DNA of 64,000 nt, taken from Haloplanus vescus (GTDB lineage Archaea; Halobacteriota; Halobacteria; Halobacteriales; Haloferacaceae). A program made the position numbers and the translations under genes. The first letter of the stretch is position 1, and the number at the start of each line of letters is the position of its first letter. The notes beneath the pieces are model-generated. The model saw only the letters and a list, made by a program, of their open reading frames with translations, was not told the DNA's origin and did no database searches. This document shows, piece after piece, positions 1 through 64,000 of this stretch. The stretch spans positions 374,286 to 438,285 of the forward strand of contig NZ_FNQT01000002.1 in assembly GCF_900107665.1 (NCBI RefSeq). The letters run 5' to 3'.

Positions 1-587
1 AACTCGCAGACGGCGTCGAGCGCGTACCGACGCTCGATATCGACGCCGCCGGGTACGGCGCCGGCGACGCCGACGTGCCGAACCGGCCGAACGTGCTCCG
101 TGGCCTCGTCGGCGACGGCGAGGGCGGCCTGCGCCGCGAGGAAATCAGCGTGCTGGAGACGGCCGTTGACGACGTGACGCCGGAGGTACTCGGCGGGCTT
201 CAGGAGACACTCGCCGAGGTGGGGGCACGCGACGTGTCCGTCGTCCCGACGACGATGAAGAAATCCCGGCCCGGCCACCTCGTGAAGGTGGTCGTCCACC
301 CCGCAGACGCCGAACGCGTGGCGCGCCGCCTCGCCGAGGAGACGGGGACGCTCGGCGTGCGCGAGGGCGGCGCCGGCCACCGCTGGGTCGCGGACCGAAC
401 CGTCGAGACGGTGACGCTCGACATCGACGGCGTGACTCACGAGGTAGATGTGAAAGTCGCTACCGACGCCGACGGCGTCGTCTACGACGTGAGCGGGGAG
501 TACGACGACGCCCTCGCGGTGGCGGGCGAGACTGACCTGTCCGTGCGCGACGTGTTGCGGCGGGCCGAAGCGGCCGCCGAGACCTAG
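1..587 (+). CDS. larC: LarC nickel-pincer cofactor protein, C-terminal part
   Basis: C-terminal part of a LarC (DUF111) family protein. In Lactobacillus LarC is the CTP-dependent nickel-insertion enzyme that completes the nickel-pincer nucleotide cofactor of lactate racemase. The frame is open from base 3, so the start lies outside the window. About 194 residues are visible, including the family block ETAVDDVTPE and the later segment TTMKKSRPGHLVKVV. It ends at TAG 585-587, whose bases overlap the stop of the convergent gene on the other strand. No larA or larB is visible, so the cofactor's client enzyme in this organism is unknown. Family assignment is firm; the function is transferred from bacterial LarC. 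Confidence 0.88.
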   Translation, partial: LADGVERVPTLDIDAAGYGAGDADVPNRPNVLRGLVGDGEGGLRREEISVLETAVDDVTPEVLGGLQETLAEVGARDVSVVPTTMKKSRPGHLVKVVVHPADAERVARRLAEETGTLGVREGGAGHRWVADRTVETVTLDIDGVTHEVDVKVATDADGVVYDVSGEYDDALAVAGETDLSVRDVLRRAEAAAET

Positions 588-1312
588 CGCTCGCGGTGTT
601 CGGTCAGCGCCTCTTCGATTGACAGGTCGCCGGTGGCGACGCGGCGGGCGAGGGCGTCGTCGATGGTCCGGTCGTCGGCCGACACCTGGCGGGAGCGGTC
701 CTTGATTCGCTGGAGTTCGCCGGCGGTGGGGTCGACCTCTCGCGAGGTCACGCGCTCGCCCGACAGTCGGGCGATGTTGACCGCGGCGAGGACGTCGTCC
801 ATCCCCCGCGCGCCGCTCCCGAGGTAGGGCGTCGTCCCCGTCTCGTCGACGAGTTCGACCGTCACGTCTTCGAGATCGTTGACGAGGCGGGCGCTCTGAA
901 TCCGTGCCCCGTCGCCGATGCGAACGAGTGGGTCGGGCGCGTCGGCCACCTCGTCTCGAATCGTCTCGACGGCGTCGCCGAGTGGCACCTGGAACGCGGC
1001 GACGACCGTCTCGCCGGAGAGGACGGCGATGCCCGGCCGCGGACCGGGGTCGACGCCGACGACCGTCCGTCCATCGCCCCCGCGCAGGTGAGCGAGTGCT
1101 TCGTCGACGGCGCGGCGTGCCTCGTCTGCCGTCGCGGTCACGTGGTCGACCTCGCCCGTCGGAACTGGGTCATCGGGGGCGGTGACGACGACCGACGCGC
1201 CGTCGGGGAGGTCGTCGCCGGGTTCGACGGTGGTGAACGTCACGCCGCGCTCTCGGAGGCGGTCGACGACCTCGTGGTACAGTTCGAAATCCGCGGTGGC
1301 GACGACGATCAC
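584..1312 (-). CDS. RNase H/RuvC-fold conserved haloarchaeal protein
   Basis: 242-residue conserved-type protein of unknown function. Residues 84-100 (VVGVDPGPRPGIAVLSG) look like the first strand of an RNase H/RuvC-like fold with an acidic residue (D88), as in the archaeal DUF460-type proteins, but no full catalytic set can be assigned by eye. The GTG start at 1312 is chosen over a longer frame reaching 1429 because the extra N-terminus is Arg-rich and unlike haloarchaeal protein. A minus-strand TATA-like box at 1335-1341 lies 26 bases upstream, and this start leaves an intergenic promoter region for divergent radB. A nucleic-acid role beside radB is only an inference. Confidence 0.75.
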   Translation of the reverse strand: MIVVATADFELYHEVVDRLRERGVTFTTVEPGDDLPDGASVVVTAPDDPVPTGEVDHVTATADEARRAVDEALAHLRGGDGRTVVGVDPGPRPGIAVLSGETVVAAFQVPLGDAVETIRDEVADAPDPLVRIGDGARIQSARLVNDLEDVTVELVDETGTTPYLGSGARGMDDVLAAVNIARLSGERVTSREVDPTAGELQRIKDRSRQVSADDRTIDDALARRVATGDLSIEEALTEHRER

Positions 1313-1334
1313 GCCACTGCTTCGGTCCCGTCGC

Positions 1335-1375
1335 TGTAAAGCGTGTCGTGCCGGCCGCGGTGTCGAGGGTTTATG
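1335..1375. promoter_or_regulatory. Divergent promoters for the RNase H-like gene and radB
   Basis: GTAAAGC at 1335-1341 (GCTTTAC on the minus strand) is 26 bases from the GTG at 1312. TTTATG at 1370-1375 is 27 bases from the GTG at 1399. Both spacings fit leaderless archaeal transcripts and decide both start codons. Confidence 0.6.
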
Positions 1376-1398
1376 ACCCACAGCGACCCAGTGCGTGT

Positions 1399-2091
1399 GT
1401 GTCCGAGCCAGTCCCCATCGGCTGTCCACCGCTCGACGACCTGCTCGGCGGCGGGTTCGAGCGCGGCACCGTCACGCAGGTGTACGGCCCGCCGGCCGCC
1501 GGCAAGACGAATCTCGTGCTCTCGGCGGCAGTCCAGGTCGCCGCCGCCGACGGGACGGCCGTCTTCATCGACACCGAGGGACTCTCTATCGACCGCTTCC
1601 GCCAACTCGCCGAGGCGACCGCCGACGGCGACGACGTGGAGGAACTCACCTCCCGCATCGTCGTCTCGGAGGCTCACGACTTCGAGGAACAGGAGGAGGC
1701 GGTCCGGGACGCCGCGGACCTCGCCCCGCGTGCCGACCTGATCGTCCTCGACAGCGCGACGGGCTTCTACCGACTCGAACGCCACGACGACGACGCGGGC
1801 GAGACGCTCCGGCGCGTGGGCCGGCAGGTGACGCATCTGCTCTCGCTCGCTCGCAAACACGACCTCGCGGCGGTCGTCACGAATCAGGTGTTCACCGACC
1901 CTGACGGCGAGCGGTCGAAGGGCCTCGGCGGCCACACGCTCGACCACTGGACGGGGACGGTGCTCAGACTCGACCGGTTCCGCGGCGGCAACCGTCGAGC
2001 GACGCTAGAGAAACATCGGTCCAAACCCGCCGGCGAGTCGGCGGCGTTCCGCATCACCGGCGAGGGACTGGCCGCGAGCGACGACCTATAG
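1399..2091 (+). CDS. radB: DNA repair and recombination protein RadB
   Basis: RadB, the archaeal RecA/RadA paralogue thought to assist RadA in homologous recombination. It has the RecA core without the N-terminal helix-hairpin-helix domain of RadA. Walker A is GPPAAGKT at about residues 29-36, the Walker B-like strand is LIVLDSA, and there is a VVTNQVF segment near the end of the core. The GTG at 1399 gives 230 residues, normal for RadB. An upstream ATG at 1348 is less likely because a TATA-like TTTATG sits 27 bases before 1399. Its stop shares the palindrome CTATAG (2086-2091) with the convergent CBS gene. Confidence 0.9.
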   Translation: MSEPVPIGCPPLDDLLGGGFERGTVTQVYGPPAAGKTNLVLSAAVQVAAADGTAVFIDTEGLSIDRFRQLAEATADGDDVEELTSRIVVSEAHDFEEQEEAVRDAADLAPRADLIVLDSATGFYRLERHDDDAGETLRRVGRQVTHLLSLARKHDLAAVVTNQVFTDPDGERSKGLGGHTLDHWTGTVLRLDRFRGGNRRATLEKHRSKPAGESAAFRITGEGLAASDDL

Positions 2092-3228
2092 TTCGCCGAG
2101 CTTCCGGAGCAGCTGGCCGCGGTACTCCTCGTCGGCGATGAGGCCCTTCACTTCGAGGACGTTGCGTTCGAGCGTGTCGGCGGCGACGTGGAAGGCGTGG
2201 TCGGCGCCGTACCCCTCGCCCGTGCCGGCGACCTGGCCGCGGTTGGTCCGCAGGCGAATCTGACACTGGATGAGCGGCGTCCCGCGGAGTTTCTCCTTGT
2301 GTTCGTGGAAGCGAACGTGGGCGTGCTGGACCTGCATCTCCTGGTATTTGTCCGCCACCCCGGTAATCTCCTCGACGATTTCCTCGCGGCTGATGGTGTC
2401 GAGCAGCGCCACGTTGGTGATCTGGACGTCCATCTGCCCCTCCTCGGTGAAGGTGAGCGCGCGGAGCACGTCCGTCTTGGTGAGGACGCCGGCGACGCTG
2501 TCGCCGCCCTCCTCGTCGGTGACGACGAGCCCGGAGATGTCGTTGTCGAGCATCCGTCGGACGGCGTCTTCGACGGTTTCGTCGCCCGTGGCGGTCAGCA
2601 CGGGGCTGCTCATGAGGTCGTACACCGGGATGTCGAGCATCCGGTCGAGGTCGCCGCGGCGGTCACCGCGTCCCTGCCGGTCGGCGTCGCGGACGACGAA
2701 GTCGACGATGTCGTGCGTGGTGAGCACGCCGGTGAGGTAGCCGTCCTCGTCGACGACGGGCAGCCGCGAGATGCCGTGCTTGCGAAGGCGGTTGATGGCC
2801 TGTCCGACGTGGGACTGCTCGTTGACGGTGACGACGTCCGCGGTCCGAATCTGCTCGACGGTCAGCGCGTCGAGGCTGTCGAGCACCGCTTCGAGGATAG
2901 CGTCGGCGGTGACGATGCCCCACAGATTCTCGCCCTCGTAGACGGGCGCAATCTTGGTGTTGCCCTCGACGAGCACGCGCGCCACTTCGCGGACGTCCTC
3001 GGTCCGGTCGACCCGCGGCGCAGACTTCATCAGCACGCTCGCTTTCGTGTCGTTCTCGATGCGCGAGCGAACGAGGTCACGCTCGCCGATGACGCCCGCG
3101 TATTCGCCGTCGCGCGTGACGATGAGTCCCTTCGGATTTTCGCGCTCGAAAATCGAACGGACCTTCCCCAGGCGCTCGCCAACGTCGACTTCGGTGTAGT
3201 CGGAGATGGCAATCTCGGAAATATCCAT
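2086..3228 (-). CDS. Four-CBS-domain protein with C-terminal HPF/RaiA-like domain
   Basis: 380-residue cytoplasmic protein. Four CBS modules lie at about residues 8-60, 66-118, 131-180 and 203-258; they come as two Bateman pairs of the kind that bind adenine nucleotides. Residues 267-361 have the strand/helix pattern of the ribosome hibernation fold (HPF/RaiA/S30AE), starting DVQITNVALLDTISREEIVE and ending in the helix VAADTLERNVLEVK. This suggests an energy-sensing protein that may bind ribosomes. CBS proteins are known as hibernation factors in some archaea, but this role is inferred here. A possible TATA (3254-3260) lies 29 bases upstream of ATG 3228. Confidence 0.8.
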   Translation of the reverse strand: MDISEIAISDYTEVDVGERLGKVRSIFERENPKGLIVTRDGEYAGVIGERDLVRSRIENDTKASVLMKSAPRVDRTEDVREVARVLVEGNTKIAPVYEGENLWGIVTADAILEAVLDSLDALTVEQIRTADVVTVNEQSHVGQAINRLRKHGISRLPVVDEDGYLTGVLTTHDIVDFVVRDADRQGRGDRRGDLDRMLDIPVYDLMSSPVLTATGDETVEDAVRRMLDNDISGLVVTDEEGGDSVAGVLTKTDVLRALTFTEEGQMDVQITNVALLDTISREEIVEEITGVADKYQEMQVQHAHVRFHEHKEKLRGTPLIQCQIRLRTNRGQVAGTGEGYGADHAFHVAADTLERNVLEVKGLIADEEYRGQLLRKLGEL

Positions 3229-3357
3229 GGGTGTACGTGCAGCGCACGATGGCTTGAAAGTTGTTCCTTCGACCTAACTGGTGAGAATCACCCCGCCGAC
3301 GCGGTAATCTTTGCGCGGAGGTCTACGCTTTAGGCCCACAGCGGCGTTGCGGCCACG

Positions 3358-4107
3358 GTGGCCCGTTCGAACGTGCCCATCGTCGCGAACCGGTGGCTAC
3401 TGCGCCGCGTCGCCCGCCCCGTGGTGGCGCTCGTCGGCGTCGTCGTCGCCGGTGTCGCCGGGTTCGTCTACGTCGGCGGCGTTGGTCTCGTCGACGCGGC
3501 GTTCTGGCTGCTCGACCCGTCGAGTATCGCGCTGTACTACCAGACCCGGTCGGGACCCGTCGAGCGCGTCAAGACGTTCGCCATCGTCGTGCGTGTGGCG
3601 CTCGTCGCGGCGCTCCTCTGGACCGGCGAGACGGCGTTGACGGCGGCGTTCGGCGGACAGATTCGGGAGGAACTCAAACGCGTGAAAAACCAACGAGAGC
3701 GAGCGTCGGTCGACGACCACGTCGTTATCTGTGGCTACGGCATGTTCGGACAGACCGTCGCCGAGCGAGCGCGGGCGCGTGACCGCGATGTCGTCGTCGT
3801 CGAGAGCGACCCGGCCCAGTACGAACGCGTCCTCGATGACGGCTTCCTCGGCGTCGAGGGCGACGCCAGACACGAGGGCGTGCTGGCGGACGCGGGCGTC
3901 GAGCGTGCGTCGTCGCTCGTCGCCGCCATCGACGACTCGAACGCGAACATCCAAATCGCCCTCCTCGCGACCCAGCTCGCACCGGACCTGACCGTCGTCG
4001 TCCGCGTCGGCGACGAGACGTACGAATCCGTCGCCCGCCACGCCGGCGCCGACGAGGTCATCATCCCCGAAGTCGCCGGCGGCGAGCAGGTGGTCGACCG
4101 ATGGTGA
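3358..4107 (+). CDS. Channel-like membrane protein with TrkA-N (RCK) domain
   Basis: 249-residue protein arranged like a two-helix potassium channel with a cytoplasmic RCK domain. Transmembrane segments lie at about 21-40 and 72-90, and a TrkA-N Rossmann domain starts with VVICGYGMFG near residue 122 and runs to the end. The re-entrant region between the helices (FWLLDPSSIALYYQ, about 49-62) does not contain a TVGYGD-type selectivity filter, so conduction of potassium cannot be assumed. GTG at 3358 is chosen because CTTTAGG (3328-3334) is 27 bases upstream. It could be a ligand-sensing membrane protein derived from a channel. Confidence 0.75.
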   Translation: MARSNVPIVANRWLLRRVARPVVALVGVVVAGVAGFVYVGGVGLVDAAFWLLDPSSIALYYQTRSGPVERVKTFAIVVRVALVAALLWTGETALTAAFGGQIREELKRVKNQRERASVDDHVVICGYGMFGQTVAERARARDRDVVVVESDPAQYERVLDDGFLGVEGDARHEGVLADAGVERASSLVAAIDDSNANIQIALLATQLAPDLTVVVRVGDETYESVARHAGADEVIIPEVAGGEQVVDRW

Positions 4108-4175
4108 CACGCATCGCGTATCACGAGCTATATTTGCTGGCCAACAGATGACCCGGTAACTCACACGCTTCACCT

Positions 4176-4289
4176 ATGCAGACACCGCACACGTCCCGTC
4201 GCCCGAACGCCCCGACAGACCGTCGCGAGCAGCACGATAGTCGAATCGGCTGGCCCGTCGCGTCTGTAGCACGCTATCTGGAGACGTAA
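4176..4289 (+). CDS. Possible 37-residue ORF upstream of the sensor kinase
   Basis: ATG at 4176 to TAA at 4287-4289, starting MQTPHTSRRPNAPTDRREQ. It ends 4 bases before the kinase ATG at 4294, so it could be a short leader gene coupled to it. The TATA-like CTATATTT at 4128-4135 would start a transcript near 4155. Composition is basic and no family is recognisable. It may instead be noncoding leader. Confidence 0.25.
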   Translation: MQTPHTSRRPNAPTDRREQHDSRIGWPVASVARYLET

Positions 4290-4293
4290 TCGA

Positions 4294-6441
4294 ATGGCAA
4301 CGACGGACACGCTCGAACGCCTCGACGAAATCGTCCTCCTCCACGTCGACGACGACGCCTCGTTCGCCCAACTCGCGTCGACGTTTCTCGAACGACAGGA
4401 CGACCGCTTCCGCGTCGAGACGGCGACCAGCGTCGACGAGGGCCTCGCCCGCCTCGACGACTGCGACGTCGACTGTATCGTCTCCGACTACGACATGCCG
4501 GGACAGACCGGCATCGACTTCCTCGAAACCGTCCGTGACCGGGACGCCGACCTCCCCTTTATTCTCTACACCGGCAAGGGGAGCGAGACAGTCGCGAGTG
4601 ACGCGTTCTCGGCCGGTGCGACCGACTACCTCCAGAAAGCGAGCGGCACCGAGCAGTACACGCTCCTCGCGAACAAGGTGACAAACTACGTCGAAAAGTA
4701 CCGCGCCGAGCGCGAGGTTCACCGCCGGTCGCGGGCGATGCAGACGGCGACGGAGGGCATCGCGATTCTCGACGCGGCGGGCCGATACGTCTCGCTCAAC
4801 GAGGCCTACGCGGACATCTGTGGTATCGCCCCCGATGACTTGGTCGGCGAGTGTTGGGACCGCACGCTCACGGACGCCGAAGCCGAGCGACTTCGGGCCG
4901 AGGCGTTCCCGAAACTGGCGGCGCAGTCGCCGTGGAGCGGGGAGGCGACCGGGCGCCGCCCCGACGGGAGCACGTACCTGAAGCAGCTCTCGCTCGCACC
5001 CCTCGAAGACGGCGGTCACGTCTGTATCGTCCGCGACATCACCGAGCAGCGAAAGCGAGAACGGGAGCGTCGTCGCTACGAGCACATGCTGAACGCGATG
5101 ACCGAGTGTGTCGGCATCTACGACCACGAGGGGCGGTTCGTGGCGGCCAACGAGTCTCTCGCGTCCTTCTACGACTTGGACCCCCAGACGCTCGAGGGTC
5201 GGCACAGCGCGCTCATCCAGCGGCTTCGTGATTCCGCCGAAGACGACCCGTATCGAGAGTTGCTCGCCGGCGAGCGTGACGAACTCTGCGGCGAGTTCGA
5301 GGACGACTTCCCGAACCACGGACACGCGCTGGTCGAATATCGGTTCACGCCCTTGACCATCGACGGCGACATCGAAGGGGCCGTCGGCGTCGCCCGCACC
5401 GTTACCGACCGCGAACGACGCGAGTGGCAGTTCCGCCGCTACGAGCGCATCGTCGAGGTGTCAGGCGACCCGGTCTACACGCTCGACACCGACGGCAACT
5501 TCACCTTCGTCAACGACCGGTTCGTCGAGCTGACCGGCTACGACCGGGACGCGATTCTCGGCGAACACGTCTCGCTCCTGATGGACGACGAGGACATCGA
5601 GACGGGGCGACGGCTGATTACGTCTCTCCTCACCGGCGACGACGACCGGGACACCTTCGAGATGGACGTCACCACCGCGTCGGGGAGCGTCTGTACCTGT
5701 GAAGCCAACGTCGCACTCGTCGTCACCGACGGAGAGTTTCGGGGCACCGTGGGCGTCCTGCGCGACATCACCGAGCGCAAACGGCGCGCGGCGGAGCTCC
5801 GACGGAAGAACGACCGCTTGGAGCGGTTCACCGACATCGTCAGCCACGACCTTCGCAACCCACTCAACGTCGCGCAGGGCCGTCTCGAACTGGCGCGCGA
5901 GACGGTCGACGACCCCGACCACCTCGACACCGCCGCCGCGTCGCTCGACCGCTGTCAGCGACTCATCGACGACCTCCTCTCACTCGCCCGAGACGGGAAG
6001 TACATCGACGACACCGAACCGGTCTCGCTCGCCGCCGCCGCCCGAGAGAGCTGGCGACACGTCGAAACCGGCGACGCGACACTCGCCGTCGACACCGAGG
6101 CGACGGTCCGCGCTGACCGAAGCCGCCTCCACCAACTCCTCGAGAATCTCGTTCGCAACGCCGTCGACCACGGCCCGACGGGAGGTGACCGAGCGGCGAC
6201 TCTCACCATCACCGTCGGCGACTGCCCCGACGGGTTCTACGTCGCCGACGACGGCCCGGGCATTCCCCCGGACGAACGCGCTCACGTGTTCGATTCGGGC
6301 TACTCCACCAGCGCAGACGGGACGGGGTTCGGCCTCAGCATCGTCCGCGCCATCGCGGAGGCCCACGAGTGGTCCGTCGCCGCCACCGAGAGCGACGACG
6401 GCGGCGCCCGCATCGAGGTGACGGGTGTCGAGTCCGCGTAG
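4294..6441 (+). CDS. Hybrid sensor histidine kinase: REC-PAS-PAS-PAS-HisKA-HATPase
   Basis: 715-residue soluble signal-transduction kinase. An N-terminal receiver domain (residues 13-120) carries the phosphoacceptor Asp65 (IVSDYDMPG) and conserved Lys115. Three PAS domains follow at about 148-250, 262-375 and 383-498, each ending in a D-I/V-T-E/D motif. The HisKA domain has His519 in VSHDLRNPLN, and the HATPase domain shows N (LVRNAVDHG), G1 (DDGPGIP) and G2 (GTGFGLS) boxes. There are no membrane helices, so it likely senses an internal signal or redox state. No output response regulator lies nearby. This REC-first layout is common in haloarchaea; the ligand cannot be predicted. Confidence 0.92.
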   Translation: MATTDTLERLDEIVLLHVDDDASFAQLASTFLERQDDRFRVETATSVDEGLARLDDCDVDCIVSDYDMPGQTGIDFLETVRDRDADLPFILYTGKGSETVASDAFSAGATDYLQKASGTEQYTLLANKVTNYVEKYRAEREVHRRSRAMQTATEGIAILDAAGRYVSLNEAYADICGIAPDDLVGECWDRTLTDAEAERLRAEAFPKLAAQSPWSGEATGRRPDGSTYLKQLSLAPLEDGGHVCIVRDITEQRKRERERRRYEHMLNAMTECVGIYDHEGRFVAANESLASFYDLDPQTLEGRHSALIQRLRDSAEDDPYRELLAGERDELCGEFEDDFPNHGHALVEYRFTPLTIDGDIEGAVGVARTVTDRERREWQFRRYERIVEVSGDPVYTLDTDGNFTFVNDRFVELTGYDRDAILGEHVSLLMDDEDIETGRRLITSLLTGDDDRDTFEMDVTTASGSVCTCEANVALVVTDGEFRGTVGVLRDITERKRRAAELRRKNDRLERFTDIVSHDLRNPLNVAQGRLELARETVDDPDHLDTAAASLDRCQRLIDDLLSLARDGKYIDDTEPVSLAAAARESWRHVETGDATLAVDTEATVRADRSRLHQLLENLVRNAVDHGPTGGDRAATLTITVGDCPDGFYVADDGPGIPPDERAHVFDSGYSTSADGTGFGLSIVRAIAEAHEWSVAATESDDGGARIEVTGVESA

Positions 6442-6489
6442 AGCGGGCTGGATGAGTTGTCGGCGAAGGGACTAGTCCACACAGACCAG

Positions 6490-6498
6490 TTTACTTTT
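6490..6498 (+). promoter_or_regulatory. TATA-like box for the small gene at 6523
   Basis: TTTACTTTT at 6490-6498 is centred about 28 bases before ATG 6523, which fits a leaderless transcript and supports that start over an in-frame ATG at 6457. Confidence 0.5.
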
Positions 6499-6522
6499 CA
6501 ACATAGTGTACGAGTTCGTAGC

Positions 6523-6885
6523 ATGTCCAAAATCGCCGACGCGATACAGAGTTTCGAGGGGCATACCCCTCGCGCTATCGCGGACCTCAGAAGCACGACC
6601 TGGGAGCTCGAGTTCGTCCGTGACGACGTGAAGGGGCGCTACTCGGACGATGACCTCGACGAGGCGTACCGACTGGTCATGGCGAACCACATCACGGGCG
6701 ACGATTTCAAGTCGCTCATCGGCGAATCCCAGTTCAACGCCCAGACGCTCTTTTTCGACGACATCATCGCCTTCTTCTTCCCCTCGAAACGGTACGAAGG
6801 CGTCTTTGTCTCCTTCGATTACGAGGACGGCTTCCCGGCGGACGAGTTCGTGACACACGTTTCGAAGGTGTGGGACGAGGAGTGA
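6523..6885 (+). CDS. Conserved-type hypothetical protein, 120 residues
   Basis: Small acidic soluble protein beginning MSKIADAIQSFEGHTPRAI. It has no membrane segment and no motif I can name. Aromatic-rich stretches such as TLFFDDIIAFFFPSKRY and GVFVSFDYEDGFP suggest a compact alpha/beta fold. High third-position GC and the spaced TATA support a real gene. It is preceded by the sensor kinase on the same strand but has its own promoter, so co-function is not implied. Function unknown. Confidence 0.7.
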   Translation: MSKIADAIQSFEGHTPRAIADLRSTTWELEFVRDDVKGRYSDDDLDEAYRLVMANHITGDDFKSLIGESQFNAQTLFFDDIIAFFFPSKRYEGVFVSFDYEDGFPADEFVTHVSKVWDEE

Positions 6886-6932
6886 GCGGGTGTCGAAGCC
6901 GCGACGCTCGGTAGTTAAAGTGTAGAAAGTAG

Positions 6933-7007
6933 TGGGTTGGGGCAGATTTGAACTGCCGGCCTCCTCCATGTCAAGGAGGTGTCATAACCAGACTAGACCA
7001 CCAACCC
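6933..7007 (-). tRNA. tRNA-Val (GAC)
   Basis: Reading the minus strand, the acceptor stem GGGTTGG pairs with CCAACCC, followed by discriminator A. The anticodon loop TTGACAT between CTCC/GGAG pairs gives anticodon GAC (valine). The T-arm GGCAG-TTCAAAT-CTGCC is intact. Length is 75 nt, with no intron and no encoded CCA. Unlike tRNA-Gly and tRNA-Glu in this window, no copy of its 3' end follows it. Confidence 0.95.
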
Positions 7008-7160
7008 GGTCGTGACGTGCTTTCGAACGCATTCCTACGTACCGCCGGCCAGTAATTGAACCTTTCGGAACCGCGACCCGCGCGGCGATTTCGGGGGATA
7101 TATGAGCCACGAACCAGCGCGCCTTGCGCCCCCGTTCGTCCGCCCGAACGCGACGACAGG

Positions 7161-7217
7161 TTTAAGCAAGTGTATAGATTTGTTCATCACAAACCGAACT
7201 CATACACTGGTGTTCAT
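7161..7217 (+). promoter_or_regulatory. trpD promoter with repeated TGTTCAT element
   Basis: TTTAAG at 7161-7166 is the likely TATA box, giving a start near 7190 and a leader of about 30 bases. The heptamer TGTTCAT occurs at 7181-7187 and again at 7211-7217, exactly 30 bases apart, bracketing the predicted start. This layout suggests an operator for tryptophan control, but no protein is known to bind it. Confidence 0.45.
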
Positions 7218-7219
7218 TA

Positions 7220-8215
7220 ATGCAGGACTATATCGAGCGCGTGACCGAGGGCGAGGATCTGACACTGGACGAGGCGCGGGACGCGGCCCGGGCCGTCTTC
7301 GAGGAAGCGACCGAGGCACAGATTGGGGCGTTGCTGGCAGCGCTTCGGTCGAAGGGTGAGACGGAGACGGAGATTGCTGGCTTCGCACAGGGGATGCGCG
7401 ATGCGGCGCGGACCATCGACCCCGACCGTGCGCCGCTGGTCGACACCTGCGGGACCGGCGGCGACGACTACGACACCATCAACGTCTCCACGACGAGCGC
7501 CATCGTCGCCGCGGGGGCGGACGTCGCCGTCGCCAAGCACGGCAACTACTCCGTCTCCTCCTCGTCGGGGAGCGCGGACGTTCTCGACGTCGCGGGCGTG
7601 AACGTCGAAGCGGAACCGCCGGCCGTCGAGTCGGCCATCGAACGCGATGGCATCGGGTTCATGCTCGCGCCGGTGTTCCACCCGGCGATGAAGGCGGTCA
7701 TCGGCCCGCGGAAGGAACTCGGGATGCGGACGGTGTTCAACATCTTGGGGCCGCTGACCAACCCCGCCGGTGCGGACGCACAGGTCGTCGGCGTCTACGA
7801 CCCCGACCTCGTCCCCGTCCTCGCTCGCGCGCTCGCGAAGATGAACGTCGAACGGGCGCTGGTCGTCCACGGGTCCGGCATGGACGAAATCGCGCTCCAC
7901 GACGCGACCACCGTCGCGGAAGTTGACGGCGACACCGTGACGGAGTACACGCTGACGCCGGCGGACATGGGACTGGAGCAGGCACCCATCGAGGCCGTCG
8001 CCGGCGGCGACCCCGAGGAAAACGCCGCGGACCTGGAGGGCATCGTCACCGGGTCGGTCACGGGGCCGAAACGTGACATCATCCTCGCGAATGCGGGCGC
8101 GGCAATCTACATCGCGGGCGCTGCGGAGGACCTATCCGCGGGCGTCGAGGCGGCACGCGAAGCCATCGACTCGGGCGCCGCCGCCGCCACGCTGGACGAC
8201 CTGCGAGGTGTCTGA
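7220..8215 (+). CDS. trpD: Anthranilate phosphoribosyltransferase
   Basis: TrpD transfers phosphoribose from PRPP to anthranilate, the second step from chorismate to tryptophan. The 331-residue length is typical. The glycine-rich PRPP loop reads CGTGGDDYDTINVST (about residues 77-91), and the anthranilate-site motif KHGNYSVSSSSGSADVL follows. ATG at 7220 begins the operon. Its stop TGA overlaps the trpF ATG (TGATG at 8213-8217), so the two are translationally coupled. The order trpD-F-E-G matches the haloarchaeal trpDFEG operon described in Haloferax; trpCBA is not in this window. Confidence 0.97.
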   Translation: MQDYIERVTEGEDLTLDEARDAARAVFEEATEAQIGALLAALRSKGETETEIAGFAQGMRDAARTIDPDRAPLVDTCGTGGDDYDTINVSTTSAIVAAGADVAVAKHGNYSVSSSSGSADVLDVAGVNVEAEPPAVESAIERDGIGFMLAPVFHPAMKAVIGPRKELGMRTVFNILGPLTNPAGADAQVVGVYDPDLVPVLARALAKMNVERALVVHGSGMDEIALHDATTVAEVDGDTVTEYTLTPADMGLEQAPIEAVAGGDPEENAADLEGIVTGSVTGPKRDIILANAGAAIYIAGAAEDLSAGVEAAREAIDSGAAAATLDDLRGV

Positions 8216-8856
8216 TGGTCCGCTCGAAAATCTGTGGCGTGACGACGGAGGCGGACCTGCAGGCGGTGGCCGACGCCGGCGCCGACGCCGTCGGTATCCT
8301 CACCGAGGTGTCCGTCGACACGCCGCGCGAAGTCGCTCCCGAACGCGCCGCGGACCTCGTGGCCGCCGCGCCGCCCTTTCTCTCGACAGTCCTCGTCGCG
8401 ATGCCCGAGACGGCGTCCCGCGCCGTCGAACTCGCGGGCGCCGTCACCCCCGACGCCATCCAGCTGCACGGCGACTTCGACGAGACCGACATCCGGTACA
8501 TCCGGCGCGAGGCGCGCGCGGACGTTATCACCGCCGTCGACGCCGATGACCCGGACCAGGCGCGCCGATACGACGATGTCGCCGACGCCATCCTCCTCGA
8601 CTCGACGACGGAGTCCGGTGCCGGCGGGACGGGCGAGACACACGACTGGCAGGCGGCCCGTGACCTCGTCGCGGACCTCTCGTCGCCGGTCGTCCTCGCG
8701 GGCGGCCTGACGCCGGCGAACGTCGCCGACGCCGTGCGGACGGTCGACCCCTACGCCGTCGACGTGTCCAGCGGCGTCGAGCAGACCGGCGGCGAGAAAG
8801 ACCACGACGCAGTCCGCTCGTTCCTCCGGAACGCGGACGTGGAGGTACCGGCGTGA
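8215..8856 (+). CDS. trpF: N-(5'-phosphoribosyl)anthranilate isomerase
   Basis: TrpF performs the Amadori rearrangement of phosphoribosylanthranilate to CdRP, the third step of tryptophan synthesis. The 213-residue TIM barrel opens with SKICGVTTEADLQAVADAGA (catalytic Cys in KICG) and has the paired Asp in AVDADD and the phosphate-binding end VDVSSGVEQTGGEKD. Its start overlaps the trpD stop by one base, and the trpE start lies inside its last codons (8853-8856, GTGA). Confidence 0.96.
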   Translation: MVRSKICGVTTEADLQAVADAGADAVGILTEVSVDTPREVAPERAADLVAAAPPFLSTVLVAMPETASRAVELAGAVTPDAIQLHGDFDETDIRYIRREARADVITAVDADDPDQARRYDDVADAILLDSTTESGAGGTGETHDWQAARDLVADLSSPVVLAGGLTPANVADAVRTVDPYAVDVSSGVEQTGGEKDHDAVRSFLRNADVEVPA

Positions 8857-10484
8857 CGCCCGACCGCGACCGAGAGGCGTTCGTCGACTGCCTCGCCGAC
8901 CGCACGGACCCGGCCGTCGCCCGTCTCGCCGTCACGCTCGATGCTGACACGTCGCCGCTGTCGGCGTACGCCGCCCTCGACGACCGGAGCGACTACGGCT
9001 TCCTGCTCGAGAGCGCGGAGAAGACGCCGTCGAGCGACCCCGAGGGCGCGTTCACCGCCGACGACGAGGGTGCGGACCGCCACGCGCGCTACTCGTTCGT
9101 CGGCTACGACCCGGACGCCGTCGTCTCGGTGACTGGGACGGACGTGACCGTCGACGCGTTGGGCGGCCCGACCGGTGACCTCGTCGCTGAATCGGCGGGT
9201 CTCGACGACGCCGACGACGCGGACGTCCTCGACGCTCTCCGGACGACCCTGCCCGACTTCGAACGCGTCGGCTTCCCCGACGCGGACCGCCAGCAACTCG
9301 ACGGCGGTTTGGTCGGCTTCCTCGCCTACGACGCGGTGTACGACCTCTGGTTGGACGAGGTGGGCGTCGACCGCCCCGACCCGGTCGTCCCCGACGCGGA
9401 GTTCGTCCTCACGACGCGGACGCTCACGTTCGACCACGCCGAGGACGCCATCCAACTCGTGTTCACGCCCGTCGTCGGACCGGACGCCGACCCCGGAGAC
9501 GTGTACGACGACTTGGTCGCCGAGGCCCGCGACATCGAGCGAACGCTGGCCGACGCCGCCCCGCCCGAGACGGGTGGCTTCGTCCGGACGGGCGAGGAGG
9601 CCGGCCCGCGCGAGGCCTACGAGGACGCCGTGCGGACGGCGAAAGAGCACGTTCTTGACGGCGACATCTACCAGGGCGTCATCTCGCGCACGCGCGAGCT
9701 CGCCGGCGACATCGACTCGCTCGGCCTCTACGAGTCGCTGCGCTCGGTCAACCCCTCGCCGTACATGTACCACCTCCGGCACGGCGACCGCTCCATCGTG
9801 GGCGCCAGCCCCGAGACGCTGGTGTCGGTGCAGGGGACCCGCGTCGTCTCGAACCCCATCGCGGGCACCTGCCCGCGCGGGACGAGTCCCGTCGAGGACC
9901 GCCGCCTCGCGGGCGAGATGCTCGCGGACGGCAAGGAACGCGCCGAGCACACGATGCTAGTCGACCTGGCGCGCAACGACGTGCGCCGCGTCTCCGACCC
10001 CGGGTCGGTCCGGGTCGAGGAGTTCATGAACGTGCTCAAATACTCCCACGTCCAGCACATCGAATCGACGGTGACGGGGCGTCTCGCGACGGGGTCGGAC
10101 CCCACCGCGGGCGGCGAGCGCACGCCGCCGTTCGACGCCTTCGACGCCACGCGCGCGACGTTCCCCGCGGGGACGCTCACCGGTGCGCCGAAGGTGCGAG
10201 CGATGGAGATAATCGACCGACTGGAGCGAGCGCCCCGCGGCGTCTACGGCGGCGGCGTCGGCTACTACTCGTGGTCCGGGGACGCAGAGTTCGCCATCGT
10301 CATCCGGACGGCAACCGTCGACCACGGCGACCCCGACCGAATCACGGTGCAGGCGGGCGCGGGCATCGTCGCCGACAGCGACCCCGCGAGCGAGTACGAG
10401 GAGACCGAACAGAAGATGGGCGGCGTCCTTGACGCCCTCGAACGCATCGAGACGACGGCGACGGAACCGGAGGCGACGCGATGA
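8853..10484 (+). CDS. trpE: Anthranilate synthase component I
   Basis: TrpE converts chorismate to anthranilate using ammonia supplied by TrpG. The protein is 543 residues with a GTG start that overlaps the trpF stop by 4 bases. The C-terminal chorismate-binding domain is clear: DIYQGVISR, NPSPYMYHL, the IAGTCPRGTSP motif, the DLARNDVRR motif and GAPKVRAMEIID. An N-terminal regulatory domain (about 1-230) contains the region where tryptophan feedback would act, though I cannot assign the binding residues with certainty. It ends in GTEPEATR-like tail immediately overlapping trpG. Confidence 0.96.
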   Translation: MTPDRDREAFVDCLADRTDPAVARLAVTLDADTSPLSAYAALDDRSDYGFLLESAEKTPSSDPEGAFTADDEGADRHARYSFVGYDPDAVVSVTGTDVTVDALGGPTGDLVAESAGLDDADDADVLDALRTTLPDFERVGFPDADRQQLDGGLVGFLAYDAVYDLWLDEVGVDRPDPVVPDAEFVLTTRTLTFDHAEDAIQLVFTPVVGPDADPGDVYDDLVAEARDIERTLADAAPPETGGFVRTGEEAGPREAYEDAVRTAKEHVLDGDIYQGVISRTRELAGDIDSLGLYESLRSVNPSPYMYHLRHGDRSIVGASPETLVSVQGTRVVSNPIAGTCPRGTSPVEDRRLAGEMLADGKERAEHTMLVDLARNDVRRVSDPGSVRVEEFMNVLKYSHVQHIESTVTGRLATGSDPTAGGERTPPFDAFDATRATFPAGTLTGAPKVRAMEIIDRLERAPRGVYGGGVGYYSWSGDAEFAIVIRTATVDHGDPDRITVQAGAGIVADSDPASEYEETEQKMGGVLDALERIETTATEPEATR

Positions 10485-11113
10485 AGGTCCTCGTCGTCGA
10501 CAACTTCGATTCGTTCACGTACAACCTCGTCGAGTACATTTCGGACCACCCCGACCCGCGGACGGGCGAGCAAATCAAGGTCGAGGTGCTGAAAAACACC
10601 GCGACGCTCGACGAGGTTCGGGCCGTCGACCCCGACGCCATCGTCATCAGTCCCGGGCCGGGGCACCCGAAGAACGACCGGGACGTGGGCGTGACCACTG
10701 CCGTCCTCCGAGAGGTGAGCCAGACGGTACCGACCCTCGGCGTCTGTCTCGGCCTCGAAGCCGCCGTCTACGCCTACGGCGGGCGCGTGGGCCACGCGCC
10801 GGAACCCATCCACGGCAAGGCCTACCCCGTCGACCACGACGGCGAGGGCGTGTTCGCGGGCCTCGACCAGGGATTCCGCGCCGGGCGCTACCACTCCCTC
10901 GTAGCGACGAGCGTCCCCGACTGTTTCGAGGTGACGGCGACGACGACACACGTCACCGACGACGACGAGGTGGACCTGGTGATGGGGGTCCGCCACCGGG
11001 AGCACCCCATCGAATGCGTGCAGTTCCACCCCGAGAGCGTCCTGACCGCCGCCGGTCACGACGTCATCGACAACTTCCTGCACCGCGTCCGGACGCCGGA
11101 CGCGAGGGCCTAG
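10481..11113 (+). CDS. trpG: Anthranilate synthase component II (glutamine amidotransferase)
   Basis: TrpG hydrolyses glutamine and passes ammonia to TrpE. This 210-residue class I amidotransferase shows the oxyanion segment SPGPGHP, the nucleophile Cys in GVCLGLEA, and the His-Glu pair in QFHPESVLT. ATG at 10481 overlaps the trpE stop by 4 bases (ATGA). It is the last gene of the trp operon, and its TAG (11111-11113) is one base from the stop of a convergent small gene. Confidence 0.96.
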   Translation: MKVLVVDNFDSFTYNLVEYISDHPDPRTGEQIKVEVLKNTATLDEVRAVDPDAIVISPGPGHPKNDRDVGVTTAVLREVSQTVPTLGVCLGLEAAVYAYGGRVGHAPEPIHGKAYPVDHDGEGVFAGLDQGFRAGRYHSLVATSVPDCFEVTATTTHVTDDDEVDLVMGVRHREHPIECVQFHPESVLTAAGHDVIDNFLHRVRTPDARA

Positions 11114-11114
11114 G

Positions 11115-11312
11115 TCACCCGAGGAACATGGACGCTAGCAGGAGGACGCCGACGACGAGGGCGGCAATCGTCACCAGTCGCCATGCGACTTTCAGGACGA
11201 CGCGCCCGACGAGGACGACGACGCCGATGGCGACGATGGCGACGAGCAGTTGGCCGAACGGTCCACCGAGGAGGCCACCCAGCTGGAGCACCACTTGCGG
11301 CGAGAGCGACAT
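11115..11312 (-). CDS. Small two-helix membrane protein, 65 residues
   Basis: Short hydrophobic protein with two predicted membrane segments, at about residues 18-40 (QLLVAIVAIGVVVLVGRVVL) and 46-63 (LVTIAALVVGVLLLASMF), joined by KVAWR. No family is recognised. The ATG at 11312 has a minus-strand TATA (ACTTATGC, 11337-11344) 28 bases upstream, typical of leaderless haloarchaeal genes. Converges on trpG with a one-base gap. Confidence 0.75.
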   Translation of the reverse strand: MSLSPQVVLQLGGLLGGPFGQLLVAIVAIGVVVLVGRVVLKVAWRLVTIAALVVGVLLLASMFLG

Positions 11313-11336
11313 GTCCGATTACGACTCACAGCGGGC

Positions 11337-11344
11337 GCATAAGT
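11337..11344 (-). promoter_or_regulatory. TATA-like box for the 65-residue membrane protein
   Basis: GCATAAGT on the plus strand (ACTTATGC on the minus) is centred 28 bases upstream of the ATG at 11312. Confidence 0.5.
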
Positions 11345-11758
11345 CTGTGGGCAGTACATCGCCGTTCGCTCCCGTTACCGTTATATCATAATCTGGAGAG
11401 GTAATCGAGGGGAGCCTTCGAGCCGTTGAACAGCGTGTGTCACATTATGTCACTTGACTATCGGTAACTCGGCTGTTCTCGTGGTTATTCCACAACCTCC
11501 GTTTCTACTGGATAATAGGGCGCTATCGGGCGATTTCGACACTCGAATTTCACTTTCACTCCGGTCTACATACCGTTATATGTGTCGCGCCGGGATGATT
11601 GTGCGTACCCAGGGCATCGCGCCACAGCCCGTCACACGAAGTGGACAGGAATCGGATACTTCGGCGACGAGAACAAACGCCTTTACGCTCTGATTCCGTG
11701 TATCCACGAGCGGATTGAGCCAATTGCCGGGCCGGGACCCGCAACCTTCACACCAGAC
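11345..11758. other. Long AT-richer region upstream of nrdJ
   Basis: About 410 bases without a convincing gene, and lower in GC than its surroundings. It contains the 11-mer TACCGTTATAT twice (11376-11386 and 11571-11581), a tandem TGTCAC repeat spaced 10 bases (11438-11443 and 11448-11453), the short inverted repeat GTGG-TTATT-CCAC, and a TATA-like CCTTTACGC at 11680-11688. It probably holds more than one promoter and operators for nrdJ. Confidence 0.45.
11680..11688 (+). promoter_or_regulatory. Candidate nrdJ promoter
   Basis: CCTTTACGC would place the transcript start near 11711, leaving a leader of about 48 bases before ATG 11759. A second candidate, TACCGTTATAT at 11571-11581, would start near 11605. 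Confidence 0.35.
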
Positions 11759-14700
11759 ATGAGTACGCACGACATCGACACCGACGAAGTGGACTTACCG
11801 ATCAAACGCACAGACGGCGAGACGCTCGAAGACCGACTCACCGCCAACGCGTATCACAACATCCTGCCCGCGCGCTACCTTCGAAAGGACGCGGACGGCG
11901 ACCTCATCGAGGAACCGGAGGACCTCTTCCCGCGCGTCGCGAAGAACATCGCGCTCGCGGAGGCCGTGTTTGAGGCACGCAAGCAGGACGTCGAGATTAC
12001 CGTCACCCCCGACCAGTTGAAGCCCGACCACCCCCGCCGTGACGAGCTCGCGGCCGAGGTGTTCGGTGCGGGGACCACCGTTGACGACGACGCCGAGACG
12101 ACCCTCTCGGAGCACAACGTCAACAAGTTCTCCTACGAGACGGTCGTTCCGGAGCTGCCCGAGGACGTACGCGCAGTCGTCGAGGACACCCGCGAGGAGT
12201 TCGAGACGCTGATGGGCGACCTCTCCTTTATGCCCAACTCGCCCACCCTGATGAACGCGGGCGACGAACTGCAGCAGCTCTCGGCGTGTTTCGTCGACTC
12301 CCCCGAGGACGACATCGACGACATCCACCAGACCGCCAAGGAGGCCGCACAGGTCTTCCAGTCCGGTGGCGGCATGGGCTATGCCTTCTGGCGACTCCGA
12401 CCCTACGGCGACCCCGTCGGCTCCACCGGCGGCATCGCCTCCGGGCCCATCACGTTCATGCGCACCTTCGACCAGATGTGCGAGACCATCGCGCAGGGCG
12501 GCGCGCGCCGCGGTGCCCAGATGGGCGTCATGCGCGTCTCCCACCCCGACGTCATCCAGTTCATCCACGCCAAGAACAAGGACGTCTCGCTGGCGCACAC
12601 GCTCCGCCTCAACGACCCCGACGACTACACGCACAACAGTTTCACCGAGGCGCTCGAGGAGGCCCGCGAACTCATCGACGACGAGGGGAAGGTGCCGAAA
12701 CACCTCCGCAACGCCGTCGAGGGTCACCTCTCGAATTTCAACATCTCCGTCGGCATCACCGACGACTTCATGGACGCGCTGCAGGAGGGTGAGGAGTTCA
12801 CCTTCACCAACCCCCGGACGGGCGAGCCACACATCGCCACGCCGGAGACGAAGGAGCTCTACGACATGTTCGACCTCGGCGAGTACGTCGAAGTCGGCGA
12901 GGAGCTCTCCCTGCCGGCAGAGGTGATGTGGGAGGACATCGTCGAGGGCGCCCACGAGAACGGCGAACCGGGCGTCATCTACCTCGAACGCGTCAACAAG
13001 CAGCACTCCTTCGACGTGGAGGAACACCCCGACCATCGCATCCTCGCGACCAACCCCTGTGGCGAACAGCCACTCGAGGAGTACGAGGCCTGTAACCTCG
13101 GCCACATCAACCTCTCGACGCTCGCGGACCTCGACGCCCCGGACTGGCGCGTCTGGGCCGACGAGCACGCCGACGAGTACGACACCGAGGCCGAGGCAGT
13201 CGACGCCTTCCTCGAAGACGCCATCGACTGGGACGCGTTCGACCATCGCATCGAGTACGGGACGCGCTTCCTCGAGAACGTCGTCACCATGTCGGACTTC
13301 CCGGTCGACGAAATCGAGCAGAAGGTCCGCGAGATGCGGAAAATCGGCCTTGGCGTCATGGGACTGGCACAGCTGTACGTCCAGCTCGGCATCCGCTACG
13401 GGAGCGACACCGGGAACGAAGTCGCCGAGCAGCTGATGACCCACATCAACCACGAGTCGAAGTGGGCCTCCCACGAACTCGCTGGGGACCGCGGGACGTT
13501 CTCGGACTGGGACGACTCGAAGTACGCCGACCCCACCGAGTACCGCGAGTGGTTCGAGCACCACACCGGCCTTGATGCCGACGAGTGGGCAGACGGCTTC
13601 CCGGTCCGCAACCACAACACGACGACCATCGCCCCCACGGGCACCACGTCGATGGTCGGCAACACCACGGGTGGCTGTGAGCCGATTTACAACGTCGCCT
13701 ACTACAAGAACGTCTCCGACGACGTGCAGGGCGACGAGATGCTCGTTGAGTTCGACGACTACTTCCTGCGGACGCTGGAGGCCAACGACCTCGACATCGA
13801 CGCGGTCAAGAAGGAAGCCCAAGAGCAGATGGCGAACAACGAGTTCGACGGCGTCGAGGGGCTGGAGACGGTTCCGGACCCCATCGGCGAACTGTTCGTC
13901 GTCACCGGCGACCTCTCCGGGAAGCAACACGCCGCGGTCCAGTGTGCTTGTCAGGAGGGCGTCGACTCCGCCATCTCGAAGACCTGTAACTTCCCCAACT
14001 CCGCCTCGATGGAGGACATGGACGAGGTGTACCGCTACATCTACAACAACGGCGGGAAGGGCGTCACCGTCTACCGCGACGGCACGCGCTCGAAGCAGGT
14101 GCTGACGACCCGCGCCCAGAACGCCGAGTTCTCCGACGAGAGCGAGGCCGCCGAGATGCTGGTCGAACAGATGAACGAGGTGTTCGGCGGGCTGCAGGGC
14201 TTCCTCGACAACGAGGACGTCCAGGCCGCCCTCGACACCCAACTCGACGACCTGCTCGCGGCCGCGGACGGCGAGCGCGAACTCGGGACGAAGCGCCCGC
14301 GTCCGGACGTGCTCCACGGCGTCACCCAGCGCATCGACACCGGCTACGGGAAGCTCTACGTCAATATCAACGAGGACGACGCGGGACAGCCGTTCGAGCT
14401 CTTCGCCAACATCGGCAACTCCGGTGGCTTCACCGCCTCCTTCACCGAGGCGCTGGCCAAGACCATCTCGACGGCGCTTCGCTCGGGCGTCGACCCGCGC
14501 GAAATTGCCTCCGAACTGCAGGGCATCCGCTCGCCGAAGGTCGCTTGGGACAAGGGCGAACAGATCAACTCCATTCCCGACGCCATCGGGACGGCGATGC
14601 GGCGCTACCTCGACGGCGAAATCGACCAGCCCTACCCCAAACAGCAGAACCTCTCCGAACTCGAACAGGCTGAGCGAGAGGCCGCGGCAGCGGCGCCGTC

Positions 14701-14851
14701 CGATGACGGCACTGCGACGGCCGTCGACGACGACACCGAGGACCTCCTCGCCGCCGGCGAGAGTCCCGAGTGTCCGGAGTGTGGCTCCATGAGCCTCTAC
14801 TACTCCGAAGGCTGCAAGACCTGCGAGTCTTGTGGCTGGTCCGAGTGCTGA
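11759..14851 (+). CDS. nrdJ: Adenosylcobalamin-dependent (class II) ribonucleotide reductase
   Basis: Reduces ribonucleotides to deoxyribonucleotides using coenzyme B12. The class II pattern is complete: redox Cys177 (QQLSACFVDSP), the N-x-C-x-E active-site signature at N432, C434 and E436 (NPCGEQPLE), and the partner Cys445 (EACNLGHINLS). The phosphate-binding segment is PTGTTSMVGNTTGGCEP. The C-terminus adds a linker and a zinc ribbon (CPECGSM and CKTCESCGWSEC), which likely re-reduces the active site. The protein is 1030 residues. ATG 11759 is preferred to an in-frame ATG at 11582, whose extension lacks haloarchaeal composition. The matching adenosylcobalamin genes are not here. Confidence 0.95.
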   Translation: MSTHDIDTDEVDLPIKRTDGETLEDRLTANAYHNILPARYLRKDADGDLIEEPEDLFPRVAKNIALAEAVFEARKQDVEITVTPDQLKPDHPRRDELAAEVFGAGTTVDDDAETTLSEHNVNKFSYETVVPELPEDVRAVVEDTREEFETLMGDLSFMPNSPTLMNAGDELQQLSACFVDSPEDDIDDIHQTAKEAAQVFQSGGGMGYAFWRLRPYGDPVGSTGGIASGPITFMRTFDQMCETIAQGGARRGAQMGVMRVSHPDVIQFIHAKNKDVSLAHTLRLNDPDDYTHNSFTEALEEARELIDDEGKVPKHLRNAVEGHLSNFNISVGITDDFMDALQEGEEFTFTNPRTGEPHIATPETKELYDMFDLGEYVEVGEELSLPAEVMWEDIVEGAHENGEPGVIYLERVNKQHSFDVEEHPDHRILATNPCGEQPLEEYEACNLGHINLSTLADLDAPDWRVWADEHADEYDTEAEAVDAFLEDAIDWDAFDHRIEYGTRFLENVVTMSDFPVDEIEQKVREMRKIGLGVMGLAQLYVQLGIRYGSDTGNEVAEQLMTHINHESKWASHELAGDRGTFSDWDDSKYADPTEYREWFEHHTGLDADEWADGFPVRNHNTTTIAPTGTTSMVGNTTGGCEPIYNVAYYKNVSDDVQGDEMLVEFDDYFLRTLEANDLDIDAVKKEAQEQMANNEFDGVEGLETVPDPIGELFVVTGDLSGKQHAAVQCACQEGVDSAISKTCNFPNSASMEDMDEVYRYIYNNGGKGVTVYRDGTRSKQVLTTRAQNAEFSDESEAAEMLVEQMNEVFGGLQGFLDNEDVQAALDTQLDDLLAAADGERELGTKRPRPDVLHGVTQRIDTGYGKLYVNINEDDAGQPFELFANIGNSGGFTASFTEALAKTISTALRSGVDPREIASELQGIRSPKVAWDKGEQINSIPDAIGTAMRRYLDGEIDQPYPKQQNLSELEQAEREAAAAAPSDDGTATAVDDDTEDLLAAGESPECPECGSMSLYYSEGCKTCESCGWSEC

Positions 14852-14869
14852 ATCGTTAACGACGCGACG

Positions 14870-14880
14870 TTTTCTTTTTT
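14870..14880 (+). terminator. T-tract terminator after nrdJ
   Basis: TTTTCTTTTTT begins 19 bases after the nrdJ stop. Archaeal intrinsic termination commonly uses such oligo-T runs; there is no strong hairpin before it. Confidence 0.6.
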
Positions 14881-15022
14881 CGCCGGCATCGCCCGTCACA
14901 TCTGTCGATAGCGTCGAGTAACCTGCCCGGACTGGTCAACGTCTGCCGCCGAAGGTTCCGATTCGGACACTTCCGGTGCGACCGGCGGAACAATGATGTC
15001 GCTGTGTATGATATATAAGGCC

Positions 15023-15142
15023 ATGTCCGCTCAGAGTGGTCGACCCTGTCCTCACTGTGCGGCGGCGATGCACCGCCGTCACTGCAAGTACGTCTGTCCG
15101 AACCACGGGGTCGTCTACGACTGCAGCGACACGTTCTGGTGA
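15023..15142 (+). CDS. 39-residue zinc-finger microprotein
   Basis: Small gene with ATG at 15023 and TGA at 15140-15142. The product starts MSAQSGRPCPHCAAAMHRRH and ends DCSDTFW. Cysteines at 9, 12, 21, 25 and 34, with His at 11, 17, 20 and 28, suggest one zinc site of the CPxC type seen in many haloarchaeal small zinc-finger proteins. It lies 70 bases upstream of crtB on the same strand and may be co-transcribed. A strong TATA-like ATATATAA at 15011-15018 is too close (8 bases) to serve this ATG, so its transcript must start further upstream or the box drives a downstream start. Function unknown. Confidence 0.75.
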   Translation: MSAQSGRPCPHCAAAMHRRHCKYVCPNHGVVYDCSDTFW

Positions 15143-15212
15143 GTATGACGGGGCGTGATGTACTCCCGGATGGCGTCCCGGGCACGACGGTCGGACGGAT
15201 GGAGGGTCACCC

Positions 15213-16208
15213 GTGGTGAGCGACGACGGCGTCGCCCGCGGGAAATCGATTCAGCGTCGCACGGGCAAGACGTTCCACCTCGCGACGCGACTCCTCCCCG
15301 AACGGGTTCGTCAGTCCACCTACGTCCTCTACGCGTTCTTCCGCGTCGCCGACGAGGTGGTCGACGACGCCGAGGGGGTTCCGCCCGCCGAACAGCGCGC
15401 GGAACTCGAACGGTTGCGAGCGGCGGCACTGGGTCAAGAGCCGACAGACGACCCGGTGCTCGAAGCCTTCGCCGACCTCCGCGAGACTCACGACATCCCC
15501 GACGACGACGTGAACACGTTCGTGGACGCGATGCTGACCGACGTGAGCAAGAGTCGGTACGCGACGTTCGCGGAGTTGCGGGCGTACATGGACGGCTCGG
15601 CGGCCGCCGTCGGCCGGATGATGACGTCGGTGATGGACCCCGATGACCACGACCGGGCGCGCCCGCACGCGACGGCGCTTGGCGAGGCCTTCCAGCTCTC
15701 GAATTTCCTCCGCGACGTGCGCGAGGACGTCGTCGAACGCGACCGTATCTACCTGCCGTTGGAGACGCTGTCGGCGTACGACGTCTCCGAGGCCCAGATA
15801 CGGAACTTCGAGACCAGCGAGGGCTTCAAGCAGGCGATGGAGCGCGAACTCCGGCGGGCGGAGGCGCTCTATCACGAGGGCGTCGCCGGCATCGAGGCGC
15901 TCCCGGAGGACTGTCAGTTCCCGGTGTTGGTCGCCGCCGTCCTCTACGCGGACCACCATCGCCTCATCCGGGCGCGAGACTACGACGTGCTCTCGGAGAC
16001 GCCACAGATTAGCACGGCTCGAAAGCTCGCGCTGGTCGCACTCACGCGCTGGCACTGGGCGTGGAATCGCGACCCAGAGACGGTCTTCCGGCGCGTGAGC
16101 GCGATTCCCGACCATCCGGACGCCACCACGCCGAATCGCGAGCGGACGCCGGGTCTCGCTCGCCGCCTCCTGCGTGGCGCGGTCGACAGCCTCCGCCGAC
16201 TTACCTGA
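15213..16208 (+). CDS. crtB: Phytoene synthase
   Basis: Condenses two geranylgeranyl diphosphates to phytoene, the entry to carotenoid synthesis. The 331-residue protein has both Asp-rich motifs of squalene/phytoene synthases: DEVVDDAE (about 47-54), and DVREDVVERD after FQLSNFLR. A GGAGGG at 15201-15206 precedes the GTG at 15213. A second GTG follows directly, so the exact start is uncertain by one codon. It faces cruF-lyeJ-crtD, and its last 8 bases overlap the end of cruF. Together these four genes cover most of the bacterioruberin pathway; crtI-type phytoene desaturation must also be supplied elsewhere. Confidence 0.95.
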   Translation: MVSDDGVARGKSIQRRTGKTFHLATRLLPERVRQSTYVLYAFFRVADEVVDDAEGVPPAEQRAELERLRAAALGQEPTDDPVLEAFADLRETHDIPDDDVNTFVDAMLTDVSKSRYATFAELRAYMDGSAAAVGRMMTSVMDPDDHDRARPHATALGEAFQLSNFLRDVREDVVERDRIYLPLETLSAYDVSEAQIRNFETSEGFKQAMERELRRAEALYHEGVAGIEALPEDCQFPVLVAAVLYADHHRLIRARDYDVLSETPQISTARKLALVALTRWHWAWNRDPETVFRRVSAIPDHPDATTPNRERTPGLARRLLRGAVDSLRRLT

Positions 16209-17013
16209 GCGGCACGTCGAAGCGCGCCGTCCGGAGGAGTCCGAGTCCGAACAGGCCGCCGACGGCGGCCGCGCCCCAGTTGCCGAAGTAGACGTTGACG
16301 CCGCTCCAGAGCAGGACGAAACTCACCAAGTCGTCGAGCGCAAATTCACAGGAATCGAGTCTGTCGAGCAGCGCCGTTCGGTCGAGGACCCTGTCGAGGA
16401 CGAGGACGGTCACCGTCGCCGACAGCACCCAGCCCGCGAAGTTCGAGAGGGGGACGCCGTACACCGGGCCACCGCTGGGGTAGGTCCAGAAGCCGAGTGC
16501 GACGGCGCCGGGGTCGAGGACGAGGTCCATGGCGACGACGGTTGCAATAACGGCGGGGAGTCGAACGGCCGCGGACCGCGCCCGGTCGCCGAGCAACAGG
16601 AGGCAGAGCAGGTAGCCGTTGCAGACGAGTGGCAGGAAGAAGACGGGGAGGCCGACGGGGACGCCCGCGATGGTGGGCCCGAGGTCGATGGCGTAGTGGA
16701 ACTCGCCGTAGGGCCATCCGGTCCGCAGGCCGACGTACTCGATGAGATAGGCGTAGCCCGCGAGCGCACCGACGCCGAGAGCGGCCCGGCGGTCTATCAG
16801 GGGCCCCATCCCGACGAGGAGCGGCGAGCGCATCACGAGCGTCCCCAGCAGGATGAGAAACGGGTCGAACGCCAGCGGTGGCGGTACGACCCCCTCCGCG
16901 CTGGCGACGAGGAGGACGGCGCCGACGAGGGGGAAGACGACGGCGATGGTGACGCGGTTGTCGCGGACGAGTTCGTCGAGGCGGGCTTGCACCTCGTCGC
17001 GAGTGCTAGCCAT
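16201..17013 (-). CDS. cruF: Bisanhydrobacterioruberin hydratase CruF
   Basis: Polytopic membrane protein (270 residues, about seven hydrophobic segments) of the CruF/DUF422 family. In Haloarcula japonica this enzyme hydrates the C50 carotenoid bisanhydrobacterioruberin in the last step to bacterioruberin. Diagnostic features are the segment RTGWPYGEFHY, the polar intramembrane motif DLVLDPGAVALGFW, and SNFAGW. It overlaps lyeJ by 8 bases (17006-17013), the order cruF-lyeJ-crtD being that of the characterised haloarchaeal cluster. The extreme C-terminus overlaps crtB on the other strand. Confidence 0.93.
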   Translation of the reverse strand: MASTRDEVQARLDELVRDNRVTIAVVFPLVGAVLLVASAEGVVPPPLAFDPFLILLGTLVMRSPLLVGMGPLIDRRAALGVGALAGYAYLIEYVGLRTGWPYGEFHYAIDLGPTIAGVPVGLPVFFLPLVCNGYLLCLLLLGDRARSAAVRLPAVIATVVAMDLVLDPGAVALGFWTYPSGGPVYGVPLSNFAGWVLSATVTVLVLDRVLDRTALLDRLDSCEFALDDLVSFVLLWSGVNVYFGNWGAAAVGGLFGLGLLRTARFDVPLR

Positions 17014-17836
17014 GGACGAGCCTCCAGAGACCGCCCATCGTCAGGAGCGCGCCGACCACGGTGTTGACGGCGGGGAACCACCAGTAGGCACGCGCGGTAT
17101 CGACGCCCGCCCACCGAACGAGCGCGACGCCGACGGGGTAGACGGCGAGCAGTGCGCCCAGCCGCGGGTCGAGCAGGCCGAACGCGAGCGCGGCGACGGT
17201 CCAGCAGGCGGCGCAGTAGGCGTAGGCACCGCGTGCGCCGAGGCGGGTCGCCGTCGTCTCGATGCCCGCCCGTCGGTCGGGGTCGATGTCGGGAATCGCG
17301 GAGAAGGTGTGCATCGCCATCGACCACGCCCAGCCGGCGGCGACGGCGAGGAGTGGGGGCTGTGCGCCCGCGACGGCGGCGTAGGCGGCGGCGCCGGGGA
17401 GGACGTACAGCCCGTTCGAGAGCGAGTCGAGCGGTGGGCGGGTCTTCAGTCGGAGTGGTGGTGCGCTGTACGCGACGCCCAAGACGAGGAAGCCGGCGAG
17501 CCACGGCCACGCCAGTCGCGGCGTCAGCGCGGCGGGGCCGAGGAGGAGGGCCGCGCTCGCGACGACGGCGAGTGGCACGACTCGCTGGCCGCGATACCGA
17601 ACCTCTCGGTCCTCCTTCTTGGGGTTCTCGGCGTCGGCGTCGGCGTCGAACACGTCGTTGACGCCGTACAGGAGCACGTTCGCGGGGAGGAGGAAGTACG
17701 CGAAGAGTGCGAGCGTCGTCGGCGTGAACAGGTCGGCCGTCGAGTCGGCCGCGTAGACGACGCCCACCGCGACGGGCCCGGCGAGGTAGAGCCAGAAGCG
17801 GGGACGCGAGAGTTTCAGGAGATAGCGGAGCGTCAT
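17006..17836 (-). CDS. lyeJ: Lycopene elongase/hydratase (UbiA family prenyltransferase)
   Basis: Adds C5 isoprene units to lycopene and hydrates it on the way to bacterioruberin. The 276-residue membrane protein carries the two UbiA prenyltransferase Asp motifs: NDVFDADADAEN (about 60-71), with PKKEDR after it, and DIDPDRRAG in the second half. ATG at 17836 overlaps the crtD stop by 4 bases. A much longer open frame upstream is antisense to crtD-coding sequence and very Arg/Pro-rich, so it is not used. The substrate is assigned from cluster context, because UbiA proteins vary. Confidence 0.92.
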   Translation of the reverse strand: MTLRYLLKLSRPRFWLYLAGPVAVGVVYAADSTADLFTPTTLALFAYFLLPANVLLYGVNDVFDADADAENPKKEDREVRYRGQRVVPLAVVASAALLLGPAALTPRLAWPWLAGFLVLGVAYSAPPLRLKTRPPLDSLSNGLYVLPGAAAYAAVAGAQPPLLAVAAGWAWSMAMHTFSAIPDIDPDRRAGIETTATRLGARGAYAYCAACWTVAALAFGLLDPRLGALLAVYPVGVALVRWAGVDTARAYWWFPAVNTVVGALLTMGGLWRLVHG

Positions 17837-19338
17837 CGGCGTTCGCGTGCCATCGTCTCGGCCGTCAGCCGTCCGCTGATGAGACACATGGGGACGCCGA
17901 TGCCCGGCGTGGTGTACGACCCCGTGAAGTAGAGGCCGTCCACCTCGTCGGAGACGTGGGGTGGGCGGAGGAGCGAGGTCTGTCGCAGGGTGTGCGCGAG
18001 GCCGAGTGCGGTCCCCTTGGTGCTGTTGTAGCGCTCGGCGAAGTCGGAGACACAGAAGGACTTCTCGAAGACTATGCGGTCGCGCAGGTCGACGCCGGTG
18101 TGGTCGGCGATGTCGTCGAGCAACAGGTCGCGGAACTGCTGGCGTCGTTCGGGGCCGTCGTCCAGTCCCGGCGCGATGGGGACGAGGGCGAACAGGTTGC
18201 TGTGGCCCTCGGGAGCGACGCTGTCGTCCGTCTTCGAGGGAACGCAGAGGTAGTATGCGGGGTCCTCGGGCCACGAGGGGTCGTCGCTGAAGATGGTGTC
18301 GAAGTGGTCGTCCCAGTCGGTCGGGAGGACGAGCGTGTGGTGTTCGAGGTCTGCGACGTCGCCCTCGACGCCGAGATACAGGAGGAACGCGGAAGGGGCG
18401 TAGGTGCGGGAGTCCCAGTAGTCGGCGTCGTACTGGCGGTCCTCGGGGACGAGCAACTCCTGTTCGGTGTGGGCGTAGTCGGCGTTCGACACCACCTCGT
18501 CGGGGAAGAACTCGCGTCCGTCTTCGGTGCGGACGGCGAAGCCACCCTCTCGGCCCCTAATCTCCGAAACGGGGTGGCCGGTTCGGAAGTCGACGCCGAG
18601 TTCCTCGGCCATGGCGACCACGCCGTCGACGACGCCGCCGAGTCCGTTCTCGGGGTAGTAGACGCCGAGGTTGAAATCGACGTGGCTCATCAGGTTGTAG
18701 AGCGCGGGCGTGTTGTTCGGCGCGCCGCCGAGGAAGACCAGCGAGTACTGGACGATTTGCTGGAGTTTGGGATGGTCGAAGTAGTCCTCGACGTGGCCCT
18801 GCATCGTCCCAAGCAGGGAGAGGCCGCGCGCGTATCGGAGCACGTCGGAGTCGACGTAATCGCGGAGGCGGGAGCGGTCTTCGTAGACGAAATGTTCCAT
18901 GCCCACGTCGTAGGTGTAGGCCGCTTGGTCGAGGTAGTCGTCGAGAGCCTCGCCCGCGCCGGGTTCGTAGGACTCGAAGAGCTGGCGGTTCTGGTCGATG
19001 TCGGGGACGAGGTCGACTTGGTCGCCGTCTTTGAAGAAGATGCGATAGTGGGGGTCGAGTCGTTCGAGTTCGTAGTACTGACTCGGTGTCCGCCCGAAGT
19101 CGCCGAAGAAGTCCTCGAACACGTCGGGCATGAGATACCACGAGGGGCCCATGTCGAAGCGGAAGCCGTCGGCGTGTAATCGGCTCGCGCGCCCGCCGAG
19201 CTGTTCGTTTTTCTCCAACACAGTCACGTCGGCACCGGCGTCGGCGAGATAGCAGGCCGTCGAGAGGCCGCCGAAGCCACTGCCGACGACGACGACCGAC
19301 CGACCATCGGCCGACCCTATCGCCGGGCTACCGTCCAT
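17833..19338 (-). CDS. crtD: Carotenoid 3,4-desaturase / phytoene desaturase family
   Basis: FAD-dependent carotenoid desaturase of 501 residues. The N-terminal dinucleotide site is VVVVGSGFGGLSTACYLA (about 15-32), followed by LEKNEQLGGRAS, and the C-terminal FAD motif is GLYFTGSYTTPGIGVPMCL. Position as first gene before lyeJ and cruF matches CrtD of the Haloarcula bacterioruberin cluster, which desaturates at C3-C4. A phytoene desaturase (CrtI) role cannot be excluded from sequence alone. The promoter TATA at 19362-19369 sits 27 bases from the ATG, indicating a leaderless three-gene transcript. Confidence 0.88.
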   Translation of the reverse strand: MDGSPAIGSADGRSVVVVGSGFGGLSTACYLADAGADVTVLEKNEQLGGRASRLHADGFRFDMGPSWYLMPDVFEDFFGDFGRTPSQYYELERLDPHYRIFFKDGDQVDLVPDIDQNRQLFESYEPGAGEALDDYLDQAAYTYDVGMEHFVYEDRSRLRDYVDSDVLRYARGLSLLGTMQGHVEDYFDHPKLQQIVQYSLVFLGGAPNNTPALYNLMSHVDFNLGVYYPENGLGGVVDGVVAMAEELGVDFRTGHPVSEIRGREGGFAVRTEDGREFFPDEVVSNADYAHTEQELLVPEDRQYDADYWDSRTYAPSAFLLYLGVEGDVADLEHHTLVLPTDWDDHFDTIFSDDPSWPEDPAYYLCVPSKTDDSVAPEGHSNLFALVPIAPGLDDGPERRQQFRDLLLDDIADHTGVDLRDRIVFEKSFCVSDFAERYNSTKGTALGLAHTLRQTSLLRPPHVSDEVDGLYFTGSYTTPGIGVPMCLISGRLTAETMARERR

Positions 19339-19361
19339 GCCACGGCGTAGGGACGTGACCC

Positions 19362-19369
19362 GTATATAC
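19362..19369 (-). promoter_or_regulatory. Promoter of the crtD-lyeJ-cruF operon
   Basis: The palindromic TATA-like GTATATAC is centred 27 bases from the crtD ATG at 19338. It drives carotenoid modification genes as a leaderless transcript. Confidence 0.6.
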
Positions 19370-19386
19370 TGCCCGCCCGAATCGGG

Positions 19387-20802
19387 CTACAGCTTCCCGG
19401 TCACGACTTTCGCGGCGACGAGGACGGGGTCCCAGACGGGGCTGAACGGCGGGGCGTAGGCCAAATCGAGGCGTTCGAGTTCCGCGACGGTCAGATCCGC
19501 CTCGATGGCCGTCGCGAGCGTGTCGACGCGAATTGCGGCGCGGTCCCGGCCGGCGATGGCGCCGCCGAGGACGCGCCCGGTCGTGCGGTCGGCGACGAGG
19601 GTTACCGTCGTTTCGTCGCCACCGGGGTAGTACCCGGACCGCGACCCCGCGGTAATCGTCTCACTTACGGGGTCGAACCCCGCGTCGGCGGCCGCCGCCT
19701 CGTCGACGATACCGACCCGTCCACACTCCATCTCGAAGGCCTTCACCACCGCCGTCCCCGCCACGTCGCCGACGGGCGTGGGGTCGCCGGCAACAGTGGC
19801 GCCGACCGCTCGCCCCGCGCGGTTGGCCGTCAGTCCGAGCGGAATCCACGTCTCCGTCCCGGTTACTGCGTGTCGCGCCGTCGCCACGTCACCCGCCGCG
19901 TGGACGGCGGGCAGACTCGTCCGCCCGTAGGCGTCGGTCCGTATCGCGCCGTTCGGGCCGCGGGCGACGCCCGTCCCGTCGAGGACGGCGGTGTTCGGGC
20001 GGACGCCGACGCCGAGAACCGCGAGTTCGACGGGGAAACGCTCGCCGTCGGCGACGATTGCTTCGATTCGCTCGTCGCCGACGAGGCGGTCGACCGTCGC
20101 GTCGGTGTGGACGGTCACACCCCGTTCGGTGAGGTGTGGTTCCACTCGCTCGGCGACGGCCGCGCCGAACGGTTGGAGGACGTGCCCCGAGCGCTGGAAG
20201 AGGTGGACCGCCACGCCGCGGGCGGTCAGCGCCTCGGCCATCTCGACACCGACGTAGCCGCCGCCGACGATGGCCGCTCGCGTCGGCGGGTCGAGCGCCG
20301 CGTTGTGAGTCACGCGGGCCTCGTCGACGGGGCCGTCGCCGAGGCGGGCGGGGTCGTAGGCGTCGGGGGCGGTGAGATACGCGTCGAGTGCGGCGGCGCT
20401 GTCGAGGCCGTGAATCGTGAAGACGCCGTCGAGCGACGCGTCGAAGTCGCCGGTCGTCGCCCGCGCGCCCGTCGCCACCAGCAACTCGCTGTAGGGCTGG
20501 TCGAATCGCTCGTCGCCGGCGTCGACGGTGACGGTCCGGGCCGCGGGGTCGACGGCCACCACCTCGTGTCCGCGGCGCAGGTCGATGCCTCGCTCGGCGA
20601 TGTCGCTCGGCGAGAGCGAGAGGAGGTCGGTCAGTCGGTCGACCGACCCCTCGACGAAGTAGGGGAGGCCACAGTGGGCGTAGGACACCCACTGGCCGCG
20701 TTCGAAGACGACGACGTCGCGGTTGGTCTCGCGTCGGAACTTGCTCGCCGCACTCAGGCCGGCGGCGTCGCCACCGACGACGACGAACGGGTCACGCTCC
20801 AT
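19387..20802 (-). CDS. FAD/NAD(P)-dependent CoA-disulfide reductase-like oxidoreductase
   Basis: 471-residue flavoprotein of the CoA-disulfide reductase/NADH oxidase/NADH peroxidase group. Seen: FAD motif VVVGGDAAGLSAA near the N-terminus, the single redox-active Cys in SYAHCGLPYF (about residue 43), a second dinucleotide fold AIVGGGYVGVEMAEAL, the FAD-binding VHAAGDVA, and a C-terminal dimerisation domain. The conserved Cys favours disulfide or peroxide chemistry over a plain ferredoxin reductase. ATG 20802 is chosen over a longer frame because ACAAAAGC (about 20825-20832), a minus-strand TATA, is 27 bases away. The physiological substrate is not decidable here. Confidence 0.82.
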   Translation of the reverse strand: MERDPFVVVGGDAAGLSAASKFRRETNRDVVVFERGQWVSYAHCGLPYFVEGSVDRLTDLLSLSPSDIAERGIDLRRGHEVVAVDPAARTVTVDAGDERFDQPYSELLVATGARATTGDFDASLDGVFTIHGLDSAAALDAYLTAPDAYDPARLGDGPVDEARVTHNAALDPPTRAAIVGGGYVGVEMAEALTARGVAVHLFQRSGHVLQPFGAAVAERVEPHLTERGVTVHTDATVDRLVGDERIEAIVADGERFPVELAVLGVGVRPNTAVLDGTGVARGPNGAIRTDAYGRTSLPAVHAAGDVATARHAVTGTETWIPLGLTANRAGRAVGATVAGDPTPVGDVAGTAVVKAFEMECGRVGIVDEAAAADAGFDPVSETITAGSRSGYYPGGDETTVTLVADRTTGRVLGGAIAGRDRAAIRVDTLATAIEADLTVAELERLDLAYAPPFSPVWDPVLVAAKVVTGKL

Positions 20803-20842
20803 GCGGGCGCTTCGCGGACGAGCAACAAAAGCGTGTGTCGCG

Positions 20843-21292
20843 TCACGCCTCTCGATACAGGAGATAGCCGAGGAGGGCGGCGAGTGCCGTCTCGGAGACC
20901 AGCGAGAGCGTCTCGGCCGGTCCGGCGACGACGTGGGCGCCCAGATACGCGAGCGTCGAGCCGTGGTGGTGGGTGCCCGCCCCAACGACGAACAGCGGGC
21001 GGTGGCCGCTCGCGTGCCACGCGAAGTAGCCGACGACGTACACGACCATCAGCGTGATGCCGCCGAGATAGAGCGGCCGGCGGTCGGCGCCCGCGATGGC
21101 GGCGACGAGGCCGACGACGATGGCCAGCCCCGAGACGACGAAGAGCGGCCAGCGCAGGTCCGGGGGTAGGAGGATACCCGCGCTCAGATACGTCAGCCAG
21201 TTACTGACGCCGAGGGCGAGATGGATTACGGCCACGAGGACCGCCAGATGTGCCGCGACGACGTGGACCGGGTCGAACGAGCGGAGGTTCAT
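20843..21292 (-). CDS. Four-helix membrane protein, conserved-type hypothetical
   Basis: 149 residues with four hydrophobic segments (about 10-33, 43-68, 75-92 and 122-146). His residues are scattered near membrane boundaries (HVVAAHLAVLVAVIHLALG and GAGTHHHGSTLAYLGAH), which hints at a metal or haem site, though no family is recognised. It lies between the flavoprotein and a 43-residue gene, all minus strand. Redox partnership with the neighbouring flavoprotein is speculation. Confidence 0.7.
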   Translation of the reverse strand: MNLRSFDPVHVVAAHLAVLVAVIHLALGVSNWLTYLSAGILLPPDLRWPLFVVSGLAIVVGLVAAIAGADRRPLYLGGITLMVVYVVGYFAWHASGHRPLFVVGAGTHHHGSTLAYLGAHVVAGPAETLSLVSETALAALLGYLLYREA

Positions 21293-21341
21293 CCCCCGAG
21301 AGACGGAGCGGCACGCGCAAAATAGCCTCGGTTCGCTTCGC

Positions 21342-21473
21342 TCAGAAGCGCCCGCGACGGCGGAACAGGCGGGTGAGGAACTGTTCGATGGGCCCGGCCG
21401 TCGTCGGTGCCGAGACGCCGGGGAGGTAGTAGTCGTGGTCGGACGAACCGTCGTTCGCAGACGAGTTGCTCAT
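21342..21473 (-). CDS. 43-residue microprotein
   Basis: ATG at 21473 (minus) to TGA at 21342-21344. The product begins MSNSSANDGSSDHDYYLPGV and ends in the basic cluster LTRLFRRRGRF. An acidic, polar N-half and a short amphipathic basic tail could contact membrane or nucleic acid. The plus-strand ATTAAAAAT at 21500-21508 provides a minus-strand TATA about 30 bases upstream, the main evidence that it is a real leaderless gene. Function unknown. Confidence 0.55.
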   Translation of the reverse strand: MSNSSANDGSSDHDYYLPGVSAPTTAGPIEQFLTRLFRRRGRF

Positions 21474-21499
21474 GTACTCACACCTCAGTGCCAGACCAG

Positions 21500-21606
21500 A
21501 TTAAAAATTGCGAAGTAAAGTTCGCGAACACCTAACTGAACACAGAGATAGACAAACGTTCACACGGTTCGTGGCCGGGAGTCCAGAAATCGAACGTATT
21601 ATTAAT
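21500..21606. promoter_or_regulatory. Divergent promoter region with GTTCGCGAAC palindrome
   Basis: A minus-strand TATA (plus strand ATTAAAAAT, 21500-21508) and a plus-strand TATA (TATTATTAAT, 21597-21606) face away from each other, each about 27-30 bases from an ATG. Between them lies the perfect 10-base palindrome GTTCGCGAAC (21520-21529), a candidate operator close to the minus-strand promoter. Confidence 0.45.
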
Positions 21607-21627
21607 TGCTGGCAGTTAGTTGTTAAT

Positions 21628-22449
21628 ATGAGACGAATATCGGTCGTCGGTGGTGCCGCCGTCGGTGCCTTGGTCGCCCTCTCCGCACTCGCGGCGTCCG
21701 CCGGCACGTGGAAGCTTCTCGGTATCTCGTGGGTCGCCTTTCTCGCTATGGCTCTTGGCATCCCTCTCGGGCGTCGGTCGTGGGGCGGGCGCTCGTGGGC
21801 GCTCGTGTGGGGGTACGGACTCGCCGCCGGTGCGATGGTGACGAGTGCTGCCGTCTTTCTCGTCCCGCAGGCCATCGGCCATCACACTACCTTCGGCGGG
21901 TTCGGCATCGCCCTCGGATTGCTGATCGGTTTCGCCGGCCACACCATCGGCCACCGACTGGCACACTATGACTTCCCACTCGACCGGACTGCTGCGGCGC
22001 TCACGGCCCACTCGCTCTCTGCGGGCGTCATCATCGGTATCGTCTACGGAAACATGCCCGAACTCGGGCCGGTCCTCGGCCTCGCTATCGTCTCGCACAA
22101 GGGCCCGGCGGGGTACGCGGCGGCCCGCCGACTCGCCGCCAACGACCGCGACCCGACGCTCTTGCTCCTGCCAGCCGCTGGCGTCGGCATCGCGGCCATC
22201 GTCTCCAGTCTGATTCAACTCCCCGCCGTCCCCGCGCTTCGCGGCGTCGTCTTCGGCTTCGCGGCCGGGCTATTCCTCCACGTCGCCATGGACTTCCTCC
22301 CCCGGTGTGAAATCGGGAGCGACGTGCACGAACTCCTCACCGTCTCGGGTGACGCGCACGAACTGCTGGACCAACTTCGGGTCCACGCTGTCCTCAGTAC
22401 GGGACTGGGCGGCGTCGCCGTCTTCCTCGCTTGGCTTCTCGTCAGCTAG
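21628..22449 (+). CDS. ZIP-family-like membrane metal transporter
   Basis: 273-residue polytopic protein with about eight hydrophobic segments, resembling ZIP (SLC39/ZupT-type) transporters. The fourth/fifth-helix region carries AHSLSAGVIIGIVYG and AIVSHKGPAGYAAA, where classic ZIPs have HNxPEG and HxxPEG. Thus the His residues are kept but the Glu of the binuclear metal site is replaced. It may be a divergent ZIP with altered metal choice. ATG 21628 has TATTATTAAT 27 bases upstream. The stop shares CTAG (22446-22449) with the convergent gene. Confidence 0.65.
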   Translation: MRRISVVGGAAVGALVALSALAASAGTWKLLGISWVAFLAMALGIPLGRRSWGGRSWALVWGYGLAAGAMVTSAAVFLVPQAIGHHTTFGGFGIALGLLIGFAGHTIGHRLAHYDFPLDRTAAALTAHSLSAGVIIGIVYGNMPELGPVLGLAIVSHKGPAGYAAARRLAANDRDPTLLLLPAAGVGIAAIVSSLIQLPAVPALRGVVFGFAAGLFLHVAMDFLPRCEIGSDVHELLTVSGDAHELLDQLRVHAVLSTGLGGVAVFLAWLLVS

Positions 22450-22730
22450 CCGTACAGCCGTCGGAGCTGGTACGAGATGCCGACGCCGGCCGCCAGCACC
22501 ACGATGAGGTTGAACGCGGCTTGGAACAGCGACCGGTACTCGTTGGTGATCCACGTCGTGATGACGTTCGAGACGCTGAAATACAGGCGAATCACGGCGA
22601 CGAACGCGAGCAAGCCGAGAACCAACAGGATGGCGTAGTTGGCGTAGCGCCGGACGTCGTTACTGGTGCTCGTCTCTGCCGTCGGTTCGGTCTGCTCGGA
22701 CTCGCTCTCTTGGGTACTGGATTCACTCAT
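22446..22730 (-). CDS. Small two-helix membrane protein coupled to the PGF-CTERM gene
   Basis: 94 residues: an acidic Ser/Thr/Glu-rich N-terminal tail (about 1-28), then two membrane segments (about 36-55 and 70-88) with SNVITTWITNEYRSLFQ between. Its ATG at 22730 lies within the last codons of the upstream gene (8-base overlap), so the two are probably made together. No family recognised. It might be a membrane partner or processing helper of the surface protein encoded upstream. Confidence 0.7.
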   Translation of the reverse strand: MSESSTQESESEQTEPTAETSTSNDVRRYANYAILLVLGLLAFVAVIRLYFSVSNVITTWITNEYRSLFQAAFNLIVVLAAGVGISYQLRRLYG

Positions 22731-23733
22731 TGGTCTGCCTCCGGACGAGTAGGGCGGCGGCCAGAAGCGCCACGACGGCGACGACGACGCCGAAGCCGGG
22801 GCCGCCGCCGGAAGTCGCCATCTCCGTCTCTTCGGGTCGCGGTCGGTCCGCCCCGCTCCCGCCGCTGAAGTCACTCACGCGCAGTTCCACGTCGCGTTGG
22901 GTCTCGTTGACGCTGATGGTCTCCGTGGGGTCGAGGTTCGCCGCGCCCCGAGCGCTGTCGATGACGACGCCGTCCTTCCAGAGGACCACGTCGATGTAGT
23001 AGTTGTAGCCGTCGGGCACGGTCAGTTGCGTCGAGACGGTTTCCGTGCGTCCCGGCCGTATCGACCCCACCGCCACGTCCGCGCGGTTGGCGACGATGTT
23101 CGAGTCGGCCTGTCGCAGCGTCGCCGTCACGCGTAGGTTCTCCGGTTGGTCGTCGCCCGTGTTCGTCAGCGCCATCTGCAGGTCGAGCGTCGTCCGATTC
23201 CCGTCCGTCTCGGCGATGGAGAACGCCACCGGCGGGAGCGCGTCGGCGCTGGCGAACTGCACGTCGCTCTGGGCGTAGGGTGGCTGGAGCGCCTCCAACC
23301 CTTGGAGTTCGCGCTGTCCGCTGTCGACTCGCTGTCCGTCGCGGTAGACGACCGCCTGAATTCGGTAGCCGCCTTCGCGTTCGACGGTCAGGTTCGTCGG
23401 CACCGCCGTCTCGCGCTCCTCGGTCAGGTCGCCGACGTCGACGGTCCGGGTGGTCGCGACCAGCCCCGACTCCGTGTCGATGGCCTGCACGCGGAGACTC
23501 ACGTTCCGCGTCGGCGGCCCACGGTGTGACAACTGGGTGTCGACGCGGAGCGTGACCGTATCACCGGTCACCTCGCCCGACGAGATGTCCATCCCCGCGA
23601 TGTCGACCGGTCCGGGTCGGACCGGGCGGTCCTCACTGGGATTGGCGAGGGCCCCGGGCGCGACGACGGCGCCGACGACGGCGAGAAGGGCCACGACCGC
23701 CGCACCCGCGGCAAGCGTTGTTTCACGGCGCAT
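22723..23733 (-). CDS. Secreted PGF-CTERM-type surface protein (DUF7490-like)
   Basis: 336-residue exported protein. It has an N-terminal signal/membrane segment (about 4-27), two similar beta-rich domains with a repeated pattern ending in -YR-D-QRVDSG and -LWKDGVVIDSA, and a C-terminal tripartite tail: GGGPGFG, a hydrophobic helix and RR. That tail is the PGF-CTERM signal processed by archaeosortase A, with lipid anchoring of the product. The start at 23733 is preferred to 23760 because a TATA-like CCTTTGG lies about 29 bases upstream. The DUF name is from memory of haloarchaeal annotation and less certain than the sorting signal. Confidence 0.8.
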   Translation of the reverse strand: MRRETTLAAGAAVVALLAVVGAVVAPGALANPSEDRPVRPGPVDIAGMDISSGEVTGDTVTLRVDTQLSHRGPPTRNVSLRVQAIDTESGLVATTRTVDVGDLTEERETAVPTNLTVEREGGYRIQAVVYRDGQRVDSGQRELQGLEALQPPYAQSDVQFASADALPPVAFSIAETDGNRTTLDLQMALTNTGDDQPENLRVTATLRQADSNIVANRADVAVGSIRPGRTETVSTQLTVPDGYNYYIDVVLWKDGVVIDSARGAANLDPTETISVNETQRDVELRVSDFSGGSGADRPRPEETEMATSGGGPGFGVVVAVVALLAAALLVRRQTNE

Positions 23734-23806
23734 ACCCGTGGCAAGTCGTGGCCCCGGCAAAGCCTTTGGGGAGGGTCAAACGGGGGTTTGTGCCATCGCG
23801 CTCGGC

Positions 23807-24736
23807 CTAGTCGCCGAGGGCGTCGTCGAGGAAGGCGAGTTGGTGGGCGACCGACGCCTCGAACGCCCGGCCGAGGGGGTCGACGTGCCCGACCGGCAGG
23901 CGGACGTACGTCGAGCGGTCGATTCGGTCTGCCGCCGCGGTGACGGCGTCGGGCGGTGCGATGTCATCCGCGTCGGCGGCTAGCAGGAGCGTCGGACTGC
24001 TCACGTCGGCGGCGTCGGCGAGCGGTCGGTAGCGGAGCAAGGCGAGAAGCGACCGCGCCGGCGTCCGATTCCGCCAGTCGCTCGTCCGCGGCACGCAGTC
24101 GAGATACGCGTCGCCGGTCGGGCGCGGCAGGAGGCCGAACTCGTCGCGTCCGCCGACGACGGGAACGGTGTTCGACCGCCCGACGGCGTCCGCGAGGCGG
24201 TCACGCACGCCGGCGCAAGTCGCTCGCGCCAGATAGCGGGGCGAGCGAGCGCGGGCGAACGCCCGTCCGTCGACGAACGGCGCGACGGCGACGACGGTGT
24301 CGACGCGGCGGTTCGCCGCGACGCGAATCGCGTGTCCGCCGCCCAGTCCGTAGCCCCAGAGCGCGACGCGGCGTCGCTCGCCGTCGAGTCGGGCGACGCG
24401 GTCGATTGCCGCCTGCAAGTCAGCCACCTGTGCCGCGGGGTCGACGAGGTGGTGCGTTTCGCCGCCGAACCATCCCGCGGGGTCGGCGTCGTCGCTCTCG
24501 CCGAAGCCGCGGTAATCGAAGACGAAGGCGGCGTAGCCCGCCTGTGCGAATCGCTCGGCGTACGCCGGGTAGCCGAACGTCTGCTCGGCGGCGATGTCGG
24601 GAGCGCAGACGACGACCGGCGGTGTCGCCGGTCGGTCCGGGAGATAGAGTCGACCGCGACACTGCGTCCCCTCGCTCTCGAAACTGAGCGTCCGCGTCGC
24701 GACGTCGAAGCGACGGCGTGAGTGTGTCGCGGTCAC
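23807..24736 (-). CDS. Alpha/beta-hydrolase-fold protein with Gly at the nucleophile position
   Basis: 309-residue protein with the alpha/beta hydrolase layout: the early strand VVVCAPDIAAEQ, FDYRGFGESD, the nucleophile-elbow region WGYGLGGGHAI, late acid candidates in LLAADADDIAPP (Asp257/258), and His284 in PVGHVDP. The elbow normally reads G-x-S-x-G; here the Ser position (residue 130, codon 24347-24349) is Gly. Either the protein is not a hydrolase or it uses another residue. The GTG start at 24736 is 7 bases after the stop of the upstream gene. Confidence 0.8.
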   Translation of the reverse strand: MTATHSRRRFDVATRTLSFESEGTQCRGRLYLPDRPATPPVVVCAPDIAAEQTFGYPAYAERFAQAGYAAFVFDYRGFGESDDADPAGWFGGETHHLVDPAAQVADLQAAIDRVARLDGERRRVALWGYGLGGGHAIRVAANRRVDTVVAVAPFVDGRAFARARSPRYLARATCAGVRDRLADAVGRSNTVPVVGGRDEFGLLPRPTGDAYLDCVPRTSDWRNRTPARSLLALLRYRPLADAADVSSPTLLLAADADDIAPPDAVTAAADRIDRSTYVRLPVGHVDPLGRAFEASVAHQLAFLDDALGD

Positions 24737-24743
24737 CGACCTG

Positions 24744-25085
24744 TCACTCCAGGTCTTCCTCGAGAGTTTCGAGGACGCGCGTGGAGAACTCGGTTTCGGA
24801 GATTCGGTACTCGCGAAGCCCCTCGAACCACTCGGCTTTCGCGTGCCACGTGTTCAGCACCTCGTCCTCGAACCGAAGCACGGTCGCCTCGACCCGCGTC
24901 GCTTCCCAATCGTCGTCTTCCTCCATGTCGAGGAAGGCGTTCAGCACTTTGCCCATCTCCATGTGGTTGACTTCGTCGCCCGGATAGGCCGTAATGTACG
25001 ACAGTTCGACGGGGTCGACTTCGTCGACGTCGTGAACGTCGACGCCGAAGTTCCGGAGTTCCTCTTCGAGTTCGGATTCGTCCAT
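24744..25085 (-). CDS. Acidic conserved-type hypothetical protein, 113 residues
   Basis: Very acidic soluble protein starting MDESELEEELRNFGVDVHDV, with a middle segment VELSYITAYPGDEVNHMEMG and a C-terminal helical EETLEEDLE tail. There is no membrane segment and no Cys. Probably the first gene of a two-gene unit with the hydrolase-like gene 7 bases downstream. Function unknown. Confidence 0.7.
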   Translation of the reverse strand: MDESELEEELRNFGVDVHDVDEVDPVELSYITAYPGDEVNHMEMGKVLNAFLDMEEDDDWEATRVEATVLRFEDEVLNTWHAKAEWFEGLREYRISETEFSTRVLETLEEDLE

Positions 25086-25172
25086 AGACGTAGTTGGACC
25101 TCGGCAGGCAAAACCCTTGCCGGATAGGCGTCGCGCGCGCCGCTACGGGCGGCAAAAATGGTGGGGTGACCG

Positions 25173-25376
25173 TCAGTTCGTCGTCGGCTTCGGCCCGAGG
25201 CCGCCTCCGTCGATCATCGGGACCGCCGCCGTCGATTCGGGTTCCGCGTTCGGTTCCGGCTTGTCGCGCCGGCCGTCGGTCGTCGGCCCGTTTCCGGAAC
25301 GCGGCTGCAGCGGGATGACCGGGTCGATGGTTATCGTCGAACGGTTCTTCGGTGTCGTGCGTCGGGACGTGCTCAT
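25173..25376 (-). CDS. Possible small protein, 67 residues
   Basis: Starts MSTSRRTTPKNRSTITIDPV, rich in Pro, Thr and charged residues, probably disordered. Its ATG (25376) overlaps by ATGA the stop of a 36-codon frame beginning at MGAMENIRCNA (about 25481-25373), which could be a coupled upstream ORF. High third-position GC supports coding, but no well-spaced TATA is seen. It may be spurious. Confidence 0.35.
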   Translation of the reverse strand: MSTSRRTTPKNRSTITIDPVIPLQPRSGNGPTTDGRRDKPEPNAEPESTAAVPMIDGGGLGPKPTTN

Positions 25377-25580
25377 TGGGGTGTGTCGTATGCTGCGTCG
25401 GTGGTCGAACGGCGTTGCGTCATCGAACCACGGTCAGCATACGAGTACGACGCGTTGCATCGTATATTCTCCATAGCGCCCATCCATAATAAACCTTCAT
25501 GATTGTTGGTGCGGGTGATGGCACGCCGCACAGTCCCTCCGGTATCTTGAACACGCTCCCCGCTCTCCATCCATCGAAGC
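25377..25580. other. Noncoding region before the SLC13 permease gene
   Basis: Lower-GC stretch holding TATA-like sequences on both strands around 25460-25495 (CGTATATTC and CCATAATAAACC). These probably start transcripts toward both the small minus-strand ORFs and the permease. I see no RNA gene or repeat. Confidence 0.4.
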
Positions 25581-27527
25581 GTGCTCTCGTCTGGTTCGTC
25601 ACTTTCGACGGTCGCTCTCGTTGCCGACGTGGCGTCGCTCTCGGTGACCGCGGACGCCCTCTTCGTCTTCGGCGTCGTCGCGCTCGCGCTCGTCCTGTTC
25701 GTGACGGAATTCCTGCCCATCGACGTGACTGCCATCTTCCTGATGGTGCTGTTGATGGTGTTCGGGAGCGACGGCGTCGTGAATCTCTCTCAAATTTCGG
25801 CGACTGAAGGCGTCTCCGGGTTCTCGAACCCCGCGACCATCACCGTCCTCGCGATGCTCATCCTGAGTTCGGGCATCAGTCGCACCGGCCTCGTGCAGAT
25901 ACTTGGCCGCAAGATGACCGCCTTCGCCGGGACGAATCGCGACCGACAGTTGCTCGCCACCATCGGCGTCGCCGGCCCCGTCTCCGGGTTCATCAACAAC
26001 ACGCCCGTCGTCGCCATCCTCGTCCCCGTCATCACCGACCTCGCGCACGCGGGCAAGACCTCTCCCTCGAAGCTCCTCCTCCCGCTCTCGTACGCCTCCA
26101 TGTTCGGCGGGATGCTCACTCTCATCGGCACCTCGACGAACATCCTCGCCAGCGACGTGTCGGCGCGACTGCTCGGCCACCCCTTCTCCATGTTCGAGTT
26201 CACGTCGCTCGGTGTCATCGTCCTCATCGCCGGGAGCCTCTATCTCATGACTATCGGCCACCGCCTCATCCCCGAGCGCGTCCCCGTCGACGAAGACTAC
26301 GTCACGGAGTACGCAATCGAGGAGTATCTGACCGAAGTGGTCGTCGAACCCGACTCGCCGCTCGTCGGTCAGACGGTCGGCACCGCCATCGACAGCGTCG
26401 AATTCGACGCCGACATCCTCCAAATCGTCCGCGACGGCGAGGAGTACATCGAACCGCTCGCGCAGATGACCGTCCACGAGGGCGACCTACTTCGCCTCCG
26501 TGCCGACCGCGACACTGTCAGCCAACTAGCTGACCGCGATACGCTCACGCTCACCGGCAGTCCGCCACAGACCGAGGCGGAACTCGAACCCGAGACGGAG
26601 TCCGCCCAGACGCTGGTCGAAGTCGTCATCCCGCGTGGCTCCTTCCTCGCCGGCAAGTCCCTCGCGAGTTCCACGTTCCGCCAGCGTTACGACGCGAACG
26701 TCCTCGCCTTCCGGAGTCGGGGCGAGACCGTCCGCGACCACATGGACCGCCGCACGATTCGCGCGGGCGACACGCTCCTCATTCAGGCGCCGCCCGACAG
26801 CATCGACCGCCTCTCCGACAACGAGGACTTCATCGTCGCCCACGAACCCGACGAACCCCACTACCGTTCCGAGAAGATTCCCCACGCCATCGCCATCATG
26901 GCCGGCGTCATCGGCGTCGCCGCCGCGCCGTGGGCCACCCTCGGCTCCGCGCTCGCGGGCGTCACCGGCGTCGCCGCCTTCCAGTCGCTCGCGGCACTCT
27001 CGCTTCCCATCCTCGTCACCGCCCTCGCGGGCGTCGTCGCCATGGTCGCCACGGGCGTCCTCGACCCGACCGAAATCTACGACGCCGTCGAGTGGGATGT
27101 CATCTTCCTCCTCGCTGGCGTCATTCCGCTCGGCATGGCACTCGAACAGACCGGCGGCGCCGATATCCTCGGAACCCTCGTCGCCATGACGGGGCTCGTC
27201 CTCCCGCCCATCGGCGTCCTCTGGGTGTTCTACCTTGCGACGGGAATCATCACCGGCGTCATCTCGAACAACGCGAGCGTCGTGTTGATGCTCCCCGTCG
27301 CCGTCGAAGCGGCGACCCAGATAGGGGCGGACCCGTTCTCGTTCGTCCTCGCCGTCACCTTCGCGGCGTCGACAGCCTTCATTACGCCGGTCGGCTACCA
27401 GACCAACCTCTTCGTCTACGGCCCCGGCGGCTACAAGTTCTCGGACTACCTCCGCGTCGGCGGCCCCCTCCAACTCTTCCTGTCGTTCGTCACCGTCGCC
27501 GGCATCGTCGTGATTTGGGGCGTGTGA
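25581..27527 (+). CDS. SLC13-family permease with two TrkA-C domains
   Basis: 648-residue inner-membrane transporter of the DASS/SLC13 (CitT/SAC1-like) type, likely sodium-coupled uptake of sulfate or dicarboxylates. Two homologous membrane halves surround a cytoplasmic insert. The half-signatures VSGFINNTPVVAILVP (about 133-148) and GVISNNASVVLMLPVAVE (near 560) are the family's SNT-like hairpins. The insert (about 235-420) has two TrkA-C/RCK_C domains that may bind a regulatory ligand. A GTG start at 25581 is used; other GTG codons at 25629 and 25647 are possible. It ends exactly against the stop of convergent btpA. Confidence 0.88.
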   Translation: MLSSGSSLSTVALVADVASLSVTADALFVFGVVALALVLFVTEFLPIDVTAIFLMVLLMVFGSDGVVNLSQISATEGVSGFSNPATITVLAMLILSSGISRTGLVQILGRKMTAFAGTNRDRQLLATIGVAGPVSGFINNTPVVAILVPVITDLAHAGKTSPSKLLLPLSYASMFGGMLTLIGTSTNILASDVSARLLGHPFSMFEFTSLGVIVLIAGSLYLMTIGHRLIPERVPVDEDYVTEYAIEEYLTEVVVEPDSPLVGQTVGTAIDSVEFDADILQIVRDGEEYIEPLAQMTVHEGDLLRLRADRDTVSQLADRDTLTLTGSPPQTEAELEPETESAQTLVEVVIPRGSFLAGKSLASSTFRQRYDANVLAFRSRGETVRDHMDRRTIRAGDTLLIQAPPDSIDRLSDNEDFIVAHEPDEPHYRSEKIPHAIAIMAGVIGVAAAPWATLGSALAGVTGVAAFQSLAALSLPILVTALAGVVAMVATGVLDPTEIYDAVEWDVIFLLAGVIPLGMALEQTGGADILGTLVAMTGLVLPPIGVLWVFYLATGIITGVISNNASVVLMLPVAVEAATQIGADPFSFVLAVTFAASTAFITPVGYQTNLFVYGPGGYKFSDYLRVGGPLQLFLSFVTVAGIVVIWGV

Positions 27528-28340
27528 CTACCGCCCCGCCTCCGCGGCGTCGACGAATCGCTCGACGCGGTCGACCGACACCGGATTGCCGGCTTCGCCG
27601 CCCTCCTCGAACGCGCTGCCGACGATGACGCCGTCGGCAATCGAGAGCGTCTCTGCGACTGTCTCGGCGGTCACGCCGCTCCCGACGAACACCGGCACGT
27701 CGAGGCCGAGTGCGTCGCGTTCGTCCACCGCCGCCCGGACGGCCTCGCGTTCGGTCGACTGTCCCGTTCCCGAGCCACTCACCACGATTCCGTCGGCGAG
27801 GCCGCGTTCGACGGCGTCGCCGAGCATCGACGTCTCCGCCCCCAGCGGGACCGAATGCTTCACGTCCACGTCGGCGAGCACTCGCACGTCCGCATCGAGG
27901 CGGTCACGCGTCCGCATCGTCTCGTGGGCGCGCCCCTCCAACACACCTTGGTCGGCGACGCGCGCGCCGACGTGGACGTTGCTCCGGACGAACGACGCAC
28001 CGGTCGCGGCGGCGACGGCCATCGCCGCCGGGCCGTCGTTGCGGAGGACGTTCACCCCGACCGGCAGGTCGGTCGTCGCCCGCACGGTGTCGACCAGCGC
28101 AGTCAGGTCGGCGACGACGCTCTGCGGCACCGATTCGGGGTAGAAGGGTGCGTCACCGAAGTTCTCGACCAGAACGGCGTCGACGCCGCCGGATTCGAGA
28201 CGTTCCGCGTCGCGACGGGCCGCCTCGTGGAGTGCAGCGCGCCCCGCGTCCGCGTCGAACTGCGGCGATTCGGGCAGTGGCGGGAGATGCACCATCCCCA
28301 CGACGGGGGTGGCGACGCCGAAGACGTGTTCCGTGTCCAT
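27528..28340 (-). CDS. btpA: BtpA/SgcQ family TIM-barrel protein
   Basis: 270-residue soluble protein of the BtpA family. The name comes from a cyanobacterial protein needed for photosystem I accumulation; the archaeal role is unknown. Typical motifs are VVGMVHLPPLPESP near the N-terminus, DAVLVENFGDAPF, PVGVNVLRNDG, and a phosphate-binding C-terminal end DGVIVGSAFEEGG as in TIM barrels. ATG 28340 is fixed by GTTAAAT (28364-28370), a minus-strand TATA 27 bases away. It lies 29 bases after the metallo-hydrolase gene but has its own promoter. Confidence 0.85.
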   Translation of the reverse strand: MDTEHVFGVATPVVGMVHLPPLPESPQFDADAGRAALHEAARRDAERLESGGVDAVLVENFGDAPFYPESVPQSVVADLTALVDTVRATTDLPVGVNVLRNDGPAAMAVAAATGASFVRSNVHVGARVADQGVLEGRAHETMRTRDRLDADVRVLADVDVKHSVPLGAETSMLGDAVERGLADGIVVSGSGTGQSTEREAVRAAVDERDALGLDVPVFVGSGVTAETVAETLSIADGVIVGSAFEEGGEAGNPVSVDRVERFVDAAEAGR

Positions 28341-28363
28341 ACACGCTCCGCGCACGGCAGCCA

Positions 28364-28370
28364 GTTAAAT
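28364..28370 (-). promoter_or_regulatory. btpA promoter
   Basis: The minus-strand TATA ATTTAAC lies 27 bases before ATG 28340, at the stop-codon end of the upstream metallo-hydrolase gene. Confidence 0.55.
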
Positions 28371-29104
28371 CAGTCCGCCAACCCCACCGGCTCGGCGTCG
28401 AGAACCCCCCACTCGTGTCCCGGGAGGAGGCGGTCCGCCCGGTCGAGTACCTCCGTCGCGCTCTCCCACCACGCCACGTCGTCCATCGGTTGCCCCGGAA
28501 TCGGGTCGTCCTCCGGCGCGTTCTCGAACGTCTGGACCGCGTCGGCGGCGACGAGCGTTGTTTCCCCTTCTTCTTCGACGGCCACCGACTGATGACCCAC
28601 CGTGTGCCCCGGCGTCGGGAACGCTGTCACGCCCGGGCAGAGCTCCGTTTCTCCCGACAGGGGCGTGAGGTCGATGGGTAGCCACGGCGGCTCTCGGTCC
28701 AGCGACGTGGCGTCGTATCGGTCCGCGTGTATCGGATAGGGGGTGACGGCGTACGCTAGTTCCTCGCGCTGAACGTAGACCGTCGCCTCCGGGAACGCGT
28801 CGAGGCCGTAGCAGTGGTCCCAGTCGAGATGGCTGAGGACGACGGCGTCCACGTCGCTCGGCGCGAGGCCCTCGCTGTCGAGAATCGAGTGCAGGTCCTG
28901 TCCCGGCTCACGGTGACAGCGGTAGCTCGGGTGGTACTCGGCCATCAACTCGACCGGTCCGAAGCCCGTATCGACGAGAATCGTCTGTTCGCCCTCGATG
29001 AGGTAGACGATGGAGGGCGCTTCGACGGTGCCGCGTTCGCCCTGCACGAGGACGCTCGCGTCGAGGCGCATGGAGCCACAACACCGGGGCGTGACGGTCG
29101 GCAT
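28370..29104 (-). CDS. Metallo-beta-lactamase-fold hydrolase, lactonase-like
   Basis: 244 residues of the MBL fold. The metal motif is SHLDWDHCYG (H-x-D-x-D-H, about residues 91-96), with a following metal His in PTPGHTVGHQS, the bridging Asp in VAADAV, and the last His in LLPGHEWG. The HLDWDHC form resembles N-acyl-homoserine-lactone lactonases, but many lactonase-like proteins act on other esters or thioesters, so the substrate is left open. The minus-strand TATA (plus-strand GATAAGCC, 29129-29136) is 27 bases from the ATG. Confidence 0.85.
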   Translation of the reverse strand: MPTVTPRCCGSMRLDASVLVQGERGTVEAPSIVYLIEGEQTILVDTGFGPVELMAEYHPSYRCHREPGQDLHSILDSEGLAPSDVDAVVLSHLDWDHCYGLDAFPEATVYVQREELAYAVTPYPIHADRYDATSLDREPPWLPIDLTPLSGETELCPGVTAFPTPGHTVGHQSVAVEEEGETTLVAADAVQTFENAPEDDPIPGQPMDDVAWWESATEVLDRADRLLPGHEWGVLDAEPVGLAD

Positions 29105-29165
29105 GGGTCGCTCGTCGGCTGGGAGTGGGATAAGCCTGTTCGACGCCGTGGCTCGGCGAGTACTC

Positions 29166-29984
29166 TCACTCCTCCGTCGCCGACGAACTCACCGTCCGTT
29201 CGATGCTTCTGAGCCCCTCGTCCGCCGGATACTCCACGGTGAGTGTCTCGCCGCCGTGGTTCTCGAAATACAGTAACACGTCGCCCGGTCGCCCCGTGTA
29301 CGTCTCCGACTCGCCCGCTGGAACGGGGAACTCCACAATGCTCCCGCCGCTGTACCCGTCGAAGGAGGCGCGAGCCGCGAAGTGGCCGTCGCGCTCCCCT
29401 TCGTTGGCGACCGTCAACTCCAAGACGCGTTCGCCGTCGCGGTGCGGGACCCGGAACGCCGTCACGGAGAATATCGGCTCGACGGCGAGTGACCCGAGCA
29501 CCGCTCGAGGGAGCGTCCAGTATACGTCCGTCTCGTCGGTCGCCCACTGAATCGCGCCCCGGTCGTGACGGGTCGCTGGGAGCGCGAACGCGTAGCCACC
29601 CGCGTCCGTCGTCGGGAGCGGGTCGCTTCCGTCTCTCGTCTCGCCGTCGACGGCCGACCGGAACTCGCGGTCGAAGGGCTGGTCCGGCGTTGCGCCATCG
29701 ACTGCGATATCCACGACGACGAACTGCCCCGCGTTCGCCACGACGCGCGTGTGCGCCATCCCCGGCGTGACGACGGCCTTTCTCACGCGTGGATTCTCGA
29801 CGGTCACGCTGGTGCCACTGACCGTGACCGTCGTCCCCATCGACACCTGGCGGCTCTCGGTCGAGGACGTGGCCGGCGAGGTTGCTGTGGCGCCGTCGGA
29901 CCGTCTCGACGGCGTGGAGACACAGCCGGCCGAGCCGAGCGCAACACCGAGCGCTGCCACGAGTTCCCGGCGAGTTGCTGGCAT
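29166..29984 (-). CDS. Tat-exported lipoprotein, unknown function
   Basis: 272 residues. The N-terminus MPATRRELVAALGVALGSAGC combines a twin-Arg with a lipobox (GSAGC, Cys21), so it is probably exported folded by Tat and lipid-anchored. A Ser/Thr-rich spacer follows, then a beta-rich domain containing TVTVSGTSVTVENPRVRKAV and a C-terminal segment with DVLLYFENHGGETL. No catalytic motif. The minus-strand TATA near 30011-30015 is about 29 bases upstream. Confidence 0.8.
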   Translation of the reverse strand: MPATRRELVAALGVALGSAGCVSTPSRRSDGATATSPATSSTESRQVSMGTTVTVSGTSVTVENPRVRKAVVTPGMAHTRVVANAGQFVVVDIAVDGATPDQPFDREFRSAVDGETRDGSDPLPTTDAGGYAFALPATRHDRGAIQWATDETDVYWTLPRAVLGSLAVEPIFSVTAFRVPHRDGERVLELTVANEGERDGHFAARASFDGYSGGSIVEFPVPAGESETYTGRPGDVLLYFENHGGETLTVEYPADEGLRSIERTVSSSATEE

Positions 29985-30098
29985 GCGCTGGGAAGCGTGG
30001 GACGGTTCTGATAAGTGCCTTTCGTACGTTCAACCGCGGATTTGAGCGACACGCGACAGAAGCGAACCGAGCAGTCGCTCGGGGCCGCTAGCGACGCG

Positions 30099-30110
30099 AA
30101 AGAAAAGGGG
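30099..30110 (-). terminator. T-tract terminator of the ribosomal protein operon
   Basis: The plus strand AAAGAAAAGGGG reads CCCCTTTTCTTT in the transcript direction, starting 10 bases after the secY stop. Confidence 0.55.
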
Positions 30111-30119
30111 AGATGTCCG

Positions 30120-31589
30120 TTATTCGCCGCCGAACATGTTCCGCATCATCGGGTGCATCTCCATCAACTGCTCTTCCGCAATCTCCTCGTAGAGCTTGTA
30201 GGTGATGGAGACAGTTAGCAGGAGTCCGGTTCCGGACACCTGTCCGATGGTGCCGAGCATGTTGGCGCCGACGGCGAGGAGGCCGACGAGCGCACCGCCG
30301 ATGACCGTCACCTGCGGGATGTAGCGCTCCATGACCTTCTCGATGACCTGCGGGTTGCGCCGGAATCCGGGAATCTGCATCCCGGAGTTCTGAATCTGCT
30401 GGGCGGTCGCTTCCGGGCCCATCCCGGTCGTTTCCACCCAGAAGATGGCGAAGATGGCGCCACCGATGACCATGATGGTGAGGTCGAGCCCCACTCGAAT
30501 CATGATCTGCCAGGGTTCCGCCGAGGTGCCGGCCAGCCACCACATCCAGTCGGCTCGCGTCTGGATGGGGGCCAGATAGTAGAACAGCCCGGAGATGGGC
30601 TGTCCGTTACTGTACTGGCCGAGCCACGCCGGCATCTGATTCCACGTGCTGTTGAGGATACGCCCCGCGAACTGGATGTTCGCCTGCAGGGCGCGCACGA
30701 GAATCATGGGCAGGACGCTGGCGTAGATGAGCTTCACCGGGAATCGTCCGCGGGCGCCCTTGACGCGGGCGTGCGAGAGCGGAATCTCGATGCGGACGCT
30801 CTCGGCGTAGACGACGATGGAGAAGATGAGCACCGTCGTCACCAGCGCGAGCAACTGCCCTTGGCCGAGTAGGAGCGCCTGCAGCCCCTGTGCGGTGAGC
30901 GGCGAGGCGATCTCCTGTGCGCCGGTCAGGATAGCGGCCCACGTCGGGAAGAAGCCCGCCGTCCCGCCGAGGCCCTCCCAGGCGAACAGCCCACCGACGA
31001 GCTGCTGGCTCACGCCGGCGATGATGAACAGCCCAACACCGGAGCCGACGCCCCACTTGCTGACGATCTCGTCCATGAACAGGATGAGGATCCCGCCGAC
31101 AGCGATCTGGAGGAAGAGCAGGCCCTGTACACCGGTCAGTCCGATGCCCAGCGCTTGCCCGACCGCCGGATCGGCCGGAAGGAAGTTCCCAGCGAACACC
31201 ATCGGCAGCCCCGTCAGACAGATCATCGCGACCACCAGCAACTTCTGGAGGCCTTGATACAGGATCTGGTCGCGGGGGTCGTCGGTGTCCAAGCCGAGCA
31301 GGTCAGCCCCGCCCAGCAGCTGCAGGACGATGCTCGCGGTGACGATGGGGCCGATCCCGAGCTGCAGGACCGAGCCACTCGACCCGGCGAGAATCGATCG
31401 GAAGCGACCGAACAGGTCGCTCTGCGTGCCGGCATCCAGCCCGAACAGCTGGATGTTCGTCAGGAAGAAATACAACACGAGGACGCCTGCGGTCCAGCCG
31501 AGCTTGCGCCGGAAGGGGACGTGCCCCTCCGGACGCGCGACTGACGGCATCCGCGTCAGCACCGGTTCGGCGGTCTCCTTCCATCCCAT
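30120..31589 (-). CDS. secY: Protein translocase subunit SecY
   Basis: 489-residue channel subunit of the Sec translocon, with about ten transmembrane helices. The plug/TM2a region (IQLFGLDAG and SDLFGRFRSILAG), the TM5 segment SGVGLFIIAG and the family end IAEEQLMEMHPMMRNMFG are clear. An extended extracytosolic loop near residues 170-250 is typical of haloarchaeal SecY. ATG 31589 is used; the open frame continues upstream through uL15 out of phase and is not coding. It is the last gene of the operon, 4 bases after uL15. Confidence 0.96.
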   Translation of the reverse strand: MGWKETAEPVLTRMPSVARPEGHVPFRRKLGWTAGVLVLYFFLTNIQLFGLDAGTQSDLFGRFRSILAGSSGSVLQLGIGPIVTASIVLQLLGGADLLGLDTDDPRDQILYQGLQKLLVVAMICLTGLPMVFAGNFLPADPAVGQALGIGLTGVQGLLFLQIAVGGILILFMDEIVSKWGVGSGVGLFIIAGVSQQLVGGLFAWEGLGGTAGFFPTWAAILTGAQEIASPLTAQGLQALLLGQGQLLALVTTVLIFSIVVYAESVRIEIPLSHARVKGARGRFPVKLIYASVLPMILVRALQANIQFAGRILNSTWNQMPAWLGQYSNGQPISGLFYYLAPIQTRADWMWWLAGTSAEPWQIMIRVGLDLTIMVIGGAIFAIFWVETTGMGPEATAQQIQNSGMQIPGFRRNPQVIEKVMERYIPQVTVIGGALVGLLAVGANMLGTIGQVSGTGLLLTVSITYKLYEEIAEEQLMEMHPMMRNMFGGE

Positions 31590-31593
31590 CGGT

Positions 31594-32082
31594 TTACTCC
31601 TCGTCTGTCTCCTCGGCGTCGTCCGCCTCGTCGGCCGTCTCGGCTCGCTCCGAGAGGTCGGCACTACCGCCGGCGGACTCGATCTTTTCGACGGCGCTCG
31701 CGGTGAACGCGTCCGCGACGACCGACAGTTCGTTGCGAACCTGGCCGTCACCGAGCACTTTCACCACGTCCGCGGCGTAGCCGTCGTCGGCCACGTCGCG
31801 GGCGTCGATCTGGTAGCCGTCACCGCTCTCCTCGGCGAGACCCTCCGCCACGTACAGGGCGGCGTTCTCGTCGAGTTCCTGAACGGTCACCTCGCGCACG
31901 TCGTCCTGGACGGAGTCGGGGCGCGTGAAGCCGTGTTTGCCGAGCGGTTCGTAGTTGTGGAACTCGTGTTTGTCACGGCCTGCGCGACCACGACCGCCAC
32001 GGTGACCGGCGCCGCGCCGGTTCTTGTGTGTCCCGCCGCCGTGGGTGCGCGAGCCGCGCTGGCGATTTTTCTTGCTCGTCAT
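31594..32082 (-). CDS. rpl15: 50S ribosomal protein uL15
   Basis: 162 residues. The basic N-terminus KKNRQRGSRTHGGGTHKNRR threads into 23S rRNA, as in all uL15 proteins. The C-terminus ends in an acidic run (ETADEADDAEETDEE), a haloarchaeal addition. The start overlaps the uL30 stop by 4 bases. Confidence 0.96.
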   Translation of the reverse strand: MTSKKNRQRGSRTHGGGTHKNRRGAGHRGGRGRAGRDKHEFHNYEPLGKHGFTRPDSVQDDVREVTVQELDENAALYVAEGLAEESGDGYQIDARDVADDGYAADVVKVLGDGQVRNELSVVADAFTASAVEKIESAGGSADLSERAETADEADDAEETDEE

Positions 32083-32543
32083 CGCATGGCCTCCAGCAGT
32101 TCGTCTATCTGCTCGGTCGAGTGCTGGCCCAGCTGGCCGCTCTCGATGGTCGGGTGCTTGACGCCGTCGTGGCCGCTACGCGGCGGGTGCAGCCGAATCG
32201 ACGGGGCGAGCCCCGCGTCGCGGAGCGTCGCCTCGTCGTCGACCAGCGCCGCCGCCAGCGCGTCGATGTCGGCGTAGTCGGTGTTCTCGGCCACCCACTC
32301 GTCGTCGATATCGGCCGCGCCCTCGAGGGGTTCGGCGCGTCGACGGATGAGCGTCGCGACGACGTCGGCCGACGGTTCGCCGTGGGCGACGTAGTCGTTG
32401 ACCTTCGTGATCATGCCGCGGTAGGCGTCCGTCTCGGGCACCAGCGTACACTGGTTGACGGCGTGCAGGTTGAGCATTTCGAGCGTGTCCTGCACCTCGC
32501 CGGAGATGTTCACCTCACCGCGAATCTGGACGAGTGCTTCCAT
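32079..32543 (-). CDS. rpl30: 50S ribosomal protein uL30
   Basis: 154 residues, the long archaeal/eukaryotic L7-type form of uL30. It starts [20 protein letters not shown] and contains LNLHAVNQCTLVP. One-base contact with uS5 upstream (32543) and a 4-base overlap with uL15 downstream show coupled translation. Confidence 0.95.
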   Translation of the reverse strand: MEALVQIRGEVNISGEVQDTLEMLNLHAVNQCTLVPETDAYRGMITKVNDYVAHGEPSADVVATLIRRRAEPLEGAADIDDEWVAENTDYADIDALAAALVDDEATLRDAGLAPSIRLHPPRSGHDGVKHPTIESGQLGQHSTEQIDELLEAMR

Positions 32544-33199
32544 TACTCGTTCACCTCAGTTTCGCGCTGCTTGCGGCGCGCCCGACGGGGCGTCCGCGAC
32601 TGCGAAGCGTTCTGGAGCGCGTTGTACGTCGCTTTCGCGAGGTTGACCGTCGTCCGGGTGTTCCCGGTCGACTTCGTCCACGCGTCCTGGACGCCGGCGA
32701 GTTCGAGGATGTTACGGACGGTCGGTGCCGCGGCCAGTCCCAGCCCCTGCGGGGCGGGGATGACCTCGACGGTCACCGAACCGGCCTTGCCCGTCGCCTT
32801 CCGCGTCAGGGAGTTCACGCCGCCTGCGCGGTCCTCCCAGGACCCGGAGCCACGGTCGACCTCGATGATGTTCAGCTTGGCCACGTCGATGGCCTTCTGG
32901 ATAGCCGAGCCGACTTGGTCGTCGCGGCCCTCGGCGTAGCCGAGGTAGCCGTCGCGGTTACCCACTGCGACGACACACCGGAACTTCACCCGGCGACCGG
33001 AGTCGGTCATCCGCTGGACCATGTTGATGTCCAGCACTTCGTCGTCCAGCCCCGGGAGGAGCTGATCGACGAGTTCGGCCTCTTTCAGGGGGAGCCCGGA
33101 TTCGAGCGCCGCCTTCATCGACGTGATGTCGCCGTCCTGTACCTTGCGGCCGAGCCGCGTGCGCGGTTCCCAGCCGTCGCCGTAATCGTTACTGCTCAT
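32543..33199 (-). CDS. rps5: 30S ribosomal protein uS5
   Basis: 218 residues. It contains the double-stranded RNA-binding-like N-domain ([20 protein letters not shown]-type segment near 75-95), the glycine loop [17 protein letters not shown] and the C-domain helix [14 protein letters not shown]. uS5 lines the mRNA entry channel. It overlaps uL18 by 11 bases. Confidence 0.96.
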
Positions 33200-33749
33200 T
33201 GTCCTCCATCAGTCGTTCGCGCACTTCGTCGAAGTGCTCGGGGAGGTCCGTCGCGTCGAGGTCGCCGCTGTACAGCGGTTCGTCCAGCTGTTCAGCGTAC
33301 TCGGCGATATGCTCGCCGCGATTGCGCGACCAGTCCGCGAGGACGTTATCGCTGTGCGGAATTTCGAGTCCCGCGTCGATTGCGCCTTCCTGTACTGCGA
33401 ACACCTTGTTGCCCGGTGTCGCGGTGTTGAGACCGATGTCGAGGACGGCCTCAGAGAGGCCTGCCTCGATCGCCCGCATCCCCGCGAGATACCCCGTGAG
33501 ATACGCGCTGGGGAGGTTGCCCGTGGGGGCGTCCCAGCCGTACTCATCGAGGTCCTCGGAGGAGGCGGCCACGTGCGTCTCGTCACCGTCGGGACCGGGT
33601 GTGATCAGCTGCGCCCTGACGTGTCGGTTGCTCACGCGAGCAACCAGACGCGGCTTGCCGGATTTCAGCAGGCGCAACCTCTGGTGGTAGTCGGTTCGGT
33701 CCTCGCGGCGACGCCGCATCGGGACCTTGTATCGTGGGCCTGTAGCCAT
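33189..33749 (-). CDS. rpl18: 50S ribosomal protein uL18
   Basis: 186 residues, binding 5S rRNA. The N-terminal stretch [20 protein letters not shown] and the core [18 protein letters not shown] are diagnostic, and the acidic C-terminus ([17 protein letters not shown]) is the archaeal extension. It shares one base with eL19 upstream. Confidence 0.96.
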
Positions 33750-34207
33750 TAGTCGCTCACCTCAACGTCGTAGTTGTTCTCGATGTACGCTTCGAGTCGC
33801 GCCACGCTGTCGAACTCCCCACCGCCAGCCTTGTTGTAGAGCTCGCGGTACTGGGTGCGGTCGAGCGGGCCGTCGTCGCGCAACTCACGCAGACGGCGGC
33901 GCTGGGCGCGGATGCGACTCGTCCAATCTTCCTTGCTGTTCTTCCGGGCGCCGGCGGTCCCGCGGCGGGAGCCGGCACCGGTCTGGTGACCGTAGGCTCG
34001 CTTGTCGGCCCGTTCGCGGGCGCGACCACGCGAGTTGCCCGAGGCGTCTTTCTGCTGAATCGTGCCCTGATCGACCAGGTCACGGATGTCTTCGCGGGTG
34101 ATCGCGTCCGCGATTTCACCTTGTTCCTCCGGATCGAACCACACGCGGTCTTCGCCCACGTCGAGGACGTCGGCAGCGAGCCGCTTCTGTGCGCTCAGAT
34201 CAGTCAT
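33749..34207 (-). CDS. rpl19e: 50S ribosomal protein eL19
   Basis: 152 residues of the archaeal/eukaryotic-only eL19. It starts [20 protein letters not shown], with the conserved [17 protein letters not shown]-like segment and the basic central helix [16 protein letters not shown]. It overlaps eL32 by 4 bases. Confidence 0.95.
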
Positions 34208-34914
34208 TCAGCTTCCTCCTCGACTTCGACCTCGATGTACGTCGGGTTGAGGACGCGAATCTCGCGGTCCTCGCAGACGTCTTCGATGCGTTCGCGCTTG
34301 CGCGCGCCCACGCCGCTCGCGATGCGGACGGCCTCGGTGTCGGGGTCGACCCCCTCGAGGTCGTCCGTGTTGTGGACGCGAACCTCTTCGAAGCCGCTCG
34401 GGTGCAGGCCGCGGGCCGCCTTCGGCGAGCGGTAGCCCGCCTCGACGACTGCGCCCTTGCCCTTGATACCGCGTCGCTGCTTCGAGAGCGTCCCTCGCGG
34501 CTTGCGCCACGACGGGTCGACGCGCTTTTTCTTGTGGTGGTCCTGCCGGTTGAACTTCGGCTTGCCCTGACGGCGCTTCTGGACCAGTGCGCGTGCGGCC
34601 TCGTCGTCGAGGTCCGGCGTCTTGTCGGCGTGGCCGCGGGGACGGAGCTCCGTCTCCGCTTCCTCGCTTTCGTCTTCGGCTTCTTCGGTTTCCTCTTCGA
34701 CTTCGGCCTCGGTCTCTTCGCTGACCTCGAGGCCACCGACGTCGGCTTTGATTCGCGCTGCGAGCGCGTTGCCGACGCCGTCGATGTCTGCCAGTTCCGA
34801 CTGGCTCGCGGCCTTGAGGTCCTCGATGGACTCGTAGCCGGCTGCGCGGATCGCTTCCGCTTTCGAGGGACCGACGCCACCGATGTCTTCGATGTCCTGA
34901 ATCTCGTCGCTCAT
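34204..34914 (-). CDS. rpl32e: 50S ribosomal protein eL32 with helix-hairpin-helix extension
   Basis: 236 residues, about 100 more than a minimal eL32. The N-terminal third carries helix-hairpin-helix repeats ([20 protein letters not shown] and [20 protein letters not shown]), then a Glu-rich linker. The canonical eL32 domain follows ([21 protein letters not shown] and [18 protein letters not shown]). The HhH extension is a known feature of halophile eL32 and may add rRNA contacts. Confidence 0.95.
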
Positions 34915-35451
34915 CTACGCCCCACCTGCCTGCGGTTTCTTCGTGATGTAGACGCCGTCCTGGAAGACACGAGTGTCTTTGTCCGGGACGCGCGTCAACT
35001 GTTCGATGTCGGCGGCGGTCTGCCCGACGGCTTCCTTGTCGGGACCGGAGAGGGTGATCTCCTCGCCGTCGACCTGTACCTCCGTGTCGCCGCGAATCTG
35101 CACCGTTCGCGGCGCGCGCTCGCCGAGGAAGTTCTCGATGACGACTTCGTCGCCCTCGACGGTGACCTGCATCGGGAAGTGGGCGTAGAAGATTTCCATC
35201 TGATACTCCCAGCCCTCGGTCACGCCGTGGAACATGTTCCTGACGTGGCTCTCGAAGGTGCCGAGCGTCGCGTGCGTGTTGGCGTCGTCGGCTTCGCTCT
35301 CGATTACCACGTGGTCGTCCTCGACGCGCACCGACACGTCGGGGAACCAGAGGCGTCGCGTGACGCTCCCGTTCGGTCCCTCGACGGTCAGATCCAGGTG
35401 GTCCATTTCGGCGGACACGTCGTCCGGAATCTGGAGTTCTGTTCGGTTCAT
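34915..35451 (-). CDS. rpl6: 50S ribosomal protein uL6
   Basis: 178 residues with the two repeated uL6 folds. The first includes LDLTVEGPNGSVTRRLWFPD; the second includes the signature VEGDEVVIENFLGERAPR followed by GPDKEAVGQTAADIEQLTRV. It binds near the sarcin-ricin loop. The stop abuts the eL32 start. Confidence 0.96.
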   Translation of the reverse strand: MNRTELQIPDDVSAEMDHLDLTVEGPNGSVTRRLWFPDVSVRVEDDHVVIESEADDANTHATLGTFESHVRNMFHGVTEGWEYQMEIFYAHFPMQVTVEGDEVVIENFLGERAPRTVQIRGDTEVQVDGEEITLSGPDKEAVGQTAADIEQLTRVPDKDTRVFQDGVYITKKPQAGGA

Positions 35452-35453
35452 TG

Positions 35454-35846
35454 TTAGTAGACGTACGCGATCACTTGGCCACCGATGCCCTGTTCGCGGG
35501 CCTCGTAGTGACTCATGACGCCGTGGCTGGTCGTGACGACGAGTGCCCCGTAGTCACGGGCGGGGAGGTATCGCTTCTCCCACTTTTCGTACTCGTCGGC
35601 GCCCGCGGAGTAGCGGGGCTTGACGACGCCACAGCGGTTGATCGCACCTTTCAGTTCGACGTCGAAGCGACCGGACTTACCATCATCGACGAACTCGAAG
35701 CCGTCGATGTACCCGCGGTCGTAGAAGACCTCGAGTACCGATCCGATCACGTTCGACGCGGGCTGTACCGTATGGGACAGATGTCCCACGCTTTCGGCGT
35801 TGTCGAGTCCCGAAAGCGCGTTCGAGAGGGGATCGTTCCCTGCCAT
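35454..35846 (-). CDS. rps8: 30S ribosomal protein uS8
   Basis: 130 residues. It starts [20 protein letters not shown], with the C-terminal signature [22 protein letters not shown] 35846 is chosen, giving a 2-base gap from uS14; longer in-frame sequence belongs to uS14. uS8 is an early 16S rRNA binder. Confidence 0.96.
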
Positions 35847-35848
35847 TG

Positions 35849-36040
35849 TTATCGATACTTCTTGAAGCCCATGTCGCGCGCGACCTCTCGGAAGCACTGC
35901 CGACACAGGAAGATGTCGTACTTCCCGACGAGTCCCTGTTCGCGGTCGCACCGACGACACTGGTGGCGGTCGTCGGTCCGCGGCGAGGCGTGCTCACCGG
36001 TCACGTCGCGTTCGTCCTGGGTTGATTCACTTTCGCTCAT
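35849..36040 (-). CDS. rps14: 30S ribosomal protein uS14, zinc-binding type
   Basis: 63 residues with four zinc-ligand cysteines at 28, 31, 46 and 49 (CRRC and CRQC) and the conserved end [13 protein letters not shown]. An acidic N-terminal tail of about 25 residues is longer than the minimal archaeal form. It overlaps uL5 by 4 bases. Confidence 0.96.
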
Positions 36041-36558
36041 TGCGTAACCTCCACGTCAAAGGTGGATTCGACGAAGGCGACGGCGTCGTCTGCGTCGAGT
36101 CGGTGGGAGGACGGAATCTGTCGCGACTCCTTGTTCCGCTTCGTGACGCGGTAGCCCGGACGAACCAGGTTGACGGTCACGTCGAGTCCGTAGATTCCGA
36201 TGTTCGGGTCGTACTCCTGGCTCGGGAACTCCGTGTGTTCCTCGACGCCGAAGCTGAAGTTACCCGTGTCGTCGAACTGCTGGGGCGAGATGTCGGCCAC
36301 GGCGAGCGCCGTTTCGAGGAACTCGATCGCGTCCTCGCCACGGAGCGTCACCTTGGCACCGATGGGGTCGCCCTCACGGATGTTGAACGCCTGGACCGTC
36401 CGCTTGGCCTGCGTCCGCACGCTCTGCTGACCAGTGACGCTCTCCAGGATGTCCTCGGCGTCCGCGAGTTCGCGGCCACCTTCGCCGACGCCCATGTGGA
36501 CGACGACCTTCTCGATTTGCGGCTCGCGCATCTCGTGGAACTCTGCGCTTTCACTCAT
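36037..36558 (-). CDS. rpl5: 50S ribosomal protein uL5
   Basis: 173 residues. It contains [19 protein letters not shown] near the N-terminus and [19 protein letters not shown] near the middle, both uL5 hallmarks; it contacts 5S rRNA and P-site tRNA. It overlaps uS14 and eS4 by 4 bases each. Confidence 0.96.
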
Positions 36559-37262
36559 TCGTCGTCATCCTCCGTGAAGTTCTCGTCAATCACGACGACG
36601 TAGTCTTCGATGGTCTCGAAGCCGTCGCCGTCGTCCTGGGTGACGGTGACGACGTTGTCGCCGCTCCCGGGCGTCACGGTAATCGTGTCGATTTCGCCGA
36701 TTTCGCCGGCGTGGCTGCCGGCGACGGCGGTCACGAGTGCACCCTCTTCGTAGACGAAGTGGGCCACGATATCCTTGGTCTCGTTGTCGATGACGAGCGA
36801 GTCGCCGGTGTCGTACTCGGTGCCCGCGTCGACGCGAACGTTCGCGCCGTCGTGGAGCGTGAGCTGGATGTCGCCGCCGGAGACCTGCGTCTTGCGGACG
36901 ATTTTGCCGAGGCGGCTCCCTGCCGCGTCGGCGTCGATGGGCGTCAGCGAGAGCCGACCGCCCTCGTCCGGGAACACGCGGTACTGCTCTTCGCGCTCGA
37001 CAAAGGAGAGGATGTCGAACATCCCGATGGGGCGCTCGACGTCCGAGGGTGCGTCCCCGTTGACGAGCACGCCGTTCTCGTTGAGCGCGTAGTTGGCTTC
37101 TTTCCGCGAGTCGACGTAGCCGAGCACGTCCCGCAGGACGATGAGCAGGGGAACCCCCGCCTCGCCGTGCGGACCGGCACCGGCCTTGACCGTCCACGTC
37201 GCGGTCTTCCGTTCGACCGGCCAGGACTTCGGTACTGAGAGTCGCTTCTGGTGTCGCGTCAT
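36555..37262 (-). CDS. rps4e: 30S ribosomal protein eS4
   Basis: 235 residues of the archaeal/eukaryotic eS4. It starts [20 protein letters not shown], with an S4-like RNA-binding domain ([20 protein letters not shown]), the central domain and a KOW-type beta barrel. It overlaps uL24 by 4 bases. Confidence 0.96.
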
Positions 37263-37615
37263 TCGCTACCTCCTTCGAGACGCGCCTGCCGGCGGTCGTC
37301 CTCCAGGTCGAGTTCGGTCACGCGAAGGTTGCTCGCGTCGAGCGGCCGGGGCACCTCTTCGCCGTCGGCCTTCTCGACGGTCACGTCTTCGACGTGAACG
37401 ACCTCGTCCGTGAGGTCCACCGCGACCACTTCGGCTTCTTCGCCGGCGTGGTCGCCGCGGAGCACCTCGACGGTGTCGCCCGCGTTGACGCGGACCGAAC
37501 GCTGGTCGTACTCCTCGCGGAGGTCGTCGGCCAGCGTGGCTCGGACCTGGTCGTGTCGCTCGTGCAGGGGCGCGTTTCGCTTCTGTGTGCGCTGTTTGTG
37601 TGGCTGTCGAGTCAT
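37259..37615 (-). CDS. rpl24: 50S ribosomal protein uL24
   Basis: 118 residues. The KOW motif [20 protein letters not shown] is clear after the basic start [20 protein letters not shown]. It initiates 50S assembly by binding the 23S 5' domain. It overlaps uL14 by 4 bases. Confidence 0.96.
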
Positions 37616-38010
37616 ACGATCATCGTTGCCGTGGATGCGATGCTCCCGAAGCGTTCGGCGACTTCGCGCGCAACAGGACCCTTGATTTCGGTCCCGCGAG
37701 GCTCTTCCATGTCGTCGATGACGACGGCGGCGTTGTCCTCGAACTTGACGCGCGTGCCGCTCGGGCGGCGAATGGGCTTGCGCTGGCGGACGACGACCGC
37801 CTCCAGCACCTGCCGGCGCATTTCCGGCGTGCCCTTGGTGACCGAGACGGTCACCTTGTCGCCGATGCCCGCTTTGGGGTGTCGGTTCTTCGTACCGGAG
37901 TAGCCCGCGACGCTGATAACCTTCAGTTCGCGAGCGCCGGTGTTGTCGGCGCAGTTGATCAGCGACCCTTTAGCGAGGCCACGGGTGACGTCGGCCTTCA
38001 GCGCCTCCAT
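37612..38010 (-). CDS. rpl14: 50S ribosomal protein uL14
   Basis: 132 residues from ATG 38010, with [20 protein letters not shown] and the end [20 protein letters not shown] directly before (38013) would overlap uS17 by 4 bases, but homologous starts favour MEALKADVT. It forms part of the inter-subunit bridge. Confidence 0.96.
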
Positions 38011-38336
38011 CACTCGTCACCTCCCAGTCGCTCGACGACCACGTGTGATTTGGTCTTCGAGAGGGGTCGCGTCTCCGCGATGCGGACCGTGTCGCCTTCC
38101 TCGAGACCCAGGCACGGAGGTGCGTGGGCCGGAATGCGACTCCGGCGTTTCATGTATCGGTCGTACTTCGGAACGCGAACGTCGTATTCGCGCTCGACGA
38201 CGACCGTCTTTTCCATTGCTGTGGAGGCGACCGTACCTTCCAGCGTCTGGCCGCGCACGGAAAGCGATCCGTGGAACGGACAGTGCTGGTCGGTACAGGC
38301 GTCCTCCGGTTCTGTTACGTTCAGTCCTATCGCCAT
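38010..38336 (-). CDS. rps17: 30S ribosomal protein uS17
   Basis: 108 residues. The N-terminus carries two cysteines ([13 protein letters not shown]), part of the archaeal uS17 form, before the OB-fold core [22 protein letters not shown] 38336 lies within the last codons of rnp1 (10-base overlap). Confidence 0.95.
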
Positions 38337-38713
38337 GTGGATACACCTGCCTTCTCGGTTCGCAAGGCGGGTCGTGAGAGCAGTCGTGTGCCATCCACCG
38401 TAACGTAGGCCGCGTCCTCGCAACCGTCAGACTGACCAGTTCGGCTGGCAGTTTCCGGCGGAAGTTTGGGCGCGGTCCCCGACACCTTCGCGGCGTCGGC
38501 GGCTTCATCTGTGCACGGAATCGTGAATTCGAAGGTCGTCCCCGACTTGGGGAGGCGTCGCACCCGAGACCCGGCCGACAGACTGAGCGTCCGCATCGTC
38601 TCGCTGACGACGCGGCCGCTAATCCCGACAGCGTCGGGATTCGTCGACTCGACGACCCGCGCGTGCAGGCCGTTGAGTTCGTGTCGGACCAGGGTTTCGG
38701 GTGTGAGTGCCAT
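38327..38713 (-). CDS. rnp1: Ribonuclease P protein component 1 (Rpp29/Pop4)
   Basis: 128 residues. Rnp1 is a protein subunit of archaeal RNase P, which removes the 5' leader of tRNA precursors. It starts [20 protein letters not shown] and has the Sm-like barrel segments [17 protein letters not shown] and [14 protein letters not shown] haloarchaeal insert ([19 protein letters not shown]) lies before the last strand. Its place between uL29 and uS17 is conserved in archaea. Confidence 0.93.
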
Positions 38714-38916
38714 CAGATATCGCCTTCTTCGCGCTGAATCGTCTTGATTCGCGCGATTGTCTTCTTCAGTTCGCCGACTCGCGACGGGTTCTCGGGCATC
38801 CCACCAGCGGCCTGGACGGCCTTGGCGTTCAGCAGTTCCGTCTCGAGCTCTTCGAGTTCCGCCTCGCGTTCGGCGGGCGTCATGTCGCGAATCTCTGCGG
38901 TGTGGAGAATCGCCAT
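38713..38916 (-). CDS. rpl29: 50S ribosomal protein uL29
   Basis: 67-residue two-helix protein near the tunnel exit. It contains EIRDMTPAEREAELEELETE and ARIKTIQREEGDI. It begins directly at the uS3 stop and its own stop shares a base with the rnp1 start. Confidence 0.95.
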   Translation of the reverse strand: MAILHTAEIRDMTPAEREAELEELETELLNAKAVQAAGGMPENPSRVGELKKTIARIKTIQREEGDI

Positions 38917-39870
38917 TTACGTGTCCTCCTCGTCGTCGGCGGGTTCGTCTTCAGCAGACTCTTCCATCTCCTCGACGAGGTCCGCGGCCTCCTCGGCCAC
39001 GTCCTCGTCGAGCTCCTCTTCGTCCTCGGAGGACTCGTCGACCGTCTCCTCGGGGGAGTCGTCGGTCTCCGAGTCGTCGTCGGTCTGGGTCTCTTCGACG
39101 ACTTCCTCGACGATTTCCTCGTCGATCTCCTCGTCGATGACGTCCTCGGGGCCCTCGGTGGGCACCTCGACATCGTCGCCTTCGCCAACGTCCGGAACGT
39201 CGCCCGGCTCCTCTTCGAGGAGCTCCTCGACGCCTTCGCCCGTCTCCGCGGCCTGCTCGACCGGTTCGATGTCGGCGTCTTCGGCGATTTCGAAGTCGTC
39301 GGGGAGTTCGGCTCCCGGCGGGATGATCTTCACCGTCACGCCGATGGTACCGAGCTTCATCACGGCGACGCCCTGCCCCTCATCCACGATGGACTCGGCG
39401 GGTTCGCCGTTGTGCTTGATGTAGCCGCGGTTGAACTTCTCGACGCGCGAGCGAGCGCCCGTGACCTTCCCGGAGAGGACGATTTCGGCGCCGAGGGCGC
39501 CGGCTTCCATGATCCGGTCGATGGTCGTGTGGCCCGCTTTGCGGAAGTACCAGCCACGCTCGAGGGCGTTGGCCAGTCGGTCCGCGACGATGCGTGCGTT
39601 GAGGTCGGGTTCGTCGACCTCCTGCACGTCGATCTGGGGGTCGTCGAGGTTGAACCGCTCTTCGAGTTCCGTGGTCACCTTGCGGATGTTCTTCCCACCC
39701 TTGCCGATGACCATTCCGGGCTTCTCGGCCTTGAGGACGATCTGGGTCCCCATCGGGGTCTTGGCGACATCCATGCCGCCGTAGCCCGCGCGGCCGAGTT
39801 CGTCCGCGAAGAACTCGTCAATCTGGGAGCGCTGAAGTCCGTTCTCGATGAACTGGTGTTCGTCAGCCAT
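38917..39870 (-). CDS. rps3: 30S ribosomal protein uS3 with long acidic tail
   Basis: 317 residues. The first 195 or so are canonical: the KH domain (KPGMVIGKGGKNIRKVTTEL) and the C-domain RGYIKHNGEPAESIVDEGQG. Residues about 197-317 form a tail made almost wholly of Asp, Glu, Val, Ala and Ser with no Lys or Arg. Such tails occur in haloarchaeal uS3, and this one is extensive. It sits at the mRNA entry site. Confidence 0.96.
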   Translation of the reverse strand: MADEHQFIENGLQRSQIDEFFADELGRAGYGGMDVAKTPMGTQIVLKAEKPGMVIGKGGKNIRKVTTELEERFNLDDPQIDVQEVDEPDLNARIVADRLANALERGWYFRKAGHTTIDRIMEAGALGAEIVLSGKVTGARSRVEKFNRGYIKHNGEPAESIVDEGQGVAVMKLGTIGVTVKIIPPGAELPDDFEIAEDADIEPVEQAAETGEGVEELLEEEPGDVPDVGEGDDVEVPTEGPEDVIDEEIDEEIVEEVVEETQTDDDSETDDSPEETVDESSEDEEELDEDVAEEAADLVEEMEESAEDEPADDEEDT

Positions 39871-40331
39871 TATTCCTCGTCCTCCTCGATGATGAGTTCG
39901 ACGTCACAGAGCGTGGTGTTCCATGGGTCCGCGCGACCGAACGCACGGGGCTTGCGACCCTGTCGTTCGCCGACCTTGTGGGCGGCGACGTGGTTGATCG
40001 TCATGGACTCGCCGTCGAAGCCCTGTTCGTCCGCGTTGTTGCGGGCGTTCTCGATGAGCTTCAGGAAGTCCTTGCTGGCCTTCTCGGGGTAGCGACCGGC
40101 GTCCCAGCCGTCGATGTCGCTCCGGTGACCGACACCGGAGTTGTGCTGTTTGAACGGGACCGACTGCTTCTCGTCGATCACGTCCTGCAGGTACGCCTCG
40201 GCGTCGGCGACGGTCATGCCCTTGATCGCGCGGGCGATGGCCTTGCTGTGCTTGATGCTGATGGGCCGCTCTCGGAGCATCGCCTTGGCGGTCGTCTCCG
40301 GGTCGGCCTCGACGCTGTAGTTGATTCCCAT
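39870..40331 (-). CDS. rpl22: 50S ribosomal protein uL22
   Basis: 153 residues. It starts MGINYSVEADPETTAKAMLR with ISIKHSKAIARAIKGMTVAD; the tunnel-lining beta-hairpin is near GRKPRAFGRADPWNT. uL22 lines the peptide exit tunnel. Three-base gap after uS19. Confidence 0.96.
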   Translation of the reverse strand: MGINYSVEADPETTAKAMLRERPISIKHSKAIARAIKGMTVADAEAYLQDVIDEKQSVPFKQHNSGVGHRSDIDGWDAGRYPEKASKDFLKLIENARNNADEQGFDGESMTINHVAAHKVGERQGRKPRAFGRADPWNTTLCDVELIIEEDEE

Positions 40332-40334
40332 ATG

Positions 40335-40757
40335 TTACTTGAGTGGCACGAACTTCGAGGACCGGGTCGCGCCGATGCCGGCCTGACCGTGCTCGACCGA
40401 GGTTCGGGTGAGCTGGAACTCGCCGAGGTAGTGCCCGATCATCTCGGGTTCGACCTCGACACGCTGGAACTCCTGGCCGTTGTAGACCGAGAAGGTCAGC
40501 CCGACGAACTCGGGCAGGATCGGCATGTCTCGGAGGTGCGTACGAAGCGGGTCGTTCGCCGTCTCCTCCTCGCCCGCGCCGCGCGCCTTCTCGAGCAACT
40601 TCTCCTGTTCGACCGAGAATCCTCGAGTGATGGTTCGCCGCTGTCGAGCGGGGAGCAGTTCCGCGACCTCGTCGAGCGACATGGACTGCAACTCGTCGAG
40701 CGTGTGGCCGCGGTAGGTGAACTCACCTTCACGGCCGGTTCGGTATTCCGAGCTCAT
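40335..40757 (-). CDS. rps19: 30S ribosomal protein uS19
   Basis: 140 residues. The core signature [20 protein letters not shown] then [19 protein letters not shown] marks archaeal uS19, with an N-terminal extension compared with bacteria. It shares a base with uL2. Confidence 0.96.
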
Positions 40758-41479
40758 TAGTTGTTACCTCCGCGTCCGGTCCGTTTCGATGCGATGTCGC
40801 CGACCTTCCGTCCCGGCGGGGCGTCCCGCGAGACGGACTTGGGCTGACCGGGGTGCTGTCGGCCACCGCCACCGAACGGGTGGTCGACGGCGTTCATCGC
40901 GACACCACGGACGCGCGGCCACTTCGTGCCACGCGATTTCATCTTGTGGTGCTTGTTGCCGGCCTTGACGAACGGCTTCTCCGTTCGACCGCCGCCCGCG
41001 ACCACGCCGACCGTGGCGCGACACTGCGGGTTGAGGCGCTTGACCTGCCCACTCGGCAGTTTGACGACCGTCACGCGCTTGTCGTGGGTCATGAGCTGTG
41101 CGCTCGTCCCAGACGCGCGTGCGAACTTCCCACCGTCACCGGGGCTGCTCTCGACGTTACAGACCGGGACCCCTTCCGGAATCTCGGCCAGCGGGAGCGT
41201 GTTCCCGGGCTTGATTTCGGCGGAGACGCCGACCTGAATCGTCTCACCGACGGTCACGCCCTCGGGGGCGAGGATGAGGCGCTGGTCGCCGTCCTCGAAC
41301 TCGACCGACGCGATGGGCGCCGAGCGAGCCGGGTCGTGTTCGATGTCGACGATTTCGCCGCTGATCGTATCGCGCTCTTCGTCTTTCTTGTGTTCGAGGT
41401 CGGCCTTGTAGCGATGGCTGGGGGCACGGAACGTCGGCCCACCGCGACCACGTCGCTGGCCTTGAATTCGTCGTCCCAT
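40757..41479 (-). CDS. rpl2: 50S ribosomal protein uL2
   Basis: 240 residues. The conserved peptidyl-transferase-proximal segment [20 protein letters not shown] contains the universally important His. It starts [20 protein letters not shown]. Confidence 0.97.
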
Positions 41480-41480
41480 C

Positions 41481-41735
41481 TTAGAACACCCCGATTCGCG
41501 AGGCGATTTCCTGTGCGTCGTCGTCCTCGGAGAGCCGGACGACTGCCTTCTTCTCGCCCTGCGCAGTAATCTGCGTGTTCACCTTCGTGATCGTCACGTC
41601 GTAGCGCGACTCGATCGACTCGGTGATCTCGGCTTTGTTCGCGTCGATGTCGACGATGAACTGGAGCTTGTTACCGAAGTCCATCTCGTCCATCGCCTTC
41701 TCGGTCACGAGCGGATGCTCGATGATCGTACTCAT
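41481..41735 (-). CDS. rpl23: 50S ribosomal protein uL23
   Basis: 84 residues, the short archaeal form. It contains IIEHPLVTEKAMDEMDFGNK and VTITKVNTQITAQGEKKAVV. It is the main dock for SRP and chaperones at the exit. It overlaps uL4 by 4 bases. Confidence 0.96.
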   Translation of the reverse strand: MSTIIEHPLVTEKAMDEMDFGNKLQFIVDIDANKAEITESIESRYDVTITKVNTQITAQGEKKAVVRLSEDDDAQEIASRIGVF

Positions 41736-42478
41736 CGGTCGCTCACCTCCGCGAGCGCGCTCTCGGTCCAGAGGGTCAGGCGACCGGCGTGCGTGCCGGG
41801 CGCGAGGTCCTCTGCGTTGACCTGTGTGGCCGTCGTTACGTCCGCACCAGCGAGGTTGCGCGCCGCCTTCGACGGCTCCTCACTCGTCACGAACAGCACC
41901 GACTTGGGCTCGCGGTACTTCCGACCGCGGGCCTTGCCCTGACCGGCCTTGATGCTCCGGCCGTCGTCTGCGCGTTCGATGTCCGCGTGGACGTCGAGCG
42001 CTTCGAGCAGATCGACGACTTCGCGGGTCTTGACCAGATCCTCGAAGTCGTCGCTGACGACGAGGGGCAGTTCGAGGTCCGAATCGAACTCGTGACCGCG
42101 CTCGGCCACCAGTTCGGCGTCCGCCGTCGCAGCGATGGCGGAGCGGACCGCGAGTTTGCGCTCCTTGTCGTTGATTCCCTTGCCCTGGTCCTTCTCGGCT
42201 TTCGGCGGGTGCGCCTTGCGTCCACCCACCGTCTGGGGCACGCGGGCACCCTGCCCGTTCGAACGGGGCACGTGGGCCATACCGCGGCCACTACCGAAGG
42301 ACTCTGCCGGGGTTCGAAGCCCGGCGTAGGGGTCGGCACCGTACGCCTGTTTTCGGTTCGCCTGTGCGGCCAGGACGGCACGCTTGATGAGGTCCGGCCG
42401 GTAGGCCGTCTCGAAGACCTCGGGGAGGTCCACCGTGCCCGCATCCTCGCCGCTCAGATCGCGTACTGTTGCTTGCAT
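41732..42478 (-). CDS. rpl4: 50S ribosomal protein uL4
   Basis: 248 residues. It starts MQATVRDLSGEDAGTVDLPE and has the tunnel-facing loop (FGSGRGMAHVPRSNGQGARV) and KAHPPKAEKDQGKGINDKER. In some organisms uL4 autoregulates this operon; no leader structure for that is evident here. Confidence 0.97.
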   Translation of the reverse strand: MQATVRDLSGEDAGTVDLPEVFETAYRPDLIKRAVLAAQANRKQAYGADPYAGLRTPAESFGSGRGMAHVPRSNGQGARVPQTVGGRKAHPPKAEKDQGKGINDKERKLAVRSAIAATADAELVAERGHEFDSDLELPLVVSDDFEDLVKTREVVDLLEALDVHADIERADDGRSIKAGQGKARGRKYREPKSVLFVTSEEPSKAARNLAGADVTTATQVNAEDLAPGTHAGRLTLWTESALAEVSDR

Positions 42479-42481
42479 TGG

Positions 42482-43498
42482 TTATCCCTGGTTGGATGCG
42501 GTTGAAACGTAGCGCACCTCGGGGTCGAGGCGCGGTTGGTCGGTCGGACGGACGGCGGGTCGGAAGCGCAGGAGGCGCTGGTCCGGACCCGGCAGCGAGC
42601 CCTTGACGAGCGCGTACGGCCCGTCGACCTCGCCGTAGTTGACGAAGCCACCGTCGACGGTGGCCTCGTCGCCGTCGCCCATGTCGATAAGGCGCTTGTT
42701 GAGCTCCGTCCGCTGGTGGTAGCCCGTCTGACCCTGCTGGGGGACGGTCGAACGCACACGGGACGGGTTCCACGGCCCGAGGTTCCCGATGCGTCGCCGC
42801 CAGCCCTGGCGGGCGTGCTTGCCTTTCCGCTTCTGGACGCCCCAGCGCTTGACGGGGCCTTGGGTACCCTTGCCTTTCGTGATACCGCTCGCGTCCATGT
42901 ACTCGCCGGCACGGAACACGTCGGACATCGCGTGCTCGCCTCCGTCTTCGAGGAGGTCGAGTGCGAAGTCGACGCGCTCGTCGAGCGAGCCACCGCCGAC
43001 GCGCGTTTCCATCACGTCGGGCTTTTTCTTCGGGACGTTCGCGAGTTCGCTCGGCACCGTGTGGGTGATCACGCGAAGGTCGTCGACCGAACCGTCGGCG
43101 ACGGCCTCGCGGAGCGCGTCCGCGTCGTCCTCGAAGCTATCTTCCGCCGGCAGGTCGAGCGTGCGGTCGAGTTCCGAATGGAACTCGTCGGTCCACACTT
43201 CGGTTGTCGGCTTCAGTCCGTACGACGTCTGTTCGTAGGCTCGCAGGGCGACGGCACGCATCGGTGGCGTCTCGACGACGGTCACCGGCACCGACTCCTC
43301 CATCCCTTCGCGGGGGGAGTTGGCTTCGTCGTTGACCATGACGACGTGGGTCATGCCGGCCTTGTAGCCAGCGAAGCCCTGCAGCGCGGGTGCGCCGTCG
43401 TCGTCGGGCCACGAGCGAATGCGCGGGACTTCGTCAGTCGCGCGCTTGCGCGGGCCAAAGCCCATCGAGCCTTTTCGTGGTCTGCTTGGTTGTGGCAT
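42482..43498 (-). CDS. rpl3: 50S ribosomal protein uL3
   Basis: 338 residues, archaeal type. It starts MPQPSRPRKGSMGFGPRKRA, with SGITKGKGTQGPVKRWGVQK and KHARQGWRRRIGNLGPWNPS, the extension reaching the peptidyl transferase centre. Four bases after the SPOUT methyltransferase gene. Confidence 0.97.
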   Translation of the reverse strand: MPQPSRPRKGSMGFGPRKRATDEVPRIRSWPDDDGAPALQGFAGYKAGMTHVVMVNDEANSPREGMEESVPVTVVETPPMRAVALRAYEQTSYGLKPTTEVWTDEFHSELDRTLDLPAEDSFEDDADALREAVADGSVDDLRVITHTVPSELANVPKKKPDVMETRVGGGSLDERVDFALDLLEDGGEHAMSDVFRAGEYMDASGITKGKGTQGPVKRWGVQKRKGKHARQGWRRRIGNLGPWNPSRVRSTVPQQGQTGYHQRTELNKRLIDMGDGDEATVDGGFVNYGEVDGPYALVKGSLPGPDQRLLRFRPAVRPTDQPRLDPEVRYVSTASNQG

Positions 43499-43502
43499 GG
43501 AT

Positions 43503-44348
43503 TTACTCCGTGAGATTCAGGGGCGCGAGCGACGCGAACATCGCTTCTTCCGTTCGCACCGTCTCGCTTCCCTGTCGCGGAATCGTATTCAGCCAGAGGT
43601 CGAACCCCGGATCGGGTTCGACTGTTCCGTCGCCGTCGGCGACAGCCTCGACGGCCAAGTCGAGGATAGCCGGGAGCCCTCGCCCGGGTGCACCGAACGC
43701 AACGGTCAGATCACCGTCGTCGATTCGCCCGACGAGTTCCGTCAGGCGACCGACCGACAGCGTCGTCCCGTGGCGGGACGCGGCGATCCGAACCCCTGCA
43801 TCGGGGCGGGCCAGCACTTCCGGCAGGTCCGCGCGTTGGACCTCGAACCCCGGTAGGGGGTCGTCGACGATCCGTGCGCGGACGGGTTCTCTCGAAGAGA
43901 TCCTGATGGCGACGCGCTCTCCGGCCGACACCTCCATCCCGTCTGGGAGGAGGAGGGAGATTGGGTGTTGCAGTCCGCAATTGACCCGGACGCGGCCGTC
44001 AGGTCCGACCTCGGTCACGATTCCCTCTTGTAACGACCCCGGGCTCTCAGACCCGGGGCCGGTCCGTGACGAGACACGAAGGGGCGGCAGAACGCCGACG
44101 TACTCCAGTTCGTCGCGTGTGCCCCACACCTCCTTCCGGAGATAGGGGGGCGTCGCAGCGTACCGAAGGACCGTCTCGACGAAGCCGCCGCCCCAGCGCC
44201 GTTCGCCCTCCCCGTCGGGGAAGACGACCAGGCGGTCCGCCCGAAACACCGTCGCCGCGCGGGCGACGTAACCGAGTTTGCGAGTTGCCTCGCGTTTGTC
44301 CTCGGCTTCTCGGACGACAGACGACGGCACGAGTACGGTGAACGTCAT
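43503..44348 (-). CDS. SPOUT-superfamily RNA methyltransferase (COG2106/C9orf114 type)
   Basis: 281 residues. The N-terminal and C-terminal parts form a SPOUT methyltransferase (VLVPSSVVREAEDKREATRK at the start; VAFGAPGRGLPAIL and DLWLNTIPRQGSETVRTEEA near the end, the SAM-binding knot). An OB-like insert in the middle (about 105-160) matches this family. It is the first gene of the ribosomal operon, as in many archaea, suggesting rRNA modification during assembly. The target base is not known to me. Confidence 0.87.
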   Translation of the reverse strand: MTFTVLVPSSVVREAEDKREATRKLGYVARAATVFRADRLVVFPDGEGERRWGGGFVETVLRYAATPPYLRKEVWGTRDELEYVGVLPPLRVSSRTGPGSESPGSLQEGIVTEVGPDGRVRVNCGLQHPISLLLPDGMEVSAGERVAIRISSREPVRARIVDDPLPGFEVQRADLPEVLARPDAGVRIAASRHGTTLSVGRLTELVGRIDDGDLTVAFGAPGRGLPAILDLAVEAVADGDGTVEPDPGFDLWLNTIPRQGSETVRTEEAMFASLAPLNLTE

Positions 44349-44402
44349 GCCGATCCGTTTCGCGTCACGTCACTAGACTGTGATGGTTCTACCGCATCCT
44401 CC

Positions 44403-44411
44403 GGTAAAAGG
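44403..44411 (-). promoter_or_regulatory. Promoter of the ribosomal protein superoperon
   Basis: The plus-strand GGTAAAAGG (CCTTTTACC on the minus strand) would start transcription near 44380, giving a leader of about 30 bases before ATG 44348. Confidence 0.5.
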
Positions 44412-44530
44412 GTAGCGAAACTCACGGGCGGCTGTGAGGCGCTCACACGCCTCAGAACGCCGATTCGTGGGCTTCGGTCACACGGCATCTGTCCCCACGC
44501 CGGCCGCTATTTCTCGGCGATTTCGGAACG

Positions 44531-44540
44531 CTTAATTATC
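44531..44540 (+). promoter_or_regulatory. tRNA-Gly promoter
   Basis: CTTAATTATC lies about 32 bases before the mature 5' end at 44568, right for a start a few bases upstream of the tRNA. Confidence 0.6.
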
Positions 44541-44567
44541 TATCCCGGTTTGGTGTGAATGCGAAGG

Positions 44568-44638
44568 GCGCTGGTAGTGTAGTGGTATCACGTGACCTTG
44601 CCATGGTCACAACCTGGGTTCAAATCCCAGCCAGCGCA
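44568..44638 (+). tRNA. tRNA-Gly (GCC)
   Basis: 71 nt. Acceptor stem GCGCTGG pairs with CCAGCGC, with discriminator A. The anticodon loop TTGCCAT within TGACC/GGTCA gives GCC. The T-arm CTGGG-TTCAAAT-CCCAG is intact. No intron and no encoded CCA. The segment from 44617 to beyond the 3' end is repeated at 44760. Confidence 0.95.
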
Positions 44639-44667
44639 CTTTTCCCGAACTCAACGAACGAGGAGCG
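44617..44667 (+). repeat. Direct repeat copy 1: tRNA-Gly 3' end plus trailer
   Basis: Begins in the T-arm (GGTTCAAATCCCAG), runs through the acceptor 3' strand, and continues 29 bases into the trailer. It matches 44760-44809 with two substitutions and one T indel over about 51 bases. Confidence 0.9.
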
Positions 44668-44702
44668 GAGCGACGAGTGAGCTGTGAGGGAAAATCGCTC
44701 CT

Positions 44703-44712
44703 GATTTGAACC
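44703..44712 (-). repeat. Inverted copy of the T-arm inside the Gly cassette
   Basis: GATTTGAACC is the exact reverse complement of GGTTCAAATC at 44617-44626 and 44760-44769. Nested inside is ACCAG (44715-44719) complementary to CTGGT (44752-44756), so 44703-44769 can fold as one hairpin. Confidence 0.8.
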
Positions 44713-44759
44713 CTACCAGTCGCGCACAGCGACCGGAGGGAGCGAGCACGTCTGGTTTC

Positions 44760-44809
44760 GGTTCAAATCCCAGCCAGCGCACTTTCCCGAATTCAACGAC
44801 CGAGGAGCG
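44760..44809 (+). repeat. Direct repeat copy 2: partial tRNA-Gly 3' end
   Basis: Second copy, 143 bases after the first, of the T-arm 3' half, acceptor strand and trailer. It lacks the D-arm and anticodon, so it cannot be a tRNA. Confidence 0.9.
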
Positions 44810-44858
44810 ATTCGTTCCGTGACGAACCCTTTTCACCCTGACTCCCTCACCGCAAGCC

Positions 44859-45398
44859 ATGCATCGACGCGCGTTGCTCGCCGCGACGGGAACCTGTCTC
44901 GCGGGACTCGCTGGCTGTGGTGCCGACGGCTCCACCGAGACGTCGACCTCCACCCCGACCTCCACCTCCACGCAGACGACGACCACGCCGCCACCGACGT
45001 CCACGCCCCCCGAACAGCGCTACCGGCCGCAGTTGCTCGACGTGGGACTCGTCTCGACGTGGGCGGAGGCTGGTGACCTCTCGGAGAATCGGGTCGAACA
45101 GATTCGACGGGGCCGGCCCGCCGTCATCGCCTTCCGCTATCGAATGCGTATCCCCCAGGGGACGGTCAACCTGAAGGAGGGCATCGACATCATCGCCGAC
45201 GACGAACTGGTGATGCGACGGAACAACGAAGTCGACCGAACCGTCGACACCGCTGGTCTCCACACGTGGGAGACTGGCATCACCATCGAGACGGCGGACT
45301 GGCCGACCGGGCAGGTGACCGCGTCCGTCGCCATCGGCGAACTGCAGTTACACCGCACCTCAGACCCGATGGCGACGACGTTCGAAGTCACCGAGTAG
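44859..45398 (+). CDS. Tat-exported lipoprotein, unknown function
   Basis: 179 residues. The N-terminus MHRRALLAATGTCLAGLAGC has a twin-Arg start and lipobox (Cys20), followed by a Ser/Thr/Pro-rich linker (about 24-50) probably glycosylated or disordered, and a single beta-rich domain (FRYRMRIPQGTVNLKEG, ETGITIETADWPTGQV). No enzyme motif. CCCTTTTCACC (44826-44836) is about 28 bases before the ATG. It sits directly behind the tRNA-Gly repeat cassette. Confidence 0.8.
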   Translation: MHRRALLAATGTCLAGLAGCGADGSTETSTSTPTSTSTQTTTTPPPTSTPPEQRYRPQLLDVGLVSTWAEAGDLSENRVEQIRRGRPAVIAFRYRMRIPQGTVNLKEGIDIIADDELVMRRNNEVDRTVDTAGLHTWETGITIETADWPTGQVTASVAIGELQLHRTSDPMATTFEVTE

Positions 45399-45464
45399 CG
45401 GGCCGATGGCCTTTTCCTCGCTGCGCGCCAACGTATACCAATATGGTCGATTCGTTGGTGCGTC

Positions 45465-46988
45465 GTGACGGGTGAGCTACCGGCCAGCGCCGACGGCCAC
45501 CCCACGCCGCCGCGCCTTGACGGAGTGCTCGACCGGGTAACCGACGGGGTGTTCGGTTTCGACGCCGAGTGGCACGTTACGTTCGTGAACGACTGCGCTC
45601 ACGCCCTCGTCTGTGACGCCACGGGCGAGACGGTCACCGCCGAGGACCTCGTCGGCCGGTCCATCTGGGACGTGCTCCCGGAGCTCCGTGACACCACCTT
45701 CGAGACGGAGTGTCGTGCGGCGATGCGGACCCGAGAGTCGGTGACGTTCGAGACGCACTACGACCCGCTGGATGCGTGGTTCGACGTGCGACTCTATCCC
45801 TCGGAGTCGGGCCTGACCGTCTGGATGCACGAGAGTGCGGAGGACGGCCACGACTCCCGCGAGCGCCGCGAGGCGGTCCTCCGGGAGATGTACGACGTCA
45901 TCGCCGACCGCGACGCCACCTTCGAGGAACAGGTGGACGACCTGCTTCGAATCGGGCAGCGGATTCTCGGAACGGCGTACGGAACGCTCTCTCGCGTGCG
46001 CGGTGACAAGTACACTTTCGAGGTCGTCCGCTCGCCGGGCGATATCGAAGCCGGTGACACCGTCGACCTCTCGGCGACGAACTGCGAGCGTGTCGTGCTC
46101 GACGAGGAGACACTCGTTCTCGCGGACCTCGCGGCTGAGGCACCAGAACTCACGGAGCGGGCGGGCTTCGCCGAGTGGGGAATCAGCTGTTATCTCGGGA
46201 CACCCGTCATCGTCGACGACGAGGTGTACGGCACGTTCTGTTTCTACGATACCGACCCGCGGACGGAGACGTTCTCGGACTGGGAGGTCACGCTCGTCGA
46301 CCTGATGGGCCGGTGGGTGAGCGTCGCGCTCGAACGCGAACTCGTCGAGGAGCAACTCCGCCAGCAGAACGCCCGCCTCGAAGAGTTCGCGACGATGGTC
46401 TCTCACGACCTTCGCAACCCGCTCAACGTCGCGGATGGATGGCTCGACCAAGCTCGCGAAACGGGCGACGCCGAGTCACTCGACAGAGTCGAATCCTCAC
46501 ACGAGCGGATGCGGGAGATAATCGACGACGTGTTGGCGCTCGCGCGGGCGGGACGCGCCGTCGACGACCCCGTCTCGCTCGACCTGGGACGCGTCGCCGC
46601 CGACGCGTGGGAACAGGTCGACACCGACGGTGCGACGCTCACCATGGACCTCGAATCAGATGCTACTGGCGACCCCAAACGCCTCCAGCAACTGTTCGAG
46701 AACCTGTTTCGCAACGCTGTCGACCACGGTTCGGGCGAGGACGGAGCGGCCGGGTTGACGGTGCGAGTCGGCTCGCTCGTGGGCGGATTCTACGTCGAGG
46801 ACGACGGCGTCGGCATCCCGGTCGCCGACCGCGAGCGCATCCTCGAATCCGGCTACACGACGGCGGATGACGGCACCGGACTCGGCTTGGGCCTCGTCGA
46901 CGACATCGCCACCGCCCACGGGTGGTCGGTCGACGTTACGGAGAGCGAGTCGGGTGGCGCGCGCATCGAGTTTACGAACGTCGACTGA
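45465..46988 (+). CDS. Sensor histidine kinase: PAS-GAF-HisKA-HATPase
   Basis: 507-residue soluble kinase. PAS domain at about 18-125 (FGFDAEWHVTFVNDCA), GAF domain at about 140-290 (GTPVIVDDEVYGTFCFYDTD), HisKA with phosphoacceptor His314 in VSHDLRNPLNVADG, and HATPase with N (LFRNAVDHG), G1 (DDGVGIP) and G2 (GTGLGLGLV) boxes. A GTG start at 45465 has AT-rich ACCAATATGG about 25 bases before. Its kinase core is very like that of the REC-PAS3 kinase in this window, so the two are paralogues in that part. No partner regulator is nearby. Confidence 0.92.
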   Translation: MTGELPASADGHPTPPRLDGVLDRVTDGVFGFDAEWHVTFVNDCAHALVCDATGETVTAEDLVGRSIWDVLPELRDTTFETECRAAMRTRESVTFETHYDPLDAWFDVRLYPSESGLTVWMHESAEDGHDSRERREAVLREMYDVIADRDATFEEQVDDLLRIGQRILGTAYGTLSRVRGDKYTFEVVRSPGDIEAGDTVDLSATNCERVVLDEETLVLADLAAEAPELTERAGFAEWGISCYLGTPVIVDDEVYGTFCFYDTDPRTETFSDWEVTLVDLMGRWVSVALERELVEEQLRQQNARLEEFATMVSHDLRNPLNVADGWLDQARETGDAESLDRVESSHERMREIIDDVLALARAGRAVDDPVSLDLGRVAADAWEQVDTDGATLTMDLESDATGDPKRLQQLFENLFRNAVDHGSGEDGAAGLTVRVGSLVGGFYVEDDGVGIPVADRERILESGYTTADDGTGLGLGLVDDIATAHGWSVDVTESESGGARIEFTNVD

Positions 46989-47023
46989 TAGCGACGGTCG
47001 ATGGGTCGACCGAAAGAGACGGA

Positions 47024-47033
47024 TTTATCAATA
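47024..47033 (+). promoter_or_regulatory. tRNA-Glu promoter
   Basis: TTTATCAATA is centred about 30 bases before the mature 5' end at 47059. Confidence 0.55.
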
Positions 47034-47058
47034 GCCCTCCCTTGCTCCAATATGCAGC

Positions 47059-47133
47059 GCTCGGTTGGTGTAGTCCGGCCAATCATGTTGGCCTTTCGAG
47101 CCGACGACCAGGGTTCAAATCCCTGACCGAGCA
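47059..47133 (+). tRNA. tRNA-Glu (TTC)
   Basis: 75 nt. Acceptor stem GCTCGGT pairs with ACCGAGC, discriminator A. The anticodon stem TTGGC/GCCGA encloses CTTTCGA, giving anticodon TTC. T-arm CAGGG-TTCAAAT-CCCTG. No intron, no encoded CCA. Its 3' end is duplicated 102 bases downstream. Confidence 0.95.
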
Positions 47134-47140
47134 TGATTCT
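47112..47140 (+). repeat. Direct repeat copy 1: tRNA-Glu 3' end plus trailer
   Basis: 29 bases from the T-arm (GGTTCAAATCCCTG) through the acceptor end and 7 trailer bases. Identical to 47214-47242. Confidence 0.92.
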
Positions 47141-47177
47141 GACCGAACGGAGTGAGTGACGGAGCGCGCACAGGAGA

Positions 47178-47187
47178 GGGATTTGAA
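47178..47187 (-). repeat. Inverted copy of the T-arm inside the Glu cassette
   Basis: GGGATTTGAA is the exact reverse complement of TTCAAATCCC at 47114-47123 and 47216-47225. It encloses the small hairpin GCGGC-TTC-GCCGC (47195-47207), so 47178-47225 can fold into one nested stem. Confidence 0.85.
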
Positions 47188-47213
47188 TCAGAGAGCGGCT
47201 TCGCCGCGACCGT

Positions 47214-47242
47214 GGTTCAAATCCCTGACCGAGCATGATTCT
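47214..47242 (+). repeat. Direct repeat copy 2: partial tRNA-Glu 3' end
   Basis: Exact 29-base second copy at 102 bases period. It carries only the T-arm 3' half, acceptor strand and trailer, so it is not a tRNA. Confidence 0.92.
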
Positions 47243-47365
47243 CTGTGGCTCATTGCTCGATAGCACTCGCTCCACGAAAACGGGTGAATTTATCATTCGA
47301 CCCGATATGTAACCGCACACACGACGGTCGTCTCACTCGGAGACTGGACCGCGACTCATCCACCG

Positions 47366-47926
47366 ATGTCGTCTCACTCGTCCCCCGATACAGAGACCGA
47401 GCACCTGTCGAAAGATACCGTCTTCTCCCTCCTGAGCAATCAGCGCCGGCGCTACACACTCCAATATCTGGGGCACCACTCGAACGCGGTGTCGCTCCGT
47501 GACCTCGCCGCACAGGTCGCCGCGTGGGAAAACGACGTCGCACTCGACGACTTGGAGTACAAGCAGCGCAAGCGTGTCTCCACCGCGCTCCACCAGACCC
47601 ACCTCCCGAAACTTCACGAAGCAGGCGTCGTCGACTACGACCGCGACGCGGGAACGGTGACGCTCGCCGACCGCGCTGCCGACCTCGACGCCTATCTCGA
47701 ACTCGTCGGCGAACACGACGTGCCGTGGTGTGCGCTCTATCTTGGACTGTCGACGGTCGCCGCCGTCTGTATCGCCGCGGCGTCCGCTGGCCTGACGCCG
47801 TTCGCGTCGCTCCCCAGCCTGTCGCTCGCGGGGGGCCTGATCGCCGCGTTCCTCGTGGCGGCGGGCGTCAACGCTCGGCTGGCACGCCGCCACCACCTCG
47901 GACGCGGTGACGACGGCCCGGCCTGA
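47366..47926 (+). CDS. Winged-helix protein (DUF7344-like) with C-terminal membrane helices
   Basis: 186 residues. Residues about 14-110 form a haloarchaeal winged helix (LSKDTVFSLLSNQRRRYTLQ, then LRDLAAQVAAW and LHQTHLPKLHEAGVVDYDRD). Two hydrophobic segments follow at about 126-144 and 150-172. The layout suggests a membrane-tethered DNA-binding regulator. AATTTATCA (47287-47295) would start a transcript near 47317. The stop forms part of a 17-base palindrome shared with the convergent spoVR gene. Confidence 0.82.
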   Translation: MSSHSSPDTETEHLSKDTVFSLLSNQRRRYTLQYLGHHSNAVSLRDLAAQVAAWENDVALDDLEYKQRKRVSTALHQTHLPKLHEAGVVDYDRDAGTVTLADRAADLDAYLELVGEHDVPWCALYLGLSTVAAVCIAAASAGLTPFASLPSLSLAGGLIAAFLVAAGVNARLARRHHLGRGDDGPA

Positions 47927-47936
47927 GCGTCAGGCC
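47920..47936. terminator. Palindrome spanning both convergent stop codons
   Basis: GGCCTGA-GCG-TCAGGCC contains the TGA of the winged-helix gene (47924-47926) and, on the other strand, the TGA of spoVR (47930-47932). A perfect 7-base stem could act in both directions, but no T-tract follows it. Confidence 0.4.
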
Positions 47937-49936
47937 AACCAGTCGTCCGGCTTCGTGTCGTAATCCACGTCGTCGGCGACGATTCGGGCTTCGAGGTCGG
48001 GGTCGAGGGCGTGTGTCTCGAAGTCGTCGCCGTCGTATCGGATGCGCTTGCCGACCTCCGTTGGCGTCGGTTCGCGGTTCCGGCGCTGTGCGATTTCCAG
48101 TTCGTGTTCGTCGTACTCGGAGACGACGGTCATCAGGTTGACCGGCCGCCCCCAGAGGTCGTAGGTGCGTTCGAGGACGCGCTTTGCCTGCTCGATGTCG
48201 AGGCCGATGCCGTTGTACTGGTGGCCGAGTAGCAGTTCGTTCCGGTTGTCGAAGTTGCCGTCGTACACCGCGACGGTCGGCTTGCCGAAGTTGGTGAACT
48301 GCAAGAGCAGTTTCTTCTTCACGTCTTCGGGGTCCGTCGACGCGGCGCGGAAGTCACCCGTCGCCTCCGAGTACTCGTAGGTGAAGTAGTCGTTCGCGTC
48401 GACGAACTCCTCGGAGAGGAACGCGTCGATGAAGGTCACGTCGTTGTGGCTCTCGCGGAGTTCGCGCATCCGCCGCCACCCCGCCTCGTACGCCACATCG
48501 GCGAGCGCTTCGCTCACCGACCCGTACTTCTCGTCGTCGAACATGTACCGCGCCAGTCGTTCGAGTTCCGACCGGCGGATGCGCCGAAGGAACTCACGGT
48601 TCTGGGGCTTGCACAGCGAGAAGTGTCGCTCGGCTAGCCCCGCCCTCGTGAGCACCTTCCACGGGTAGCGCTCGATATCGATATCGCCGGCCCGCGCTCG
48701 GTCGAGTGCCTCGGCGTCGACCCGCGGGTCCGCGGGGTCCAACTCCGCGAGCGTCTCGGGCGTAATCGAGGCGATGGCCGGGTCGGGGTCCAGCGCGGCC
48801 TGCACGGCCTCGAAGTCGACCACGTCGTGGAAGTTCCGCCAGGTGACGCCCTCGACGCGGAGGAGTTTGTCGACCACCTCGCGCCGGTTGGTCACGTTCT
48901 CGACGTACTCCCAGAGCTCCATCCCGAGTTTGTAGGGGTTGAGCCCCGGCGACCCGAGGACACGCGCCATGTGGTCGGCGTAGGTGACGAACTCGTCGTC
49001 GCCGGCGAAGCCCTCGTCGCTCATCATCGTCGATTCCCAGAACGCCGCCCACCCCTCGTTGAGCACCTTCGTCATTTTCTGGCCAGCGAAGTAGTACGCC
49101 TCCGTCCGCAGGAGTTCGAGAACGTCTTTCTGCCACGGTTCGAACTCGACGGCCTTCCCGGACTCCTCGTCGTACTGCCGGCCGTGTTCGAGGAGGTAGG
49201 CGAGGACGTCCGTGTGCGGGTCGTCGAGACGGGCGTCGGCGCGCTCCGATTCGGCGAGGTCGTCTAGCCACTCCTCGTCGAAGGCCTGGCGGCGGACCTC
49301 CTCGGACACGTCGAGTTCGTCGAGTCGCTCCCGGAGGTCGGGCGGCGCGTCGCGCTCTCGGCGCTCGTCGGCGCGGGCGAACGCGCGGTGCTGGTCGATG
49401 GTGTCCTCCAGACAGAGGACGGCGTCGATGAAACGCTCCACGTCGTCGCGGTCGATGTCCGGGTCCTCGGCGTACTCCCTGACCGTCTCGGCGTGGCGTT
49501 CGAGCATGGCGGCGGCGTCGGGGCCCGAACGGTCGTCGCCTGGTCCGTCACCGAAGAGGCCGAACCACTCGTTGTTGGCGAAGAAGTCGGCGTGGGCCTC
49601 GACGTGCGTGATGACCGCCTTCTGGTCGGCGAGGGAGTTCGACTCCTGCAGGAAGGCGTGGGCGGGGTTGTCGTTGTTGACGATTTCGAACGCCTTCCCC
49701 ATGCCGAACTGGTCCTGTTTCTGCTGGCGGTCGTAGGCCATCCCCCACCGCCAGTGGGGATAGCGTCGCTGGAACCCGCCGTAGGCGATGAGTTCGTTCA
49801 TCTCGTCGTGGTCGACGATCCAGTAGTTGACGGGATACGGGTCGAGCCCCAGTTTCCGCGCCAGGTTCGCTGCCTCGGTGACCGGTTCGTTGAGGCGGGC
49901 CGCTTCCCTCCGTGCGTCGATGCGGTCGTCTCTCAT
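47930..49936 (-). CDS. spoVR: SpoVR family protein
   Basis: 668 residues of the SpoVR/YcgB family, named for spore cortex formation in Bacillus but widespread in non-sporulating microbes. The segment [20 protein letters not shown] near the N-terminus and the C-terminal [20 protein letters not shown] are characteristic. Its biochemical activity is not established. It is the last gene of prkA1-prkA2-yeaH-spoVR, overlapping yeaH by 4 bases. In enterobacteria yeaG-yeaH are stress genes and ycgB is co-regulated, so a starvation or stress role is inferred. Confidence 0.93.
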
Positions 49937-51246
49937 TGGTCGTCCTCCGTACTCAGGACCTCATAGATGGCGTCGGTCACGTCCGCCGGGTCCGCGACGG
50001 ACGTGACGACGACTCGCTCGCTGTCTTCAAACGCGCGTTCGACCTCTTCGGCGTGGGTCGCGTTGATGGCCGGGCCGCCCGGTTGCGTCTCCACGTACGC
50101 GTGGCGGTTCGCCGGAATCGACTCCATCAGCGGCACGACGTTCTCGCGGGTGTCGTTGCTGGAGTTCTCGGAGTCGCCCGCCGCGAAGACGTAGCGGTTC
50201 CACTCGCTCCAGGGGTAGCGCTCTTCGAGCACCTCGGCGGCGAGTTCGTACGCCGAGGAGATGCGGGTCCCGCCGCCCGACCGGATGCCGAAGAAGTCCT
50301 CGCGGTCGACTTCCCACGCCTCCGCGTCGTGGGCGATGTAGACGAACTCCGCGCGGTCGTATTTCCCGGTGAGATACCAGTCCAGCGGCGTGAACGTCCG
50401 CTCGACGAGTTCGCGTTTCTCCTGTCGCATGCTGCCCGACACGTCGCGGATGTTCACCACGACCACGTTCTGCTCCGTCTCCTCGGTCACCTCGGGGTGG
50501 CGGTAGCGCTCGTCCTCGCGGCGGAAGGGCACGTCGCGCAGGCCGTCGCGATGGATGCGTTCGAGCGTCGTCGTCCGCTCGACGGCCGCCACCATCTCCT
50601 CGAAACTCGCCCAGCGCCCGCGCTCGTCGTCCGGAATCGTCTCCCACTCGGTTTCGACCCACGCCCGCGAGACGAGGACGTTCTCCTCGCGACACCAGCG
50701 AAACACGTCGTCCGGCGTCGCGTCCGCGACGCGCATCGCCTCGCGGACGAACTCCTCGTCGAAGTCCGTCGCCAGCTTTCGCTTCAACCCCTGCTTGAAC
50801 AGGCGCTCGAAGTCGAGCGTGCTGTTCGGTCCAGCGCGAGTGAGCTCCGTGTAGTCGCCCTCGACTTCCTCGACGACTTCCTTCCCCTTCGGTTCCAAGT
50901 CGAGGCCGAGCTCCTCGTCGAGTTCTTGGGCGAACTCCTCGGGATCCATCTCGTAGTACTCGTGGTCGCCGGCCTCGTCACCGGGGTCGCCGTCCTCGCC
51001 CTCGTCGGCTGGGTGGGGCTGGCCGACTGGTTGGCCCGCTTCCGGCGTGCCGTCCTGGCCCTGTCCGACGCCGCCGCGGTCACGGGGGTCGTACTCGAAC
51101 TCGGGCAGGTCGACGACCTTGATTGGGATTTCGATGCTGTCGGGGTCGCTCCCGCCGAGCGACCCGTGGCGGATGAACTCCGTCAGGTCCTCGCGGCGAC
51201 GCTCGCCCACCTCGCGGAACCGGTCGAGGTCCTCCCTCAGTCCCAT
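49933..51246 (-). CDS. yeaH: YeaH/YhbH family protein with von Willebrand factor A-like domain
   Basis: 437 residues (DUF444). The C-terminal half is a VWA-like domain with the metal-site motif [16 protein letters not shown], followed by [19 protein letters not shown] and [17 protein letters not shown]. An acidic low-complexity region is at about 55-110. ATG 51246 is used because the open frame upstream is antisense-like Arg-rich sequence inside prkA2. The start overlaps the prkA2 stop by about 10 bases. VWA proteins often pair with AAA+ ATPases, here the PrkA proteins. Confidence 0.92.
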
Positions 51247-53492
51247 CGGTAGCTCACCTCCCGCATCACCTTGCGGCTGGTCAGCTCCGCCGACGCGGGG
51301 GAGTAGCCCTGCGATTCGAGGGCGGCAAGGGTTCGCTCCTTGCAGCGCTCGGTCTCGGTCCCCGACGGCGGGTCGGCCCACTGCGTCGGGTCGAACTCCT
51401 CGAACAGCCGTTTCACGTCGGTCCAGTCGTGTGTGTCGAGGACGGCGCGAATGATCGGAATCTCGCTCACGTCCACGTCCTCGATGGCGAAGTCCTCGTC
51501 GCGGTTCTCCCACGCGTAGCGGTTGATGGCCGTGATGACCTTCTCCCGACGGAAGCGCTCGACGCGCTCTGTGGGCTCCGGGCCGCGGTACGCGTCGTCG
51601 TCGAACCGACCCAGATGCTCCGTCTCGAACACCTTCATCAAGAGCGGGTCGGGGTCGACCGGCCCGCGGTCGGTCGCGACCTGTTCGTCGTTCGCCCACG
51701 CGAAGACGTGTTCGACGTACTCCGCGACCGTCGCCTCGTCGACGCCTTTCTCCGCCAGCAGGGCGTCCAACACGTCCGTCTCCTGTCGGTCGTAGACGTA
51801 GCTCTTGACGACGGCGAGGCGGTTCTCGTACTCCGCCGCCTCGGCCCGGGAGAACACCGGCGCGTCCGATAGCCCGTCGGCCATCGCGTCGAGCACGTCG
51901 TCGGCGGTGACGACGCGTTCGACCGGGAGGTCCGGATGCTGGCGGTCGGCGTCGGTCTGGAGCAAGTCGGCGACGATGTCTCGCGTGTACGTGACGGGAA
52001 TCCCGTGACTGCCGTCGTCGCCGTCGAACTCGAAGGCGTCGGCCTCGATTCGCTCGTCGCCCTCTTGGAGGTAGCCCTGGTCGAACAGGAGCGCCTTCTC
52101 GACGAGGCCGCGGTCGCCGGGCGTGTCCTCGCCGTCGAGACGGGTGACGACGCTGTACAGCGCCGCCGCCTCGACGGCGTGCGGGGCGAGTTCGCGTTCG
52201 ACCACGCGGCCCCGGCCGTCGCGCATCGGCAACGTCACCCCCGCTCGGACCCGGGCGTCGAGGTCGGCGTACCCCTCGGCTTCCCACACCCCCGTCTCGT
52301 TCGTCAGTTCGCGTCGAATCAGTTCGGCTTCGAGCGAGAGGGTAGTCAGGTAGCCGAACTCGTGTTTGTCGAGGCGGCGCTTGAGCGCCTTCAGGGGGTC
52401 GCGCCCGTTGCGGTCGGCGTACTTGTCGAGTTCCACATCGAGGTCCGGGTTCGAGATGATGAGCAGCTGCGTATCGATATCCATCCCGATGCCCTTGTCC
52501 AACTTCACGCGCCCCTCATCGGGCACGTTCAGGAGTTTGCGGAGCAGGTCCGCGTGCTGGGAGGCGTCCTCCACCACCGTCAACAGGCCGTTGCCCTGCG
52601 AGAGGACGCCGTCGTAGGAGAACGCTTGCGGATTCTTCCGCCCGCGCGAATCGAGTTCGCGGAGCATCCCCGGCATCCACGACCCGACCAGACGCTCCTT
52701 CGGGGAACCGTCGTCCTCCGAGTGGAGAATCCCGATGCCGCGCCCCACGTCGACGACGTAGTTTTTGACGCGGAGATGGCGCGGGTCGGTGATGGCCGAG
52801 AACAGGTTCGTCTCGCCCGCCCGGCGGTACCGCTCTTCGAGGAGGTCGTACGCCTCCCGACAGAACGGGTCGAGGTCCGCTGTCACCCGCGTGGGGACGT
52901 GCGCCTCCTCGTTCAGGTCGGCCAGCAACCGCTCTCGCACGTCCGCGGGAAACACCGAGAGCGGGTGTGACTGGACGGGGCTCTCGTACCAGTCGTCCTC
53001 GTCGTCCAGTTCGCCGCCGTAGCTCAGCCCGCGTGACTGCTCGGCGCTGTCGACGTTCCACTCGACCGTGTAGCGTCGCCCCGCCTCCGTCTTCGAGTAC
53101 GCCCGCAACCCGTTGACCAGACAGCGTTTGAGCTCCGATTTCCCGGTGGCGGTCGGGCCGTCGAACCAAATTATCTTCTCGCCTTTCCCCCGGTCCGTGG
53201 CGATGGTCCGGAGGTCGTCGACGAAGCCGTTGAGCACGTCGGTGTTGCCGAGGACCGCGTGTTCGCCGTCGTTTTCGGGGTCGTCGAAGAAGCGGTAGCG
53301 CTCGCGTTCCTCCCCTTCCTCGACGACCGTTCGAGTGCCCATCGACTCGATGGCTTCGAGGAGGTACTTCGGGGCGTGTGCGGCGATGGAGGGGCGTTCG
53401 AAGGCGGTGTCGACGTACTCGTCGAGGCTCATCGGCTCCTCGTAGGCTCCGGCGAGTGCCTCGTCGCTCGCGCGGATGTAGTTCTCCGTCAT
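51237..53492 (-). CDS. prkA2: PrkA-type AAA+ serine kinase-like protein, second copy
   Basis: 751 residues, the more divergent of two adjacent PrkA paralogues. Walker A is GPTATGKS (about 112-119). Other shared segments are [20 protein letters not shown]-type text and [20 protein letters not shown] near the ATPase core, and the C-terminal PrkA region ends [17 protein letters not shown] 53492 overlaps the prkA1 stop by 4 bases. PrkA/YeaG is described as a serine protein kinase with an AAA+ module. Whether this copy is active, or a partner of PrkA1, is unknown. Confidence 0.88.
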
Positions 53493-55555
53493 CCTTCCAG
53501 TTCGCTCTTTGCGACCTCCGCGCCGGCGAACTCGAGGACCTCCTGAGCCCCCTCGCGGGAGTAGCCCTGTTCTATCAGCGCGTCCACCCACGCGCTCCGC
53601 TCGTCGTCGTCGAGTTCGTTCGCGGACACCAGCGCCGAGAAGTTGATGTTGTGTTTCTTGTCCTCCCAGAGCTTGCGCTCCAGCGCGCGGCGCAGGCGGT
53701 CGTTGTCCTGCGGGTCGAACCCCTCGCCCTCGCGGGCGCGGCGACTCACCCAGTTGGAAACTTCCTGTCGGAAGTCGTCCTTGCGGTCGCTTGGAATCTC
53801 CAACTTCTCCTCGACGGAGCGCAGGAACGTCTCGTCCGGTTCCTGTTCGCGTCCCGTGAGCTCGTCGGTCACGGTGGCGTCGTCGATGTACGCCATCACG
53901 TGGTCCATGTACTTCTCGCCCTGGCGCTGGATTTCGTCCACGTCGTACGCGAGGGCGTGGCGCACGTCTTCGATGGCGCGCTCTTTGTACTCCTCGCGCA
54001 CGAGTTCGAGATAGCGGTGGTAGCGGTCGACGTTCGCCTCGGGGATGGAGCCGTGGTTTTCGAGGTTGCGCTCGAAGTGGGTGAATATCGAGAGCGGCGA
54101 GAGGTACGACCGGTCGCGGTGGGTGGCGTCCATGATGGCCTCGGCGATTTCGTCGCCGATGAACCGGGCCGAGACGCCGTCCATCCCCTCCGCGATGTCG
54201 GCGTTCGCCTCCCCCTCCTCGCGCAGCTTCTTGACGTCGATGTCGTCGGTCTCGTCGATTTCGCCGTTGTACGCCTTGGCCTTCTGGACGAGCGTCACCG
54301 TCTCGCCGTCGGGGTCGGTGATGCGCGTGAGGACGCCGAACAGCCCCGCCATCTCCATCGCGTGGGGTTCGATGTGCATGTCCGGCACGTCGGCGTTACG
54401 CAGCATCTTGCGGTAGATTTCGGCCTCCTCGCTGTACTCGAGGACGTACGGGAAGTCGATGCGCTTGGTGCGGTCGTTGAACGCCTCCATCTTCTCGTCG
54501 CCCTTCTTGTCCCGGTACTCGGGCATGTTCGTCCGCCCGACGATGACTTGGTCGATGTCGATGCGAGGGTTGTTCTTCGGCTTGATCGTCTGCTCCTGCG
54601 AGGCGTGCAGGAAGTCGTAGAGGAACTCGCGCTGGAGTTTCAGGAGTTCCTCGCCCGAGAACAGGCCCCGATTGGCGTTACAGAAGGCGCCGGAGTAGTC
54701 GAACGCGCGCGGGTCAGACTCGCCGTAGACGGCGATTTTGGAGTAGTTGACGTCGCCGGTCAGTTCCGTCTCGTCCTGATTTTTCTTGTCTTTGGGCTCG
54801 AACGTCTCGACGCACTGGCGCTTGTTCTCCGAGGCGACGAGCCGAACGATTTCGACGTGGTTGTCGAGGACGGCCTTCAGGTCGTCGTCGTAGTGGGCCA
54901 GCAGGCGGTCCATGTAGAACTCGCTCGCGGGGTCAAGCGACTGCTCGTTGCGGACCGTGTAGGGCGCGTCGAGCGACTCGTTCAGGCGTTCGAGCACTCG
55001 GTCCCGCTGTTCCTGTGGCAACAGGACGAGTGGGTCCTGATTCATCGGCGAGACGACGGTGTCGTCCGCTGGGTCCTGGTCGCGGACGATGTCACAGAGG
55101 TTCACCCACCGGAAGGTGTACATCCGCCCCGCGTCCTGTGCGGTGTAGTCCTCGAAGTAGCGCCGCACCAGCCAGTCGAAATGTGACTTCCCGGACCCGA
55201 CCGGGCCGAGGAGGAGTTTGATGCGTTTCTCCGGGCCGAGTCCCCGAGCGCCGCTTTTGACCTTGTTGACGAACTCGTGCATCGACTCGTGGACTTCCCG
55301 GCCGTAAAACGTGTTCTGCCCGTCGTGTAACGGGTCCTCCGAAGCCATGCGGTACTCCACGACGCCGGCGTCCTCGTCGTACTCCGTCCCGTAGTGATCG
55401 AACATGTCGGCGACGCGTTGGTGGGCGTTGCGGGCGACTCGCGGGTCGTCGTACACCTCGTCCAAGTACCAGTCGAAGTGCCTTGCTTCGCGGAGGTCCG
55501 ACGGGACTGATTCCTTGTACTCCTGGCTGAGGTCTTCGAGGGTTTCCTTCGTCAT
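53489..55555 (-). CDS. prkA1: PrkA-type AAA+ serine protein kinase, first copy
   Basis: 688 residues, close in length to bacterial PrkA/YeaG. The N-terminus has the PrkA block REVHESMHEFVNKVKSGARG, then Walker A GPVGSGKS (117-124). QVIVGRTNMPEYRDKKGDEK and FDYSGAFCNANRGLFSGEEL are family-typical, and the C-terminal region has the PrkA domain (RVHDELTGREQEPDETFLRS-like segment near 600). ATG 55555 has a TATA (GATATTATC, 55590-55598) about 38 bases upstream, so a short leader is likely. First gene of the four-gene operon. Confidence 0.94.
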   Translation of the reverse strand: MTKETLEDLSQEYKESVPSDLREARHFDWYLDEVYDDPRVARNAHQRVADMFDHYGTEYDEDAGVVEYRMASEDPLHDGQNTFYGREVHESMHEFVNKVKSGARGLGPEKRIKLLLGPVGSGKSHFDWLVRRYFEDYTAQDAGRMYTFRWVNLCDIVRDQDPADDTVVSPMNQDPLVLLPQEQRDRVLERLNESLDAPYTVRNEQSLDPASEFYMDRLLAHYDDDLKAVLDNHVEIVRLVASENKRQCVETFEPKDKKNQDETELTGDVNYSKIAVYGESDPRAFDYSGAFCNANRGLFSGEELLKLQREFLYDFLHASQEQTIKPKNNPRIDIDQVIVGRTNMPEYRDKKGDEKMEAFNDRTKRIDFPYVLEYSEEAEIYRKMLRNADVPDMHIEPHAMEMAGLFGVLTRITDPDGETVTLVQKAKAYNGEIDETDDIDVKKLREEGEANADIAEGMDGVSARFIGDEIAEAIMDATHRDRSYLSPLSIFTHFERNLENHGSIPEANVDRYHRYLELVREEYKERAIEDVRHALAYDVDEIQRQGEKYMDHVMAYIDDATVTDELTGREQEPDETFLRSVEEKLEIPSDRKDDFRQEVSNWVSRRAREGEGFDPQDNDRLRRALERKLWEDKKHNINFSALVSANELDDDERSAWVDALIEQGYSREGAQEVLEFAGAEVAKSELEG

Positions 55556-55920
55556 TGTTCGGAGACTCGGTCCCGAGACAGCCGCGTGAGATATTATCCC
55601 ACGAGGCATGTGAACTCACACCACACCACGACCGCGACCGCGGGGTGGTCGTCGGTAGTGTCGGGAGTGGTGCGGGTGAGCCACCGGTGGCGTCTCGGTT
55701 CGCGTAACCGAGGCTATAACACTCATCAGATTCACATATTGATAAGCCTTCCCCTGATACAGTACTTTGACACGTCTGTCATATCGGACGGAAATCCCCT
55801 GACAGCCGTCGATACGGCCGCTATCGACGACAGTCGAACGAGAGGTAAGTCGGGAGACGAACGATTCGACCCGCTCGCTCGTCACGCGGCGCTTATGTGT
55901 GCGCCGGGGCGAGAGAGGAC
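55556..55920. other. Divergent regulatory region before prkA1
   Basis: 365 bases with no gene. The minus-strand TATA for prkA1 is at 55590-55598. An AT-rich block at about 55708-55790 contains TATA-like CTATAACAC and ATATTGATAAG and the inverted repeat TGACA-CGTC-TGTCA (55768-55781). The plus-strand TATA CTTATGTG (about 55891-55898) is 27 bases before ATG 55921. The spare length suggests regulation of the stress operon. Confidence 0.5.
55590..55598 (-). promoter_or_regulatory. prkA1 operon promoter
   Basis: GATATTATC (GATAATATC on the minus strand) predicts a start near 55566, leaving a leader of roughly 11 bases to ATG 55555. Confidence 0.5.
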
Positions 55921-56301
55921 ATGAGCTTCGAGACGCTCCCCGACGGGTGGACGGTCTGGCACCAAGAGCCAGACGGGCGCGCGATTCTCGCCTACCGACC
56001 GGACGTGTTCGACACGGAGGCGTTCCCCGCGGCCTGTCTCCCGACTGTCTACCTCTCGCCGGGGAGTCCGCGCCGCCGCCCCGGCGCCACCCAGCGCGAC
56101 GGCTGGACGGTCACGCTGTATCTCGAACCCGAAATCGACGTGCGAACCGAAACGGCCGACTCCCGAGCGGCGGGTATCGAGACGGCGATAGACTTCGCCC
56201 GCGCGTTCGCGGCCGGCGATATCGACTACCGGGGCGCGTATCAGGTCCCGCGCGACGACTACTTCGACCGACTGGACGAACTCGTCGGTCGCGAGGCTTA
56301 A
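55921..56301 (+). CDS. Conserved haloarchaeal protein (DUF5820-like)
   Basis: 126 residues, soluble, beginning MSFETLPDGWTVWHQEPDGR. It shows RAILAYRPDVFDTEAFPAAC and repeats the phrase DGWTV later, consistent with two short beta meanders. The DUF5820 label is from memory of haloarchaeal annotation. Leaderless promoter at about 55891-55898. The next gene follows 25 bases on. Function unknown. Confidence 0.7.
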   Translation: MSFETLPDGWTVWHQEPDGRAILAYRPDVFDTEAFPAACLPTVYLSPGSPRRRPGATQRDGWTVTLYLEPEIDVRTETADSRAAGIETAIDFARAFAAGDIDYRGAYQVPRDDYFDRLDELVGREA

Positions 56302-56326
56302 CCACTCGGACCGAGAACCCCCGTCT

Positions 56327-56776
56327 ATGTCCGAGGTCACGCTTATCGGCACGCGTCTCGCCGAGGTCGGCCGCGAGTTCGTCTTCCGCGGCGAATCCAG
56401 CGCGTGCGAGGGCTGTCCGTATCGCAGTCAGTGTCTCGACCTCGATACTGGCACGCGATACAAGATTACCGACGTCCGCGAGAACGCACAGACGCTCGAC
56501 TGTGCCGTCCACGCCGACGGCGTTCGCGCCGTCGAGGTCGAACCCACGACCATCCCCGCCAACGTCCCCTCGAAGGCCGCCTACGCCGGCAGTAAAGCGT
56601 CGCTCTCGGGGCCGTGTCCACACACCGACTGTCCCAGTCACGCCTACTGTGTCCCCGACGGCGCCGACTTCGATTCCGAATATCGCATCGACGAGGTGCT
56701 CGGGGACCCGCCCCACGACTACTGTATGCTCGACCGCGACCTCACGCTGGTCGAACTCGCGCCGCCCGACTCCTGA
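56327..56776 (+). CDS. UPF0179 family cysteine-rich protein
   Basis: 149 residues. Two Cys clusters are evident: ACEGCPYRSQCLD (about 27-37) and GPCPHTDCPSHAYC (about 95-108), plus later DYCMLD, suggesting metal or iron-sulfur binding. The family is archaeal and uncharacterised. Its last 58 bases overlap the end of the convergent aspartoacylase-like gene, so both C-termini are encoded by the same DNA on opposite strands. Confidence 0.87.
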   Translation: MSEVTLIGTRLAEVGREFVFRGESSACEGCPYRSQCLDLDTGTRYKITDVRENAQTLDCAVHADGVRAVEVEPTTIPANVPSKAAYAGSKASLSGPCPHTDCPSHAYCVPDGADFDSEYRIDEVLGDPPHDYCMLDRDLTLVELAPPDS

Positions 56777-57576
56777 CGCTCCTCGCGTTCGAACTCGCTC
56801 AGTTCGCCGATGCGCTCGCCCGCGTACCCGAAGACGTCCTCGTACCCTTCGGCCGACATCAAAATTGGGTAGAACGCTTCCTGTGCGACGTGTTCCGTGT
56901 CGTCCGCCGAGGCGAAGGGGACGCCCGGTTCGACGCGCTCGAAGTTCTCGACGAACACCTCGTGTCTCGACGCCGGCGCCTTCGACACCTTGCCAGTGAG
57001 TCGGAAGACCGGCACGTCGTGGCGCTCGTAGCCCGCATCTTCGGGCAGAACGCCCGTCGCCGCCAAGAACGCGGTCACGAGCTCGCGAGCGTTCGCCGCC
57101 GCCTCCTCCGACCACTGGAGCCCACACTCCACCTCGACGGTGCCGGGGTAGGAGATAAGTCGCCCCTCGGCGTAGTCAGCCGTCTCGACGACGGCATCGA
57201 CCGGGAGGCGGGCACAGCGCCCCGCCGTCTCGTGGTCGACGGTGTCGACCAGCGCGAACGGGTGGGCGTACGACTGCGTGGAGTGTAGCGCGAGCGTCGC
57301 ACAGCCGTCGAGTTCCGCGAGGAGGCGATGGGCCAAGCGTCGCTCGTGGCTCTCGGCGTCCGGGTCACCGGGGAACGCGCGATTGAGGTCCTCGTCGACG
57401 TACCGCACGTCGCGTTCGAGGGCGCGTTCGTTGGCGACGACGAACTTCACCGGGCGCTGGAAGTCGGGTGGGTCATCGAGCAACGCCTCGACTGCGTCCG
57501 GGCCACAGGGTTCGTCCCCGTGGATGCCAGCGACGACCGCCACCTCCGGGTCGTCGCCGAACTCTCGAACTCTCAT
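56719..57576 (-). CDS. Succinylglutamate desuccinylase/aspartoacylase-family zinc hydrolase
   Basis: 285 residues of the M14-like AstE/AspA group, which removes acyl groups from N-acyl amino acids. Zinc ligands His19 and Glu22 lie in VAGIHGDEPCG, the third His in LALHSTQSYAHPF. The substrate-binding Arg-like segment DLNRAFPGD is at about 63-71, and the catalytic Glu is likely in TVEVECGLQ. The substrate is unknown. The last 20 or so residues (GGASSTSVRSRSSIQ) run antisense through UPF0179 and look unlike the core. Confidence 0.83.
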   Translation of the reverse strand: MRVREFGDDPEVAVVAGIHGDEPCGPDAVEALLDDPPDFQRPVKFVVANERALERDVRYVDEDLNRAFPGDPDAESHERRLAHRLLAELDGCATLALHSTQSYAHPFALVDTVDHETAGRCARLPVDAVVETADYAEGRLISYPGTVEVECGLQWSEEAAANARELVTAFLAATGVLPEDAGYERHDVPVFRLTGKVSKAPASRHEVFVENFERVEPGVPFASADDTEHVAQEAFYPILMSAEGYEDVFGYAGERIGELSEFEREERQESGGASSTSVRSRSSIQ

Positions 57577-58031
57577 TGTCTGTCTCTAGCCGTCGGCGTT
57601 GAAGTGCGTTCCGTGTCTAGCGCCTCGGAAACCCGCGTGAAATACGCCTCCGTGGTCGGCACGGCAATTTCGAGTGTCGCGTACGGCGCGTCGACCGACC
57701 GCGTCGCCCCATGTGTCTCCCCGAACTTGAGGCGGAGCGTGGCCTCGCCCCGCGTCAGTTCGTACGCGTCGTGGCCGTCCGGCAGCGTCGAGAACACGGT
57801 CCCCGGTAGTCGTCGCTTGAGCGTCGCGAGGTCGGCGTCGACGTAGCACGTCGCTGTCTGGAGATGGTCGATACCACGGGTGAGGTCGGCGTACGTGTCC
57901 TCCGCGAGTTCGAGCGTGAGCGACGCTTCGTACCGGCCGCAGATGCGGTCCAGCGTCTCGAACGCGTCGTCGACGGGGCTGCTGGCGAGAATAGCACCGA
58001 TGGCCGCCGGGTCGGGCACATCGTCGGGCAC
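57573..58031 (-). CDS. Conserved-type hypothetical protein, 152 residues
   Basis: Acidic soluble protein. It starts at GTG 58031 ([20 protein letters not shown]) with [20 protein letters not shown] and a later beta-rich part [21 protein letters not shown] further upstream GTG at 58076 with a TATA about 26 bases away would add 15 basic residues, so the start is uncertain. It overlaps the aspartoacylase gene by 4 bases and is likely co-transcribed. Function unknown. Confidence 0.68.
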
Positions 58032-58126
58032 GCGAGAACCGTACGCACGCCCCCGACTTGGGCGTTGTGAGGGCACGACGGCAGTCGCATCACAGACGTT
58101 ACACTCGTGGGTCGCCTACCACGGAT

Positions 58127-58621
58127 ATGGACGAGCACACCCGGGATTACTCCGTCGGGCCGCCGACGTCGGGTGACCCGACCGGGTGGCGAGCGGACCG
58201 CGGCGCGTCGAACGGCTGGGAGCACGGCACGCTCCGGCGCGCCGTCGTCCACGGCGTCCGCCTCTACAACGCGGGCGCGTTCCACGAGGCACACGACTGT
58301 TTCGAGGACGAGTGGTTCAACTACGGCAGCGGCACCACCGAGAGCGCCTTCTGCCACGGGATGGTGCAGGTCGCTGCCGGCGCGTACAAGCACTTCGACT
58401 TCGAGAACGACGACGGGATGCGCTCGCTGTTCGAGACGGCGTTACAGTACCTCCACGGCATCCCCGACGACTACTACGGTGTCGACGTGCGCGACGTGAA
58501 GGCCACACTCGACGCCGCCCTCGACGACCCGAGCGCGATAGAGGGCTGGCGCATCGAACTCGACGGAGAGTACCCCGACGCTGGCGACGCCGATTTCGCG
58601 TACGCCGACGCGTTGGAGTGA
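58127..58621 (+). CDS. DUF309 domain protein
   Basis: 164 residues. The DUF309 core has the helical signature [17 protein letters not shown] (about 48-64), in which His and Glu residues form a probable metal or catalytic site, then [14 protein letters not shown]. The family is small, helical and of unknown role. GTTACAC at 58098-58104 is 26 bases before ATG 58127, supporting this start over an in-frame upstream ATG at 58058. Confidence 0.8.
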
Positions 58622-58625
58622 GCCC

Positions 58626-58769
58626 TCAGCCGAGCAGGTACTTCAGCCACGGGGTCGACTCGACGACACTCTGCCGTTCGAGGTAGGCGTCGACACCCAG
58701 AATCCGCCCGGCGCCGAACGCGACGGTCTGACCGAACATCTCCGTTTCGAGGGTGGCCCGTGGTAACAC
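58626..58769 (-). CDS. 47-residue small protein
   Basis: GTG at 58769 (minus) to TGA at 58626-58628. The product contains ETEMFGQTVAFGAGRILGVD and ends STPWLKYLLG. An in-frame stop lies just upstream, and the plus-strand CTATGG at 58791-58796 gives a minus-strand TATA-like box about 24 bases away. Its stop is 4 bases from the convergent DUF309 gene, matching the pattern of other convergent pairs here. No family recognised; an internal ATG would give 37 residues. Confidence 0.5.
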   Translation of the reverse strand: MLPRATLETEMFGQTVAFGAGRILGVDAYLERQSVVESTPWLKYLLG

Positions 58770-58814
58770 GCCTCGCGACGCGCGCCACCACTATGGCCGT
58801 TTCGGCGACAGGAA

Positions 58815-59012
58815 CTACGCCGACGCCTCGTAGCCCGCGTCCTCGACGGCGGCGACGAGGCTGTCGACGTCGGCCTCGCCGTCGACCGTCACCGATCCGG
58901 ACTCGTGGTCGGCAGTCGCGCCGGTAACGCCCGCGACGTCTTCGAGTGCCTCTTCGACCGTCTGCTCGCAGTGCGAACAGGACATTCCGTCGACGGTGAG
59001 CGTCCGTGACAT
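58815..59012 (-). CDS. copZ: Copper chaperone, heavy-metal-associated domain
   Basis: 65-residue single HMA domain of CopZ/Atx1 type. The copper site is GMSCSHC (Cys12 and Cys15) with fold typical of the family, ending VAAVEDAGYEASA. It probably delivers Cu(I) to the CopA pump encoded nearby. It is divergent from the Lrp/TRASH regulator; the shared region holds candidate operators. Confidence 0.93.
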   Translation of the reverse strand: MSRTLTVDGMSCSHCEQTVEEALEDVAGVTGATADHESGSVTVDGEADVDSLVAAVEDAGYEASA

Positions 59013-59051
59013 GCGCGTCGACCTACGGGAGGGGACACTTTCTGCGTTGTC

Positions 59052-59095
59052 CTTTCGAGAGCGGCGTATTTTCGAGATTCTACTTTGGAATCGAA
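59052..59095. promoter_or_regulatory. Candidate copper operator between copZ and regulator
   Basis: The sequence CTTTCGAGA (59052-59060) and the imperfect inverted repeat TTCGAGATTC (59071-59080) / GAATCGAA (59088-59095) lie in the divergent region. Their TTCGA core matches the palindrome upstream of copA at 59724-59738. Confidence 0.45.
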
Positions 59096-59141
59096 CGTAC
59101 GGGGCGAACGAATCTTGTGTCTCCAGTCCGTCCGTCCACCT

Positions 59142-59720
59142 ATGCGAGACTTCGACGAGACGGACATCGAGATTCTGTCCTTGCTCGCGAAAGACGCGCG
59201 GCGGCCGTTCAGCGCCATCGGCGAGGAAGTCGGCCTCTCCGGGCCGGCCGTTTCCGACCGCGTGACGCGACTCGAAGAGGCCGGAATCATCGAGGGCTTT
59301 ACCGTCGACGTGGACCGGTCGGTGCTTCGCGCGGGCGTGCCGGTGTTCGTGCGACTGTCGAGTCCCGACGACGTGGACGAACTCCGGGCGCGACTCGCCG
59401 ACGCTGACGGCGTCGAACACGTGTTCGTCACCGCCGAGGGCGGCGTCTGGTTCTACGGGCGCGCGGAGAGCCACAACGTCCGCCAGTGGGTCGAATCCCT
59501 CGTCGGCATCGCCGACTACTCGGTGACGCTCGTCGACGACGCCGAGTGGACGCCGTCGCTCGACGGCACCTCGTTCGCCGTCACCTGCGTCGAGTGCGGC
59601 AACACCGTCGACAGCGAGGGCGAGTCCGCGCGCATCGACGGCGACGTCTATCACTTCTGTTGCCCCTCCTGTCGCACTCGGTTCGAGGACCAGTACGAAC
59701 GGCTCTCCGAGGGCGCGTAG
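59142..59720 (+). CDS. Lrp/AsnC-type regulator with TRASH metal-binding domain
   Basis: 192 residues: an AsnC-type helix-turn-helix (about 4-50, FDETDIEILSLLAKDARRPF), an Lrp ligand-type domain (about 66-132), and a C-terminal TRASH domain (about 146-186) with cysteines at 149, 152, 173, 174 and 177 (CVECG and FCCPSC). TRASH domains are predicted copper sensors. Lying between copZ and copA, it likely controls both in response to copper, by analogy with archaeal CopT/CopR-type proteins. ATG 59142 is used; a longer in-frame start at 59085 is less likely. Confidence 0.88.
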   Translation: MRDFDETDIEILSLLAKDARRPFSAIGEEVGLSGPAVSDRVTRLEEAGIIEGFTVDVDRSVLRAGVPVFVRLSSPDDVDELRARLADADGVEHVFVTAEGGVWFYGRAESHNVRQWVESLVGIADYSVTLVDDAEWTPSLDGTSFAVTCVECGNTVDSEGESARIDGDVYHFCCPSCRTRFEDQYERLSEGA

Positions 59721-59723
59721 GCG

Positions 59724-59738
59724 CTTTCGATTCGAAAG
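59724..59738. promoter_or_regulatory. Palindrome upstream of copA, candidate operator
   Basis: CTTTCGA-T-TCGAAAG is a perfect 7-base inverted repeat, 3 bases after the regulator stop and 70 bases before ATG 59809. The probable copA TATA (ACTAAACG, about 59779-59786) lies downstream, so the palindrome is at an activator-like position. Confidence 0.5.
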
Positions 59739-59808
59739 TGTGCGGGGCGTTCGGTTCGGCTTCTCGAAGGCGCAAACGAACTAAACGAGGGTCCCGTAGG
59801 AGTAGGTA

Positions 59809-62403
59809 ATGAGCACCCGAACTGTCCACCTCGACGTGACGGGGATGTCCTGTGCCAACTGTTCGGCGACGGTTGGCGACGCCCTCGAATCGCTCGACGG
59901 CGTCGAGGACGCGGCCGTCAACTTCGCCACCGACGAGGCGAGCGTGGAGTACGACCCCGACGCGGTATCGCTTCGCGCCGTCGTCGACGCCGTCGAGGAT
60001 GCGGGCTACGGCGTCGTCACCGAGTCGGTGACCATCACCGTCTCGGACATGTCGTGTGCAAACTGCGCCGACGCCAACGAGACGGCACTGGAGGCGACAC
60101 CCGGCGTCGTCGAGGCGACGGTGAACTACGCCACCGACGAGGCGAGCGTCACCTACGTGCCCGCCGCCACCACCGTCGACGCTCTCTACGACGCCATCGA
60201 GGACGCGGGCTACTCGCCCGTCCGCGAACGCGACGATGACGAGGGCGGGGACGCCCGCGACGCCGCCCGCGATGCGGAGATTCGGCGGCAGCGACGCTTG
60301 ACGCTGTTCGGGGCCGTCCTCGCCGCGCCTCTCCTCTTCTTCCTCGCCGAGAAGTTCCTCCTCGGCGGCGGTGTCATCCCGGATAGCCTCTTCGGCGTCG
60401 ACTTCGGTTGGGCCGAGTTCGCCCTCGCGACGCCGGTGCAACTCGTCCTCGGCTGGTCGTTCTACAAGAACTCCTACACGGCGCTGGTGAAGAACCGCCG
60501 CGCCAACATGGACGTCCTCATCGCGCTGGGGTCGTCGACGGCGTACGTCTACTCCGTGGCCGTCCTCCTCGATCTGATCGCCGGCAGTCTCTACTTCGAC
60601 ACCGCGGCGCTCATCCTCGTGTTCATCACGCTTGGCAACTACCTCGAAGCCCGGTCGAAGGGGCAGGCCGGCGAGGCACTCCGGAAACTACTGGAGATGG
60701 AAGCCGAGACGGCGACGCTCGTCGACGATGATGGGAACGAAACGGAGGTGCCACTCGAAGACGTCGCCGTCGGCGACCGGATGAAGGTCCGCCCCGGCGA
60801 GAAGATTCCGACCGACGGCGTCGTCGTCTCCGGGCAGTCGGCCGTCGACGAGTCGATGGTCACCGGCGAGTCCATCCCCGTCGAGAAGGAGGCGGGCGAC
60901 GAGGTAGTCGGGTCGACCATCAACGAGAACGGCGTCCTCGTCGTCGAGGCGACGAAAGTCGGCGAGGACACGGCGCTCAAACAGATAGTCCGGACCGTCA
61001 AGGAGGCCCAGTCCCGCCAGCCAGACATCCAGAATCTCGCGGACCGCATCTCCGCGTACTTCGTCCCCGCGGTCATCGGCAACGCCCTGTTCTGGGGCGT
61101 CGTCTGGTATCTCTTCCCCGAGGTACTCGCGGGCGCCGTCGGATGGCTCCCGCTCTGGGGCCTCGTGGCCGGCGGCCCCGCCGTCGCCGGCGGCACCGTC
61201 TCCGTCTTCGAGTTCGCCGTCGTCGTCTTCGCCTCCGCCGTCCTCATCGCCTGCCCCTGCGCGCTGGGCTTGGCGACCCCCGCCGCGACGATGGTCGGGA
61301 CGACAATCGGCGCCCAACACGGCGTCCTGTTCAAGGGCGGGGACGTACTCGAACGCGCGAAAGACGTCGATACGGTGGTCTTCGACAAGACGGGCACCCT
61401 CACCAGAGGCGAGATGGAGCTGACGGACGTGGTGGCTATCCGCGACGGCGCGGCGGCAACCGACGGCGGCCAACTCGAACCGACCGACGCCGACCCGGAC
61501 GAGTCCGAGGTGCTCCGCCTCGCCGCGACGGCCGAACGCGGCAGCGAACACCCCCTCGCTCGCGCCATCGTCGACGGCGCCGAGGCGCGCAGCATCGAGG
61601 TCGGTGACCCCGACGACTTCGAGAACGTCCCCGGCCACGGCGTGCGGGCCACCGTCGACGGCGCGACGGTGCTGGTCGGCAACCGCAAACTCCTCCGCGA
61701 CAACGGTATCGACCCCGAACCCGCCGCCGAGACGATGACGCGACTGGAACGCGAGGGGAAGACGGCGATGCTGGTCGGTCGCGTCCCCGCCGACGGCGCG
61801 GGCGAACTCCTCGGCGTCGTCGCCGACGCGGACACGGTGAAACCGAGCGCACGGGACGCCGTGACCGCCCTCCGAGAGCGCGGCATCGACGTGATGGTGC
61901 TCACGGGCGACAACGAGCGGACGGCCCGCGCCGTGGCCGAACAGGTGGGTATCGACCCCGAGAACGTCCGCGCCGAGGTGCTCCCAGAGGACAAGTCCGA
62001 GGCCGTCGAGGCGATTCAGGACGAGGGCCGGCGGGCGATGATGGTCGGCGACGGCGTCAACGACGCCCCCGCCCTCGCGGTGGCCTACGTCGGGTGTGCC
62101 ATCGGAAGCGGGACTGACGTGGCCATCGAGGCGGCGGACGTGACGCTGATGCGCGACGACCCGCTTGACGTGGTGAAGGCCATCCGCATCTCGGCGGCGA
62201 CGCTCTCGAAGATAAAGCAGAACCTCGTCTGGGCGCTCGGCTACAACACCGCGATGATTCCGCTGGCGTCGCTCGGCCTCCTCCAACCCGTCCTCGCCGC
62301 GGTGGCGATGGCGATTTCCAGCGTCTCCGTGCTGACAAACAGCCTCCTCTTCCGTCGGTACACGCCGGACCACGACTACCGACTGCTGGGCTGGCTCCGC
62401 TGA
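59809..62403 (+). CDS. copA: Copper-exporting P1B-type ATPase with two metal-binding domains
   Basis: 864 residues. Two N-terminal HMA domains carry MSCANC (Cys15/18) and MSCANC (Cys83/86). Eight membrane helices include the ion-site CPC motif (Cys482-Pro-Cys484). The catalytic parts are the phosphorylation site DKTGT (Asp526), the P1B SEHPLA motif, TGES in the actuator domain and GDGVNDAP (747-754). The paired Cys motifs mark a Cu(I) exporter rather than a zinc or cadmium pump. It is in a module with the copper regulator and copZ. Confidence 0.97.
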
Positions 62404-62415
62404 ACCCCGCAGTCC

Positions 62416-62422
62416 CTTTATC
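62416..62422 (+). promoter_or_regulatory. Promoter of the gamma carbonic anhydrase gene
   Basis: CTTTATC is centred 26 bases before ATG 62445, so this gene has its own leaderless promoter and is not just read through from copA. Confidence 0.5.
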
Positions 62423-62444
62423 CTCCTGTCGCGAAGGCGCGCGC

Positions 62445-62957
62445 ATGGTACTCAGAGCCGTCGACGGCATGGAACCCGATGTCCACCCGGACGCCTACGT
62501 CGACCCTGCGGCGGTGGTCATCGGCGACGTCACCGTCGAACGCGACGCCTCGATATGGCCGAACGTCACGCTCCGCGGCGACCACTATCCAATCGTCGTC
62601 GGCGAGGAGGCGAACGTCCAGGACAACGCCGTCTGCCACGAGGACGCGGTCCTCCGGCGGCGCGCGACGGTCGGCCACTCGGCTATCGTCCACGCCGCCA
62701 CCGTCGAGGAGGAAGCCTTGGTCGGGATGGGCGCCGTCGTCCTCGACGACGCGACGGTGGGCGAACGCGCCGTCGTCGCCGCCGGGAGTGTGGTGACCGA
62801 AGGGACGGACGTGCCGCCCGAAACGCTCGTGGCGGGGACGCCCGCCGAGGTGGTCAAGGAACTGGACGACCCCGAACTCGGCGCCAGCGCCGCCGACGAG
62901 TACGTCATGCGCGGCGCCCAGTACGCCGACACGTCGCGAGTCGTCGAGCGCGACTAA
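62445..62957 (+). CDS. Gamma-class carbonic anhydrase-like protein
   Basis: 170 residues with left-handed beta-helix hexapeptide repeats. The gamma-CA markers are SIWPNVTLRGDHYPI, NVQDNAVCHED, and GHSAIVHAATVEEEALVGMG, giving the three metal-type His. The acidic loop bearing the proton-shuttle Glu in the Methanosarcina Cam enzyme is not obvious, as in many YrdA/PaaY-type relatives, so carbonic anhydrase activity is not assured. An internal ATG at codon 9 is possible. The stop overlaps that of the convergent ligase by 4 bases (CTAA). Confidence 0.85.
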   Translation: MVLRAVDGMEPDVHPDAYVDPAAVVIGDVTVERDASIWPNVTLRGDHYPIVVGEEANVQDNAVCHEDAVLRRRATVGHSAIVHAATVEEEALVGMGAVVLDDATVGERAVVAAGSVVTEGTDVPPETLVAGTPAEVVKELDDPELGASAADEYVMRGAQYADTSRVVERD

Positions 62958-64000
62958 CCCTCGCCGACCATCCGCTCTTCGTCCTCCCACTCTTGCGACC
63001 GGAGTTCGTACTTCTGGACTTTCCCCGTCGCGGTGGTGGGGAGCGATTCGACGAACGTCACTTGCTTGAGCGCCTTGAACCCCGCCAGTCGCTCGCGCGT
63101 GAACGAAATCAGCTCCTCGGGGGTGACGCCCGGATTCGCTACGTCGCCGTTGGTGGGGACGACGAACGCCTTGGGTTCCTCGCCCCACTCGTCGCTCGGG
63201 GCGGGGATAACTGCCGCGTCGCCGACCGCCGGATGCTCGAACAGGGTGTCTTCGAGTTCGATGCTGGAGACGTTCTCGCCGCCCGTGACGATGATGTCTT
63301 TCTTCCGGTCCTGAATCGAGATGAGGCCGTTCTCGTTGACGGTGGCCAAGTCGCCGGTGTGGTAGTAGCCCTCGATTCGCTCGGAGAAGGCCCGCTCCGT
63401 CGCCTCCGGTTGGTTCCAGTAGCCCTCCATCACCTGATTGCCGCGCACGACCACCTCGCCGATGGTCTCGTCGTCGCGGGGGACCTCCTCGCCGCCCTCG
63501 TCGACGACCCGGACCTCGGTGCCGAGATAGCCCAGTCCCTGTCGCTTCTTGACGGCGAAGCGGTCCGGGTCGTCGTCGTCGAACAGGCGGCGGGCGTCAG
63601 AGGTGGTGACGAGTGGTCCCGTCTCCGTCGCACCGTAGACGTGACTGAGATACCAGCCGAACTCGTCTTCGACGGTGCGGATGGTCGCCTCCGGCGGCGC
63701 CGACCCGGCGGTGGCGATGCGCACGTCGTTGTCGCCCGCCGTCTGGGGGTCGCCGTCGCGGTAGTGGTCGATGAGGCGGTTCAACACCGTCGGCGCGCCA
63801 CAGAGGTAGGAGACGTCCTCGGCGACGACGGTGTCGAAAATCGACGCGGCGTCGACGCCGCGGGTACAGACGTGTTTCGCGCCCATGCCCGTGACCGCGA
63901 AGATGTGTCCCCAGCCGTTGACGTGGAACATAGGGAGCGTCCAGAGGTAGACGTCGTCGTCCGCGATGTCTTGATGAATCGTCACGATGTAGGCGTGGAG
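62954..64000 (-). CDS. Acyl-CoA/AMP-dependent ligase, 3' part
   Basis: C-terminal part (about 348 residues) of an ANL-superfamily ligase; the frame stays open to base 64000, so the start lies outside. Motifs present: MFHVNGWGH, the ATP-binding VYGATETGP, YHTGDLATVNENG with the conserved Asp, DRKKDIIVTGGENVSSIELE (hinge), and the catalytic Lys near the end in PTTATGKVQKYELR. This matches medium/long-chain fatty-acyl-CoA synthetases. The missing N-terminus carries the P-loop, so substrate class is left open. Confidence 0.9.
   Translation of the reverse strand, partial: LHAYIVTIHQDIADDDVYLWTLPMFHVNGWGHIFAVTGMGAKHVCTRGVDAASIFDTVVAEDVSYLCGAPTVLNRLIDHYRDGDPQTAGDNDVRIATAGSAPPEATIRTVEDEFGWYLSHVYGATETGPLVTTSDARRLFDDDDPDRFAVKKRQGLGYLGTEVRVVDEGGEEVPRDDETIGEVVVRGNQVMEGYWNQPEATERAFSERIEGYYHTGDLATVNENGLISIQDRKKDIIVTGGENVSSIELEDTLFEHPAVGDAAVIPAPSDEWGEEPKAFVVPTNGDVANPGVTPEELISFTRERLAGFKALKQVTFVESLPTTATGKVQKYELRSQEWEDEERMVGEG

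Follow-up and report, generated by a model that had tools for sequence, protein, structure and literature searches.

The window analysed here, a 64,000-nucleotide stretch of the Haloplanus vescus genome (contig NZ_FNQT01000002.1), contains intact tRNA-Gly and tRNA-Glu genes, each followed by a short unit with copies of the 3′ end of its own tRNA (Table 1). The order within a unit is S-L1-S′-L2-S, in which S represents nt 53 to 73 of the host tRNA, S′ is an inverted copy, and L1 and L2 are recurrent hairpin loops underived from the tRNA or its flanks. A first-pass annotation of this DNA had located both tRNAs and the direct copies of their 3′ ends; both were confirmed, with pairing of 44617-44645 and 44760-44788 for tRNA-Gly (29 nt, 97%, spacing of 143) and of 47105-47140 and 47207-47242 for tRNA-Glu (36 nt, 94%, spacing of 102). 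The inverted T-arm copy, annotated as 10 bases, was exact over 11 nt at both tRNAs, and the smaller nested inverted repeat was found as an inner hairpin in both units. It was also correct that tRNA-Val lacks a unit and that the units are too short for an integrase, as units were 80 to 150 nt long and had no coding capacity.

Table 1. Host tRNAs and component parts of the Gly and Glu units (window coordinates)
Feature	Position	Strand	Support
Intact host tRNA-Gly (GCC)	44568..44638	+	ARAGORN; Rfam RF00005, 66.7 bits
S1 of tRNA-Gly: nt 53-73, T-loop to discriminator, the copied segment	44618..44638	+	Direct repeat
HP1/L1 of Gly unit: trailer hairpin TTTTCCC...GGGAAAA, loop GAGGAGCGGAGCGACGAG	44640..44694	+	Inverted trailer own-specific across units
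S′ of Gly unit: inverted T-arm GATTTGAACCC	44703..44713	+	Reverse complement of 44616-44626, 100% over 11 nt
L2 of Gly unit: nested hairpin CTACCAGTCGCGCACAGCGACCGGAGGGAGCGAGCACGTCTGGTTTCG	44714..44760	+	Loop type recurs at tRNA-Gly in G392 and G335
S2 of Gly unit: direct copy of tRNA-Gly nt 53-73, 21/21	44761..44781	+	
Copied trailer of Gly unit and beginning of another HP1 remnant	44782..44809	+	Aligns with flank of unit-less relative G080
Intact host tRNA-Glu (TTC)	47059..47133	+	ARAGORN; Rfam
S1 of tRNA-Glu: nt 53-73	47113..47133	+	Direct repeat
HP1/L1 and linker of Glu unit, with GAACGGAGTGAGTGACGGAGCG	47134..47176	+	Orthologous in G392
S′ of Glu unit: inverted T-arm AGGGATTTGAA	47177..47187	+	100% complementary to 47114-47124
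L2 of Glu unit: TCAGAGAGCGGCTTCGCCGCGACCGTG	47188..47214	+	Relatives have near-identical L2 at their Glu, Arg-TCT and Glu-CTC tRNAs
S2 of Glu unit: copy of tRNA-Glu nt 53-73 (47215-47235) and 7-nt trailer TGATTCT	47215..47242	+	
tRNA-Val (GAC), no unit	6932-7007	-	

The two units of 143 and 102 bases were, therefore, real, but the first-pass annotation had understated a repeat system that is class-wide. Such copies were detected at about 14 of the 42 tRNAs of H. vescus and at 12 to 22 of 42 to 46 tRNAs in four relatives, ruling out a restriction to two tRNAs. Genome surveys were performed on sequence stretches around tRNAs. One strict pattern had matches in 322 of 391 Halobacteria genomes versus 7 of 312 from the rest of the phylum, each of the latter having a single match. 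No unit was present in 11 named non-haloarchaeal matches, most of which were the anticodon arm of the tRNA itself, and a distribution beyond Halobacteria was ruled out. Virus-borne units were similarly rejected (29 pattern matches in IMG/VR, 0 units), as was a generic haloarchaeal repeat, GAGCGNAGCGA being 100- to 200-fold denser directly behind tRNAs than farther off, with some of these loci chosen by pattern. Units also occurred in tandem arrays of up to five copies, in which the proximal copy was the better one in 15 cases and the worse one in 3. ARAGORN reports an array in Halorubrum ezzemoulense as one tRNA-Ser interrupted by a huge intron.

Units were specific to their own tRNA in both the direct and the inverted copy. 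In five full tRNA sets, a 21-nt own copy with at least 18 matches was present at 81 of 218 tRNAs versus 1 of 1,744 when tRNAs were swapped. The inverted T-arm scored 10.36 against its own tRNA and 9.30 (standard deviation, 0.09) upon permutation, with none of 2,000 permutations as good. For the inverted acceptor plus trailer an ungapped test failed, while a gapped test gave 11.35 versus 8.80 (standard deviation, 0.25; 0 of 5,000 permutations), indicating that S′, strong in the T-arm, is otherwise a decayed full-length inversion. These controls ruled out chance repeats, and the host specificity of the arms ruled out copying of one unit onto another tRNA. They strongly supported the first-pass proposal that, as each host tRNA has copied sequence of its own, the unit was rebuilt for each tRNA. 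For all tRNA types, the duplication beside the tRNA comprised a fixed target segment, nt 53 to 73 (or 61 to 73). The copy started at G53, the first base before the T-loop, in every unit inspected and ended at nt 73 in most, with identity extending only 0 to 1 nt further in 63 of 87 units; the left ends of the element were variable. Identity continued 3 to 15 nt into the trailer in 16 of the 87 units, including the Gly and Glu units of the window and the Leu-GAG pair described below, and hence the duplication may be a local tandem one that does not end at nt 73.

Sister species differed in whether a given tRNA had a unit. The tRNA-Leu-GAG site was empty in H. vescus and G335 and occupied in G392 and G240, with the same downstream flank. 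This is a candidate for the comparison of occupied and empty sites proposed in the first-pass annotation; as for all such pairs, it is between species, and the Leu-GAG duplication extends 6 nt past the tRNA. Units at tRNA-Gly were found in most genomes of the same genus, with turnover, and the one in G335 had moved 48 kb away, intact, upon entry of a provirus-like element into the tRNA. Loops were shared between loci: genome G007 had identical 38-, 32- and 26-nt loops at different tRNAs with host-matched arms, and nearly the whole unit was common to Lys-TTT and Arg-CCG tRNAs. Loops were also exchanged independently of each other, HP1 being the same and L2 different at Ser-TGA and the converse being observed at Leu-CAA. 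In the tRNA-Ser unit of Haloferax denitrificans, L2 was inverted relative to that of H. prahovense and lay between inverted T-loops. Of three options offered by the first-pass annotation, the presence/absence differences, shared loops and arrays agree best with a minimal mobile unit that targets the 3′ ends of tRNAs, while a recombination by-product is possible as part of the mechanism, given the independent loop exchange and the inverted loop.

We conclude that the units are non-coding hairpin cassettes of DNA, located in haloarchaeal chromosomes directly behind tRNA genes and most likely inserted there with nt 53 to 73 being duplicated. We assign a probability of about 0.5 to our main reading, in which insertion with this duplication is combined with stems templated or corrected by the host tRNA. 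A cassette of L1-S′-L2 would enter at the tRNA 3′ end by means of an enzyme supplied in trans, and duplication of the 21 bp would keep the tRNA whole, with the old 3′ end becoming the distal copy. S′ may be matched to the host by strand-against-strand copying or correction through folded single-stranded DNA, with fold-back or template switching at stable GNA mini-hairpins, and the arms, whose T-loop GTTCRAAT is nearly universal, could provide short homologies for loop exchange or inversion among loci. Neither of two candidate drivers was associated with units: Cas1 was found in 9 of 21 unit-rich versus 13 of 33 pattern-free genomes and was absent from the unit-rich G392 and G335, and the Y1 transposase (PF01797) was found in 16 of 21 versus 23 of 33 and not in the H. 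vescus genome. A more elaborate version, which we put forward only tentatively, is that these are Halobacteria-specific, enzyme-driven mobile single-stranded-DNA hairpin cassettes that insert at tRNAs as CRISPR spacers do, with the tRNA body as leader and nt 53 to 73 as the duplicated repeat, and rewrite their own stems from the host tRNA.

Units could alternatively be non-autonomous integrase elements, in which minimal attP-to-attP circles are inserted at the T-loop by a tyrosine recombinase and S1 and S2 represent attL and attR; the folded S′-L2-S hairpin, which looks like a folded recombination site, is possibly integron-like. The start of copies at G53/T-loop and their usual end at the tRNA end resemble tRNA-targeting integration, and the arrays with less-decayed proximal copies and the inverted L2 between inverted T-loops are also consistent with this explanation. 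We consider it unlikely, however, as an element with its own tRNA end would leave a chimeric tRNA after moving to another tRNA, yet S1, S′ and S2 were all host-matched where loops were common to different tRNAs. Furthermore, the provirus-like insertion in the tRNA-Gly of G335 occupied another and longer site, from the anticodon, and had no HP1 or L2 ends, arguing equally against units being provirus remnants, and no units came from the IMG/VR matches. Integron attC sites have a core consensus of GTTRRRY / RYYYAAC, from which the unit core, GTTCRAA, departs. A start that is fixed at all tRNAs and an end that is mostly fixed count against purely local mutation, in which repeated replication-fork fold-back or template switching at the tRNA 3′ end would build S-L1-S′-L2-S as an inverted triplication with no mobile cassette and loops would spread by gene conversion through T-loop homology. 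In its favour, S′ is S reverse-complemented over its full length, acceptor and trailer included; the duplicated trailers of some units, the stable DNA mini-hairpin loops and the independent swapping of HP1 and L2 also agree with it. Confinement to one archaeal class, nearly whole units common to Lys and Arg tRNAs and loops not derivable from tRNA or flanks make this explanation doubtful.

A functional RNA, with the transcript past the tRNA folding into HP1 and the S′-L2-S hairpin, and S2 keeping S′ off the tRNA or the structure aiding 3′ processing or termination, was judged improbable. Loops were strand-oriented (31 versus 3), stem pairing over nt 54 to 61 was 95% intact, trailer stems covaried within the genus, and the Glu unit had a z score of -4.3 when folded as RNA; its hairpin at 47171-47226 had a z score of -5.7 when folded as DNA. 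An excess of G.T over A.C where the stem is tight (nt 54 to 61; 16 versus 7) indicates that some RNA constraint is possible. There was, however, no overall G.U preference in stems (33 G.T versus 34 A.C outside nt 53), nor any over A.C in HP1. Apical loops were mostly C-GNA-G and GNYA, a loop chemistry of stable DNA mini-hairpins (PMC4686876), and not the GNRA of RNA; against the DNA cassette, the tRNA strand of some L2 types had a TTC/TTT triloop. Within a genome, many tRNAs lacked units, orthologous tRNAs differed in them, a T-rich trailer often preceded the unit, and a search of Rfam 15 matched only tRNA and no described RNA family. The first-pass suggestion of an RNA that pairs with the T-arm and affects 3′ processing is possible but not favoured, given the lack of G.U bias and the DNA-type loops.

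Units at up to half of tRNA genes constitute a class-wide repeat system apparently passed over as 'tRNA remnants'. They offer a testable case of elements with target-templated stems, bear on why integrating DNA is drawn to tRNA 3′ ends, and provide a convenient record, in polyploid archaea, of recombination by fold-back and through short homologies. They also confound annotation: tRNA finders, searches for attR and the calling of provirus ends are all affected.

Partial tRNAs or 'tRNA remnants' adjoining full tRNAs were noted in Haloferax gibbonsii LR2-5 (PMC7921747), whose main text only counts them and describes neither an inverted copy nor any hairpins, arrays, loop families or distribution. 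No description of the units was found in the open-access literature searched, and they appear to be undescribed as a system, earlier papers having noted only such remnants. As for tyrosine-recombinase elements that target tRNAs (attL/attR; reviewed for archaea in PMC8371274), the tRNA 3′ end is duplicated and the tRNA stays whole, but units have no integrase, are much shorter, contain an internal inverted copy, are host-matched at every tRNA and form arrays. Integron attC arrays likewise have imperfect hairpin sites of about 60 to 140 nt at a fixed primary site; units differ in core consensus, in having no cassette genes and in their host-tRNA-derived arms. The PATE, MITE and SMR of Haloquadratum (PMC3119063) and bacterial REP elements are also short, non-coding and palindromic, the former being haloarchaeal, but have their own fixed palindromes and no link to tRNAs, whereas units have outer stems of the host tRNA and a 21-bp flanking duplication; the IS200/IS605-derived PATE/REP produce no target duplication. 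Integration by casposon or CRISPR Cas1 (PMC6614799) shares with the units a fixed target segment duplicated beside the tRNA 3′ end and repeat-spacer-like arrays, but units are not associated with Cas1, and in the place of spacers they have hairpins that recur and include inverted copies of the repeat, rather than foreign sequence.

Of the 64-kb window, which is part of the 2.78-Mb draft genome of Haloplanus vescus (G000), three tRNA flanks were read: tRNA-Gly(GCC), tRNA-Glu(TTC) and tRNA-Val(GAC). The first-pass annotation had claimed tRNA-derived cassettes of one order behind the first two genes and none at the third. This was borne out, as direct copies (29 nt at a spacing of 143 for Gly; 36 nt at a spacing of 102 for Glu), inverted copies of the T-arm without mismatch across 11 nt and the nested hairpin were all found at the claimed positions, and tRNA-Val(GAC) was without a unit.

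The order of a unit was S-L1-S'-L2-S, where S starts at G53 and ends with the discriminator (nt 73), S' is its inverted copy, L1 is a loop placed in the trailer hairpin (HP1) and L2 is a loop within the S'-S hairpin. The 5' boundary was sharp at every tRNA type, and identity ended within 1 base of nt 73 in 63 of 87 units. In a second class, nt 61-73 was copied behind GGGACT, with an inverted acceptor plus TAGTCCC. The T-arm part of S' fitted the tRNA of its own unit more closely than it did other tRNAs (10.36 versus 9.30 of 13; SD, 0.09), including at unusual T-loops (Lys GTTCAAC, His GTTCGATT), and the acceptor-plus-trailer part was decayed yet own-specific (11.35 versus 8.80; SD, 0.25). Stem pairing was ∼95% across nt 54-61 and had faded by nt 65. 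A one-base insertion in the T-loop middle was frequent in the copies (GTTCACAAT, GTTCAATAT, GTTCAGAAT) and is a repeated independent change at one spot. Near-identical matches to L2 of the Gly unit (GCGCGCAGCGACCGGAGGGAGCGAGCACG) were present in a duplicated region (see the table), indicating that loop-like sequences exist outside tRNA arrays too.

When the flanks of every one of the 42 G000 tRNAs were read, further units were found at Lys-CTT, Gly-TCC, Arg-CCT, two Met, Ser-TGA, His and others, with two units at Val-TAC and a tandem array at Asp. Downstream copies of the 21-nt segment nt 53-73 (≥18/21 matches) were observed at 11/42, 19/44, 12/46, 18/44 and 21/42 tRNAs in five fully sampled genomes, versus 1/1744 when another tRNA's segment was substituted. 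The pattern GATTTGAA-N15-45-GTTCAAATC, which detects only units with the commonest T-loop, matched in 322 of 391 genomes and 78 of 86 genera of the class, named Halobacteria on the basis of the named matches and kinship tables; the reversed control pattern gave zero matches in the same class-wide search. Elsewhere in the phylum, 7 of 312 genomes matched (counted from the table of matches). Among 30 matches examined, 27 lay 31 to 281 nt behind a same-strand tRNA, two were arrays with no adjoining tRNA and one was inside a gene. Within named genomes, 61 of 69 haloarchaeal matches (Haloferax, Halorubrum, Haloarcula, Halobacterium, Natrinema, Natronococcus and others) sat behind a tRNA, and none of 11 non-haloarchaeal matches was a unit. 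The tRNA-linked hairpin units are a system, not two isolated oddities. Unit load did not follow genome size, and arrays among the densest were found in two small genomes (G007 and G286; 2.1 and 2.3 Mb). Annotation of tRNA genes may go wrong at arrays; ARAGORN read tRNA-Ser and its array in Halorubrum ezzemoulense (L402) as a single tRNA with a long intron. Two relatives carried dense clusters of tRNA-like genes in viral or plasmid style.

Units turn over between genomes. At tRNA-Gly, at least one unit was present in most same-genus genomes read, with two stacked in the relative G392. A remnant only was left in G080, and other DNA adjoined the gene in G290. In G335, a provirus-like insertion, whose own site begins at the anticodon, had moved the array 48 kb off, and the array now lies behind the distal tRNA-Gly copy. 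tRNA-Leu-GAG was without a unit in G000 and G335 and occupied in both G392 and G240; the downstream flank was the same. The largest arrays had five copies. In 13 of 48 arrays, L2 was identical between neighboring units, and the proximal copy was better in 15 arrays and worse in 3 (sign test, ∼0.008, calculated by hand). Loops behave as modules: HP1 was kept and L2 differed at Ser-TGA in G392; L2 was kept and HP1 differed at Leu-CAA. Identical loops in G007 were shared by Pro and Ser tRNAs (38 nt), by two Leu tRNAs (32 nt) and by Arg, Lys and Leu tRNAs (26 nt). The third Lys-TTT unit and the first Arg-CCG unit were near-identical throughout, save for the bases pairing with the host tRNA. At Ser-TGA, L2 between the inverted T-arms was reversed in Haloferax denitrificans relative to H. 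prahovense, a probable result of recombination between the inverted arms; unit number and HP1 also differed there.

Features located in the sequence stretches read (L) and genomes (G)
Feature	Location	Detail
Matches to Gly-unit L2	G000:C4:158799 and 54793 (L002, L003)	no tRNA in region
tRNA-like gene clusters	G335:C1:1776562-1780649, G335:C3:89218-91261, G240:C1:401628-403110	
Provirus-like insertion at tRNA-Gly	G335:C1:937670-985642 (L081, L092)	∼48 kb between tRNA-Gly and a repeat of its nt 30-71, spanning from the anticodon to the 3' end
Copies with one-base T-loop insertion	Asp (L005), Ala-GGC (L138), Gly (L087, L088), Phe of G007, Thr-CGT (L118, L216)	
Ser-TGA loci with opposite L2	L394:7020-7400, L367:1-700	Haloferax denitrificans, H. 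prahovense

In a set that includes pattern-found loci, GAGCGNAGCGA had a density of 2.24 per kb within 60 nt downstream of tRNAs versus 0.01 to 0.02 per kb away from them, with a strand orientation of 31:3 within 150 nt. Among three-base apical loops, 112 of 178 were C-GNA-G (control, 12 of 54), and apical tetraloops were GNYA in 17 cases versus GNRA in 4; the loop analysis was repeated on 267 units. RNA hairpins would favor GNRA loops, and an RNA role of the units is considered very improbable. Stem mismatches had no wobble preference (G.T, 33; A.C, 34; nt 53 excluded). With a closing G-C pair, GNA and GNNA loops form exceptionally stable, nuclease-resistant DNA mini-hairpins (PMC4686876). 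The loop types and the lack of wobble preference thus suggest, but do not prove, that the molecule that folds is single-stranded DNA; a G.T excess over A.C of 16:7 in the tightest stem part calls for caution in this reading.

Any model must satisfy six facts: S matches the host on both sides; S' between them does too; loops travel; the boundaries are fixed at nt 53 and, for the most part, at nt 73; the hairpins are of DNA type and oriented by strand; and gain and loss occur at the level of the unit. Our main reading, with a probability of roughly 0.5, is that a hairpin cassette inserts at the tRNA 3' end and duplicates a 21-bp target, the tRNA being kept whole at each step. Such insertion would directly account for the host-matched flanking S, the travelling loops and the fixed boundaries. 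The match of S' to its host is not given by insertion alone, and a further step would be needed; the natural candidate is copying across the S'-S hairpin by fold-back or template switching. Local template switching by itself would explain S' and an occasional trailer duplication but neither the fixed boundaries nor the travelling loops, and is unlikely. We hold an integrase-borne element to be similarly doubtful: it would explain the unit boundaries, but a chimeric tRNA would be expected at every move to another tRNA. Neither Cas1 nor Y1 transposase tracked with units across the genomes compared, and the latter was absent from G000.

The closest kinds of known element were the Haloquadratum elements PATE, MITE and SMR (PMC3119063), the target duplications that casposons make at tRNA genes (PMC6614799) and tRNA-integrating elements (PMC8371274); the units differed from each in at least one tested defining feature. 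The nearest remark found in the open-licence literature, with an earlier description possible elsewhere, is that on H. gibbonsii LR2-5, which has 11 partial tRNAs, several of them directly adjoining a full copy (PMC7921747).
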